DNA from: Drechmeria coniospora
Taxonomy: Eukaryota; Ascomycota; Sordariomycetes; Hypocreales; Ophiocordycipitaceae
Assembly: GCF_001625195.1 (NCBI RefSeq)
Contig: NC_054390.1
Span: forward strand, 7,475,222-7,539,221
Direction: 5' to 3'
Length of the DNA stretch: 64,000 nt
Shown here: positions 1 through 64,000 of the stretch, piece after piece
Position numbering within the stretch: the first letter of the stretch is position 1
Layout: each line of letters starts with the position of its first letter
Made by a program: the position numbers and the translations under genes
The notes under the pieces: model-generated
What the model was told of the DNA's origin: nothing
The model's database searches: none
What the model saw: only the letters and a program-made list of their open reading frames with translations

Positions 1-815
1 TTAGGTACGTTTCGCCCATTGTCGTCGTCGATTCGGGGCGCCATGCAACTCCTCTCCTTCTCCTTCCCCCCCCCCCCCCCCCTTGCCCCCCTTCCCTTCT
101 TCGTCGCATCAGCTATTCTGCCGTGGCGACGAGGCTGCACGCGTGCTGCCGTCGTCGATCGATCGTCGTCGCCCAGGGACAAGCTTTCGGGACACCGTTG
201 CGAACGAATGCGCCACAAACGTTTCCGAACCGCGACGCGCTCACGTTGATGGCCTGCTTCGTGGACCGCTCGCACCAACCCTTCGCCTGCCGCCCGCTCA
301 CGCCCGTCTTGTGCGACGATGGCGGAACCAAGGAACCCTTCGATCCGCTGTTCCCGGGTCAATCTTGGTGCCGTGCAATGGAACGACTGTCGGCCTTCAG
401 GGGCGGGCGTCGCGCAAAACCGCCGCAAGACCGACCCATGCCTACTGGATCGTTGTCCAGGGAGGCGATGGTCGACATTCCACGATGACGTCGCACTCTC
501 GCCCTGGAGTGGCATCCGCAGTCCGGTACTCTCCGCCCGGACACCGATGGGCCGGATGTTTTCTGGAAGGATCCCTCTCACGCTGCCAGGTCGCACGGCA
601 TCACCCGCCCGACATCGTGGTCCAATATCCGTCGTGCCGGTCGCCCTGCGTTCGCCTTGAAGCGTACCGACCCACGCCGCGCCGCCTTTTTTGGGACCGT
701 TGTCGCAAGCTGCGTCACCGTCGCCATGATCGCCCATGACGATTGCCGTCTTGTCCAGAATCCCTGCTAACGATGACTCTCGCGCAGCACAGTCGCCGCT
801 TATTCAATCACCAAC
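1..815. other. Upstream region of the CCHC zinc-knuckle gene, no gene recognised
   Basis: The stretch has several overlapping open frames on both strands but none has recognisable domains, and their compositions look like translated GC-rich noncoding DNA. A run of about 15 C lies at 67-82 inside a C/T-rich segment. Much of this region may be promoter and 5' leader of the gene starting at 816. Confidence 0.5.
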
Positions 816-1649
816 ATGTCTTCTCTCTCCCGACGCGCTTGCTACAAGTGTGGCAACGTCGGCCACTACGCCGAGGTGTGCTCCTCCGCCGAGCGCCTCT
901 GCTACAACTGTACCGTCCCGCCCGCCCTGCCCGATTCCGTCCCCAGCGGCTGACCCCCCTCCCCTAGGCAAGCAGCCCGGCCACGAGTCCAACGGCTGCC
1001 CTCTCCCTCGCACCACCGAGGCCAAGCAGTGCTACCATTGCCAGGGCCTCGGCCACGTTCAGGCCGACTGCCCAACCCTGCGCCTCAGCGGCAACGCGAC
1101 CAGCAGCCGCTGCTATACCTGCGGCCAACCCGGCCACCTTGCTGTATGTCTGGCCTCCCGGGCGGGAGCCCGCCGAGCTCGTCGAGCTGACCCTGCTCTT
1201 AGCGTGCCTGCCCTAACCCCGTCGGCCCCGGCGCCATGGGACGCGGAGTTCCCATGGCTCGCGGTGGATATGGCGGCTTCGCCGGTCGCGGCGGCTTCGC
1301 CGGTGGACCTCGCCCTGCCACGTGCTACAAGTGCGGTGGCCCCAACCACTTCGCTCGCGATTGCCAGGCCCAGGCCATGAAGTGCTACGCCTGCGGCAAG
1401 CTCGGCCACATCTCGCGTGACTGCACTGCTCCCAACGGCGGCCCGCTCAACACGGCCGGCAAGACGTGCTACCAGTGTGGCGAGGCCGGCCACATTTCTC
1501 GGGATTGCCGCCAGAAGAACGCGGGAGCCAGCGAGGAGATGAACCAGATGAACCAGGTCAACCCCGTTCACCCCATCAACCCCCCCGAGGTCGTTGACTT
1601 GATCAGCGTTTCCGCGGCCCCGGTGGCCCCCATCGCCCCGGTGGCGTAA
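816..1649 (+). CDS. GIS2: CNBP/Gis2-type protein with seven CCHC zinc knuckles
   Basis: Three exons give 238 residues: 816-909, 968-1143 and 1203-1649; both introns (58 and 59 bp) have GT...AG ends and restore the frame. The product carries seven CX2CX4HX4C knuckles. Four lie in the first half (each starting C-Y-x-C), then comes a Gly/Arg-rich RGG-like linker, then three more. The tail is short and low in complexity (Asn/Pro/Val). Seven knuckles split by an RGG stretch is the arrangement of yeast Gis2, fission yeast Byr3 and animal CNBP. Those proteins are cytoplasmic single-strand RNA/DNA binders linked to translation and stress granules. The function here is transferred from the family. The start at 816 is chosen because it begins just before the first knuckle. 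Confidence 0.9.
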
Positions 1650-3876
1650 ACCGCAAGCCGGCGCGCCCCTGCCCTCCCGGCCTCCCGAGCTGCTTCTCTC
1701 AAACCATGCGAAGCCGACGGCCCGAGGGCAGATGAACCCTAGGCCATGACCTTTCTGCAAAGGGAACGGCCCGAGGGACTGTTGATTTGCTTTCCCTTTT
1801 TCTTTTTTTCATTGCCATCATAGTCACCATGACGGCGTCCCGACCGCTCTGCTCGTTGGACGTTTTCTCCTGTCGTTTCCCTTAGTTTGGTTATCATTTC
1901 TGTTGATGCATGGTAACGATACGTTTTATCCAAATCATCGGCTCATCACGGCGTCTCCGGTCATCTCATTCCTCTTTCATTTTTTATTCCTCTTTGGGGC
2001 CCCTCGACGTTTCGGAACGGCAACGCAACGGAACGGAACGGAACGGAACGAAGCTGACGATAATTATCTTCCCTCACGACCAATTTCCTGAATGCTACAC
2101 GACAAGACAAGGACGGGAGGAATGCAGGCGGACCCGCGCTCGGATTCTTCTCCGCCCTAATCCCACGTCATCTGCCGGACCGATGCCGGACCAGATTCGT
2201 CGGGCAGGTCAAGCTCCTCGCAATGCGACAATGTCATTCCTCCCCATCACCCTTTCCTTTGGATCACCTTGGACGACCACCGACGTCCTGTACCCCGGCA
2301 ACGACCGACAGACACTGTCACATGGCTCTTTATGACGACGAAAGACTAAAACTGGCACCGGCGATGGATATACCCCGTGAGGCTGAGTGTTGATGTTGTT
2401 GTGATGAGCTGGAGCGGCGCGTCCGACCTGTGGTGCCCTCGTGGCTGAAGCTTCTGCCGCCGGCGACGGCGGCGAGCTGGAGCGGTTCCAAGCGGCTTCC
2501 AAGTGGCGGAAACCCAAGACGGACGTGTGCGCGTACGCGGCGGTGGATACGAAGACGTTAGGCGAGCGCTGGCAGGCAACAGCAAGAATGGTGGAGAGAG
2601 GATGGGGTGCTTGTGCAGAGATGCCCGGAGAGGCCTTGCACCGCATATGTACATTGTTGTTGGGACGACGAAAGAAGAAGATAAAAAGACAAGCGCGGGC
2701 ACGCCGAGATGAAGGACCCTGTTTTCCCGGAAGCAGGCCGTCGTCTCACGCACCCGCGTCGCAAGTAGCTGGCGCGTGCGGTTGCTGGAGAAGCGGTGGG
2801 AGACTGAGGAGACAGACGCGGAACTGGTCATGGATTGGGCAAGGCGACGCGTCGCGACAAGCCTTGTTCCCTGCACAGAGAGAAGCAATACGATTCGTGA
2901 AAGCAAACAGTGCATCGTCTGCCGACCAACATATACTTACGTGAACGACCAAGGGTGCCGGTGTGAGGTGTGAGATGGCTGAGTTGCTATGTATGCTTCG
3001 CGACCCCGGGGCATGGTCACTCGGACATGCAGTTGATGTTTCTGGTCCCAGCTTTTGCGACCCTGGCGCCTGGCCATCGCGTGCCATTGGGCGTGGGGAC
3101 TTTGTGTTGGGGGCTTGTATGTTGTATGTAGTCATCACCTGCCGGGGTCTGGGTTGATGGATGCGAGAGCACTCCGACACGAAGAACGCCCATCATTATG
3201 GGGCCGTTCATTGTACTGGTCGAGGAGGTCCGGGGTCATGTAGAAGTGCGCTCGGGAAGAGGTTGATGGCGACTGGGGGATCGGGGTATTCCCGCCCCAG
3301 GCGGTGCCCTCAGAAACGGTGAGGGGAGGGGGGGAGGGAGGGGGGTGAGGTCCGCAGGCCATCACGACCAACCAAGTTGGCAGTCATGGTTGGCAGCCGT
3401 CACACCGACACACAGCATCGAGCTATTGCGTCTGGACATGTGGCCGAAACGACACACATGCGACCAGGCAGCGAGGCAGATGGCACTGTCTGATCGATCA
3501 ATAGGCAGCGATGGTGGCTGACGGCGTAGCCGTACGGTGTGACGAATTCTTATTCGCAGCATGCATGACTGTATCGAAATGAAGACGGTCAGCTCCCACC
3601 ATGGCGACGGGGGCAGCTGCGAGCAGTTCATTTTCCTCCACCACCACAAACGGCGCAGCTTGCACGCTGCTACAAGAGAGAGGAGACTGTCTGCTGCAAG
3701 GCACACTCGCTTGTCCAGAGGGGAGAGGGTGACCGACGGCAAGCCAAAGCCATCCACGGCCGCAGCTGCCTTCGTTCAAACTCCCAGTACATCACAGCGT
3801 TCCTCGAGGGAAGGGAAGAAGTGCCCTTCTCTACCGCCCGGGTTGGCTGGCAAAGTCGGTTACGGCCTTCGTCGCC
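1650..3876. other. 2.2 kb spacer without a recognised gene
   Basis: This separates the zinc-knuckle gene from the calpain gene and holds their 3' and 5' flanks. Visible features are a GGAAC pentamer run near 2013-2050 and a G-rich purine tract near 3321-3350. Open frames up to 189 codons exist on both strands (for example 2346-2915 minus and 2441-2944 plus) but they overlap each other and show no family signature. Confidence 0.5.
2013..2050. repeat. GGAAC pentamer microsatellite
   Basis: The motif GGAAC is repeated head to tail several times, with an imperfect CAACG variant at the 5' side. It lies in the 3' flank of the zinc-knuckle gene. Confidence 0.8.
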
Positions 3877-6800
3877 ATGTCCGCCATTCTGGGTCCCAAC
3901 ATTGGCCGCCGATGGCGGTCTTCACGCTCTCGCTCGTGCTCGCCTCCTCCTTCAAGACAGCTTTCCATCCGGGGTCGGTCACCATCGCCACCACTGCCGT
4001 TGGGAGAGGCTGCATCTAGGGGACGCCCGCCCTTCTTCATGACTCCTCCGACGGCCAAGCGGCCGAAGAAACCGCCCCAAGAGGCCATCGACAACTTCTG
4101 GGCCAAGTTCACCACCAAGACGCCTGGCAAAGGTTGCCCTGCTCATTCCCATTCCCCTGTCCTTTGCCTCCTTCACGAGGGCGGACGCTGACGATTCATA
4201 GCGACTACCGTCATCCCCAAGAATCAGTTCGTCAGCAAGATGATCAAGAAGCCCGAGCAGAGCCCCGGCTCCGACGGCATGGGCACGACGGCAGACGCCA
4301 CAGCCTCCCCTACTGTGCACAGCAAGACGACGGCTCAGGCCAGCTACGAGGACGCGGCGGCCATGTGCCGTGCCAAGGTGGCCAAGATTGTCAAGGAGTG
4401 TCGCCGAGTCAACAAAAAGTACCGCGACCCGCACTTCGACCTCGAATCTGACCTCAAGCTCGGCCGCCGCGACACCTTGCAGTCGCTCTCCAACCTCCGT
4501 GGCCGGCCTGGAACGCCTCCAGGCCACGACTTTTGCCCTCGCAGCGCAAAGCGTGTCACCGAAATCTTTGACAAGCCACAATTCTACATCGAGGGTCCCA
4601 CGGCAAACGATGTCAGGCAGGGTCGTGACGGGGACTGCTGGCTTATGTCGGCCCTGTGCACCCTGAGCAACAAGGAGGGGCTGATAGAGAGGCTGTGCGT
4701 CGCCCACGACCCCGATGTCGGCGTCTACGGTTTCGTCTTTCACCGCGATGGCGAGTGGATTTCGGAAATCGTCGATGACTTTGTCAGTAGTTTACGCTCC
4801 GTTGATGGACATGCAGTGCTAACAATTCCAGCTGTATCTTACAAAGTCGGACTATGACGAGAGCTACACGGATCGGGTGCTGTTTGATGAGTGCGAACGC
4901 ATCAACCCCGAGGAAGCATATCGCAAAATCTACCAGTCCAACAGCGGCGCTCTGTACTTTGCCCAATGCGAGCATCCGCAGGAGACTTGGCTGCCGCTGC
5001 TCGAGAAATGCTACGCCAAGGCGCACGGCGACTACGCTGCCATTGAAGGCGGCTTCGGTGGCGAGGGCATCGAGGACCTCACTGGAGGAGTGACGTCGGA
5101 GATATTCACCACGGACATTTTGGACAAGGTGAGCCGGTGACGCACGCACAAATTCCATGTCGAAAATCTCCCTAGCCTGCCTGACATTCTGCCACAGGAG
5201 CACTTCTGGGCCGAGCTCCTCATGGTGAACCAAGAGTTTCTCTTCGGCTGCAGCACCGGCGTCTGGGGCGGGTCGACCTGGGGTGAGAGAAAGGGCATCA
5301 TGGAACTGCACTCATACTCGGTCCAGAGAGCCGTCGAGATCGACGGTAAACGTCTCATCCGCCTCAAGAACCCCTGGGGAAAGGGTGAATGGAAGGGTCC
5401 CTGGAGTACGCCAATCTCGCGCATCCCAAGAGTGACGTTGAAGCTAACTCGAACGCAGGCGATGGGTCCAAGGAGTGGACGCCGCAGTGGCTCGAGAAGC
5501 TCAACCACCGTTTCGGTGACGACGGGAACTTTTGGATAGCGTACGAAGATCTCCTGCGCAAGTACCAAGCTTTTGAGCGCACCCGACTCTTCGGACCCGA
5601 CTGGAGCGTGGCCCAAATCTGGACCACCTTGAACGTACCTTGGATGGTCAACTACCACGACACGTATTTTTCTCTTTCCATTTCGAAACCTGGACCAGTC
5701 ATCCTCGTCCTGTCTCAGCTTGACGATCGATATTTCCGGGGGCTGGAAGGCCAATATGGGTTCGAGCTGGCCTTGCGCCTTCACAGAGCTGGTCACGAAG
5801 ACTATATTGTTCGCAGCCAACCTCCGTACCGCATGCGGCGCTCTGTCAATGTCGAGCTGGTACTGGAGGCAGGTGACTATGACGTTCGGATCAAAATCAA
5901 TGCCTGCCGATCGGAACACTTCTTGCCCATCGAGGACGTCATCCGCGACAGTGCCAAGAGTCGTCGGGAAAAGCTCACACGCATAGGGCTAGCCTACGAC
6001 CTTGCGCATGACAAGGGAAAAATTGCGGAATCCCCAGGAGAAAGGGCGATGAGAGAGGCACACGAGAAGAGAGAATTGACAAAGAAGCGGGAGGAGATCA
6101 AAAAGAAAATCCAGTCCAACCGGGAAGAGGAACAATACCTCAAGAAGAAGCAGTATAAAAGAGATAAGGAGAAGCATCGGAAAGCGAGAGTACGCCGGAG
6201 AGTCAAGACGCGAGTAGCGGCGGCTGGGCGGTTGAAAATGGCGGCGGATGTGGGCGACAGTATCGTCACAGGGAGTGGTCTTGAGCCCGTTGATGTCCCC
6301 ATATCGAAGAAAAAGCCAGCAGTGGCAACGGATATCGATGAGACTGCAGACAAGGCTAACCCTGAGACCCCGGCTGAGAGGAAGTCGGCTGCCTCTGGAG
6401 AGCTCTTCGGCAGAGAGAATGCTGCCAGCGCTAGTACTGCTGATAGGCCTTCAGGCCAGAACCCAGTGGATAAAAATGTGCCAGCCGGTACCGAATTTCC
6501 AAAAGAGGCCCATCAGCTACAGCTAGGGACGACGTCGGCCCAGGAAAATAAGGAGAATGCCGGGGACGTGCCGAACAGGAACGGTGTGGAGGGAAGAAAG
6601 TGTAATGATCCGGCCATGATGATACCAAATGACATACCGCAGCCGCTGACTATGGCCAACATCGAGTACGACTCTGGCAGCGACGACATGTTTGCCACTC
6701 TCTCAGAACTCTCAGATCGGGAGCTCGACATCAAAGCCGACTTGTACCTCGAGGGAATCCGACGCGTGAACGCGTGCCCAGCGGAAGTGAAAGCTCTGGC

Positions 6801-7107
6801 TGACGAAGCACTGGATGAGTTCGAGCTCGACCCGTGGAACGCCGTTGCCGTCGTTGGCCTGCGCGTGTATCACCAGGTGGTATTTCCTGACGCGGACGAG
6901 GCCAAACAGGGCGCGGAGGCCAAGAGAGACGTTGTCAAGCTGAAAGTAATACGTCCGAATCCCTACGCCATCAGTGACGGCGACGAGGAGGAGAGAAAGA
7001 GCAAGGTACTGGATGTTGACGATAGCGCCAAGGATGCGACCCTTGCTGGAGGGATGGTGGACCGCACAAAGAGCAAGACGAGCGGCAATGGACGGCAGCC
7101 GTATTGA
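3877..7107 (+). CDS. Calpain-type cysteine protease (family C2)
   Basis: Five exons (3877-4132, 4202-4782, 4832-5128, 5198-5405, 5459-7107) join in frame to 996 residues. The catalytic core is clear. The Cys is at about residue 231 in G-R-D-G-D-C-W, the His at about 416 in E-L-H-S-Y-S, and the Asn at about 436 in K-N-P-W-G. All three are present, so the protease is predicted active. A beta-sandwich-like calpain C2L/domain III region follows at roughly 470-600. After it comes a highly charged Lys/Glu coiled-coil segment at about 600-690 and an acidic, low-complexity C-terminal third. There is no EF-hand and no signal peptide, so it is probably cytosolic. The order of parts fits the non-PalB fungal calpains rather than Rim13/PalB. 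The start has a good Kozak context (GCCATGTC). It is convergent with the sugar transporter. Confidence 0.9.
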
Positions 7108-7601
7108 GTAGGAACCCCTCATCTACTCACTGACATTACTTTACCTGCCGCCGCGCCGTTGTGGGATTTCATGCGATTACTGTACGAACGGGGTCGTCCT
7201 CATACGGGTACTCAAAGTACCATTCTTGTTGGGATTGTGTATTCCAGCCCACCCTAGCCTCATAAGCCAGTTGCCAAGCCTTTATTACTTTTCGTATTGC
7301 ATCACTGCTGTAACATAAAACCTGAGCTGCCGTTTTGTGTTTGATATCATTATTACTACCCAACACAACAAGATGATTCATCATGGTATATATCGACAGA
7401 CATGTTAACAGACCGAACAGTGGAGAATTCCGAGCGACGGCCAAACTATTCAACTCCCGGGTCTGTCAAACGTAATCCATTTCCACGTGTCCCAGATTCT
7501 GCATTATTACACTCATACACCCGCCGATGGTGGCGCCCCGACAATGTACAGTACACATGGACGCTCCTAGCAAACTCTGACAGCGAGCTGCCAAAGACCT
7601 C
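7108..7601. other. Convergent 3' spacer between calpain and sugar transporter
   Basis: About 490 bp, relatively AT-rich in 7140-7420, which fits 3' UTRs and poly(A) regions of the two converging genes. No gene or repeat is seen. Confidence 0.6.
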
Positions 7602-9502
7602 TCACACAGTGGCTTCCGGCTCGCGGGGTGGTGTCGCGTCCTGCTCGTGGTGCGTCGTCGCCACCTGATCGTCGCCGTCAATGTTCTGCGCCTTGGGTTC
7701 GTTGCCGAGTCCGTCTCCCTGATCGGCGATGCTCTGGCGGTGGACCCATGTTTCCTTCGGGCGCCACTTGGTCGACTTCCGAGCCGAGCTCTCCTCCGTG
7801 TACATGAGGTCAATCTCTTCGAGGGTGAGGCCCTTGGTCTCGTAGATGTAGAACCAGACAAAGGCGATGCAGATGAAGCAGCAACCGAACCAGATGAAGA
7901 AGATCTTGGACTGCAGGTTGGCGTAGCCGTCGCCATAGTTGACGAGATAGGGGGTCGAGTAGGCGATGGCCCAGTTGAAGAGCCAGTTGGTTGCCGTCGT
8001 GATGCTCAGCGATTTGGCACGGACCTTGAGCGGGAAGATCTCGCCGGTGACGACCCAAGCGAGCGGCCCCCAGGTGGAGGCGAAGAAGAAGATGAAGATG
8101 CAGGAGAAGGCGACTGCCGCCTTTTGACCGGCGAGGTTGGTGACATAGACGACGCCATCGTCCGTCTGACCAGAAGACAGGGTACCGGTCATGGCTACGA
8201 TGAACTGGGAGATGCACATGCCGACGGCGCCCCAGAGGAGCAAAGGCCGGCGGCCCCACTTATCGATGGCGTAGAGGCCCGGGATGGTGGAGACGACGTT
8301 GATGGACGAGGTGATCATCTGGATGACGAAGCCGCTGGAGACGCCCGAGTTCTGGAAGTACTTGGTGCCGTAGTAGAAGATGAAGTTGATGCCGGTGAGC
8401 TGCTGGAGGGCCTGGAGGGCCATGCCGGTGAACTGACGCTTCAGAATCGGGGGCTTGAAGCACTTGATGTAGGAGGCCGAACCGATGCTCATCTCGTAGT
8501 CGTGGTTCGTCTTGACCTCGTCCAGTTCGGAGAGGATGACAGGATGGTCGGGGGGGAGTCGGCGAATGACGCCGAGGGATTTGGCAGCCTTGTCCATCTT
8601 GCCGCGGCGGACAAGGTATCGGGGTGTCTCGGGGAGGAAGATCATGCCGATGAAGAGGATAAGGGACCAGGCGAACTGGATGGCGATGGGGATGCGGTAG
8701 CAGCCCGTGTCATTCCGGTCGGAGGTGGCATTGTTGACGACGGCGGCGAGGAGCAGGCCAATGGTGATGGCGAGCTGGTACGCACCGACGATGGCACCTC
8801 GAATCCACTTGGGGGCCGTTTCGGACTGATAGAGGGGGACTGGGTGCGAATGCGTAAGTCGTTGTTGGCGGTTGGGCTCTAGGACCAGGCAAGGAGATGG
8901 ATGCAGAGTTCACTTACTCAAAGCCGATATCAGGCCGACGCCGAGACCGGCGAAGAAGCGACCGGCGAGGAACAGGGGAATGTCGGTGGCAGCAGTCTGG
9001 AGGACGACTCCGAGGTTGAAGACCCAGGTTGACGCCATCAAAGCTGGGCGACGGCCGATGTAGTCACCCATGAAGGGGGAAAACAGGGCGCCGAAGAAGG
9101 TGCCGGCCGAGAGGATGGAGACGATGGCGGATTCCTGGCTCGTCGTCACGTCGAGATGGCCTTGGGGGTTGACATAGCCGGTACTGAAGGTGTCCTGCCA
9201 GTAGGGCATGGCGAGGATGCCGCTGATGGTACCGGTGTCATATCTGCCGAGCGTGTCAGCGCGCGGTCGAGAAAGGGGCGAACTCTGGGCGGCACGGAGC
9301 ACGGCCGTGGCGTTTCGTACCCAAACAAGATACCACCGAAGGCGACGAAGAAACCGATGACGATGCCGGGCCACGATTTCCCAGCCTCGCCCTCGGCCTC
9401 GGCATTGGCGGCGAGAGGCTTGGGTTCCTTCGGCGCCTTTTTGCAGCACCCATTCGTGTGGGCACTGTTGCAGCACCCCTTCTTGTAGGCGGGGAACTTC
9501 AT
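7602..9502 (-). CDS. MFS sugar (hexose-type) transporter
   Basis: Three exons on the minus strand (9502-9321, 9243-8918, 8839-7602) give 581 residues. The protein follows the sugar-porter plan of 12 membrane segments. The motif F-G-Y-D-T-G is in the first helix, G-D-x-x-G-R-R-P in the helix 2-3 loop, and P-L-Y-Q-S-E-T-A-P-K-W after helix 4. P-E-T-P-R-Y-L lies after helix 6 and D-K-W-G-R-R between helices 8 and 9. The tail after helix 12 has the usual E-T-K-G-L-T-L-E-E-I. These signatures place it in Pfam Sugar_tr, closest in feel to fungal high-affinity glucose/monosaccharide carriers at the plasma membrane. The exact substrate cannot be read from sequence. An unusual N-terminus carries two Cys-Cys pairs before the first helix. 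The upstream region is a long 3.9 kb spacer. Confidence 0.92.
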
Positions 9503-9822
9503 GATGGCGGTGAAGCTGCGATGCTAGCCGGTGGGCGGTTTGGTTTTTGCCACTTGCTTGCGGTGTCCCGCTCGGTCAACTGAGGGATTCGTGTGCTGGC
9601 AAAGCTGGCAAAGCAAGGCGACCTTGGCGTTCTCGAATGCTTCTCAGCAGCGGCAAGGTGTGAATGCGCGTGTACGTGTGCGTTTGCGTGTACATGTACA
9701 GGTACGTGCGACGAGGACACGATCGTTTCGATGGCGACGGACGCGGGCGGTCATTTAATGGGCCGGGCTGGTGGAGGCTGCCGATGGTTGCAGTGCCCGG
9801 GAGAGAGCACCGAGCGATGAGG

Positions 9823-9830
9823 ATATATAA
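9823..9830 (-). promoter_or_regulatory. Possible TATA element of the sugar transporter
   Basis: A TATATA core lies about 320 bp upstream of the transporter start codon. It is near-palindromic, so the strand is uncertain, and no transcription start is known. Confidence 0.25.
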
Positions 9831-10380
9831 AGGATGGCAGGCAGGGAAGGGGATAACGAGAGCAACGGTTGGCCTAGCCGTCCGAGTACCCGAGGCCGAT
9901 GCAGAAGGACGGTGGGTACGCTCTGGTGGCGCCTCGGTGGACGTGGGCGACTCCTCACACCTCGAGCGGCGAGCACCTGTTGCCCTTGGCCTAGGCCACG
10001 ATCTGCAACCGCCAAGGGGATGGAGATGGTGTTGCGTGCACCCTTTGTCGTCCACTAGAGGCCATTGCGGCGTCCCGAAGCGGCAGTGTCAACGGCGGCG
10101 GTGACGTCGTACGAGGAATATGGGTGATGGCATGGATCATGGTGTGCAGGTGCTCATTGGACGGAGGGTGCAGTGGTGTCTAGTCAAGGTTCAGGAAGGC
10201 ACGCCCCCCTGGGTGGTTTCCCTGGTTTGCCATCTCTTTCCCTGGGGCCTTCCTTGGTCGCTTCCGCCGTCCCACTTCCCACTAGCGTAGGAATCCTAGA
10301 GCTGGAAGTGGAAGGGACGACGGAGATTTTGTGCGTTGAGAGGTCGGAGCGGGCAGGTGCGTACGGAGGCAATCTCACAG

Positions 10381-10407
10381 AGGAGGAAGGAAGGAAGGAA
10401 GGAAGGA
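10381..10407. repeat. GGAA tetranucleotide microsatellite
   Basis: The motif GGAA is repeated about five times in a row and trails into a GGAC variant. It is intergenic. Confidence 0.8.
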
Positions 10408-12279
10408 CGGACAGAGGTTCCTTTTATTCCTGAGCAACCAACGACTGGTCTTTGCCGCGATACGTTGATTCGGGCTTCATGGCAATAATATGTGCTTGAC
10501 ATCTACACGCATGTACCTGCAAAGCAGGCGTCTTGAGGGCACAAGCTGTGTAAGTAAAACTAGCGGGACTTGCATGTACGCTTACGTCTGCCGCTAAGTG
10601 ACGCAGCAACGCGCTTGTTTACCCAGCAGGCCATTTCCCAATTCGGCATCAAGCTTGGTCACGATGCACGACGCTGGCGACTCGGACCGACCTGTAAATG
10701 CATCCCGCAGGTTGCGATGCAAGCGGCCTTGCACCGGTAACTAGTGCTGTCCAACCGTCCGCCATTCTTGCCCGAGTGTGCCAGTGCCCGCAACTCGGAG
10801 CAGGTAAGACGACCGACCGTGTTGCCGGTCCATGGACTGCTCGCTCGGAGTCATGACATGGCACCGCCACCCACGAACATGACCAAATTCGCCTCATTGC
10901 CGGCGCATGATCTGGTATACGTGTACGGACTGTATTGGGAAGGACGGAGTCTTGTTGCGCCTTGTCTCGACGAACCTTGTTCTCCCCTTCTTCCCTTTGC
11001 TTTCTTTGCTTCTTCCAAATCCCCCAGAATCGACAAGTGCCTTGCGCGGGCGAGGACGTTCGTCCAGCGTCGGGCGTCCAGCGAACCAGCGAGTGAGCCA
11101 GTGATGGGCGGCAGAACCAATGCGCCATCAGTCCCTGGCACCCACCTACCTAGTACCGTTACTACACTTGGACGACGGCTGGCCAATGACGAGGCAAAGC
11201 TTCTCCTCCGTCCGACGTTTGAAGGCGCTGGCAGCTATTTGGGTTTACGCCTCTCCTTCAGTCTCTCACCTTCTTCCCCGCGCTCCTCGCGACAGCACCG
11301 TACGGTTTTGGCCCTTGCGCATTTTACACTTGCTACTAAGTAAGTATTCGTACCGTCAGTGGGTAATGGTTAGCGGCGAGGATGGTATTGCCCGTATTAC
11401 CGTATGCAAGGAGAATAGCGACGGTTCCCCACAATCTTGGCAGGCCTGCTAGCGGCCGCCTCGCGGTGTGGGGTGTCACCGCTGCCACCCACGCCCGATC
11501 CCCGGTACAGCAACATCGGTGGCGCCGTAACGGCGACTCGCAGCGAGTCCGCCGCGGGGATTGACGTCCGTCGCATCGTCAACGTCATGGCGAGACACGG
11601 GAGTTGCGAGGCGACGTGAGGCCACACTTGGAATAATTGCCTCCCCTTTTCCCTCGTCATGCGCGGGCCGTCGTCCGGGCCGACACGCACCGGAAATGCG
11701 CTGAGCGACGCCGAGGCGATGGAAATGCAGGGATGTGCAGGCGTGTGCAGGTACAATGGGAATACGCAGCGCCATGCAGGAATATGCAGGAATATACGGA
11801 GTACAGGCATACACAGGCATGGCCTGCCAGCAGGATCCTGAACGCCGGAACGCTGCCCTTCCTATTCACATCCCTGCTTGCCTGCCGTCCTGCGCGAAGC
11901 ACGTATGCGATTTCGTCCAGCTCGATCTATGCCGTCACTGGTGCTATCCGTCAGCGCAATCAAACCGCATCCATGATGCGTCAACGGTATTCCCGAGAGC
12001 TCGAACTGGCTAGTTTCATTCTTGGATCATCATATCGACGGTAGTTGGTTGTTGAAACCTCGTGGTCTTGTCCCAAAAGATCAACCTTGGCTGGCTGGAC
12101 AAATCAAGCCATGACGGACTTCGTATAGCGGCGCACGAAAATCAGGTCAGCCGATCATTCGTTTCGTTCGCGCTAGAACACGACAGCTCAGTGTACGTGC
12201 CACATACCTGTAACGACGGAATACTCCTTCCGCCAGCCACACCATCCCATCAGATTACTTTACGCCATTCGTTACTCGC

Positions 12280-13060
12280 GTACTCCGTTTACTCGTACGT
12301 ATTTGTAGTTTGGCGTTTTCGGTCGCATCACGTGATGACTTCTCGACTACAGCAGGTGGTGTCGTGAATTGTTGGTATCTTCTGTGTTTGTAATTAAGAA
12401 CGGATACCTACCTGTAAAATAGCTGGCCTGTACTGTACTCCGTACTCCGTAATTACTCCGTATTTAAACATACTCTGTACATCACCGTGTACCTCTCGTC
12501 ACTCCATATCGGCAGGTATAGCGTAGCAGTGTTGCTCCATAACATGTACTTTACTTTTCCGTGCACAATCACAACCGACTCTAAGTACTGTCAGCGAAAG
12601 TACTCCGTATCCAAAGTAGCCAAAGTACCAAAGACACTACTACAGTATACGGAGTACAAGCAAGTCATTAAGCCCAGTCAGTGCTCTTCTGGTTCAGTGC
12701 TCTTCTGGTTCCCCTCCTACTACAATGCTGGGCGTTGGTTTCGTTTCAGAATGTGCGTACTGTAGAGAAAAAAAGAAAGAGAAGCCAATTCGCATCTGCT
12801 CGAGCTGTCATCCGAAATTACCATTCGCAAACAGCGGGTCAGATCCTGATTCTCGGGTGCTGGTAACGTTCAAGCGGCGGCGATTGCGCGACGATGGGCT
12901 GTGCACGCTGCTATCCCTGCGAATTTTTACAGAATACGGAGTACTCCGTACAGGGACCAACAGTTAATAGTATTGCTTAGTACTCCGTACTAAGGTTACA
13001 TACATGTACACTCACTGCAGTATCTTACTTACAGCATACTCCGTAGGTGTACTGTAATCG
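12280..13060. repeat. Cluster of ACTCCGTA / TACGGAGT short motifs
   Basis: The 8-10 bp motif TACTCCGTAC and its reverse complement recur in direct and inverted order, for example near 12439-12465, 12650, 12935-12955 and 12978-12992. The local base composition is much more AT-rich than the genes. The same motif family recurs in other spacers of this window. Confidence 0.75.
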
Positions 13061-13374
13061 TCAGGACCGTAGGCGCCTCCTAGTATTCACTAACAACGTA
13101 CGACAGCCAGTGCAAGTGGATAGCAACCTATAGCACTAACACCAGCCTACCACCAACCGTGCTTGGGTACATCGAACCTGACGTCGCGTGCAAGCCAACT
13201 ATAGGTAGCACATGGCCATGCCAACCTACCCGCCAGTTAGTGCTTACTGTCAACGGATCCGTTGGCCGTGGCATTTTGCCGACATGGCCAAGCTTGCTCG
13301 CTCACCGACGCGTGCAACGCGAGCCATGCATCGTCGAACCGAACCTCTGCCAACCCTCTCGAGGCGAAGCAGCC

Positions 13375-14280
13375 ATGTCTGCCGCGACGGGGCCGGGGAG
13401 GATATTTCCCTTGGCCACCTTCATTTCCGACCTGCCGCACCATCTCCTCCCCCGGCGGACCGACCTGCCGCCTCGGGTGGGGTCCTCCTCGACGGCGACG
13501 CATCGGCTCCTCATCGTCGGTGACGTCCATGGCATGAAAAGGTCGCTCGTCGCGCTGCTCGACAAGGCTGGCTTCGACAGGTCCAAGGGCGACCATCTCG
13601 TGCTGGTCGGTGACGTCGTGAACAAGGGCCCCGACAGCGCCGCCGTCGTCGACCTCGCCATCAAGCTGGGTGCGAGCGCCGTCAGGGGCAACCACGACGA
13701 CGCCGTCCTCCGCGCCGCCGCCGAGCTCAAGGCCGGGAGCGATACCGTGAGTCACGGCGAAGAGACGCGGAAGACGGCGGCCGCGCTCTCGACCTCGCAG
13801 CTCGATTGGCTCGCCTCCCTGCCGCTGATGTTGCGCATCCAGCTGCCGCCGCGACCACGATGCTCCCTCGGCAACGTCGTCGTCGTTCACGCAGGTCTCG
13901 TGCCCGGCACTCCGCTCGAGGAGCAGGACGCGTACGCCGTCATGCACATGCGCAGTCTCGTCGTCCTCAACGACACCCTATCGCCCGATGAAGCCGCTGG
14001 GGAGGAGGGCTGGGCCGTCGAGTGGGATCGTCGACAGCACGAGCTCGCGTCGGCGTCCCGCGAGGACGAGACGATGACCGTCATCTTTGGTCACGACGCG
14101 AAGCGCAGCCTACAGATGGGCAGGTACGCCATCGGCTTGGACTCGGCCTGTGTCTACGGCCATCGCCTGACCGGTTTGCTGCTCGAGCCGACGGAGTCGG
14201 GGCTTGAGCATCGCATCGTCCAGGTCGAAGCCGCCGACGAACAACCGCCGCCGCCGTCGCCTACCGTCGCCTCGGTGTAA
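13375..14280 (+). CDS. Calcineurin-like metallophosphoesterase (Ppn2-like)
   Basis: Single exon. From the ATG at 13375 the product has 301 residues. The same frame is open back to an ATG at 13159, but the extension is not conserved-looking and the ATG at 13375 has a good context (GCCATGTC). The metal-binding blocks are all present: G-D-V-H-G at about residue 49, G-D-V-V-N-K-G-P at about 79, G-N-H-D-D at about 105, V-H-A-G-L at about 170 and F-G-H-D further on. This is the layout of the PPP-like phosphoesterases that include bacterial ApaH-type diadenosine tetraphosphatases and the yeast vacuolar endopolyphosphatase Ppn2. A polyphosphatase or nucleotide hydrolase role is likely; the substrate is not proven. 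No clear signal anchor is seen in the 301-residue form, so it differs from the membrane-anchored yeast protein. Confidence 0.85.
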   Translation: MSAATGPGRIFPLATFISDLPHHLLPRRTDLPPRVGSSSTATHRLLIVGDVHGMKRSLVALLDKAGFDRSKGDHLVLVGDVVNKGPDSAAVVDLAIKLGASAVRGNHDDAVLRAAAELKAGSDTVSHGEETRKTAAALSTSQLDWLASLPLMLRIQLPPRPRCSLGNVVVVHAGLVPGTPLEEQDAYAVMHMRSLVVLNDTLSPDEAAGEEGWAVEWDRRQHELASASREDETMTVIFGHDAKRSLQMGRYAIGLDSACVYGHRLTGLLLEPTESGLEHRIVQVEAADEQPPPPSPTVASV

Positions 14281-15023
14281 TGCTCCATTCCTAGGAGCAG
14301 CTTTGTATAAGGCAGGCTGGCGTCTGCGTTATTGTCTGCTTTCTTTTCTTCGATACTGGGTTGGACACGGAATATCAGCACATTCCTTGCATAACATCTA
14401 CTTTACTTGGATATTCTCGTGGAAGGGGAGATGTTTGAAACCCTCTTCTTGTAAGAACGTGTCTCATCCAGTCGTCAGGACATGGAAAAAATCTATAATT
14501 CCTCCATGTCTTGGATGTCTTGGATGTTTTGGATGTCACGTTGGATAGTGACGTGCGGCTCCGTTGGTGTTGGCTCCATAGGCACGAATAGTACCTGGCA
14601 GCCGCTGCAGAATGTCGCCATGATTCATCCATCATTCCGACAGTACCAAGTTCATGAACATTGCTCCCCAGACAAATCTATTTCCGGCCATGTTCCAGCT
14701 TTTTCAGTGCCCCATTCTGGAGCATGACCTTGATCGCTGTAGAATGCAATGCAGATAAAAGCGGAATGAGGGGTGCAGATTCCCCGACGCTTAGCAGTCC
14801 ATCGAGCAACGCAACGCTGCCGTCCTTCACTCACCGACACTAACCATCTCTCACCACTCTCACCGTCGCTCACCTTGGTTCACCCTGGCTCAACTTGGCT
14901 CACCTTGACTCGAATCCGCATCACAGCATCACCACTTGGGATTCAGAGTTTTGCACCACGATCAATCGCTGCTAGAAAGCACAGTATTCCCAACCGCCGT
15001 CCTTCCCCAGCCATCGCAGCAGT
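14281..15023. other. 743 bp spacer with two short repeat tracts
   Basis: A TTGGATGTC-type nonamer repeats around 14502-14545. A CTCACCTTGG-type decamer repeats around 14848-14915, shortly before the next gene. No ORF of interest is seen. Confidence 0.55.
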
Positions 15024-16237
15024 ATGCACGACGACATTGACAAATCACTGCTGCACCGACTGCAAGCCCTACGCGGTGCCAGCGCAACGGTCGAGAAGCC
15101 TCCTTCGACCACGTGAGCCTTCCATTCTCGTTCTCTACTTGTCCCGACTATCAACTGCTTGCCTGTTCGTCAGGGCACTGACATGGACGAAACGCAAGGG
15201 CAACGGCGGGTCATGTGATTGAACGGGCCAAGACGCCGACGAGGGAGGAGACGCTCGCTGCCCGGCTCAAGTCCCTGCGCAACGGAGTCGAATCATCACC
15301 CATACAGGCAAAGGAATCGTCCAACGACGGACTAGAAGCCTGCGCCGAGAAGGCGACGGTCCAATCGCCAAGCAGGTTACGCGCCGCCGAGGGGACCTCC
15401 GTGGTCGAGGACGACGTCGACGGCGTCTTCGAGACGGACGACAGGACACTCGAGCAGTTGCTAGCGGACGTCGATGCCGTCGAGGAGCCATCTTCCATCG
15501 CCCACGAGCCTAGGGATGAAGAGGTTAAGGCTCTGCTGCGACGGCTGCGCGACGACGATAAAGGACCAAAAGGTGTGCACGACTCGGATGACTCGGACGG
15601 CGAGAAGATGGCAACTGAGGTGCATGATATCATCGCCCGCTTCCGCGACGAGATCGACCTCGACCCGATGAGTCGACAAGACGACCTAGAATCCCCTTTG
15701 GAACGAAATCACAGTCACCGGGAGGCAACCGGCACCGAAGACGACGAGCTGGACGAAGGAATGGACCTCCCCACTCTGCCCTCCAATCTTGACGTCCTCC
15801 CTTCCGGTACCATCCCTAACTCCACGCCCACAACCGATGTCGTCGCCGCCGCCTCCTCCGTATACGCATCCTCGCCGGCACCCAGCACCGCCCTCGAAGA
15901 CCTGACCGCCCGCATGGCCGCCCTCCGCGCCCCCTCTCCCGCCCTCCGCCTCCCCACCGTCCCGTCCGGTCAGCCGACGCCTGCGGGCGAGCCCGTTCGC
16001 CGCCTCACGAGCACGACCGACTACACCGACGACGACGTCGACTCTTGGTGCACCGTCTGCCTCGAGGACGCCGCTCTGCGCTGCCTCGGCTGCGAGGACG
16101 ACCCCTACTGCGTCCGCTGCTGGCGCGAGATGCATCAAGGTTCGGCCGCTGCCTTTGATGACCAGGCGCACAAGGCAGTGCAGTTTACGAAAAATCGGAA
16201 GGCGAAGGAGCCCAAGCTGGCGCTGGGCGCCGTGTAG
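15024..16237 (+). CDS. NoCut/ZFYVE19-like zinc-finger protein
   Basis: Two exons (15024-15112 and 15199-16237) give 375 residues. An earlier AG at 15172-15173 would put a stop in frame, so the acceptor at 15197-15198 is preferred. The middle is acidic and disordered, with a repeated E-R-A-K-T-P / L-A-x-R-L-K-S-L-R type motif near the N-terminus. At the C-terminus, from about residue 314, a compact zinc module starts C-T-V-C-L-E-D and continues C-L-G-C and C-V-R-C-W-R-E-M-H. This B-box/FYVE-like zinc module with an acidic body matches fungal proteins annotated as abscission/NoCut checkpoint regulators (ANCHR, ZFYVE19). Animal ANCHR delays abscission through ESCRT-III and Vps4. The cell-division role in fungi is inferred from that similarity. 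Confidence 0.75.
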
Positions 16238-16317
16238 AGCAGGTCCATCTTCATGCAAGCCGTGCTTTCATTATGAACTCGACAATGTTGGAGACGTGTG
16301 AACCATGACCTCATCCG

Positions 16318-16352
16318 ACCTGACCCGACCCGACCTGTCCTGCCCTGCCCTG
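16318..16352. repeat. CCTGACCCGA/CCTGCC simple repeat
   Basis: Short pyrimidine-rich repeats of CCGACC and CTGCC lie in the 299 bp convergent spacer (16238-16536) between the NoCut-like gene and the LMBD1-type gene. Nothing else is seen in that spacer apart from a GAA run near 16418-16433. Confidence 0.6.
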
Positions 16353-16536
16353 TGCCTCGAGCCCTGAACCGTTTCCCTTTGCCCCCCGTTTCCCGTTCCC
16401 CAAACTCCAAGCACGAAGAAGAAGAAGAAGAAAAGCATGGCAAAACCGTTGTTGCCGATGGCATACGTGCCCCGGATGTCCACCTTTCAAGATGGCTGAA
16501 CAGGAAAATAGGGCGAAACCCAAACAGCGACGGGAG

Positions 16537-18312
16537 CTATGTCCGCGATGAGCCCCCAATCCGTCGCATGTCCTTTCTCGGCGCCTTCCCTCGCACGTCC
16601 TCCCACGTCGCACCAAATCGTCGACCGGTGGAAGCCAGCAGGCTCTCCTCCTCGTCGGCTTCGGCGTCCTCGTCCATGTCGCCGACGCTCGCCTTGGGTG
16701 CGCGAACGATGGCGGCGACGAGGACGACGAGGAAGACGGCGAGAAAGGCAAACTGGGCCCAAAAGTCGACGATGCCAAAAAAGGGCCAGGTGATGGCGAT
16801 GCGGTTGAGAAAGGTCGACATGACCGACGGCGTGCAGACCTCCCGCGCGTGCTCGTAGTCGAGCACCTCGGAGCAGGGCCGGATCATGTCCGAGCCGGGC
16901 TCGCACACGGGCTGCTCGCCAACCTGCGCCGGCCTGTTGGTGCAAAAGGTCTGGGTGCCGTAGATGGAGTACTGGGGCGCGACGAGCATGGCGACGGCGT
17001 AGTTGACGGCGAGGATGACGAGCGCCATCATGACGGTCGCGATGAGCAGCGCCTGCGGGGCCGTGCGTCCTCGCCTGATCTGGAAGAGGCGGATCCAGAG
17101 GAAGCGGATGCCGACGGTGGCGATGCCCGAGATGGAGCTGCTGAAGAGGAAGAGGACGAGCAGGGCCATCAGGAGATAGTCGACGGGGAACACCCTGGCC
17201 GTCTGGACAAAGATCCAGTTCATCGGCTGGAAGAGGTGGACGTGGCCGAGGATGTAACCGCACCGCTGCTTGCAAACCGAGTTGAGCGCCTTGTCGATGC
17301 CCGTCATGAGCATCGACGCCCAGAGGAGGCCGGCGAGCAGGAGGAGCAGGGTGCCGCCGAGCATCTTGACGGGGCGGACGAGGGCGCAGAGGCGAAGCCA
17401 GGCCTGGAAGACGCCGCTCCTGCCGTCGCCCTGGGCCTCGGCGGCGAGCCGCGCGCGACGGACGAGCGTCTGCTCCTCCCGGACGAGCGCGTCGAGCTCG
17501 CGCCTGTCCTTGCGCGGCATGCCCACGTCGCGGCCGGCGTTGCGCAGCTCGAGCTGGCGCTGCCGCTCGCGGTTCTGCTCGAGCTGCGTCGCCGTCGTCG
17601 CCGAGAGACGCGGCGCCGAGATGGCCGGCGCCGACCGGATGAAGGAGATGGGCATGAGGGCGAGGCCGGCGCCCGTGTAGACGACGTAGAGCAGGATGCC
17701 GAGGGTGACGAGCAGGCCGAGGGAAAATGTGAGGGCCTTCTCGCCGTGATTCTGCGCCACCAGCCCCTTGAAGTAGTCGAGGTTCCAGTGCGCCGAGGTG
17801 TCATCGCCGGCGGCCGGGATGAGGAAGCCGACGAGGAAGAGGACGACGACGAGGGCGACGAAGAAGAGCGTGTACTTGGCCGAGGCCAGGAACCGGCTCG
17901 TCCACGTCCTGCCCTCGACCTCGACCTCGACCTCGTCGTACTCTTCGTACCAAAAGTAGGCAAAGGGGATGACGACGAGGCATAGCAGCGCGTCGACGCT
18001 GTAGAGCGAGTAGTAGACCACCTGGAGCCGCCGCAGCATCGACCCTACCCTCTCCGGCGTCGCCCATGGCTTCTTGGCCCCGACCGACGGCGACGCCGTC
18101 GCGGAAACGAGGGCGATGTCGACGGGGAGGAGGAGGACGGTGGCGAGGAGGGCCGTGAGCGAGACGATGGCGACGATGCTGACGACGGCCGACCGATCTC
18201 GGGGCGTCTGCCACGTAAACGCCGTGATGGTGGCCGCGAGCAGGCAGAAGCCGACGGCGATGGCGTAGGTGACCCAGATGAGACTGGCTTGCACGAGGCC
18301 TGCGTCGGCCAT
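16537..18312 (-). CDS. LMBD1-type membrane protein (probable lysosomal cobalamin transporter)
   Basis: Intronless, 591 residues from the ATG at 18312. The frame is open 69 codons further upstream, but M-A-D-A-G-L-V-Q is followed at once by a first membrane helix and fits the family start. About nine hydrophobic segments are visible. There is a long cytoplasmic charged loop (roughly residues 240-330) rich in Arg/Glu, and an acidic C-terminal tail. Conserved patches such as W-Y-E-E-Y-D and P-F-A-Y-F-W, and a Cys-containing lumenal loop (T-F-C-T-N and C-S-E-V), fit the LMBR1/LMBD1 family. That family in animals moves cobalamin out of lysosomes; fungi usually lack cobalamin metabolism, so the real cargo in fungi is unknown. 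The name is inherited annotation, not evidence of function. It is divergent from CFT1. Confidence 0.85.
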
Positions 18313-19534
18313 GGTGTACGAGATGGCCAACCTCTCGAGCGCGTTTCCTTTGTTTCTCTCCCGCGTCTTGGGGAAACGAACTTGCTGTCGTGGAGGAAAG
18401 AGGAAGAAGAAGGGAATGATGGAGCGTTGGAAGGCAGGGACTTTGGCCTGGAAGCCGCTGGAAATCAATGCGCATACCAGTTGATGACGACATGCGTCGG
18501 TGGTAGGTACCCGGTACAAGTCGTCCAGGTATTTACGGTGTACTTAGCTAGCTGTACTTGCAGTAGGTGTGCCTGTAAGTACTGATGCAGCAGTGGTACC
18601 GACCCCCTGGGCTTGGCCGTCGCTTGGCATCCAATGTCTCTGTCGACATTGTCAAGCTGACGGCTGCAATGTGTCGCAAATAACTCGCAGAATGTGCGCC
18701 GGCACGACTCATAAAGCCAAATGGCAAACGAGCCGGTCATTCTCATCCGCATGCATACGATGCAGCATACGTGTAGCACTCTGCTCCCCCTCTCGACGCT
18801 CTCGTCCGTTCGGCCTCTACTCAAAAGTAGTACCTAGATAGATGTTAGTGGCCACTATCTATGCCGTATCTATCTATACATGTCCATGTGAGCACACTTA
18901 CTAGTCGTGGCTGGTACCAATTGCTAGCGAACAGGACGATGTACTACCGCGCAGTTCTGCGCACTACTGTTCTGTACATACGTGCCGTACAAGTACATGT
19001 ACCACAAGTACACTGTACCGCCCTGCACCGAGAGCCCGAGTCCACTGTAGGTGTAATTATGGTCCTCTGAGTGCTTGTCGCCCACATGCAGTCAGTACGA
19101 ATAACATCTTGCTACCGTTGGTTGCAATGAGCAATAATGCATCTGGTACATCCAAGCATGGCCGACACATGCAACCAAGTCATGTTTCGTCGGGCATTTG
19201 TACGTGGATACGGTCCCGTCTCCATCGGATGGCCAAATGCCCTGCCTTGTTGTGCTGCTGAAACCCGCTGTATTTTAGGTCGCCACCACCCGCCGGGACC
19301 TATCCGCTACAGATCGGCCGCTAAAAAGCAACGAAGCGGCCAACAGTGCGTAAGCTTTGCCAAGTACAGCAGGCGTTGGTCGCCTCGCTCGGAGCGGCAG
19401 TTGTGTTGATCCGTGACAAGCTCCCAAAACATCGTTCAACTTCAGGCCGCAGCTCTCGTCGGTGAAGCTCGACTGCGGCCTTCCTCCCGATCAATTCATT
19501 CGACGCGCGGGCACGAAATAATGGTCTTGCAGAT
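18313..19534. other. 1.2 kb divergent promoter region of LMBD1-type gene and CFT1
   Basis: No gene is recognised. GTACxxGTAC-type short motifs occur around 18500-18570, 18830-18870 and 18950-19020, related to the short repeats in other spacers. Confidence 0.5.
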
Positions 19535-22500
19535 ATGCAGGTGTACTCCGAGCTCACGGCTCCCTCAGCCGTCACCCATTCCCTGAGCCTCTCTCTCACC
19601 TCGGCCACGTCCAACGACCTTGTCGTCGCCAAAGGCTCGCTGCTCCAAATCTTCACCACAAAGTCCATTTCCGCCGAGCTCGATCCCCAGAACCATCACC
19701 AGGAGGAAGCGTCGAATGCCGAGGCAAAGTTCGACGGCCGCGCCAACGACGACGATGGCCTCGAATCCTCCTTTCTCGGCGGCGAGGCCCTCCTCGTCCG
19801 AACCGACCGCTCCTCCAACACGAAGCTCGTCCTCGTCGCCGAGATGCCGCTCGCCGGCACCGTCATTGGCCTCGCCAGGATCAAGGTGGCCAGCACCGCC
19901 TCGGGCGGCGACGCCTTGCTTCTCGCCTACAAGGCCGCCAAGATGTCCTTGACCGAGTGGGACCCGCAGCGGAGGACGCTCGAGACGACGTCGATACACT
20001 ACTACGAAAAGGACGAGCTGTCCGGTGCCCCCTGGGAGCTTTCCTTTGGGGAGTACGTCAACTTCCTCGAGGTCGACCCCGGAAGCAGGTGCGCCGCCTT
20101 CAAGTTCGGCACCCGAAATCTGGCCATCCTGCCCTTTGCCCAGGCCGAGGAAGACCTGGACCTCGACGTTTGGGACGAGGACCTCGACGGGCCGCGACCG
20201 GCCAAGGAGCTGTCGCCGGCCGTCAAGGTGGATGCCGAGAAGCAGTACACGCCCTCCTTCGTCCTGCGTCTGCCCCTTCTCGACCCGACCCTGCTCCACC
20301 CCGTCCACCTCGCCTTCCTGCACGAGTATCGCGAGCCGACGTTTGGCATACTGTCCTCGAGCCAGCCTACGTCCGCCGCCATCGGTTCCAAGGATCATCT
20401 CTCGTACAAGGTCTTTACCCTGGACCTGAAGCAGAGAGCCTCCACCACCATCTTGTCCGTCACGGGACTCCCTCAGGACCTGTTCAAGGTCGTCCCTCTT
20501 CCCGCGCCCATGGGTGGTGCTCTGCTCGTCGGGCAGAATGAGCTGATTCACATCGATCAATCTGGCAAGTCAAACGGCGTGGCCGTCAACGACATAGCCA
20601 AGCAGATAACCTCCTTCAGCCTCGTCGACCAGTCCGATCTCAAGCTGCGCCTCGAGGGCTGCGCCGTGGAGCCTCTCGCCCTCGACGCCGGCGAACTGCT
20701 GCTGGTCACGAATGATGGTCGGCTCGGCATCGTGTGCTTTCGCATCGACGGCCGCACCGTTTCCGGCATCAGCGTCAAGCTCGTGGCCCCCGAGAACGGC
20801 GCCGGCCTTGTGAAGGGTTCTGTCTCGACCATCGCCCGCCTCGACAAGAATTCCTTCTTCTTGGGAAGCGAGACCGCCGATTCCATCGTCCTCGGCTGGA
20901 CTAGGAGGCAGGGTCAGGAGAAGCGGAGGAAATCGAGGCTGCTCGATGCGGAGTTGGGCCTCGACATCGACGATCTGGACATTGACGAGGAGGACGACGA
21001 CGATCTGTACGGCAACGACACCGAGGCTGCGAGGCCGTCGCAGACGAACGGATCGACGAGATTGGGCGACGTGGCCTTTCGCCTTTCGGACACCCTCCTC
21101 AGCGTAGCCCCCATCATTGATTTTACCAGCGGAAGCCCCGTGCTCCTCCCGGGCAGCGAGGAAGCGACACTGTCCGGGGGGGTGGCGGCCGACCTGCAGC
21201 TCGTCTGCGCCGTCGGCCGAGGCAAGGCAGGCTCCATCGCCGTTCTCAACCGCCAGATTCAACCAAAAGTCATCGGGCGCTTTGAATTTCCCGAGGCTCG
21301 TGGCTTCTGGGCTCTGTCTGTGAAGAAACCGATGCCTAAGTCCTTGGGAGCGCATCCCCCGGCGGGCGAAGAATACGACGGACCGGCACAGTACGACAAA
21401 TACATGATTGTGGCCAAAGTTGACCTGGACGGCTATGAAACGTCGGATGTCTATGCCCTTACGGCGGCGGGGTTCGAGACGTTGAAGGACACTGAATTCG
21501 AGCCTGCCGCCGGCTTCACAGTCGAAGCCGGTACGATGGGCAGGCAGATGAGGATCATTCAGGTTCTCAAGTCGGAGATTCGATGCTATGACGGCGGTGC
21601 GTTCCCCCTCACCCTCCATCTCTCCTCTCTCTCTCGCTGACTCTTGACCGCGCAGACCTCGGGCTTGCTCAAATCCTCCCCATGTTGGACGAGGAGACCG
21701 GCGCGGAGCCGAGGGCGACGAGCGCGAGCATCGTGGATCCTTACCTCTTGCTGACGCGCGACGACGGCAGCGTCTTCATCGCGCAAATCGACAGCAGCAA
21801 TGAGCTGGAAGAGGTGGAAAAGCCCGAGGGGCCGTTGCAGTCCACCAAATGGGTGGCAGGCTGCCTGTACGACGACACGGCCGGATCGTTCCGACCGTCC
21901 ATCTGCGACAAGGGCGTAGCAGGGGCAGGCGCCATCATGATGTTCTTGCTCAACGCCTCCGGCGCCTTGCATGTAAGTGATGGGGAGAGCATCCACCTTG
22001 AGCGAGCCCTGACGCCGATAGATTTATTCGTTGCCGGACCTGTCCCGGCCTGTCTTCGTCGCCGAGTGCCTTACCTCGATCCCGCCCATTCTCTCTCCGG
22101 ATTTTACGGCGAGGAGAGGTGCTAGCCGTGAGAGCGTCTCGGAGATACTGGTGGCCGACTTGGGTGATGCCGTGTCAAAGGCACCGCACCTGATTGTACG
22201 TCTGGATCCTTCCTTCACCGTCATCCGCGACAGGCAGCTGACGGCGTAGGTTCGCCACTCCACCGATGACTTAACGATATACGAGCCAGTCAGATATCCA
22301 TCAGACGGCCAAGAGCCAGCCCTTTCCAACTCGCTGCTGTTCAAGAAATCAGCCAACGCAACCTTGGCACAGGGTCCGGAGGATACCTCGCAGGATGAGC
22401 ATGCGGAACCGCCCCGGTTCGTACCTCTGCGGTCGTGCACAAACGTCGGCGGATACAGCACCGTCTTCCTCTCCGGTCCGTCGCCGAGCTTCGTGCTGAA

Positions 22501-24077
22501 GAGCAGCAAGAGCCTGCCCCGGGTCGTCCGACTGCAGGGGCAGGGCGTGCGCGGGATGAGCCCCTTCCACACGGAAGGCTGCGATAGGGGCTTCATCTAC
22601 GCCGACTCGGCGGGCGTGGCAAGGGTGACGCAGCTGCCGGGCGCGACGAACCTCGCGGAGCTCGGCATCTCGGTCAAGAAGATTCCGTTGGAGGCCGACA
22701 TTCGCAACATCGCCTACCACCATCCGACGGGCACCTACGTCGCCGCCTGCACGGTGCGGGAACCGATGGAGCTGCCGCGGGACGACGACTACCACAAGGA
22801 GTGGGCCAAGGAGACGATCAGCTTCCCGCCGACGGCGGCCCGCGGCGTCCTCAAGCTCATCAATCCGGTGTCGTGGACGGTTATTCACAGCCTCGAGCTC
22901 GAGCCGTGCGAGTCGATCGAGAGCATGAAGTCGCTCAACCTCGAGGTGTCGGAGGAGACCAAGGAGCGGCGGATGCTTGTCGCCGTCGGAACGGCGCTCT
23001 CCAAGGGCGAGGACCTGCCGACGCGAGGTCGCGTGCAAGTGTTTGACATCGTCACCGTCATTCCCGAGCCCGGGCGGCCGGAGACCAACCGGCGGCTGAA
23101 GCTCATCGCCAAGGAGGAGATTCCCCGAGGGGGCGTGACGTCAATCGCCGAGATCGGCACCCAGGGTCTCATGCTCGTAGCTCAGGGCCAAAAGTGCATG
23201 GTCCGCGGTCTCAAGGAGGACGGGTCGCTGCTGCCAGTGGCCTTCCTCGACCTCAACTGCCACGTCGCGAGCGCGCGGGAGCTGCCCGGGACCGGCCTCT
23301 GCCTCATCGCCGACTCCTTCAAGGGCCTGTGGTTCGCCGGGTACACGGAGGAGCCGTACACGTTCAAGGTGCTCGGCAAGAGCGGCGGCAAGCTGGCGCT
23401 CCTCGTGGCCGATTTCCTGCCCGACGGCGAGGACCTGTCGATGGTGGCGGTGGATGCGGACGGGGACATGCACATTCTCGAGTTCAACCCCGATCGTACG
23501 TCGAGCCGGAGCCCCAACGGCGGCCGCCTTTGAGGGAGCAAACTGCTAACGGCGGCCAGATCCCAAGAGCCTTCAGGGGCACCTCCTCCTGCACCGTACC
23601 TCCTTTTCCGTCACACCCAACGCGCCGACGTCGATGGCGCTCCTCCCGCGGACGCTCCCGGCGAACCATGCGCAGAGGGCGCACCACAATCAGCAATCGT
23701 CGGCGGCGGAGCCGCACATGCTCCTCCTCGGTTCCCCGTCGGGCCAGTTTGCGGCGCTCACGCCGGTGCCGGAGTCGACGTACCGCCGGCTCCTGTCAGT
23801 CACGAACCAGCTCCTCCCGGCGCTCGCGCCTCACGGCGGGCTGCAGGCGAAGGCACACCGGATGGCGGACTCGAACGCGCGCAACGCGTCCATCGGCGTC
23901 GAGACGGCGGCGTCGTCGGGCAGGGCCGTCGTCGACGGTGCCGTGCTCGCGCGGTGGAACGAGCTGGGCGCGGCCAAGAGGAGCGAGGTGGCGAGCAAGG
24001 GGGGATACGAGAGCGCGGTCGACCTGCGGGCAGACTTGGAGATGGTGTTGGGTTGGAACGGCATGGCGTACTACTGA
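19535..24077 (+). CDS. CFT1: CFT1, cleavage and polyadenylation factor subunit (CPSF160)
   Basis: Five exons (19535-21596, 21656-21972, 22022-22195, 22250-23495, 23560-24077) give 1438 residues, the usual length for filamentous-fungal Cft1. The N-terminus (M-Q-V-Y-S-E-L-T-A-P-S-A-V-T-H) and the following L-V-V-A-K-x-S-L-L-Q-I-F block are diagnostic. Three beta-propellers and a C-terminal CPSF-A domain are expected. An acidic insert at about residues 475-495 is typical of the fungal proteins. Cft1 is the scaffold of the nuclear polyadenylation factor module: it holds Pfs2/Wdr33 and Yth1, and so contributes to poly(A)-signal recognition. The C-terminal exon contains the conserved L-D-x-D-L-L-like segment replaced by a local variant near M-A-Y-Y. 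The gene converges on PAL1. Confidence 0.94.
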
Positions 24078-24688
24078 GGGTCGTCGTCGACCCGGCCCGC
24101 TTCCGTTCCGTCCGGGTCCTGTGGTGGATGTGGATGGGATAGGATGACGACCAACAGAAGCAAAAAGCCTAGCGAATGATGATTCTACGTGCATGCACGT
24201 ACACTTGTCAGACTCATCCCTCCCCTTGCCTACGCGGCACACATTTGTACGGCACGTGTGCCGAAGCTGATGACAATTCCTTGCACCTTCACCGCATGTA
24301 TTGCATTTAAAGCTTGTCAGGCCCGTCATTCCCTTCGCATACGCAGCACACTTTTGCAAGGTACGTGTGCCAATTAGCTGATCTGATTTACGTTCCTCGC
24401 ACATGATCCGAAAGCTTCGCAAAAGGATATGGAGTCGTAACAATGTATTTATTCGCAGACAATTTGTCTTCTCTATCCCTGGATGTATAAAAGCATACCG
24501 ATGTATAAAACACACTTGCCGAAGCTCACTGCCATGCTCTGCACCTCACCGCTTCGGCAACGACGGCACCGATGACAGATGGTTCGTCGGGCGAAGGTGC
24601 GTTACCAAGTACCGCGATGACGTCTATGCATTCCCGCCGATTCCACCCACGGCCAATGTCGGGGACGGGAGCGGCGGCGGTACGATTC
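24078..24688. other. Convergent 3' spacer of CFT1 and PAL1
   Basis: About 610 bp, with a degenerate direct repeat (listed separately) and no gene. Confidence 0.6.
24204..24421. repeat. Degenerate direct repeat, period about 109 bp
   Basis: Two copies start with CTTGTCAG at 24204 and 24313. They share blocks in the same order: a pyrimidine patch, TACGC-GCACAC, TTTG, ACGTGTGCC and GCTGAT. A third, weaker partial match occurs near 24510-24560 (CACTTGCCGAAGCT). The copies are clearly diverged, with no ORF. Confidence 0.7.
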
Positions 24689-26787
24689 TCATTGCTCGTC
24701 GACTGCGGGGGACTTGTGATGTCGCAGACTGCCGAAGCGGCGCTTGATGCCGTCGCTGAGCTTGTGGCCGGTGGAGCGGCTGCGGCCGAGAGCAGTGGTG
24801 GCGGAGCTCGGGCCGGGGCCGTAGATTGTGCCGCTCGAGGAAGCGCCTGGCACGTTGCTCAGGCTGCGCTCCATGACGATGGTGCCGTCCTTGTGCTTGT
24901 CGTTGACGCCGGACTGCATCTCGATGGCGTCGCCGTCGGGGATGATGCCGAGGTGGGAGCGGCGCTTGCCAGCCTTGAGGTCGCGCTCGATGGTGAAGGA
25001 GGGCTCGCCCTTGCCTTTGAGATCGTCGGGGTGGTAGTTCTGGGGAGGACGGCACGGTCAGCTTGGGCATCGGGGAGGGACGGGGAGGCGAGAGGGCGGA
25101 AGGGGAGGCAGGACGAGGGAAAAGACGTACGACGCCGGCCCAGCGCTTGTAGGCACCGCCCTCGGCGTCGGGTTCCCTCATGAGGTCGGCGCCCTCGTTG
25201 TAACGCATGACGTTGCCGCTCATGTCACAGTCGCCGGCGGGGATGGACGAGGTCCCCTGCAGGGGCACGTGGCGCTCGAGGCTGTCGATGATGTTCTCGC
25301 GCGGCGTCGCGCGGAGGGCTTCCATGTTGGTGGCCTGGACGGCGGCGACGGGGCTGTAACGCTTGTCGAGGTTCCGGCTGACGAGCGTCGCGTCGTAAGG
25401 CCCGCCGTGGTGGTACCGGCCGCCGATGGTGTCGAGGGCGTCGATGGTGTCCGTCTCGGAGATGCGCTTGCGGTGGCGATGGGGGCCTCGGTCGGCCTGA
25501 CGAACGTTGGCACGGATCATGTCGAGCGGTCGGTGGGCCATGTCGCCCGGGTAGCGCGCGAGGTGGGAGCTGGGGCCGTCCAGATCGCGGGCGAAGGGTG
25601 CGGCGGCGCTCGCGTTCGTGCTGCGGCTGCGCTGGTTATACTGGTGGTGATGGTGGTGGTTGCCGGCGTGCTTCTTGGACGACGACGACGACGACGGGCC
25701 GCAGCTGTCGGGGCGAGGGGCCGAGGACGAGGCCGTCGTGGGGACGCTGAGATAGCGACGATGCCCCTGGGACTTCTGAGGCGGACGAGGCTGCTGAGAC
25801 AGACGAGGCTGCCGCAATCGGTAGTCGCTCGGGCCGGCCGTTTCGGAATAGGCGGGCGGGGGCGCTTCATCGAGGCTCAAGGCCGTCGGCTCACGACGCA
25901 GGCGCGGCTGGCTCAATGACGTAGCCGGCTTGTCGCCGGCGCTCGCATACGGGTTCGACGGCGGCAGGCGGCTTGGGCTCGGCGGCTCCTTGCTCTTGCT
26001 CTTGGAGTCGCGCGCAAAGTCGCCCTTGCCGTCGACGCCCCTGCTCTTGCCGTCGGCGTCTACGTCCCAGTGGTGCCTGCCCCTGCGCCTGTCGCTGCCG
26101 TTGGCGTCGGTGGCGGCGGCTGTCGTCGCTGTCGGACTCGCCGCTTTCGACGAGGGCGGTGTAGGGTACCTGTACTTGTACTCGTACTCGTGCTCGAGCA
26201 CGTGGTCGTCATCGTCGTAGCCGTCCTTGTACCTGTACTCGTAATCGTACTCGTACTCGTACTTGGACTTGGCGTCGGTGTCGCCTCGGCGGCCTTGACG
26301 ACGCGGAGAGTTGCACGGCGATGCGTGGCTCGGACGGGCCCGCGCGTCACCGTACCGGCACGACGGCGGGTGAGAGATGGAGGTGCCGGCGACCATGGCC
26401 GACTCCTGATGCGGTTCAGGTGCCGTTAGCGGGTCGAGTATGTACTCTTTTGCCTGTCTCGGTGTCAGCCCCACTGCCATGGCGATGCCAAGAATGTACA
26501 GGCACAGGCGTAAGTATGGTGAGCTCGTCCTTGGCGTCCCGCCAGCTGTCGAGTCGGTCACGAGGGATCGATCCCTTGCGGCCGATGGGACGAAAGCATC
26601 GCTTGCAGCAGCTTCGCTCGTCCGCATCTGTGCCGAGGGATGGATTGACAGGCTAAAGAGTAGGGGAACGGGAACGGGAACGGCCATGCTCGCGGGAACA
26701 GAACCGGCGTGGGAATGGGGACGTTGACTTGGACGGGGGCGGGGACATGGTCGTACTCACCCAGGCCTTGTTCATCTCCTTCTCCAT
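24689..26787 (-). CDS. PAL1: Pal1-family cell-morphology/endocytosis protein
   Basis: Three exons on the minus strand (26787-26761, 26453-25131, 25039-24689) give 566 residues. The first exon codes only nine residues (M-E-K-E-M-N-K-A-W) and is joined across a 307 bp intron to K-E-Y-I-L-D-P-L-T-A-P-E-P. The middle is disordered, with an unusual Tyr/Glu/Asp-rich run, then Ser/Pro/Gln-rich sequence. The Pal1 domain lies at about residues 345-480. Its hallmark pieces are H-G-G-P-Y-D-A-T-L-V-S-R-N, A-T-P-R-E-N-I-I-D-S, I-P-A-G-D and Y-K-R-W, and it ends Y-H-P-D-D-L-K-G-K-G-E-P-S-F. Fission yeast Pal1 and budding yeast Pal1/Pal2 act at cortical endocytic sites and keep polarised growth. A small basic C-terminal patch (K-R-R-F-G-S-L-R-H-H-K) could bind membrane; this is inference. 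Confidence 0.88.
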
Positions 26788-28769
26788 CGTCAGACAATGT
26801 TTCGACTCCCGAGAAGCTGGTTCGGTTGATGGATCCGAGACAGCGTGATGCCGAAACCGACTCGGCTCGGCTCGGTCTGGATTGCCAGCGAGTCCGGCCG
26901 CGGACGGGTAACTCGCGGGGCGGGATTGTTCTCGTACGACGACCTCCGTGCTTGCTGCTCTTCGTCGTCGCTGGTCCGACGATGCGAGGCAGAGAGGATT
27001 GTAGATGTCGATGTCGACGTTTGATGGAAGATTGTTGATGATCGGTCGATGGACGAGAGACGCCGCTCCTCGGGGGCGTACGCCTACTTATACAGTCAGC
27101 AGCGGCGGCGAGATCAGCACCTCCACCGCTTCCTGCGGATGTCGACCCTCGACGACACCTAGTCATTCCTAGTCGTACCGCATGGCTTCTCCTCTCGCCC
27201 ATGGCGTGCCACTGACTGGCTCGACGGCGATGACAGCTCCACGCCGCCTGTCCAAAAGGAGGGCCAGTCTGGGGCGGGCAGATTTAGAGTTTGCGTGGGA
27301 GCGCTCGCCGGGGACTGGTCGTAGGTTGGCTGGCACTCGCCTGCACGGCGCACCACCAAGGAGCGCGACGGACGCAAGGCGTACTGTACGGAGGGCGATC
27401 GAGGTCGATGCGTGAGCCGCCGCCGCCGGGGTTGGGCTCGATGCCGTCCAGTCAAGGCCTGTCGTCACTTGACGATTCGACCGCCATTTCCTGCTGGCAG
27501 AGGACGAGGGTCGTGCCTTGGGTGCGTACGAGCACTCCCCGAAAACACCTCGCCGTCATTGTCATTGTGCGCACAAGTACCGGGTACTTGCAACACGCAA
27601 AGTAACCAGGTGTGGCAGTCCGTACTCTGTCCGTCTAGTACTCTGTGCAGTACCGAGCAGGTATTACCGATGCGCGGTGCATGACGGGTATACTTGGGCA
27701 GCAAAGTCTCGGCGAGGTAATACCGCTGTGCGGTTCAGGACCCAGCAGCATTGTGCTGTGCCAGCGTGCCAGCGCTACCTGCTAGGTACCTAAGTAGCGC
27801 TACCGTACCTAGTGCCTGCTTACTAGCAGCGCTAGTGCCAGAAGCAAGCGATCGACCGGAACTGGGACCTGGTACCTGCTGCAGCGTTGGAGCTTGCGGC
27901 AGCTGCGCGCATGTACCGACCACGTATCCCCAGCGCAAACCCGTGCGGCGCTGTACCTTGGGGTACCACGCGAGGTGCCACCATACGGATTCAGCAGTGC
28001 CGGTAATTATTTAATAATACTTTCCCGGCACCTGCCACGAAGCAAGTGCCCTCGTTGCGTCTCGAGGACAGGTCACGCGCTTCATCTCACCTTGGCCGCG
28101 GAAAGAAGCTTTGCTCTTTGCAGATGGAACACATCTCGCATGCGGTCCATGTCGTCGCAAACCGTCGAGGGCAAGCAAGGGCAAGGATGCTGGGACGGTT
28201 GGGGGAGAGCCTGCATCCCGCTGGCGCGGCGGGGGAGGGGACCCAAGTTCTGAGCATGTACTGCATTCCGTACTTGCTCTCCGCCCAGCACTCGCTCGTA
28301 CAGTGAGTGTGTAGTGCCTAAGTACTAAAGTACTACCTACCTAGTACCTGGATGAGTGCACTTGGGCCCCTACTGCGCTAGGTGCTTGGTACCGTCGTGG
28401 TGAACCACATCACCGGCGCTCGCCCCAACGAGGTGCTGCGGCCTTTCGTAGCAGGTACCGCTAGCGCTCGGCGTCCCCAGGTGCGAGGTACCTAGCGCGG
28501 CGAGGTGTGTGGTAACGTCACGCCAGCCCGCCGGCTCGCCGCCCATCGGCCAGATACTATGCGTTTATTTTGGGAACGACGAGCGAGACGGATGACGGTG
28601 ATGTCATCTCTGCTACCTCGGCTTCGACGGCCGACCGAGGATGCTCGGCCGGAACCGGGGGATGAACTGCGCCGTGCCATCGGACGACGGCGTTGCTCTC
28701 ACGGCTGCGTACATGTACCTGCACGGTGCCGCCCAGGTACTCTTGGACGATGGACGAGGCGGTACCTGT

Positions 28770-30340
28770 CGCTGGCGCAGCCCAGTGCGTGCCGCTGGAC
28801 TGCTGTGGTGTTCCATCCCGTTTTCCTGGCACCTAATGACTGGTACTGAGCAGCGTGCTGCGCTCTGTATGCGTTGTGGCCGTGTACGGAGGGCACGTTT
28901 GCGCCTCGGTGTGCAGGACAAGCTGCTACCTTGACGACACTAAGCACAGTACACCACCATGGTTAGTAGTTCTGTACGGTGTTACCCATCACCGACGCAG
29001 CCCAGTGTCGCGGGGCCACATGCTGGTGATCATGCCAATGTGCTAGGTACGGTACCTTAGTACACGTACACCTACGGAGTAATACTAGTACGCAGCGCAT
29101 CGTACGCCGTACTCGTTGCGGCCTTGTACGAGCATACCTTAACTTCAATGGTAGGGACATGAGTACTAGGTTAGTACCTAGTACGGACCACCACACGTTT
29201 CGCCTCGGTGTTGGGAGTGCGGACAAGTGCATGCGCAGATACTACTAGTACCTACGTTCCTACCTTACCTACTAAGGTACCTATGTAGGTATTTACTACT
29301 AGGTACCTAGGTGCCTTGGGTTCTGTGCCGGCACTGCAAGTGATGGAACCTGTACTGGCACCGTTGTCCACTGGCTACACACCCACCTACTACGACGTTG
29401 AAACCGTACGTCCCAACTTTGGTAGCACCCGTCATCGACGCAGCCCAGCGCCACCGGAACTGCATGCGAGCGATGCCTACTACATAGGTACTAACCTACT
29501 AGGTACCTACTAAGGTAATAGCAAGCAGCATGCCCTGTGCTGTTTGTGGCCATGTACTTAGGTCCCCAGTAGGGAGCACACGTAGGTGTGCGGGACAAAG
29601 TGCATGCCTGTATGGGTTCTGCACAAACAGGCACTGCAAGTATTACCAGTACTGGCACGTTGGCCACTGGCCTCGAGGAATACTGCACCTACTTACGGAG
29701 TACAGTACTGTAGTACGGAGTACTAGGTACCTAGTACTCGCTTGCACGTGAGGTACTAACCTTCGCACAGCACGCACCAAGGTCGGACGCGTCATTGACG
29801 CAGCACGGTGCCACTGGACCAACGGTAGGTGTTCAATACAAGGAGGTACCTACATGCACAATTATCCGCCAGGAGCATGCTCTTGGGGTCATGCACATGT
29901 AGGGAGCACACGACAAATAGATCTGTACCAGTGTGTGGGTTCTGTACCGCCACGGCAAGAATTACTTGCAAGTACAGCTAGTACTACCTAGTAGTAGGTA
30001 ATATGCCTTGTGTAGAGGCGTGACAAGTCTGGGGCTCCACGCAGCTCCAGCACCTAGTTGTCTTGGGCATGTACTGTACGTACAGTGCTGGGCGCCGTAA
30101 TCCCCCTACAAGTAATACTAGTATGCACAGAGGTAGTGCCTACCGCTGACGCAGCACAGTGCCATTTCCTACTAACCTGGCACATGCTCAATAACAGCGC
30201 TGAGCGCCGCAAGTATGCGTAGTGCTATGATGTACTTGGGCGGCACACTTCTGGTGCTGCCTTGCAAATCTGCACCTACCACCATGGCACTGTGCGTGTA
30301 GTCGCCTGCAGTGGATACAGCACAGTGCCATTGGTGCCGG
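28770..30340. repeat. Degenerate long-period tandem array (about 350-440 bp units)
   Basis: Three sub-blocks recur in the same order and orientation. One is GACGCAGC-CCAGTG-C followed by a CTGG/CCACTGG element (near 28775, 28994, 29437, 29797, 30147 and weakly near 30312). The second is a GGGAGCACACG...GTGTG-GGACAAGTGC block (near 28890, 29205, 29573, 29901). The third is a GGGTTCTGTACC-GGCACTGCAAG...TACTGGCAC block (near 29318, 29616, 29935). Spacings between first blocks are roughly 220, 440, 360 and 350 bp. The copies are heavily diverged and interrupted by GTACCTAG-type motifs. No coding potential is evident. Confidence 0.6.
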
Positions 30341-31401
30341 TGCCACCTGGTACCATGTTCCATGCCTTGCACCGGCTGTACCTCAACGCCTTGGTAATTA
30401 CTACGGCACGTTCAAGTTATTGTACTGCATACTAGGATGGTGCTTGCTATTTGCCATATTGCTGCCAAGCCTGTAATAATTGTCACGATGGATACTGTAC
30501 TGTACAGGCCGTGGTCTCCACGCAAGGATAGTGCAGTGAGTTATTACGGAGTATTACTTGTTCATGTAAGCACTCCGTCATGCGTGCGGCCATCATTCGT
30601 CCCGCCCAGCAAACGGCACCGTGCTGCCAACTCCAGGGGGTGCGCACCTTCACGCGCCCGCCTTCTTGGATTCAGTAGCGATACGTGCAAACATGTCTGC
30701 ACCTCGAATCCGTCTTCCCCTTGGCATTGGCACGCAGCCGTCTTGAGCTCGTTACAGAGTCGCGCTCGTACTATTATTATGCTGCCAGCTTCGCTGTCGA
30801 GGCCCCCTATGAAGACGCCAGCCATCACCCAACAACGCAGCCAATCACGGGCCGTGACTGGCAATGTGTAAAGTCGCAACGTCCTTTCCTCTTCATGCCC
30901 TTCCTTCTTTCCTCCTAGTCTTTTACCCTTTTTGCCATTTTTGCCCTTTTTGCCTTTCTTGCCTTTCTTTTCATCCAAAACCTCTTTTCCTCCCTTCGAG
31001 CTGACGAGGATTTCTTGCCTCCACCCTCTGGCCGCACTCGTTTCTCTCCTTCGGCCATCTGGCGGCAAGTCGTGCAACCATTCATCGACGGCAGCAGGAT
31101 GGCGTCCTAGCTGCCATTCGCGGCCGAAAATGACTGGGACGCAGAGAAGACGGCCGTGGGCTAGTTTTTCATCCTGACGGGGACGCGTGGAAAGCAAAAT
31201 GAACATCGTCCTTCTGTCACGGGGCCACGAGCTGCTGAGCTGCCCATCCACCGTCCGACCCGCGGCCAATGTCCATCGTCGGAGACGAACAGGGAAAGTT
31301 GTTCTAGGCTCGTCGGAGGCAAGGATTGCATGCATCCATCACGTTTCATGCTTCTGCGTGAAAGGGATGGCGTGAAAGGAGGGTGGCCCAAGCTCGTCGC
31401 G

Positions 31402-31549
31402 GAACAGAATTTGAACAAAGGAAGATGTTGTTGCCTATCCTTGGGCTGAATGCGAGCAGGTCACGAACCGGACACGAACAGAATTTGAACAAAGGAAGAT
31501 GTTGTTGCCTATCCTTAGGCTGAATGCGAACAGGTCACGAACCGGACAC
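31402..31549. repeat. 74 bp tandem duplication upstream of the NLR-like gene
   Basis: Two nearly identical 74 bp units (31402-31475 and 31476-31549) differ at only a few positions. Each begins GAACAGAATTTGAACAAAGG and ends near GGTCACGAACCGGACAC. Confidence 0.9.
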
Positions 31550-31713
31550 GAACAGGGAGGGCATGAACAAAGAACTCGCCCATTCGTCTGGCGGGTATAA
31601 ATACCACTGCCGCTCGTCCGGAAGCACCGGACACGAACAGGGCATGAACAAAGACTCACGGTTCGTCTGTCGAGTGAAAAAAATCACTGCCGCTCGTCCG
31701 GTAGGAAGAAGGA
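31537..31713. repeat. Imperfect direct duplication of about 85 bp
   Basis: The blocks ACCGGACACGAACAGG, GCATGAACAAAGA, TTCGTCTG-CG-G and ATCACTGCCGCTCGTCCGG (or AT-ACC variant) occur twice in the same order, at about 31537-31622 and 31625-31702. The first copy holds a TATAAATA element that is changed to an A-run in the second. Confidence 0.8.
31596..31603 (+). promoter_or_regulatory. TATA-like element upstream of the NLR-like gene
   Basis: TATAAATA lies about 445-485 bp before the candidate start codons of the NLR-like gene. It sits inside one copy of a duplicated module. A role as the core promoter is plausible but untested. Confidence 0.35.
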
Positions 31714-31785
31714 TAGCCCTCGCTCGGTCACAGACCTCACTTCTTGATAGATCCTGCCATTTCGAAAGTGCACAGCTCGCTTCGT

Positions 31786-32015
31786 GTCCTGCGTTCACGT
31801 CTATTCCTCCTGCACCGTCTCAGTCGTACCATCTGCGCCTTCACCTCTTCGCAGATCCTCCCGTCCAAAATAGTGCGCGGTTCGCCTCCTGTCCTGCGCT
31901 CCGGCATCTCGGTTCTGCACCGTCTCCGTCACACCATCGGCCCATTCACGTCTCGGCCCCTCCTTTCCTCTGAAAAAGTGCAGTCCACGTCGTGTCCTGC
32001 CGTGCTGTCCATTCA
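31786..32015. repeat. Imperfect tandem repeats of about 95-105 bp
   Basis: The blocks TCCTGC-TTC/CTCC, CTGCACCGTCTC-GTC-TACCATC and CCTTCAC-TCTCG recur in the same order, starting near 31786 and 31890, with a partial third start near 31997. All are on the plus strand and end just before the NLR-like gene. They are pyrimidine-rich and may form part of its 5' leader. Confidence 0.65.
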
Positions 32016-32042
32016 TCGGGCATCGTCCCGGCCATAAAAACC

Positions 32043-35000
32043 ATGGACCGTAACGACAACTTGGCTGCCCATACTGCAGCATGATCTGCACTGACGGTCT
32101 CCTAGGGACAATCTTCGAAAGCGAATACCGGACTTTCGGCAACTTGCTGCTCGCTCAAGTCACGGGCTTCCGGTCCGACGTTGATAAAGCCATCGGCCAG
32201 AACCGGAACCTGGAGCAAGTCCTTCGTCTGTTGCTGCCTCACGAGCAGACCATCGCTCGAGAATTGTCCAACGGAGCCCTTAGCTCTTTTCTCGTCCCCT
32301 CTCTCACCCTTGTACAGAGCGTGTGCAATACTCTACGAGCCGAGGCTGCGAAAGCCACGACGCTCGAGGCCGCCGGGACGACATCTATCCGTCGAGAGTG
32401 CGACGCCAGGGCGGATTCCATCGCACGCCAAGCGGCGATAATACTAGATACACTACACCAGCTACTCTGCCGCGTCGAGGCCAACAAGCGGCAGCTCCAG
32501 CGGTGGGAGAAATTGCATTCGAGCTTCGTCGTATCTAAAATCGGCATCATGGCACCATCGTACGTCCATCTGTTCCCCGCACCCAACACGTAACACCTGT
32601 TGATGCGAGCAATCTGACCTGGGCAGGCTGTTCGGTCCCGTCGCGCATTCTTCCCATCACGAGGAGCAAGGGAAGCGGCTCGCCATCAAACTTTGCCACG
32701 CCCTTCCCGAGGTGGATCGCCGCGCCAACCCCTCGCGAGATTCGGCTCGCTCCAGCGCGCGGCGGCAAAGACATCTGCGGGAAGCAGTCGAGGCTTACTT
32801 CCCAGCCACCTGCGAGAGTAGTGACTGGATTCTGGATGAGAGCGATCGCCGGCCGCTCTGGTGCTGCGGTGTTGCCGGCACCGGGAAAAGCACTCTCGGG
32901 TGAGAACTAAACCGTCGCCGCCGTCGGGGGGGCCGTGCGTGCTAACACGTTGGCAGTTGGCGCGTTGTCGATGCGCTGGACCGGTCAAACCGGATCTTTT
33001 CTTCGTACTTCCTCGGTTGGCGCAAGGTTCAGTCGGCCGAGCGGGTGGCGGCAAGTCTCCTGTGGCAGCTATGCGATCGAGCGAACCTTCACAATCTACC
33101 GTCGCTCGACTCGGAACCCGGACCCGCATGTCTCCAGCACCTTCTCGACGCTCTCAAGGATGTCTGCTCGACGATTGGCCAGCCTGTCCACGTCGTGCTG
33201 GATGCCTGGGACGAGGACAACATGGACGACGTCGACGCTTTCGACGCCATCCTTCGATGCCTGCTCTCCCTCAAGTGCAAGCTTTTCATCACGAGCCGGA
33301 CGAGCTCCCGGCGAGGGCACTCGGTGGATTGCGTCGAGCTCAACCTGGATCTCGAGAGAAACGAAGACGGCATTCGGCGATGTATCCGGCAAGAGCTAGA
33401 CCATCTCGCCCAGCCGACGTGCCGTGACCACGGCCGATCCCTCCTGGATCTCGGAGAGGAGCCGGTTCGACGGCTCATGGCAGAGACGAACGGGTCGTAC
33501 GTGTTGAACGGCATGCTGCTTCCATCTCGCTGAACTAACGTCTCGCAGTTTCGGGAACGCGATCATTCTCGCGCGCGTCGTTGCCGACGCCTTCCATGGC
33601 GGCACACCAATCGATCAACTTACCAACCTTCTCGAGAAGGGGGGGCCTGGAAAGATTGTGGCCCAAGATCTACGAGGCCTGGATGGCGATGCGAGCCTCA
33701 CGGGCCGGCTGGCGAGGACGACTCTAACCTGGTTATCGCTGACCCCCTATCCGCCTTCGCTCCGTGTTCTCGAGCCTGTGCTCTCGGCGGCTTGCTCGGA
33801 CCTGTGCGACGCTCAACCATCATTCAGCACACAACACGTTCTGCATCGTCTGAGGGGCCACGTCATGGTTGACCACGGCAATTCACTGATTCACATCTCC
33901 GACCTTACCAGAGATGTCATGGCCGAGGTCTGGTCAGGCCAAAACCAGGACGTCGTTCGCACCATGGCCGTCCTCTGCCTCGATACCATCGAGCGGTCGG
34001 ATATCAAGTCCGTTCTTCGCCCCGACGTGACCGAAGAGTCGATGAAGACCCTCTTGCTGGAGGATCCCCTTTTGGATCACGCTCTGCGCTGCTGGTCGTT
34101 TTACTGCAGAGAACAGCAGCGGCAACTACCCAGCGGCCTATCAGAACATGCGAGCCTGGAAGGTGATGATGCAGCGGCCGAGCCGTCCTGTCTGGCCGTG
34201 GCTTCGGACGACGACGCCGACTGTCCCGTCGATGGGGCTTGGACAATGGTCGATACGATCGAGAGTCGCCTTCAGCAACTCTTTTGCGAATCACTCGTCC
34301 TCCCCGTCGTCTTCGCCTCTGCGTTCTTCCATCCTGTTCCCGAAGAAGCAGGTCTGGGGTTTCGAGAGTTGCAGTCTCGCATCGCGTCCATGTCCAATCT
34401 ACACTTGGCCGTGCGGCTCGGATCGGTCACCCTCGTCGAAGCGGCCCTGGCCCTCTCTGCATACAGTGACGATATCAGGTATGGCGAAGGCCTCACGGCA
34501 CTTCACGAAGCAGCAAGGAGAGGCTTCGAGGACGTTGGGGCACGCCTGCTTTCTGCGGGAGCTTCCTCGGGCGCGCTAGACGAATCGAACCGGACGCCAG
34601 TGCATTACGCAGGAGGCAGCCGGAGTCATGGGCTCTTCATGCAGCTCTTCGAGGATTTCTGCCGCAGGCACTATGGTGGCAAGGACGACCGCTGGCACCG
34701 TGGTGACTATGACGACCCTGCTGTCAATGACGACATTTTGGAGCTGATAATCGGGGATTTGACTATACGGATCCCGCGCTTGGAGGCTTTCTGCCGCAGG
34801 TACCGTGGTGGCAAGGACGACATTTCGGAGCAGGCAATCTGGGATGTGACAGAACAGATCCCGCGCTACGTTCAATGCGTCACACCGAATGGACAACCCT
34901 ACGAAGCGAGACGGGACATGGCCTTGTTGAATGCAGTCAAACAGGGAAAGCATGAAGTCTGTCATTTTCTCCTCATGTGCGGCCAGGCCGACGCCAACTG

Positions 35001-35544
35001 TTGCGACGACAACTCCGTTCCTGCCCTCCACGTTGCCATCGAGCATCAAGATATTAAGGCAATGGTACACCTTCTCCATTTCGGAGCAAATCCATGCAGC
35101 ACAAGAGGGGAGGGGAAAACCCCAGCTGTCTTTGCAGCCATCCGATGGGGGTGCTATGACGCCATCGATTGTCTTGTGGCGTACGGGGCAGACCAACTCA
35201 CCGTCGACCCTCAAGGCCTGAATGTGCTGATGTTGGCAGTGAGCGAGACTCAAGGTGAGGACTCATGTGAGATTATTGAATTGTTCACCCGAAGCCCCAA
35301 CTTTCAGTACAAGCGTCAGGATGGTCGAGGGCCAGTTCACCTGGCTGCACTGCGGGGTGATTTCGACGTCATGCGTCTGCTGTTCACCTCTCGGCCCATT
35401 CCCGGAGAAGAGCTGCTTGAAATGTTGGCACCGGACGCGACGGGTATGACACCGGCTGACTTGGCGCGAGAGCACGGCCATGACAAGATATCTCGCTATC
35501 TGGATGACCTGTACAACTCCTGGTCCTGGGTGCTCAGCTGCTAA
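32043..35544 (+). CDS. NACHT-ankyrin STAND protein (fungal NLR-like)
   Basis: Four coding exons: up to 32559, then 32627-32899, 32957-33496 and 33549-35544. With the ATG at 32081 the product has 1095 residues. An alternative start at 32043 with a 56 bp intron (32050-32105) gives 1089 residues and the same frame. Residues 1-160 form a helical N-terminal region that matches no effector domain I know. A NACHT-type NTPase follows: Walker A G-V-A-G-T-G-K-S-T at about 241-249, Walker B V-V-L-D-A-W-D-E with Asp333, then a K-L-F-I-T-S-R sensor-like strand. A winged-helix-like region comes next. Degenerate ankyrin repeats run from about residue 715 to near the C-terminus, with an internal 44-residue duplication (801-844 and 845-888). 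Fungal NACHT/ANK proteins act as signal-sensing switches in non-self recognition and cell death. Convergent with a subtilisin-like gene. Confidence 0.85.
34657..34920 (+). repeat. 132 bp in-frame duplication inside the ankyrin region
   Basis: Codons starting F-C-R-R-H-Y-G-G-K-D-D at 34657 recur as F-C-R-R-Y-R-G-G-K-D-D at 34789, exactly 132 bp (44 codons) later. The second halves of both units align as well (I-G-D-L-T-I-R-I-P-R versus I-W-D-V-T-E-Q-I-P-R). Confidence 0.85.
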
Positions 35545-36060
35545 CCGCTCGGTTTATCCCCGGAGACGAGCTGCTTGAAATGATGGTGACGATTCTTCCG
35601 ATGACGATGATAAAATCAAATCAAAAACAATCCATGGAAAACGCGGTTCGGCCCTGGTAGACTTCTCTCCCAAATGCGTCATGGCTTTGACAGGACTTGC
35701 TACGAATATATTTCTTGGTGGCGACAATTCTGATGATGATAAATAGAGAAACAATTAAAAAAAAACATTTCATGGAAAGCGTGGTTCGTCACAAGTATAC
35801 TTCTGTCACAATTCTGATAATGATAAAATAAATAAAAAAAATATTAAAAAACCTTCCATGGAAAACGCGGTTCGTCACAAGTAGACTTCTCTCCCAAATC
35901 TGTCATGCACCATGTCCCCCACGATGCTCGAATATATTTCTTGATGGTGACAATTCTGATGATGATAAAACGAAGAAGAAAAAGCATTCCATGGAAAACG
36001 CGGTTCGTCACAGGTAGACTTCTCTCCCAAATATGTCATGCACCATGTCCCCCACGATGA
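35545..36060. repeat. Tandem decayed copies of the protease gene's 3' end
   Basis: The anchor CATGGAAAACGCGGTTCG occurs at 35633, 35771, 35857 and 35990 (spacings 138, 86 and 133 bp), with the last copy running into the stop codon and C-terminal codons of the subtilisin-like gene on the minus strand. Neighbouring blocks recur in order (GACAATTCTGATGATGATAAA, CTTCTCTCCCAAAT, GTCATGCACCATGTCCCCC). On the other side, 35549-35580 repeats with changes a piece of the last NLR exon (35395-35425, CCCGGAGA-GAGCTGCTTGAAATG). The whole 463 bp spacer 35545-36007 is AT-rich and made of such copies. Confidence 0.88.
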
Positions 36061-39000
36061 CCGGCTCGCCATTCCGCTGCCGCTCTCGAAGACCGCAAAA
36101 CTTTTCAAGTTTAATATACTTCCTTTCGACATCATCCGTCATGGAGCTGAAAATCTTCATAACAAGATGCGACTTCCATCTGGTACCCCCCGGCAAGTCT
36201 TGCTGCTCACTGCGGTAACATGACAGTATCAAGCAGGCAAGGCCGGCCGCGATTGCGGTGGCCGCGGAGCTCCCGGAGACCGTCTTCTCCGCTTCCACGT
36301 ACTGTATGTCACCCGCAGGGATATTGGTGGCCTGGAGGCGGAAGTCGTAGCTGGACGAGGTGCGGTTCGTCACCGAGCCGTACTCGTCTGCCGCGGCGAT
36401 TGCGATCGTTTCCTTACAGTCGGCTGGATAGGCGGCTCTCTGGTTGTAGCCCTCATCATGAGTGCTGCATAGCATGACGATTCCGAGCCTGTAGGCTTCG
36501 TCGATTGCGTTTTGTAGTTGAGTGTTCATCTCGGGTATTGTAAAGCTCATCGAGATGATGTCCACCTCTTGCTCGATGGCCCACAGGATTCCCTGTAGAT
36601 AGGAAGCCCATCCTTTCATTAGAGATCAAGTACAAGAAGCAGCACACCATTGGTGCATGTGTATGCCTCCCGTGAAGGAATGGATATGCAGGGGAAGACG
36701 AAGCCAAGTTGGGGAAGCATACCTCGACGACACGGCTCGGCTCAACACCGTTCCTGATCTCCGTGACCTGTGCCACGAAGAACTGGCAACCGGGGTCGAC
36801 GGCACCAATGAGGTTGGCCATCTGTGTGCCATGAGCATCTGACGCAAAGTGCCATGACCCCATGTGGAGATCCTCATTGACAAACGACCTGCCTTTCTGA
36901 ATTCTACTCAATATATCCTCCATAACGCGTCCTCCGAGCCCATCCTCTTCATTCTTCGGCTTCGATTCCGTCACGCTCATGATGCCACTGTCCAAGACGG
37001 CAATCTTGGTTGGCCTCCAGGGGCTCCCTGGTGACGGCACGTACGATCTGTACCCCTTGATGAACGGCCACAGTTTTGGAATCGCCACCTCCGCTCTTCC
37101 GTTTGTTTTTGTCATTGATTAGCTGCACAGTACCTCCATTCATGACAAAGTAGGGCGGGCTTACAAATGGGGACGATGCTTTTTCGTGACACCTGCCTTC
37201 GTAATCCATTTTCGGTCATGCACGTAAGTCATCAGTCTCGGCTTCTCCTTGACGAGTACTTTTAATCCACACTTGGCAAGATTCAGCAGCTCCCGCTTTT
37301 TGCGAGCGTTCAATGTGTCCTGCATAAGGAGACCGCATAATCGAGGAGTCAGTCAGCGAAGGCCGTTCCATGGTGCGGACGAAGCACAGAGCTTAGTTGT
37401 ACATGATCTACTGACATTGACGAGGTGTATTTCAAGTAACTCGAGCTTTCAAGGGATGCAAGTTAACAGATGCTCGCTGGCCGATGACGATAGAAGTTGC
37501 TAGTCGGCCAAGGCCTGCTTTCTGAATCTGAACGCACCTTTTCCAGAGTAGTAATCCCCCCTACACTCAGCCAGTGGCTCATGACCGCTCGCTTTCCGCT
37601 CCAGTAGAGGTATAGCTCTCTGAGATTCTTTCTCGTATTGGGTGTGATAACATCAACGCTGAGGGCGAAGTCCAAGCACTTCCAGTCAAGAATGGCCACG
37701 TGGAACTTGTCTAAATAACCGCCAATGCGTGCTTCGTCATGTGGCTTGTACATCCGATCCAAGACCTGAATTTGAATAATTTCCTGCACCATGTGCGTAT
37801 CGCGAAGCCAGTCGAGAATTTGAAACACTTCGTCATTCTCTTGGAGTAGGTCGACATCGGGATCTTCACCCTTCTGGCTCTCCAAGCCAAGGTCTGGAAA
37901 TCTGGCATACCGGAGTGTCTGTTCATAGTTCAGCCCTTCGAGATGGGTAGCATTTTGTTTTGTCAAGCTCTGGACGAACCCGCTGAATGTGTGGCTTCTG
38001 GTTGTGACCATGGAGGTTTCAAAGCAAAGCTCCCCATCTACCCAGGGTTCGCAGAAATGAGTGACGATTCAAGCTCCAGCAGTGGGACCCAATACGGCAG
38101 GTCTTACGTGGTTCTGAACTGAGTCAAAACAAAAATAATAATAAGAAGGGGGGACGGGGGACCAAGGCTAGGGTGCGATGCAACGTACCATTTGATCTCT
38201 CCAATATCTGCCGGAGTGCCTGCATGTTGTCAACGACTTTGATGCATGCATTAACAAGCTTCCTCCTTATATCCTTGCAGGGAGTTTCCCTACGCTTCCA
38301 CTCTTTGCCGGACTCGACAAAGTTGTTGTGCCACAGCGGAACGACGCTTCGGTCCTCAGGCATATTTGATAGAGAGGGCTCGAGATCCGTCCCTTTGATG
38401 GCCGACATTGGGTCCTCATTCACGAAGCTCTCCACAAATTTGTATTGCTGCCACCTGACAGCTTCTGTGAGAAAATCGAGGCCCGGGTCGATACGCTTGA
38501 GTGATTCCCAGGCCGTTTGGACCGAATCTGTTTCCCACATGTCCCAACGGCCGAGGCGGATGAGGTTTGATACAACGTCTCGATCAAATGCGCCTGGGGA
38601 AAGTTCCAAGATTCTGCCTGCTCCCCATGTTCTATCAAACGCAACCGCCGTTGTCAACAGTGTCCTGGCCACTTCCCGCGACGATCTTATCAGATTACTC
38701 GCTGCTTTTTGGCTTCTACTCCACGTCCATACGTCTTCCCGGTTATTTTCCATGATCCATGTTGCAACCTTGAGGCTGAAGCAGTCGCCGATTCCGTACA
38801 TGTCGAGCGTCGCGTTCGCCACCGTGGCAGTGTCAAACCTCAGAATGTTTATGATCCAAGTTAACGATGTCGCATCTCGTGGTGCTAAACGCAGAATTTT
38901 CTCTGCTACTGCCCATAATTTTTTCGTCACGGCAAGTTTGTAAAACCTTTCACTCTGTTCAATTCGCTGGTTGAAGTTCAATATTCGTTCAATGATGCTC

Positions 39001-39749
39001 ATGTATATCTGCATGTTCTCAGAGTCGCAGTCGAACTTCATCATGGCGAGCTCCAGTGCATCACAAATCTCTTCTTCAAACCCTCGGTCCACGTGCTGCC
39101 TCATAGCGGAATTTTGTAGTTGGTTGAAGAGAATATCGACAAGGGGCAGCATGCCGCTTCTCACAGCGTGTTCGAAAGGTGACAAATCCTTGGCCCTGGG
39201 CAAAGCTTGTTTGTGATGTAGATGTGCTTTGCTTGAGCATTTCCATTCAAATTCTGTCAACGGGACCTCTTGGTGCTGGGTGCCTGCCGAGTTGAATTTA
39301 TCCATCATCCCTTTACCACCATCGATAAACTCCCCCGTTATCGGGCTGTGCCCGGATCTTTGGAATGCCAACACGGGGTTTATCTGGATCAAGAGCTTGC
39401 CCAACTCAGTTCTGCCCTCGTCGTTGAGAATATCTCCGCGTTGAGATTGGTTTTGTTTGCAGGCAAACAAAAGTAGGCTCCATCGAACGCAGTCGTCAAT
39501 ATAGTGCTTGTATTCTTCGGCTTGAAGGATGGTTCGAACGGCGTCGTGAGCACCCAAATCCTTGGATTTGGTGATCGCCGTGACAAAACCGTGATACAAT
39601 TGTTTAATATATTCGACAAACGATGGATGGTCCGTCGTGGAGACGGGACGTGGCAGTGTCGACACGATGTGGTCGATGATTTGTATACCGGGCGATCTCT
39701 CCGTTGGACTCGCATTGGTCCATTCATTCTCGGTACGTGTTGTTGCCAT
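36008..39749 (-). CDS. Intracellular subtilisin-like serine protease with long N-terminal helical domain
   Basis: Five exons on the minus strand (39749-38189, 38037-37538, 37319-37165, 37095-36723, 36592-36008) give 1057 residues. The N-terminal ~690 residues are helical, with ankyrin-like stretches (for example S-P-F-E-H-A-V-R-S-G) and no signal peptide. The C-terminal S8 domain keeps the triad: Asp at about 774 in A-V-L-D-S-G, His at about 827 in A-H-G-T-Q, and Ser at about 972 in S-G-S-S-A-A-T. It therefore looks catalytically intact and cytosolic, unlike secreted subtilases with propeptides. S8 modules in such a setting are known as effector parts of fungal NLR systems. The intron at 38188-38038 could also hide a 6-base exon. 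The acceptor at 37096 is chosen because the nearer AG gives a stop. The 3' end is amplified downstream (see repeat). The link to the neighbouring NLR is inferred. Confidence 0.85.
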
Positions 39750-40238
39750 AATGTGAGCGTCACGAGTTTCAGGTCATGCGTCGACAGTCGTCGCCAGTGT
39801 AATATTGAAAATCAAATCATGGCTATAGACTTCGCGGACGAAGGCATCTAGTTGTACGGTTTTCAGCAGACAAGGGGTTCGCTCCCCTCTCGCTGCTGGA
39901 TGCCTTTGAGCTGGATCAATCAAGGAGGGGTTCATTTGCAACCCCTGGAATACATCAGACGTTGCTTACTCTTGGCTGATCGAGTGGCGGCGTCATGTGC
40001 ATACACCTGTCTGCAATAAATATCGGTCCGTCATTAAAGGGACATACAGTACTCACTCACCTACGTGAATACTCCGTTGATGAGTGAAGACATTGATTTC
40101 TCTTTGTGTATATGCAGATCGGTTGACGGTTTGCCTCTCCTTACGGCACAAGCACATCATTAGCCATGCCATTTCGTCGGCGCCTTCACCGCTGCTAGCC
40201 GCCTGATGCCCATCATTTCCCTGGTCCCCTGATGCCTG
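39750..40238. other. Promoter region of the subtilisin-like gene
   Basis: 489 bp between the protease start codon and the stop codon of the next minus-strand gene. AT-richer parts lie at 39785-39850 and 40010-40100. Apart from a short minisatellite at the right edge, no feature is seen. Confidence 0.5.
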
Positions 40239-40280
40239 TCATAGTCCCTGGTCGCCTGATCCCTTCATCCCTGCTAGGTG
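40195..40280. repeat. About 27 bp minisatellite overlapping the end of the 336-residue ORF
   Basis: The blocks GCCTGATGCC-ATCAT and TCCCTGGTC alternate about three times (starting near 40200, 40228 and 40254). The repeat crosses the stop codon at 40239 of the minus-strand gene, so its last residues (G-S-G-D-Q-G-L) are encoded by the repeat. Confidence 0.75.
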
Positions 40281-41249
40281 CAGTTGACTCTCTTCCACAA
40301 GCACGGCGCCGGCTTCCTGTGCTGAAGCCGGCAGCTTTGGAAATACGAGTCGGTGAAGCACATCCTTGGTTCCCAGCTCTCCCATATTGTTCTTGTAGCT
40401 CTCCGTCAGCTTCAAAATGTGATGCCCCTCATAGCGGACCTTGGGGGCATCAACGTCCGGCTGAACGAGAAAGGGCTTCGTGATTCCGGGTCCGCATCCA
40501 AACACTTTGAGTATGTTGTTCTTCAGATTGAACATGGTGCCGGCGACTACATCAATCTCGAACTTGACGACGTATGCCGCCGTCACCGACGCCCGCCGGA
40601 GGAGCACTGCGAGGTGGATGACCGGGGGGGGGTCGTTTCCCAGCAGCTTGTTCTGTGAAAAGCACCATTCGATGCCATTTCGCTTGCCGCTATCCTCGTT
40701 CATCAAGGGGAAGGCAGTCCTCATGTCGAAGGCGGTGTGTTCGAAGCTAAGCTCTTCCGTACTGCCCCATGCACCCGATAGCTCGGCAAACTCCGCCTTG
40801 ACTCCGGCGCCGACCTCTATTCGGTCTGATTTCTTCACGCCAACCAGAGTTGCGTTGCTTCTTTCTGGCTCCTTGAATGGCGCCCAGGTCTCGATTTCCG
40901 GGTCGGCCTTTTCGCCGGACGGCCGGCTCTCAAACTCCAGCTTCGCCGTGACTCTCGTCGCCTTGTTGGACTTACTCCGGCAGTTGACTGCCAGCTTGAG
41001 GATGAGAAGCGTCATGGGGCTTTTCGAGTTGGGAGACTCCCAGCCATCCATACCCAGGAGGCGCTCGACGGTGACATGATAGTCAGCGTGTCGTTCCGTG
41101 TCGTAGATCAGCCCCGTTTCGCTGTTCCCGGGACGGTAGGTTCTCAGCGTTCCAGCCGTAGCGGACTCCGATTTCTTGGGCATGAAATAGCAGGGGAGGG
41201 GGTCCTCGTCGTCAAAGTCTGCGTATTCGTCGTCCATGGCGAATGTCAA
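40239..41249 (-). CDS. Conserved-looking protein of unknown function
   Basis: A single-exon frame of 336 residues that I do not recognise. It starts with an acidic patch (M-D-D-E-Y-A-D-F-D-D-E-D). The body alternates polar residues and short hydrophobic strands, for example T-L-L-I-L-K-L-A-V-N-C, V-T-A-K-L-E-F, A-A-Y-V-V-K-F-E-I-D-V and V-I-H-L-A-V-L-L-R-R, which suggests an all-beta, C2-like or immunoglobulin-like fold. There is no signal peptide, no membrane helix and no visible catalytic motif. Codon use and composition are coding-like, and the frame is long relative to shadows on the other strand. It sits directly behind the protease gene on the same strand, inside the accessory island. 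A partner or substrate of the protease or NLR is one possibility, but nothing in the sequence proves it. Confidence 0.7.
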   Translation of the reverse strand: MTFAMDDEYADFDDEDPLPCYFMPKKSESATAGTLRTYRPGNSETGLIYDTERHADYHVTVERLLGMDGWESPNSKSPMTLLILKLAVNCRSKSNKATRVTAKLEFESRPSGEKADPEIETWAPFKEPERSNATLVGVKKSDRIEVGAGVKAEFAELSGAWGSTEELSFEHTAFDMRTAFPLMNEDSGKRNGIEWCFSQNKLLGNDPPPVIHLAVLLRRASVTAAYVVKFEIDVVAGTMFNLKNNILKVFGCGPGITKPFLVQPDVDAPKVRYEGHHILKLTESYKNNMGELGTKDVLHRLVFPKLPASAQEAGAVLVEESQLHLAGMKGSGDQGL

Positions 41250-42671
41250 AAAGGCTGGTCAATATTGGCGGCACCGCAACCTGGAGATGAAGCGGTCGTC
41301 CTCGGAGGCTTTGTAATTTTAGGAGAGAGCTTCGTTTGTCATGATGCTGAACGGTCAACGAGCTTTATGTACGACCCAAGCCTGGCAGAGAATGAGTTGG
41401 AAGAAAGGCCGTTGTCGCAGTCCTTGTAGGGACCACGCGAGTAGGAGGCGAGTAGGAATATCATGGCGCCGTAACAACGCCATGCCTGACAGAGGGAGCA
41501 GGCGCCATGCCGCACAAGATCCATGTTTCCACTCCAAAGAAGCGTACGCCTGCGCTTACGGCCTGAGAGCATGGGGGTGCTCCGCTCTTGGACCGACGAC
41601 TACACCAATGATATCAAGAAAGTCATGCTTTTTGCAAGGTATCACACGGCACATGCCACGGCGATGACGGCCAAGTCGCACATTTGGCCCTCGTGGTTCT
41701 TTGACGTTCCACGCAAAGTTGCTCCGATTTCGGATCCAATGGTATCTTTGCCAATCGCTGGCTTGCGGCGGCATGAATTGAGTGACGAAAACATGACGAA
41801 AAGGGTCAAAGGCCGAGGTCAACAGCTGCACTGATGATGGCCCATGGCTGCCTGCCTGGGGCGAGGAAAGCAACGAGGCTAAGGCTGAGATGATTATCTG
41901 CAAATGCGGTTACGGCCAAGTAACACAGCATGGCCAGGCGTGGGGGTACATGCACACGTGAAGGCGTTTACCAAAACGTCAGTACCGCCACAGGTGCGCT
42001 CACAAGTTTCAAAGACCTGAGCAGAATCCTCCAATACCGCAGTAGGAAGGGATGCTGAGTTGAGCCTGGGCCGAAATAGGCTATCTGTGATCCGGAGGAG
42101 TTGGGTTGGCCTGGCAAGAAAGAGACTCGGAGGACTAAAGTTGAGCGAAGGGTGAGCTGGTTGTGGGCAAATACCCGAGATTTAACAGAAAGGCGTGCCG
42201 CATCACGTGGTTTGGAGATAATCACCTCGAATGGCTGCATGCCGTCTATCGATCCGTTGCTCTCGACACTGTACGTGTCATCGTCTGGGCGAGTCCTGTA
42301 CGACGTAAATCATCGGGCAGATTGTCTGCATCCTGTGCAACTCAACTTTGGACTCGTACCGGCTCGATTGTCGTACGGTTGTATTCTGCACATTGCATGC
42401 AGTGCCAGGTAGCTAGCTTAGTATTAGCTAGCTACCAGTGGTGGTACCATGGAGGACGGATGCTTACCATAAACATGCACCGACGGATAAGCACATGTAG
42501 CCTCGCATCGCCCAAGGCCCGTCTCGCCGTCCTTGCTCCGACGGCTCTCGAGGCCCCAGCGCGGTCTTGACGAGGCGAGGGCCAAACGCCTCACACACTC
42601 ATTCTTCCTGCTTTTCTTCCTGCTTCCTTTCGCATTCTTGCCTTGAGCCGTGCTTGAGTGAAAAGGCGGCA
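41250..42671. other. 1.4 kb divergent spacer at the right edge of the island
   Basis: This lies between the start codons of the unknown protein (minus) and USB1 (plus). Small open frames are present but overlap on both strands without family signs. No clear repeat array is seen. A GCTAGCT palindromic patch lies near 42412-42433. Confidence 0.5.
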
Positions 42672-43725
42672 ATGGCGCTTGTCGACTACTCCTCCTCGTC
42701 GGCGAGCGAAGCCGATGCGGTTGAGGAGCGGCGGCGGCCGAGAAGAAAGCGACGCAAAGGTAGTGGTGACAAGGAGCGATCGGCGCCGGAGTCAGAGTCG
42801 GGGTCCGAATCAGAGTCGGGGTCGGAGTCGAGGTCGAAGTCGGCTGACGGCGCCGCTGCCGAGTCGAAGATGCCGCCGCTGCCGTCAGCATTTCATGATC
42901 TCTACGCCTCCACCGTCCGTCGCAGCATCGTCGACGACCCCAGCCTACACCAAGGCCGCAGGAGACAGACGCCTCACGTTCCAGGCATCTGGCCGTCGCA
43001 CGTGTACGTCGAGTGTAGGTCGTTTCCCGTCCCGTCCAGTGCCGTCCGGTCCCCTCCCCCTCGCGTCCCCAGTGGTCCGTTGACGTGTGCACGCGGCAGG
43101 GCATCCGACGAGCGACGAGCATGGGTCGTTGGTGAAGCTGATTCGGCTCGTCGAGGCGGAGCTGGGTGACGAGATCAAACTGCACAGCTTCCTGACGAGC
43201 GATTTGGGTTCTCCCCTACCCCTTCACATCAGCCTCTCTCGGCCGCTCAGCCTGCCGACGGCCGACAAGGACGGCTTCGTCGAGAGGCTCTCGCATTCCA
43301 TCCGGAGCAGTGGCACGGATCCCTTTTCCCTTCACCCGAGCGGGCTGGCTTGGTTCAAGTCGCCCGACTCGGAGAGGACTTTTCTCGTCCTCCGAGTCGT
43401 CGGCGGCCATCAAGCGGAGACGGGCCGGGTCAACGGGGAACTCACGGGGCTGCTATCGCGATGCAACGCCGTTGCGAGCCTGTACAAGCAGCCCACCCTC
43501 TACCAGCAGAGCGACAAGGGAGCGGCCGACACGGCATTCCACGTGTCCGTCGGATGGACCTTTGAGCAGCCAGACGAGAAAGCGTCGCTTCGAGTCCTCC
43601 ACCTCCTCGACGAGGAGCCGTTCCGCGACTCGCGCTCGTGGGAGATGCAGGTGTCAGGCGTCAAGGCCAAGATTGGGAACATGGTGAAGCACATTCCACT
43701 CGGCCAGTCGAGGAGCGTTCCGTAG
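42672..43725 (+). CDS. USB1: Usb1, U6 snRNA 3' phosphodiesterase
   Basis: Two exons (42672-43014 and 43100-43725) give 322 residues; the join makes H-V-Y-V-E-W-H-P. The N-terminal ~65 residues are Ser/Glu-rich and basic, a usual disordered start in this family (it begins M-A-L-V-D-Y-S-S-S). The 2H phosphoesterase core has both H-x-S motifs: L-H-I-S-L-S with His at about 157 and F-H-V-S-V-G-W with His at about 262. Usb1 trims the oligo(U) tail of U6 snRNA in the nucleus and leaves a protected end, which stabilises U6 for splicing. Both catalytic motifs are intact, so activity is expected. Confidence 0.9.
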
Positions 43726-45160
43726 GTCAAAGGATCGAAGCACAGACGATGCCAGCTGTCGTTCTCGCGGGCGCAGCCTTGGGCTCGATACGATGTCCCA
43801 ACGAGGACAAAGGGCCTCCGCACCTCCTGCCTACTTTGCAATCCGTACTCGTCCTATCATTACACGTAATATACGAATACGAAGGTTGAGAAGGGAAGGT
43901 GCAGTCGCGAGCAACGAGTGAGTGCGTCATATACGGTACAGCAAGTACTTGCTGGTATGGCGAGGGCTCAAGTACTGGCTGATATGCCGGTCAAGTCCCT
44001 CCGGTGCGGAATGCACCGAGAGTTCACCAATCGCCTACCAGTAGGGAGTAAACGAGCTATTACGAGGTACTTACGGAGCACACCATCGATGGTACGGAGC
44101 ATTACTCCGTGCTGCACCTCTTCATCCCCCCGTTCTCGTTGGGGAACTGCTGTAGAGTAAAGCTTCATGCACTTCTACCTACTCCGTACAGGAGGAAACG
44201 ACAAGAAACGACCGCGGCATGCCTATTGGCTTGGCAGGGCACTTGCGAGTACACTGCACCGCGTTCAGAGTCCGATTCAGGCCACGATGCTTCGCGGGCG
44301 ACGAAGGGAGTCGGGCGAGCCAGTACTCGGGCGAGCAAGTACTCGGGCGAGCACGACGCCTTGATCGAACTCGCCAGACGGCAGCATGGCGGTGCCCTGC
44401 GATGACCCATCACCGTCCATGCCCAGCACATACAGGTACGCCGGACGGCCGAGGGTCCGGGTACGCGCTCTGAGCAGCGCAGCCGCTGGCTTTCCCACGG
44501 CCGTCCTGCTGCACGGCGCGGCAATCGACGCCTTCAGGAGCGACGGTGCCGCCGTGGCCTCGGTGACGCGACCGCTGTAGGCCGCACGACCGCCCGCCCG
44601 CGTGGGGCTGCAGCGCTCTCCGGGGGAGGGGCGTAGGCGGCTAGGCGCTGAAGGCCATGGCAGGCCCGGGGTTTGGAACGCTGAAGAACCCTTGTTTATT
44701 TTTTGCGTCCCACGCACGGCGGCGGTAAATGCGACGGCCAACTTGTCGAGCATCCACTTCCTCATTCCGTCCCCACCCGACTTTCTCTTCCCCGCCACCA
44801 ACTTCTCCCTCAACCGCATCCTCGTCCACCTCCTTCGGCTTCGCTTCGATCCCTTTGCCCTTCTCCCTGTCCCTTTCCGGCGCAGCCGCACAGAGTTTCC
44901 TCTTCGCCCTGCCTGTTCCGTCCTGTCCGGGACCCGATCGGAGAGCGTGCGTTCGCCTGCGCAGCTCACACCCCGCGCGAAGGCTGATCCTGCTCCGCAT
45001 CGTCCGGGCTGCCCTCCGCGAGCGTCGACGGGGAAAGAGAACGACTCGGTTTGCGTCGACGCGTCCGCCCCTCACCCGGGACTCCCCCTCTTCGCGGCAC
45101 CCCAAGAGAAGCTCGGCCTCCCAGCTCGCGCCTCGCCTCCACCGAGGAGACGTCGGCAAG
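43726..45160. other. 1.4 kb spacer between USB1 and CKS1
   Basis: This holds ACTCCGTA/GTACGGAG-type motifs around 43930-44200, a short CGGGCGAGC minisatellite near 44314-44352, and a GC-rich leader before CKS1 that is open in several frames. No other gene is recognised. Confidence 0.5.
44314..44354. repeat. 15 bp minisatellite
   Basis: CGGGCGAGC-(A)AGTACT is repeated three times head to tail with minor changes. Intergenic. Confidence 0.75.
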
Positions 45161-45740
45161 ATGACGCTGGACATTGACACGTCCCGAAGGAACAAGGCGC
45201 CCCGGCCGCTGTCGGACGCGGAACGCGCGCGCCTTGACGAGTACATCGACTCGATCCACTACTCTTCCAGGTGAGCACGTCGACGCCGCCGGACCGACCC
45301 CGCGGGGAGCGTCGGGCTGACGCCGAGGCAGGTATTCCGACAGCGAGTACGAGTACCGACACGTGCAGCTGCCCAAGGCCATGCTCAAGGCCATCCCCAA
45401 GGACTATCACGACACCTCCAAGGGCACGCTGAAGCTTCTGTGGGAGGACGAGTGGCGGGCGATCGGAATCACGCAGGTGAGGTCCCCGAGGCGGGCCGGC
45501 CGGCCGGTGCGGAGCTGACGCCGTGGCAGAGTCTCGGCTGGGAACATTACGAGGTGCACGAGCCCGAACCACACATTCTCCTCTTCAAGTACGGCGCTCC
45601 CCCCTTCCTCCCTCCCCGCTGCTCCCTCCTCGCTGCTCCCTCCCCGTTCCTCCCTCCCTCCTCCCCTCCGCAAACGTCACGCTCGACGCGGCGACTGATG
45701 GCCCAGCAGGCGCCCGCTCAACTATCAACCGCCGCAGTGA
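45161..45740 (+). CDS. CKS1: Cyclin-dependent kinase regulatory subunit Cks1/Suc1
   Basis: Four short exons (45161-45270, 45332-45476, 45530-45588, 45710-45740) give 114 residues. The family core is unmistakable: Y-S-D-x-[29 protein letters not shown], and [17 protein letters not shown]. The H-x-P-E-P-H hinge is the strand-swap hinge, and the phosphate-binding pocket residues are kept. Cks1 docks on CDK1 and reads phosphothreonine, which helps multisite phosphorylation in the cell cycle. The last exon codes for only about ten residues. The long GC-rich segment before the ATG is probably a 5' leader. Confidence 0.95.
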
Positions 45741-48700
45741 GGGCCGCCCTCGGCTCCGGAGGTGCCCATGTACGATAGCGATGGCGCCGCATCTGCGGAC
45801 CGGTGCACGCTGCATGTTCGGTTCTTGTTTCACGCCCCATTACGAATATCACGGTCTCCGCATGCCAACTTGTCTTCTTCCCGCCGGCTCCACGGAAACA
45901 TCGACACAAGGCCTGCGAGGCCACCGTGGGCCAGCCACCCGTCGTTGGCACCTGCCTTTGCCTGGTCGCGGCACGAAATGGACGACGGCCTCCTGTTGAA
46001 CCTTGCCGATTCCGATGGCGAACGCTCCCCGCTCGACATCATCGAGCGCGGGCCTGCGCCTTGTCTGTTTGGATCCTCGGCGGCGGCGGACCTCGGTCGG
46101 GCAAGACGACGCTGCGGGGCTCGTGTCGTCCGGCGTCGTCGGCCGCGGCGGACTCTTGCCGCGTGAAGGAAGAAGCAATAGAACGCGTCGGCTTGGCCTA
46201 GGTTGGTTGCCGTTCAGCATAGTCTAGAATTATTACATCACATGGTCGTTGACACCGCCCTCCGTCGTCGCGTCGTCTCGTCCATGTCTCGAAATCGACG
46301 GACCGCTCGCCCACGGCCATGCGAGGGCGAAGGACGTGCCGTTTGGACGTCGTTGCGCTCCTCTTGTAGGTACGGCGACGCGGCAAGGAAAATATGCAGA
46401 CTGACACCTGCGCACCGTGCCTAGCATGCATGGGGAAAGAAGGCAACGCCGGAGCAGCCATCGACTGCTGATGATGGTGCCATGGGCGTGCGGGAGTGGA
46501 CTCGGCAGCAGCCATCATCACACCACACCAGTGGGGGCAGCCGTTTCCTTGTCGGGAACACACAAGCACAGGTAACAACGGAGTTGGTACTAATACTTAC
46601 TCCGTACCTAGTAGGTAATACTAGTAATACTGTATTCTCCTTCGAGTGCTTGGTACGAGTACCTCTTTACCAATAGGATGTACTTGTCCGCGCAGGTTGG
46701 AGTACAAGTACAGTATGGATATGTACATGTAAGTACGGATAGGTGTGCGGAGTATTATTACTCCGTACTCCGTAGTTAACACATGTATGTACAACCCCCA
46801 ACTCATACTTACTGCACTTGTACTTGCGACAAATGTATACTTAGGTACTCCGTACTCCGCACTGCGATTCCACGGAGGTGATATGGCGGTACTGTAAGTA
46901 CTCGTTGTGCATCTCCGTGCGGCACCAAGTATTACTGGGATTACAAGTGTGTTGAACTTGTATCATAAGTACTTGCAAGTACTCCGTACTCCGTACTTGC
47001 ATGTCCGCAAGCTCCGACGCCCATACGAGGACTTCTTGTAGTCCTGGTAAGCAAGTACTTTTCCTGGGAAGTGTGCAAGTAATACTGCCAGGAGGTTCGT
47101 GACAGCGGCGGACAACAAGCGTTTATCCCGCTACAAGTCACTTTCTTTCTCGTCGACGTGGGGAAGATAATTACTTGACTGGCGATGAATACATGTTTCC
47201 ATGTATTGTTGTGCAGTAAGTACTCCAACTCTCTGCAAGTGCCCCGTACTCCGCCCGCACTGTACCATGCGCTCTGTTGCATCAATCTAGGTGATCGTGT
47301 CTCGCCACTAAAATGCTGAGAGTGGTCTGACGGTGCGACGATGGCTTGGGCTGACGGTAATTTAATTTAACTACCGTATACGGAGCACCCGTGTCAGGAT
47401 TTTCAAAGGCTTGAACAGTACTTGCGTGTGTGCGTCCGTGGGGAATTTTCGAGCGCGTAATCGCCCGGTTCGGAGGCGTGAATTATTAAGGAGTGTCGCA
47501 TTTCCTCTGGAGGTGCGGTGCTCTTGTATCTACGTAGGTACTAAGGTACCACTTCAATACAGTATTAGTATTATTGACAATTACATGCAAGTACAGTACA
47601 TGTACGGAGTAGTTGCGTGCTGCACATGTATATGTACGACTATTTGTGTAGTGTGATGCCCTCAGTACTCCGTACCATGTACATATTCCGTACCTCTTAC
47701 TCCGTACAGTACTTGCACAGGTGCCCAAGTACTTAATTAGTTGTATTACACTAACAGTGAGTGCCAGGAGGTGATCCACCCGCACTCGGTGCCCACGGAT
47801 CGCATCACCTACAGTGGTACACACCTGGAACCGAGCAACATAACAGGCTACTAGGCACCAAGCAAGGTACCTTGGTAGTGTGCATCATATTACTTGTACA
47901 CTTATCCCAGTACTGACTTGTGTACGGGGTAATTACTTGATGCATAGGTGTACTGGTACAAGTCCGAGGTGCATCGACTTGTACTTGTACTTCATGGACA
48001 ATGAATGACCTGAGTACTGCTCAGCAGATGCTACTAGGTACCTTCAGTCTGTCTATGCATGTACTGTAAGTAGGGCACTTAAGTGCTGTGCAATTGTAAT
48101 GACATGCTCTACTCCGCTCCACGGAGTACCTACAGCACAAGTAGTAGTTGTCCGTTAATAGGTACCATATTACTTGTATGTACAGTACTTGTCTTGGTCG
48201 AGTGCAGGTATCGATACCTCCTGTCAACGTACTGTACTTGCAGTATTACTTGCAAACCACAGCATTCGTCGCCATTGCGCCCCTCCCGCCTGTCTGCTAC
48301 CCTGCGGGGGCCCCTGAATTGCGTGGTACGATCACGTACTGTAAGTACCGTACCTACTACTAGGTAGGTTAGTAGGTACGAATACTACAACTACTGTACA
48401 GTACAGTACATGTACTTAGTGCACCGTGGTGGCAACATGTACTTGTACATGAGCTCTTTCTGTGCGTGCTGGTACATGTACACCTACTGTACGGGGTACT
48501 GGCACTGCACTCCGTGCACCTGTTCGTACTTGTACATTATCCCACGGCATTTCTGCGTACCGGCACCACCGCGAGGTACGTAATGCGGGCGATGGAGCCA
48601 TCCAGCATGAATACCACCTACCTAAAAATGGTGTGCTATAGGATCACTATAATTGTCCCGCACCGACCTGGTCCGGCTCTGGATCCTTCTTGATTGATCA

Positions 48701-49003
48701 TCAGCCCATCAGCCAGCGTGGCATCTCCGCCGAAAACCCAACCCCAGGCTTTCGATCTCTTGATTCTGTTGACCGCAGTCTCGAATCGAAAACCAATTCA
48801 TCCCGCCGCACACCCTTTTCGTCGTCGGACGCATTGGCCCGACCCGTCAGACCTGCCGCCACCTTGGGCCTGTTACCGGCAGCCTTCCTCACTCGACGAC
48901 GGCCACGACATTTCATGACCATCTTCTTCCTCTTCTCCTCCTTCGCCGATAGGAACCAAGCTCCTCTCGGACTGCCGACGCCGCCGCCGCCGCCGCCGCC
49001 ACG
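45741..49003. other. 3.3 kb repeat-rich spacer between CKS1 and ERO1
   Basis: The left third is GC-rich without a recognised gene. From about 46570 to 48560 the DNA is AT-richer and packed with GTACTTG/CAAGTAC and ACTCCGTA/TACGGAGT motifs in both orientations. The right end (about 48690-49003) is the ERO1 promoter or leader and ends in a CCGCCG run. Confidence 0.55.
46570..48560. repeat. Dense array of GTACTTG and ACTCCGTA short motifs
   Basis: Short motifs of 6-10 bp (TACTCCGTAC, CAAGTACAGTAC, GTACTTGTACTTG) recur throughout in direct and inverted orientation, for example near 46750-46780, 46845-46860, 46970-47000, 47690-47715, 47960-47995 and 48380-48430. No long unit could be fixed by eye and no ORF is convincing. 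Confidence 0.7.
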
Positions 49004-51087
49004 ATGAAGACGGCCAGTCGGTTGTTCTACCTTTCCGTCTTCTCCCTGTGGGCAACTCCTTCGGCCTGCTCCTCGTCGTCGGACAGCGAATGCTCGGTAC
49101 GAAGTGCCACGACGCTCCAGCCACGACGCTCGTCCATCCGTCGGTTGCTAACGTGTCTCGGCGTCCCAGGTATCCTCCAAATCGATCGTGCAAGACGCGT
49201 GCGCCTCGTACGCGACTCTCGAAAAGCTCAACGGCAACGTCAAGCCGAACCTGGACCACCTCGTCCGAACGTCCGACTTCTTCTCTCACTACCGCCTCAA
49301 CCTCTTCAACAAGGCGTGCCCCTTTTGGGACGATGGGAACGGCGTGTGCGGGAACATAGCCTGCGCCGTCGAGACGCTCGACAACGAGGAGGACATCCCG
49401 CCGGTCTGGCGCGCGCACGAGCTGGGTAAGTTGGAGGGGCCCCTGGCCAAGCACCCGGGAAAGACGGAGCAGAGGGCGCATCCGGATCGGCCGTTGCACG
49501 GCAAGCTGGGCGACGAGGTCGGCGAGAGCTGCGTCGTCGAGTACGACGACGAGTGCGACGACCGTGACTACTGCGTCGTCGAGGACGAGAGCGCCACGTC
49601 CAAGGGGGACTACGTCAGCCTCCTGCGCAACCCCGAGCGCTTCACGGGATACGGCGGCGAGGGGGCGAAGCAGGTCTGGGATGCCATCTACCGCGAGAAC
49701 TGCTTCCAGAAGAGCTCCTTTCCCCACTCGGCCAATCTCGGGTCTCCCCTGTGGCCGGCCGGCCCGGCCGTGCAGGACTTCAAGCAGGTCCTGCAGTCGG
49801 CCGGCCGCCAGGCGCAGCTCCAGGCCGAGCGTCTGCGCCAGCCCAACGTGCCCTTCGTGGCCAGCACGGGCTACGAGGCCGAGGACGAGTGCCTGGAGAA
49901 GCGCGTCTTCTACCGCGTCGTGTCGGGCATGCACGCGAGCATCAGCGCGCACCTGTGCTGGGACTTTCTGAACCAGACGACGGGCGAGTGGCAGCCGAAC
50001 CTGTCCTGCTACCTCTCGCGCCTCCACGGCTTCTCCGACCGCATCAGCAACCTCTACTTCAACTACGCCCTCGTCACCAGGGCCGTCGCCAAGCTCGGCC
50101 CCTTCATGCGCGGGCCGCAGTACACCTTTTGCACCGGCGACCGTTCCGAGGACGAGGCGACGCGGGCCAAGGTCCTCGAGGTGACCAACATGGCGGCCGC
50201 GGTGCCCAACATCTTCGACGAGAGCCTCATGTTCGTCAACGGCGAGGGCCCATCCCTTAAGGAGGATTTCCGGGCCCGCTTCCGCAACATCAGCCGGCTC
50301 ATGGACTGCGTCGGCTGCGACAAGTGCCGGCTCTGGGGCAAGATTCAGACAAACGGCTACGGCACCGCCCTCAAGGTTCTCTTCGAGATCGACAACAACA
50401 GCGGCGAGGTGCCGGTCCTGAAGCGCACCGAGCTCGTCGCCCTGTTCAACACGTACGCCCGCTTGAGCGAGTCGCTTCGCGCCATCGGCGAGTTCAGGAA
50501 GATGGTCAAGGGTCGGGCGGCGGTCGAGTCGGACGATGCCGCCTCCCCTGCCCGGTCCACGCCTCGCCCCGTCCACGTGACGGAACCGGCGGTCGCGGAG
50601 AAGGCGTCGGAAGCCAGCGTCCCCGAACAGCACGGCGCCCCGTCGGCCGACGGGAGCGAGGCCGACCGTCTCCTGCCGGACGAGGAGAGCGAGGCGGAGA
50701 GCCTCGAGGCGAAGGACGAGGACGAGGACGAGGCGGAGAGCCTCGAGGCGAAGGACGAGGACGAGGACGAGGCGTTGCGCGAGTTCATCGCTCTGCGCCG
50801 TCAAGGACCGAGGAGCGACTCGTTGTACGACCGTACGGCGCACGAGATGGCGCAATTAGGCGTCGCCGTCAAGATTGTCATCCGCGGCTGGCTTCGCGCA
50901 CCAAAGCTGTTGTGAGTCCTCGCCCCGGCCGTCGTCGTGCGTCGACCCATGCGCTGACCTTTACCCCTGCAGCTGGCACATCTTCGTCACCGAGCTTCGG
51001 CGCCTGTGGCAGTTCTGGGTTGGACTGCCGGTGCACCCGCGGCAGTGGACGATTCAGCTCCCAGACTTGAACCGGGCCGAACTGTAG
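49004..51087 (+). CDS. ERO1: ER oxidoreductin Ero1
   Basis: Three exons (49004-49096, 49170-50911, 50973-51087) give 649 residues. An N-terminal signal peptide (about residues 1-21) leads into the Ero1 fold. The shuttle disulfide is C-G-N-I-A-C at about 91-96 and the active site is C-V-G-C-D-K-C at about 411-417, followed by R-L-W-G-K and G-T-A-L-K-V-L-F, the FAD-near signature. Ero1 passes oxidising power from O2 via FAD to protein disulfide isomerase in the ER lumen. Between the core and the C-terminal W-H-I-F-V-T-E-L-R-R-L-W segment, a long acidic linker contains a perfect 13-residue tandem duplication. The hydrophobic/aromatic C-terminal end fits fungal Ero1 membrane association. All key cysteines are present. 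Confidence 0.95.
50691..50768 (+). repeat. Perfect 39 bp tandem duplication within ERO1
   Basis: Two identical 39 bp units (50691-50729 and 50730-50768) each encode E-A-E-S-L-E-A-K-D-E-D-E-D. It is an in-frame expansion of the acidic linker. Confidence 0.95.
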
Positions 51088-51626
51088 ATTCATGCATGAG
51101 GAAGCATTCGCATTTTCAGGGCGTTGGGATAGACTGCACGCTGTACACTGGCTTCTTTTTGCTGCGGCACCACGACTCGTCTGGTTGTCATCGTGCCGGA
51201 TCCATTCTCCATCATCCGGTCACTCGTGACGGAGCGCCCGTCTCACATTCGCTTCACTGGGCGCTCTCGTCACGTTGGACATGGTCGTCGTGATCCCGTG
51301 CACGGCGTCAGTGACGGATGAACGAACAAGTAAGGGTAGATGGCACATGCATCCAGTACATTTTGAAATAATGGTTATATAAGCATACATTTGGCATGTC
51401 TCCGGCTGCCTGCCGTCAACTCTTGGCGGTCGAGGACTCGACGTGATGAGGATCAAAGGGGGAGACCCGCACGCACGTATGTATGCGTACGCGTAAGTAG
51501 TTGCTTGCCTACATGCATATTGCCTGTACATACATACTTACTCCCGTCCGCGGAAAGTCTGAATGAATGCGTGGCCTCGCGAGCAGAAAAAAAAAGAGAG
51601 CTCGTGAAGAAAAAAAAAGGAGAGTC
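51088..51626. other. Spacer between ERO1 and tRNA-Leu
   Basis: About 540 bp. No gene is recognised; an A/G-rich stretch with an A-run lies at 51585-51625. It contains the ERO1 3' flank. Confidence 0.5.
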
Positions 51627-51631
51627 AAAAA
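51627..51631 (-). terminator. Pol III T-run terminator of tRNA-Leu
   Basis: On the minus strand a run of five T follows the tRNA 3' end after two bases. Confidence 0.75.
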
Positions 51632-51633
51632 TA

Positions 51634-51756
51634 TGACACCTGAGGGATTCGAACCCTCGCCTATTACTAGACCGCGAGTAGGGACTCATCGAGCGTACGA
51701 ATACACTGAATCGCTGAACCTGAACACGGCGCCTTAGACCACTCGGCCAAAGTGCC
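51634..51756 (-). tRNA. tRNA-Leu(CAG) with intron
   Basis: On the minus strand the 123 nt gene folds as a class II tRNA once an intron of about 41 nt is removed, leaving 82 nt. The acceptor GGCACTT pairs with AGGTGTC (with G-U pairs), and the D arm runs from GCCGAGTGG to GGC. The anticodon stem CCGTG pairs with CGCGG around the loop TTCAGGT (anticodon CAG, reading CUG). The variable arm has a four-pair stem, and the T arm is GAGGG-TTCGAAT-CCCTC. The intron sits after position 37, the standard place. Internal A box (TGGCCGAGTGG) and B box (GGTTCGAATCC) are present. Confidence 0.92.
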
Positions 51757-52420
51757 TTGACTGATTGTTGAAACGATACTGCGTTATTTTAATTTATGAG
51801 AGCTACAAAGCGCGGCGTGGGTCGTCTGCGGGGCTGGCGGGGCAGCTGTGGGCCCAACCAGCCGTACTCCGTACTTCTTGCAGTACTTACTTAAATACTT
51901 ACTGTACTTAGTTGTCCTGTACTGTACGGAGAACTTGTATTACTGTACTGTACTGTTACGGAGTAAGTGGAGTAATAATATTAATAATGTTGATATACTT
52001 TCGGAGTACGAAGTATTAATACAGAGAGTACTCCGTACTGTACTTACTTAAGTATTACTTGCAGTACCTACAAGTGCTGACTTGGCAGATATACACCTAC
52101 CCTGCAGCGCGGCATCGTAACCTGGAACCTCTTGTTGTGACATGAACTGCATTACTCCGTACTCTCTCGCGAATGGATCCTATTCACCACAACTATACCA
52201 AAATTCCCATGACGTCGCTGTCTTCGCGATTTTCTTTAGCAAGTGGGGGGTGAGGGGTGAGGAGTGAGGGTTGAGGGGTATCAAGGGTGCTTGGAGTGAG
52301 ACGTGACGGAACATGCTCAAACATTAGTCCGTCAACTGTAGGTTTACTTTCGGAGTAGTAGTATTACGTCACCACGATCCCTCCCTGCCTTCCCCGAGGC
52401 TTTCATTCGTTCCACGAACC
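51757..52420. other. Spacer between tRNA-Leu and the dehydrogenase gene
   Basis: ACTCCGTA-type and GTACTTA-type motifs fill about 51865-52080. A G-rich tract made of GTGAGGGGTGAGG-like heptamers lies at about 52245-52280. The rest is the promoter of the dehydrogenase gene. Confidence 0.55.
52245..52280 (+). repeat. G-rich GTGAGGG heptamer tract
   Basis: The 7-mer T-GAGGGG/T-GAGGAG is repeated about five times on the plus strand, about 140 bp before the dehydrogenase start codon. The several G-runs could form a quadruplex. Confidence 0.7.
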
Positions 52421-53427
52421 ATGGTCTTCCTCTCCTGCACCGACGCGTCAGCACCCGTCTTCATGTCACGCCCCTCGCGAAGCCTCCTCGGCAAAGTGGC
52501 CATCGTCACGGGCGCCGGCAGCGACGACGACGGCGTCGGCAACGGACGAGCCATCTCGATGCTTCTGGCCGAGGACGGCGCCTCCGTCGTCTGCGTCGAC
52601 GTCAACGTCGCCCTCGCCGAACGCACCGTCGCCATGATCGGCCAGGAGCGCCGAAACGGAGACCAAGCGGCACCGACGACGGCCTTGGCGGTCAGGGCCG
52701 ACGTCAGCTGCGAGGAGGACTGTGCCGCCGTCGTCGAGGCGGCGCTCGGCACGTTCGGCAGGGTCGACATTCTCATCAACAACGTCGGCATCCTCGGTGG
52801 CCGCGGCACGGCAACCGACGTCGACGTGCAGGAGTGGACGCGGGGCCTCGAGGTCAACGTGACGAGCATGATGCTCATGGCCAAGCATGCCATCCCCGCC
52901 ATGGCCGCCAACGAACCGACGGCGGCCGACGGCGGCATCCGGGGCAGCATCGTCAACCTCGGCTCCGTCGCGGGGCTCCGGGGCGGCACGCCGAGCTTGC
53001 TGTATCCGACGAGCAAGGGGGCCGTCGTGAACATGACGCGGGCCATGGCGGCGCACCACGGGCCGCAGGGCATCCGCGTGAACTGTGTGTGCCCGGGTAC
53101 GGAGACGCCCGCTTCCCGCCGCCGCCTTCCCCCCTCCGCCTGGACCCATCGTGACCTTGTTCTCGCCGAAACTCGTGGGAAGCATGGCTGACGCCACCAC
53201 CAGGAATGCTCTACACGCCCATGGTCTACAACCAAGGCGACGGCATGACGGCCGAGATGCGCGAGTCACGACGGCAGCGGAGCCTGCTCCGGACGGAGGG
53301 CAACGCCTGGGACTGCGCCGCCGCCGTGCGCTTCCTGGCCTGCGGCGAGGCGAGGTGGATCACCGGTACGGTGCTGACCGTCGACGCAGGAGCGACCTGT
53401 TCGACGGGGGTGCCCATGAACCTCTGA
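52421..53427 (+). CDS. Short-chain dehydrogenase/reductase (classical SDR)
   Basis: Two exons (52421-53096 and 53204-53427) give 299 residues; a shorter form could start at Met15 (52463). The Rossmann fold is clear, with T-G-A-G at 30-33, N-N-V-G at 120-123, catalytic Ser at 182, Tyr195 and Lys199 in Y-P-T-S-K, and N-C-V-C-P-G near 221-226. The glycine-rich loop is stretched (T-G-A-G-S-D-D-D-G-V-G-N-G) compared with the usual T-G-A-S-x-G-I-G, which may affect cofactor grip. The acidic residue at the end of the second strand (V-C-V-D-V-N) suggests NAD(H) rather than NADP(H); this is inferred. The C-terminal exon has the usual F-L-A-C-G-E-A-x-W-I-T-G-T-V-L-T-V-D-A-G. The substrate is unknown. 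No biosynthetic cluster partners are visible. Confidence 0.9.
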
Positions 53428-54403
53428 GGACGTCACCATGTTGCTGCGAGCGTGCGTCGATGCCGTCGTCGAGCGGAGACGTCTCTCCGTCGATGCTGAG
53501 CTTTCCGATGGCCAGCCAGGTGCTGTCGTGTCCGCCATCCCCCACTGTGCAGGTCACACTCTGGTCCCATTTTGTTTATGGAGCGCGGATCAAGTGGAAA
53601 CCGGGATCCCTCGGCGAATGTCCATCGATGCATCCCGCCATGTTCCATCTGGCCGACGGACGTCATAAGACGTGACGAGGCTCTTGGCGCACGAACCAGA
53701 ATCACGACATTGGGCTGACGAAGGTAGGAGGGAGGGTAGTTGTACGGGTGCTTACGGCATATTACTGACTGTGCGGCGCAGACAAGTAAGTACGGAGTAA
53801 GGAGTTGTAAGTTTGGAGTACATGTATTTGCATCAGGCTATACGTGAGCTGCGTACGGCGGTACATGGAGTAGACAAGTGGGCACTGCACCTACGAGGTG
53901 CCAAGTAAACAGTAGTGTTACGGTGTTGATCATGCTGCATGTACTCTGTACTCGTAAGGTGTACTTGGTACGCGTTGGAACTTGGTGGGCATTAATACAG
54001 TATATTATATTTGTAGAAGGGAAGGACACAAGCAATTGCACTATGACCGTTGCAGTAGGTGGCCCTGAATGATGAAATAACAGCCCCCACAGAAGGACGC
54101 GTGCTGTACGGAGCACGTAAGCACGCTGTATTACTCCGTACGGTACGCTGTATTGCCTGCACTCCCAGCACTCCACTCGCCGCAAGGCTGTACTTATGAC
54201 GACAGACAATCGACGCCCAACCTCAAGCCTGCCTCTCCCATCCATCCATGGCTCCCAGCGGCAACCACCATCACCCACCCCCCTCCCCCCCCTTCGCCCA
54301 CCACCGCCGCCTTCATCACCCAGTGCCGTCCGTCCATGTCCATACGCGTCCGACCGAAATGACATGAGCGCGTCGGGAAGCATCACCGCGCCGACATCCC
54401 GGC
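53428..54403. other. 976 bp spacer, no gene recognised
   Basis: This contains ACTCCGTA/TACGGAG-type motifs around 53785-54150 and a C-rich stretch at about 54255-54300 just before the next gene. Small open frames on both strands are unconvincing. Confidence 0.5.
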
Positions 54404-56385
54404 ATGTCGTCCTTCTCGGCCCCCCCGCGAAGGCCTCGCCTCGTGGCCCAGAACCGCAAGCTTCGTCATCTCCAAGGCCTCTCCCTGCGTAACCTCTGCT
54501 TCGAGAGCCTGCAAGCTGCCGACGACGCCTCGCTGTCCTCGCTGTCCCCGCTGTCCCCCAACAGCAAGCTCGAGGCGTTGCCCGAGACGAGATCGCAGTC
54601 GTCCGCCTCCTCCCCCGACCGCCATGGCACGACGCGCATCGACAAGGGCAGAACCCCGACGCGTAGGAGGAGCAGCCTCAGCTGGAGCTACGAGAACCCC
54701 GCCTCCCGTCAGAGGAAGCTCGAGGAGCTCATCGACAGCTCCGTAGCCGACGTCTTCTTCTCCCTGCACGTGGCCGGTGACCCGGAGCCAGTCTACGTCA
54801 GCGAGGTGCGCGAGAGGTCTGCTGTGAGTATCGCAATTGATGGATGATGGATCCTTTGCTCAGTCTCGCGCCACGACAGAACTTCGACTTCCGCTTCTTC
54901 ACCCTCGCCGAGCTCGATCCTTGGGCCTCCCGCGCCTGCGTCGTCACCATCCGCGTCTGGTTCAGGCGCGCCAGCCGGGACCGGAATCGGAACCGGCACG
55001 AGCAGGAGGCTGTCTGGGCCTTTCTTCTCGAGCAGGTCGTCGACCTTCGCGAGCTCAACTTCATCGGCACCCTCGTCGACAGGCGGTTCCCCCCCAACGC
55101 CCTCGTCTTCCACCTCGACGACGGCCTCTACTCCCTCGACTTCGCCACCCGTGCCGCCGAGCCGAGGCAGGCGCCTGCGAGCGTCACCTCGTCCTACAAC
55201 GCCTTGATGAAGCTCGCCCATCTCGAGGCTGCCATACGAGACGCCGTCGAGACGAGGCAGCGGATCACGGAGCAGATCAACGCCATACTCGCCGAGTCAC
55301 CCGTCGATGCGACCGAGGCCGCCGCCGAGGAGGCCGCTCTGGCCGACAAGTACGTCGCCAGTCAGCGGCGGACGAACCGTCTGGTCGAAAAACGCCGCGA
55401 CGACCTTCGCGAGTCTCTACGGAGCCGACGTGCCGCCATCGTACAGGGGCGGGAGGCGCAGGCGAGAGCCGAGGAGGACATTGCCAACAACACCGAGGTG
55501 CTCGAGTCTTCGAGGCAGCTCGCGGCCCAGGCGGCGCGCCAAATTCGCGGCCAGCGCCGCCGCATCTGTGCCGAGCTGTCCGAGATATTTCCCCTCACGG
55601 CCATCGACGACGCGCCGCCGCTGTCGTTTCGGATATGCAACCTGCCGCTGCCCAATTCCACGTACGACGCCGCCATCGCCCGCACCCTCGGCGAGGATGC
55701 CCTCTCGGCCGCCCTCGGCCTCGCCGCCCTCCTCGTGCGCAACCTGCAGTTCTACCTCTCCCACCCTCTGCTCTACCCGCTGCAAGCCCACGGATCCCGC
55801 TCCTGTGTCCGCGACGACATCTCTCACGTGCCTGGCAACAAGCAGGCCCGCCGCGAGTTTCCCCTCCATCTACCTCGCGGCGGCTCCACCACCGGCCAGT
55901 GGCGGTTCGAGTACGCCTGGTTTCTCCTGAACAAGAACGTCGAGACCCTCTGCGCCTCCCAAGGGCTCAAGGTCGTCGACATACGCCACACGCTTCCGAA
56001 CCTCAAATACCTCCTCTACGTCTGCAGCGCCGGCACCGACGAGGTTCCCGAGCGCACCAAGGGCGGCGTCCGGGGCCTCTGGCTTGGCCGGCTGAACGGA
56101 CGGCTGCCGGAGGTCACCGTCTCCGCCGCCGTTCCATCCACCGTCCCCTCCGCGACCCCTGCTGTCCTTTCCGCCGTCCCCTTCGCCACCTTGGTTCCCG
56201 CCGATGCCGAGAGCAGCAGCAGTGCCGCGGGGAGCCGTCGCGCCAGCCTGGATGACGCCGACGCGCCTACGAAAACGAACGGACGGCTTGCCCGCTGGGG
56301 GGGACGTGCCGACGGTGGTACCCTCCTGGACGAGTCGTTCACTCTCAGAACAAAGGGCCTGCGGGAAAACATTGCGGGCATCTGA
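54404..56385 (+). CDS. UVRAG/Vps38-like (Atg14-UVRAG family) protein
   Basis: Two exons (54404-54823 and 54880-56385) give 641 residues; the join reads R-S-A-N-F-D-F-R-F-F. The N-terminal part has a Ser/Pro-rich start and a C2-like region (V-A-D-V-F-F-S-L-H-V ... V-T-I-R-V-W-F). A central coiled coil at about residues 250-360 is rich in Arg/Glu/Ala. A BARA-like C-terminal half follows, with F-R-I-C-N-L-P-L-P-N-S-T-Y and F-E-Y-A-W-F-L-L-N-K-N-V-E-T-L. This set of parts is that of fungal UVRAG/Vps38 proteins, which bind Vps34-Vps15-Vps30 (PI3K complex II) on endosomes and support vacuolar sorting and late autophagy. The tail after about residue 545 is Ser/Ala/Val-rich and poorly conserved in look. 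An Atg14 identity is less likely because the N-terminal zinc-knuckle cysteines of Atg14 are absent. Confidence 0.85.
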
Positions 56386-56888
56386 TCGGGACGTCACCAC
56401 GGGAGTGTACAAAGGAACGAATACGTTGAGATACCCAGAATACACAATGTGCTTCATGGAGGTACGAGACAGTATCGGAAGCGGCGGACATGGATCTCTT
56501 CGTGATGAACGTGACTCACTCCACCCACGCTGCCAGCTGCAAGTGCCATGCTGTACGATGCCGTGCCTGAGGGGATATGACCGAGTTGAAGGTGATGAGA
56601 GCCCTTGTTGAAAACATGAACGAAGATGTGTGATAATACGAGTGGCCATGCGAGTGGTCGTTTGCTGCATGATGTTGCATGCCAATGGTAGGATGAGCAA
56701 CGAGACTGGTATTACGTTTTGTGATGCATCCACCCATTACCAGGAGCCAGGAGAATCTGGCACAGATAAAAAACAACACGCGCCAAACTCCGTGCTGACC
56801 AGGAGAGAGAGAAAGTGACAACAGAACATGACAAATACGGCCCGGCCTCTCCCGCTCTTCATCTCTCGACAAAACCCAGGGCCGTCCA
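56386..56888. other. Convergent 3' spacer
   Basis: About 500 bp between the UVRAG-like gene and RTC1, with mixed composition. Nothing recognisable is seen. Confidence 0.6.
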
Positions 56889-59800
56889 TCACCGTCCCGT
56901 CCGCGCAAACTTGACGCTCTTCCTGCGCTCCCGATCCCCCGACATGGCTCCGGCACCCGGCTGCCGGCTGGGACTCGAGCTCAGGATCCCACCGCCCCCC
57001 CCTGCGTTGAGTGTTTCGCGCGCCGCGCTGACGGCATGGCTCGGCGGGACATCATGACCGTCGCTCACGACCGCGAGGTTGCCGCGCTCCGAGAGAGCCG
57101 ACGACTGGTGCGGGCTCGTCTTCCTGCTACCGTTGCCGCTTGTGCTGCGCTGGTGATGCAGCTCGGCGGCCATGCGGGCCGACTCCGCCGCCGCCGCCGC
57201 CGCGCGGGCCGTCTCGTCCGACCGTTGCGTCGTCGTCTCGCCACGGTACTTTCCCGGCAGACAGGCGTGACCGCAGCCGTCGAGGGGGCAGCATCCGTCG
57301 CTGTACTTGGAGGAGGCGTCCGCGGGTGCAGAGCCGGTCACGGGGGCGTGCCATGTCTGCAGACAGGAGGCGTGGCCGCCGTGTGCGCAGCCGGGGCAGT
57401 ACCACCACTTCGAGAGGGACGCAACGGCTGCCGAGCCTTCCGAAACCTCCAACGGGATCCCGTCGGCCCGTTCCGGATTGCGGTGGCCGCAGACGGCACA
57501 AGGGGCCATGACGCTGCGGCAGCGCTCGCACGTCCAGACGGCGTTCGCGCCAGCCGAGGGGTCGACCTCCCGGGGCTTCCGGCAGGCGGAGCAGAAGAAG
57601 CCGACCTTGACGCCCTGCTGCGCAACCGCGAAGACGACTGTGTAGTTGTCGCCCCAGTCGGGTAGGCCGGCGGGCCAGCCCTTGACGCAGAGGTTGCGGA
57701 GGAGAGCGGCCTCGACGAAGAGCGACATGCGCATGAGGCACGCGTGGTGCTGGCGCAGGATCGCACGCGCCTGGTATCCGTCAATGACGGATTCGGGCAC
57801 GAGCGGCCTCAAGAGGAGGATCATGGCAGAGGCGTTGAGGGCCGACGATTTGCTCTCGAAGGCGAGTGCGCTCGTGAGCAGCCTGTACGGGTCCAGAGGT
57901 GACGGAGGTCCGGCCGAGTGGGCACCGTCGGCGCTTGCTGCTGGGTAGGGGGATGTGTATGGATATGGAGGGTCGTCTTCCCATGGCAGATAGTCACTTT
58001 CAATAACGTACCGCCGCGTGTCGTGCTTTGGAGACGAACTTGGCTCCGACGGGCTCGGCGCACTCTCGACTTCGACGTTGGCCATGGAGCTGCGTCGCTC
58101 AGAGGGATCTCCTGGAGACTTCTGGCCGTACGAGCCGGAGTAGGTTGTCTGGGACGGAAACGACTCATCCGTGCCCAAGGTCGTCTGCGAAATCAAAAAG
58201 ACCTCATCCGGGGACTCGGTCCGCTTCTCTGTGCCCGTCCTAGACGCCGTCGGCGACACATCGTCGGGGCCGCCGAGTTCCACGCTCGACGTAACGCTCG
58301 ACTTTTCTGTCCCGGACGCCTGTCGCACGAGGTGAGGCTTCGCAAACACATCGCCGCTCGAGCTGCTCCTGGCGATGGAACGCTTCGTCCCGTCCGATAT
58401 GGAAAACATCTGGCTCAACGTTTCTACCGAGTCCTGGCCGGCGGCGTGTGCCTCATACCTGGGTCCCTTGGCGTCATTCTTCGGGGCGGGAACGTCAATG
58501 GCCTGTACTGGCGCAGCGATATCGTAAAAGTCGTAGCCTTCGGTGCTGGACTCTTCGTGGCCAGGCATCGATGTGGATGTCGCGACGCCCTCGCCGACCT
58601 CGGGACTGGTGCTCTCTCGAAACGAGTCGTGCACGGCGGGACCCAGCCGGAGGCTCTCCGGCTCGACGATCGGGGCGAGCTTTTTGCCATACTGATAGGT
58701 ATGGTCGTCGACAACGTCCGGGTCCGTAGGCCGTGCCAACGGAGTGGCCGCGTTGGAGGTGCTCTCGATCTCCTCGGTAAGCAGTGATCGCGAGAGAAAT
58801 CGGCTGTCGATGCTCCCCCTCTGCGTCGATGGCCGCCGAGGCGTCTCCTCGCCGTTTCCGTCATTGGAATCCGGGGGCTTCAGGCGAGCGCTGCCCTTGA
58901 GATCCTCGCCGGGAAGCTTCTGGAACCGGTTGACACGCAGATCGAGATGATACTGGGCCCTACGTTCGAGAAGAAGGCGCATGACGTAGGCGAGGATCCT
59001 CCAGGTCTGGGCCAGCCTGTACTGGTTGGCGTTTTCGGCCGCCTTCGCGAACCGCTCCATGATGGAGCCGACCCGGTCGACCAGAGTGGCACCGTCTTGA
59101 ACCTCTGGGAGATTCTTCGCTAGCGTCTCGAGATACTCACTTGAGAGGTATTGGTAGACGTGCACGGATTTGGCCGAGGGGATGGGGCCAGAGGCCATGG
59201 TCTGCTGCGTCTTGAAGATGCCGGTAACGTTGATCGACTGCTCCAGGTTCAACACCTGCTTCGGGTTGTCGGGGAACGAGGAGCCGCCGGAGGGGGGCGT
59301 CGTGCTCATGCGGCCACCGCCATCCCTGCCGCTGAGCCTCCTCCGATGGGCCCGTCTCCGACGAGGGCCGAGAAAGGTGCCGATGACCTCCTCCTCCGAT
59401 TCGCTTCGACTGACACCAAAGGCCGGCGTGTTGGGAATCGACGTGTAGGTCTGCCGGTGAACCTCAGGCTCGTGCGTGCTCGAGGGCCGCGGTCGCTGAG
59501 ACTGCGGTCGTTCGTCGAGGAACATGACGACGTCACCTCGTGGGGAGAAGGCCATGGCCGAGGTCGACTGTCGATCGATGACCTTGGGGGCAAAGGCGAC
59601 GTCGCACTGGTTGAAGAGCCCGTCCTGGCCGACGGTCCAGAGCACGTCCTGATCCTGCCATGCCAGTGCCGTCGGGGAGCTGTCGAAGCGCTGGATCTCC
59701 TTGTAGGGCATGGTCGGGCGGGCGAGGTCCCAGATGTGCACGGCCGAGGTGCCGTACCGTCTGTTGCTCGTCTCGTCGTACGTCACGGCCACCTCGGCGA

Positions 59801-60785
59801 GGCGTCGTGACTGCGTCGTCGCCGACCAGAGGCCGGGCCGCCAGGCGATGGCGGACACGGGGGCGGGCGTCGAGATGGTCCATTTCGGCTTCTGCCGCTT
59901 GTCGGCGCTGCTTCCCAGGTCCCAGACGTGAAGCTTGGTGTCCCAGCCGGCGCTCATGAGGTGCGCGCCGTCGGGGTGCCAGGCGATTGCGGCGCAGGCC
60001 TTTTCGTGCGCGTTGATGCGCAGCAGAGGTTTCACCGGCTGTCGGACGTCCCACTTGAGCACCACGCCGCTCTCGGTGCAGCAAGCCATCTCGTGCCCAA
60101 CCCTGGGCGACCACTTGACTTGGCGGACGGAGTCGATGCACCGCAGAGGCGCGAACCGCTGGCGAAACGTCAGGACGCCCGATCGGTTCTGCAGGGGGGC
60201 CGAGGCGTCGAAGATGCGGGCGGTGCCGTCCTGGCTGCCGGAGAGGACCCAGCTCTTGAGATGGGGGTTCACGTCGAGCGTGTTGACCTGACGGGAGTCC
60301 TCCTGGATCTGTATGCACTCGAGCGGCTCCGAGCCGGCGCCGGCACCTATGCGGGCCAGATCGTAGGCGAATATCTTGCCGCTCGCGCAGGCGGTGAAGA
60401 TGGTCGAGCTGCCGTGCCACTTGACGTCGCGGATGTTGAGCTGGTCGGCGACGACGCTCGCCCTCGGGTTGGTCGACTGCCTCGTCAGGATGGCGGCCCG
60501 CACGTCGAGCCCTTCTGTGAAGCTGAAGGACGCGTAGCCGGCGCCGTCGAGGACCATGGTCTTCAGGATGTGCGGACCACCCAGCACGGCCGCGCGCTTG
60601 TCCGAGGCGACATCGAAGCAAGATATGGGAACACCGGCGGCGTACACGGCATTCTGCGACTTGGAGGGACGGTAGGCCACGGGAACCGGTGTGGTCGGGC
60701 TCGCACTGGAAATGTCGGTCGACGTGTCGGCCGCCGTCCTGCCACCGAGCAGCTTCCGCATGATTTTCGACTCGCGGTTATACAT
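56889..60785 (-). CDS. RTC1: Rtc1/WDR24, SEACAT (GATOR2) subunit
   Basis: A single 1298-residue exon on the minus strand. Residues about 60-420 form a WD40 propeller with repeated W-D and D-G-T-A-R-I-F-D type ends. A long low-complexity middle and an alpha-solenoid-like stretch follow. At about 1060-1155 there is a zinc-ribbon/RING-type module with Cys pairs C-S-A-C, C-E-R-C, C-A-V-C-G-H and C-P-G-C ... H-x-x-C. A propeller plus C-terminal RING is the layout of yeast Rtc1 and animal WDR24. Rtc1 belongs to the SEACAT complex at the vacuole membrane, which relieves SEACIT and so promotes TORC1 signalling. The final ~130 residues are Ser/Gly-rich with a short basic end (K-S-V-K-F-A-R-T-G-R). Confidence 0.92.
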   Translation of the reverse strand: MYNRESKIMRKLLGGRTAADTSTDISSASPTTPVPVAYRPSKSQNAVYAAGVPISCFDVASDKRAAVLGGPHILKTMVLDGAGYASFSFTEGLDVRAAILTRQSTNPRASVVADQLNIRDVKWHGSSTIFTACASGKIFAYDLARIGAGAGSEPLECIQIQEDSRQVNTLDVNPHLKSWVLSGSQDGTARIFDASAPLQNRSGVLTFRQRFAPLRCIDSVRQVKWSPRVGHEMACCTESGVVLKWDVRQPVKPLLRINAHEKACAAIAWHPDGAHLMSAGWDTKLHVWDLGSSADKRQKPKWTISTPAPVSAIAWRPGLWSATTQSRRLAEVAVTYDETSNRRYGTSAVHIWDLARPTMPYKEIQRFDSSPTALAWQDQDVLWTVGQDGLFNQCDVAFAPKVIDRQSTSAMAFSPRGDVVMFLDERPQSQRPRPSSTHEPEVHRQTYTSIPNTPAFGVSRSESEEEVIGTFLGPRRRRAHRRRLSGRDGGGRMSTTPPSGGSSFPDNPKQVLNLEQSINVTGIFKTQQTMASGPIPSAKSVHVYQYLSSEYLETLAKNLPEVQDGATLVDRVGSIMERFAKAAENANQYRLAQTWRILAYVMRLLLERRAQYHLDLRVNRFQKLPGEDLKGSARLKPPDSNDGNGEETPRRPSTQRGSIDSRFLSRSLLTEEIESTSNAATPLARPTDPDVVDDHTYQYGKKLAPIVEPESLRLGPAVHDSFRESTSPEVGEGVATSTSMPGHEESSTEGYDFYDIAAPVQAIDVPAPKNDAKGPRYEAHAAGQDSVETLSQMFSISDGTKRSIARSSSSGDVFAKPHLVRQASGTEKSSVTSSVELGGPDDVSPTASRTGTEKRTESPDEVFLISQTTLGTDESFPSQTTYSGSYGQKSPGDPSERRSSMANVEVESAPSPSEPSSSPKHDTRRYVIESDYLPWEDDPPYPYTSPYPAASADGAHSAGPPSPLDPYRLLTSALAFESKSSALNASAMILLLRPLVPESVIDGYQARAILRQHHACLMRMSLFVEAALLRNLCVKGWPAGLPDWGDNYTVVFAVAQQGVKVGFFCSACRKPREVDPSAGANAVWTCERCRSVMAPCAVCGHRNPERADGIPLEVSEGSAAVASLSKWWYCPGCAHGGHASCLQTWHAPVTGSAPADASSKYSDGCCPLDGCGHACLPGKYRGETTTQRSDETARAAAAAAESARMAAELHHQRSTSGNGSRKTSPHQSSALSERGNLAVVSDGHDVPPSHAVSAARETLNAGGGGGILSSSPSRQPGAGAMSGDRERRKSVKFARTGR

Positions 60786-61983
60786 GTCTAACTCTAGGGG
60801 GCGCCATCATCGCCTCTGCACATGAGCGCATGGACGGGCGGATGGCGGAGAAGGGAAAACCGCTGGCGGTTGTTGGTGACGGATCAGTCGATGCGTTGGT
60901 AGGTGAACTGAAGAGAATGCGAGCGCAGGAGCTGTGAGGCGGGAGCTTCGAGTAAGTATGTCGGTGGTCGGTGGGTGGCTCAGGTGGGGGGGGCTGCACC
61001 CTTCGCCCTCGTCAGGGACCGGGACGGACCGGAGCTTCAGCGTGACGTTTACCACACAGCTTCAACTTTTGTCTTTTAGAATACAAATAGCAAAAATGGC
61101 AATGAATCAACCTGTCCAGCTGTCTAGTATGAGTGTACTCTCTGTACTATTCTTTCTGTTTGGGCCATTATGAGTGCCATTGCCGCCCTCTCTATGCCCT
61201 CTCTATGCTGGTCACTCTCCCTTGACAATACATGATATACTGATATAGGCAGCAGCCTGCAACTACATGGCCATCCCATCCCGCTTGCTCGGCCGGTCAT
61301 AAAATTTCACTCTCTCCTGATACTCGCACGTGGCGACTCCCTGGGACGGTGTAATCGTGGGATGAAACTGGACAGGAGAGGACATGGGGAGCGCGATCAG
61401 TTCACGATACAGCATGGCCTTGGCCACCAAGCAAGGTGCTCCGCGTCCATGGGGCACACCATTGTACCGGCTGTCGGAAGTAGGATCGCGGGTCACTCGA
61501 GCATGTGAACGTACGTGTTTGTTGACGAGCGTAATGTGCTTCTTGTGGCGAACGGTCAGTGCCTTGGGAAGACGGATCCGTTGGCGTAGGCTTCCCTGGC
61601 CAGAATGGTACGAGTCATGGCGATGCATGCCAGGATGAACGTGAAATCTCTCAGGAGCCCGCAGGATAGCTCGAGCGGCTCCCCGAACCGTGGTTCTATT
61701 GCCTATTTGTCTGGGTATGGCTGCGGCTCCCAAAACCAGTCGTTTTGGCTTTGCAAGAATGCATCATCAGTCACGTCCGTATGCCCCCCATTCAATGCAG
61801 GATTTGAGCCTCCTCATGAGCGACGACATGTTCATTCTGCTGCTCGTTAGCACAAACGCGTCATGTGGTCGGGAGTATTTACCCACCAAGAGAGGAAGGT
61901 TCCACGCGCCGACATGGCGGTGACCAACAGATCAGCATATCGGCCAAAATATTCCGTTCTTCCTTCGCTTCGCCTTCCCATCT
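60786..61983. other. 1.2 kb spacer upstream of RTC1
   Basis: This contains the RTC1 promoter on its left side and the 3' flank of Y14 on its right. Small frames (for example 61263-61733 minus) have no domain signs. No repeat array is seen. Confidence 0.5.
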
Positions 61984-62492
61984 TCACTCCTCACCCCTCT
62001 TCTGCGCAGGGCTTCTGCTTCGGCTGCGCGCCCGCCGGCCACCAGCTCGGCCGCCTCGGCCAGCCTTGCCCGGAGGGGGCCTGACGAATGCGAAGTCGAC
62101 CGTTATCGTCTGATCCAGCATTTTGGTGTCGTTTGTGGCATCGATCGCAGCTCTCGCTTCTTCCAGGGTCGTGTATTCGATCAGAGCGTAGCCCTAACAG
62201 CAGCAGGTTAGCGGCAGCTCCTCGAATCACCTCGCGGCAGCCAGCACAGGCAGCCAACCTTGACGTATCCGCTTCGGCGGTCCAGATTCAAATGCAGGTT
62301 CTTGATCTCTCCGAATTCGCCAAACTTGTCCTGCAGGACCTCCTCATCTGCCTCCTCATGCACATTGGTGACGACAATAATCCAGCCTTCGATGGAGCGA
62401 ACGGCCGTCGCTTTCGTCTGCGTCTGCATCTCGGATTCGTTTCGCGCCGGAGGCGACCCGGGTTGGTCGACTTCCATTTCCACGTCCGCCAT
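61984..62492 (-). CDS. Y14/RBM8A, exon-junction-complex RNA-binding protein
   Basis: Two exons on the minus strand (62492-62259 and 62193-61984) give 147 residues. The start [10 protein letters not shown] is preferred over an in-frame upstream Met because it gives the usual Y14 N-terminal length. One RRM fills residues about 43-120, with [10 protein letters not shown] as RNP2 and S-G-Y-V-K-G-Y-A-L-I-E-Y as RNP1. These blocks are the Y14-specific versions used to bind Mago rather than RNA. The tail is Gly/Arg-rich and ends in a short S-R-S-R-S-P motif. Y14 with Mago locks eIF4A3 on spliced mRNA. Its presence fits the intron-rich genes of this window. Confidence 0.93.
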
Positions 62493-63124
62493 GGCTGCTT
62501 GTTTTTCCCTACTCGGGCGTTGAAGTGAACTGGGGGGCAACGACCTGCCTGAGATGTCTGTACTGAGCTTCACCCGCCATGTAAGTAAGTACTGTATTCT
62601 CTCTACCCACAGGTGGATACGATGGTTTGCCGTGTGAACTAGTCACGTGACAGATAACGGAGCAGTTACGCCAGTCGGCACGCACGCAATCGGCGCGCAC
62701 TCGGATATGCAGCCTCCAGTTACGAACTTGGCCATGTCTTTGAGGCATCACTATTGGCAGGCTGTCTACGAACTTTTTGGACGCTTCACGGGCGCAAGGT
62801 TATTCTGTGCGGCATGGCGACGCTGATGTAACGTGTTGGGAAATCCAGACAGCAATCATCGTTCCCGCCTTGGCCGAATCAGCATGCACCGTCACCCATT
62901 GCGCAAGATCAGTAGGGGAATAGGACATTGCGGAAAATCTTTCGTTGTATTGAGGAAAGACACCGGACGCCGTATCAAGTTGCCGTGCTGCTTCGCACTG
63001 CTCACTCCGGTAGTGCCGAGCCATCGATCGACCTAACAATCCATATCCACCAACGGATTCTTGCCACCGTTGGGGGAACGTCGGCCTACTTCGTCTTCGA
63101 TCCTCTCCATTCCTGGCCCCTCGT
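62493..63124. other. Spacer between Y14 and eS30 genes
   Basis: About 630 bp, with the Y14 promoter on the left. No gene or repeat is recognised. Confidence 0.55.
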
Positions 63125-63486
63125 TTAGGCGGCGCCGGGGTTGGGGTTCATCTATCGAATCGTCAGCGTCGGCGTTCAACGTCGGTGCCGTCGCCGTCGG
63201 GTCTCACCTTCCGCTTGCCACCGGTCAGGGTGACGTTGACGAATCGGCGAGTGTATTTGAGGCGCTTGAGGGCACGGCCCTTGGGGACCTTTGTCTTCTC
63301 CTGGGGCTCGACCTGTACGGGGTCAGTGATCGGACTGTCGTCGAGCAGAAGTCGAGCGTCGAACCTTGGGCGTCTGAGACTTGACCTTGCCTGAGAAGGG
63401 AGTCAGCGAAAAATCCTCGACTCAACACAGACGTGCAATCGAGGCAACATACCGGCACGGGCGAGAGATCCGTGAACCTTTCCCAT
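63125..63486 (-). CDS. RPS30: 40S ribosomal protein eS30
   Basis: Four tiny exons on the minus strand (63486-63453, 63390-63365, 63312-63208, 63151-63125) give 63 residues. The sequence starts [14 protein letters not shown] and continues [20 protein letters not shown], the eS30 signature. As in other fungi it is made as a free protein, without the ubiquitin-like FUBI domain fused in animals. It sits on the small subunit near the decoding site. The last exon codes for only eight residues and the stop. A short intron-dense structure like this is usual for fungal ribosomal protein genes. Confidence 0.95.
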
Positions 63487-64000
63487 TTTGATGGATTTGT
63501 GATGGTGATATGTGGATGCGTTGACTAGGACGCGGAGCCGCGCTGAGAAATTTCGTTCAATTTGCCAAGGTTGTGGGCGGAGGTGTGACTCACGTGAGCT
63601 GCGGAGGGGGAACATGCCCTTCCGGATAAAGGATGGGGCGGCTGAGAGTCATGGCGGATGACATAAGCGTTCCGACTTTTTTTGGGAAGCATACTTAAGG
63701 AATATCACTGTACGGAGTCGGAGTAGTCAAAGGCGGATATACTGGTAATATCAATAATAACCAGAATGCACCCCACTGGGGGTTCAGTTCGACGAATAAA
63801 AAAAATACTGCAACGCTTGGTTCGTGCATCAGCTGACGTGACGCAAGGCGATCAATATTGTTCGCTGACTATTCGCAGATAACATAAAACATGGAAGATT
63901 CCGAAAGATTTTGGTCTGGAGCAGCCATACCAAGGCATGCAATGTAGATGAGGCTTCCGAGAAGCCAAGGCGATGCATTTAGTCGCATTTGCCGGTTGGT
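63487..64000. other. Promoter region of eS30 and window edge
   Basis: About 510 bp. AT content rises from about 63680 onward. A single TACGGAGT-type motif lies near 63711. No gene is seen before the window ends. Confidence 0.5.

Follow-up and report, generated by a model that had tools for sequence, protein, structure and literature searches.

A predicted hemolysin/leukocidin-fold protein beside an S8 subtilase in Drechmeria coniospora: a candidate cell-death unit of ascomycetes

Introduction

Regulated cell death in fungi is known, as outlined in reviews, to employ pore-forming proteins of the HeLo type and gasdermins. A pore-former is paired with a protease in Podospora anserina, where the two are HET-Q1, a gasdermin, and HET-Q2, an S8 protease, and these reviews describe two-gene clusters of a Q2-like protease and a fungal gasdermin (fGSDM) elsewhere. 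Here we describe a locus of Drechmeria coniospora in which an S8 subtilase lies beside a protein, termed U, that is predicted to have the hemolysin/leukocidin fold. We propose, at a probability of roughly 0.58, that U and the subtilase constitute a two-gene unit for regulated cell death, made up of a protease sensor and a hemolysin-fold executioner.

The locus and its surroundings

The window, by which we mean the whole 64,000-nucleotide stretch of DNA analyzed (C2:7475222-7539221), belongs to an assembly of 32.83 Mb in 28 contigs, which also served for the own-genome searches. As a first-pass annotation of the same DNA had stated, the flanks are ordinary conserved housekeeping genes, with family matches to CPSF/RSE1 (CFT1-type), Pal1, HVSL (USB1-type), and CKS. 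Between them lie three contiguous and apparently intact genes: a STAND gene on the forward strand (32081-35544) and, on the reverse strand, the S8 subtilase (39749-36008) and U (41237-40239). The convergent STAND and S8 genes are separated by 463 bp (35545..36007) carrying short tandem repeats: an 86-bp array of 2.1 copies spans 35724-35902, and incomplete copies lie within 35581-36059. U and S8 are co-oriented, with U upstream and a spacer of 489 bp (39750..40238) between the two.

The description of this interval as containing long repeat-rich DNA did not hold: in a DNA search that ignores simple repeats and very common words, the stretches 28000-30400 and 31300-32060 each matched their own genome at their own place only, and a short tandem array (74 bp, 2.1 copies) lies at 31402-31555. 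The first of these stretches (28000..30400), which lies outside the U–S8 unit, is single-copy DNA with few long open reading frames. A transposon origin of the supposed repeats was rejected, both tested stretches being single copy and the four open reading frames scanned in the gene-poor stretch, which holds many more, being free of Pfam domains. The segment 28001-30000, which matches the genome at its own place only, has a strongly RIP-like composition (TpA/ApT 2.12, composite 1.27).

The S8 subtilase

The subtilase is encoded in five exons (39749-38189, 38037-37538, 37319-37193, 37093-36723, and 36592-36008) and has 1047 residues. The D. coniospora database record, P0037, matches PF00082 with an E-value of 7.9e-19, and a search in which only the roughly 8,000 candidates with most shared words were scored, as was also done for U, gathered a family of 34 proteins including this record. 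All 34 have a Pfam S8 match, and the triad Asp729, His782, and Ser927 (P0037 numbering) is invariant in the alignment of all of them, in keeping with the first-pass annotation, which had described a convergent protease with intact Asp/His/Ser. A sequence search of the PDB with the catalytic part returned subtilisins (best E-value 1.4e-13). NCBIfam gave S8 matches below the curated cut-offs and otherwise chance matches. Within the D. coniospora genome, the search recovered the exons of the gene itself and one remote subtilase-like match, with 29% identity over residues 816-991.

A further invariant residue is the Asp found in 34 of 34 proteins at position 864 of P0037, which we take, from alignment by eye, to be the position of the oxyanion-hole Asn of subtilisins. 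Some active convertases, convertase PC2 among them, have Asp in the oxyanion hole. We found no literature on such an Asp.

N-terminal to the catalytic part lies a long region that is ankyrin-like in relatives; Ank_2 is matched in 20 of the 34 proteins, and the D. coniospora copy itself has no Pfam ankyrin match. Nor does this copy have a strongly hydrophobic N terminus.

The closest database match is the D. coniospora protein RJ55_01510, from which the protein of the window differs by three substitutions and by splice choices. Because of these substitutions, at least two versions of the S8 gene are on record, and they probably come from two strains. RJ55_01510 omits a stretch after residue 520 (37538-38189 in the window). 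Since relatives retain that stretch (e.g. ELCFDLSRFNSK), the gap is probably a splice misprediction, and the five-exon model is probably the nearer one there.

The U family

U is encoded by a single exon, an uninterrupted open reading frame of 332 residues. The first-pass annotation had listed it as an unrecognized protein of 336 residues; the gene and its intact frame stand, and the length is corrected. It has one match in its own genome. The family search yielded 36 proteins including that of the window (P0001), 21 of which carry Trichoderma names. In 25 of the 36, a motif search found a C-terminal coiled-coil tail, so that most members continue after the core into a linker and a coiled coil. 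The D. coniospora protein lacks this tail, and a putative U-inactivating tail, if there is one, is therefore absent in this species. A 27-bp tandem array (2.6 copies; 40200-40268) overlaps the stop codon of U, which is where most relatives run on into the linker and coiled coil.

There was no Pfam match to the Leukocidin family at E ≤ 1 in 33 members, and searches of PDB sequences with U, with P0002, and with a 33-member profile returned nothing better than E 0.24. A pattern scan of genome contigs for bacterial relatives gave 40 stretches, none of which was confirmed, and PADLOC recognized none of the five proteins submitted to it (three U, two S8).

The AlphaFold model of U has a core at residues ~42-265 that matches PDB structures of the hemolysin/leukocidin fold over about 150-200 aligned residues and, among the matches listed, this was the one superfamily reached at E ≤ 0.001 in both fold searches. 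TM-scores by query length were 0.13-0.30 among the listed matches. Two models were made, with mean pLDDT of 65.9 and 66.8; their input alignments overlap, and they are hence not independent. The structure alignment (A2) covered 33 of the 36 proteins, the fragments P0026, P0028, and P0035 being omitted, and a further alignment (A4) comprised all 36 together with P0046. Residues ~128-166 of the model form a low-confidence segment rich in Gly, Ala, Ser, and Thr, which from its place in the model would be the stem hairpin. The β-type hydrophobic moment of this putative stem exceeded that of its own shuffles at the 5% level in none of 33 sequences.

These properties bear on what U might be if it is not a hemolysin-fold executioner. 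One view is that it is a β-sandwich substrate or regulator of the protease that makes no pores, and that the unit has some other cytosolic signaling role. The low TM-scores and the stem segment, which lacks confident structure, would suit this, as would the coiled-coil tail of most members, which could be a scaffold. The specificity of the listed fold matches at E ≤ 0.001 for a single superfamily in both searches argues against it, and we consider it unlikely. Alternatively, U could be a divergent fungal gasdermin and the gene pair an ordinary fGSDM/Q2-like cluster: U lies next to an S8 protease gene just as the gasdermin does in such clusters, U and gasdermins are both β-rich, and a review notes many gasdermin homologues in several Trichoderma species. 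However, no Pfam gasdermin was matched at E ≤ 1 by any of 33 members, a search of PDB sequences with the profile of 33 proteins retrieved no gasdermin at E ≤ 10, and none stood among the 50 matches listed for each fold search. We consider this view improbable.

It is chiefly from secreted toxins that the hemolysin/leukocidin fold is known, which raises the question of export. D. coniospora is a nematode endoparasite, as described in its genome analysis (PMC4859500), and U could be a toxin aimed at nematode prey or at competitors. By simple hydropathy, however, none of the 36 family members, some of them fragments, has a strongly hydrophobic N terminus (maximal 12-residue mean 0.99), and the same is true of the partner protease. 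Furthermore, the 21 members with Trichoderma names belong to fungi that do not share the lifestyle of a nematode endoparasite. A toxin for export is accordingly a highly improbable role for U, and an intracellular protein of hemolysin/leukocidin fold is the reading pursued below.

Co-location of U and S8 across fungi

When contigs were compared by their length, relatives of U and S8 occurred on one contig in nine pairs; in a single record they are in one polypeptide. The pairs are those of D. coniospora, Trichoderma afarasin, T. pleuroticola, T. compactum, and T. chlorosporum, two from Trichoderma CBMAI-0020, and one each from metagenome-assembled genomes (MAGs) of the lichens Gyalolechia and Brigantiaea. 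Locus numbers, which need not reflect gene order, are consecutive in both lichen MAGs, differ by 5 and 8 in CBMAI-0020, by 4 in T. pleuroticola, and by 59 in T. compactum, and are far apart in T. chlorosporum (205155/325486) and T. afarasin (322158/315334). Sharing a contig is weak evidence where contigs span several megabases; on those of 21, 43, 189, and 206 kb it means much. The joint record, P0046 of Cercophora samala, is the only one of the 34 S8 proteins with a U domain, at residues 12-408 and N-terminal to the S8 part; either the two are genuinely fused or the annotation has merged neighboring genes.

Among the roughly 8,000 candidates scored in each search, no S8 protein on a shared contig was found for 27 of 36 members of the U family, and 8 of these 27 are on contigs of at most 20.2 kb. 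In the other direction, a U protein on a shared contig was not found for 25 of the 34 S8 proteins, P0046 included, or, counting that joint record as a pair, for 24.

Across ten pairs, one of them obtained by dividing P0046 into its U and S8 parts, the identities of U and of S8 correlate (r 0.79, p 0.0004), and descent of the species contributes to this. The U and S8 proteins of the lichen MAGs (P0014/P0048 and P0016/P0047) share 43-61% identity with the Trichoderma copies, compared with 30-33% for those of D. coniospora. Judged from the sequences, this closeness could reflect either transfer or the presence of another fungus in the lichen sample.

The first-pass annotation had proposed a split death or defense module and had named occurrence of its genes at unrelated loci as evidence against it. 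For U and S8, the nine shared contigs and the joint record point the other way, and the idea that the protease and a separate neighboring gene probably form a death or defense unit is supported by this comparative co-location. The other half of the proposal, the pairing of a NACHT-ankyrin protein with S8, found no support, and it is to that gene that we now turn.

The STAND gene

The STAND gene is present as annotated. Its spliced model encodes 1095 residues with an NPHP3_N domain of the NACHT class (PF24883, E 1.1e-15), an intact Walker A motif (GVAGTGKST), and ankyrin repeats. The ankyrin-side exon matches only itself in the genome. NPHP3_N gives six matches at five places, including 32820-33299 of the window, and NACHT (PF05729) gives one, which scores 30.2 bits where the cut-off is 26.7. 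The published genome analysis (PMC4859500) describes D. coniospora as lacking NACHT proteins (PF05729), and loss of NOD proteins is also discussed there; the newer Pfam model NPHP3_N finds STAND-type matches in this assembly nonetheless.

Contiguity of three apparently intact genes invites a larger scheme, in which the STAND protein senses, switches on S8, and S8 in turn acts on U. Reviews do report fungal death clusters made up of two or three genes, as well as certain NLRs that carry S8 domains. Yet NPHP3_N or NACHT was matched in none of the 34 S8 relatives at E ≤ 0.001, or in their precomputed annotations. In two fungi the locus numbers of U and S8 are consecutive, with no room for an annotated gene in between, the STAND and S8 genes are convergent rather than co-oriented, and the occurrence of NPHP3_N at four other places in the genome makes a STAND neighbor unremarkable. 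A three-gene module is, on this evidence, distinctly unlikely.

Proposed mechanism and significance

The neighborhood of U and S8 in several fungi, together with the predicted fold of U, is suggestive of a self-destruct switch that is built in a new way. In the two-gene unit that we propose, S8 would be a cytosolic sensor protease whose helical or ankyrin-like N-terminal region detects a foreign or perturbed component of the cell. It would then cleave, or otherwise release, its partner U, which until then would be soluble inside the cell and is predicted to have the hemolysin/leukocidin (β-pore-forming) fold. Released U would assemble on one of that cell's own membranes, its central hairpin turning into a β-barrel, and the resulting pore would kill the compartment and so limit how far a parasite or foreign cytoplasm can spread. 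The computational findings behind this scheme are the intactness of both genes, the triad, the shared contigs of relatives, and the fold prediction; from these the cytosolic location, the cue, cleavage, pore formation, and death are inferred. The logic would be that of gasdermin/HET-Q2-type systems, with a different executioner. That ascomycetes possess an additional class of pore-forming executioners working inside the cell, in which the hemolysin/leukocidin fold of bacterial toxins under an ankyrin-S8 sensor protease acts in a pyroptosis-like but non-gasdermin manner, is a wider claim on which we place even odds.

Among the literature listed, as titles and abstract openings and with few subscription papers, there were no fungal death proteins of leukocidin/hemolysin type and no S8-paired executioners other than gasdermins. 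If the proposal is correct, the sensor protease plus pore would be a general plan that accommodates different pore-formers, and a function would be suggested for the unannotated U family of Trichoderma and other ascomycetes. D. coniospora, in which published work notes a scarcity of NLR and incompatibility genes, would still keep a death module of another make. The unit is compact and testable in yeast.

Comparison with known systems

A close parallel is HET-Q1/HET-Q2, where, as reviews outline it, a small pore-former lies next to an S8 protease, as the candidate pore-former U does here, often with ANK, TPR, or WD40 regions. As in fGSDM/HET-Q2 clusters, the protease has PF00082 and Asp/His/Ser in all 34 relatives, and the two genes cluster in several species (nine same-contig pairs, two of them consecutive, and one joint record). 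The putative executioner is where they part: unlike HET-Q1, U has no gasdermin match in sequence or among the listed fold matches, is predicted to be a β-pore-former of the hemolysin/leukocidin kind, and in most members carries a linker and coiled-coil tail. The S8 protein resembles Q2-like ankyrin-S8 sensors in joining an N-terminal region, with Ank_2 in 20 of 34 relatives, to an S8 domain, but differs from them in that no Pfam ankyrin was matched in D. coniospora itself; from subtilisins the family differs in that Asp presumably replaces the oxyanion-hole Asn, at a position aligned by eye.

With the bacterial hemolysin/leukocidin proteins, such as staphylococcal leukocidins and Vibrio cytolysins, U shares the predicted core fold and a low-confidence central segment where the stem would be expected. 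It differs from them in being fungal, without a Pfam match or a strongly hydrophobic N terminus, and paired with S8, and its role would be self-directed. In contrast to fungal NLRs with an S8 effector, none of the 34 S8 relatives combines NACHT or NB-ARC with S8 in one polypeptide. Finally, the putative arrangement of adjacent sensor and pore-forming executioner genes recalls the het-S/NWD2 and HeLo-domain NLR clusters, as these are outlined in reviews; where het-S/NWD2 clusters rely on amyloid signaling and a helical executioner, the U–S8 unit has a protease and a β-rich protein.
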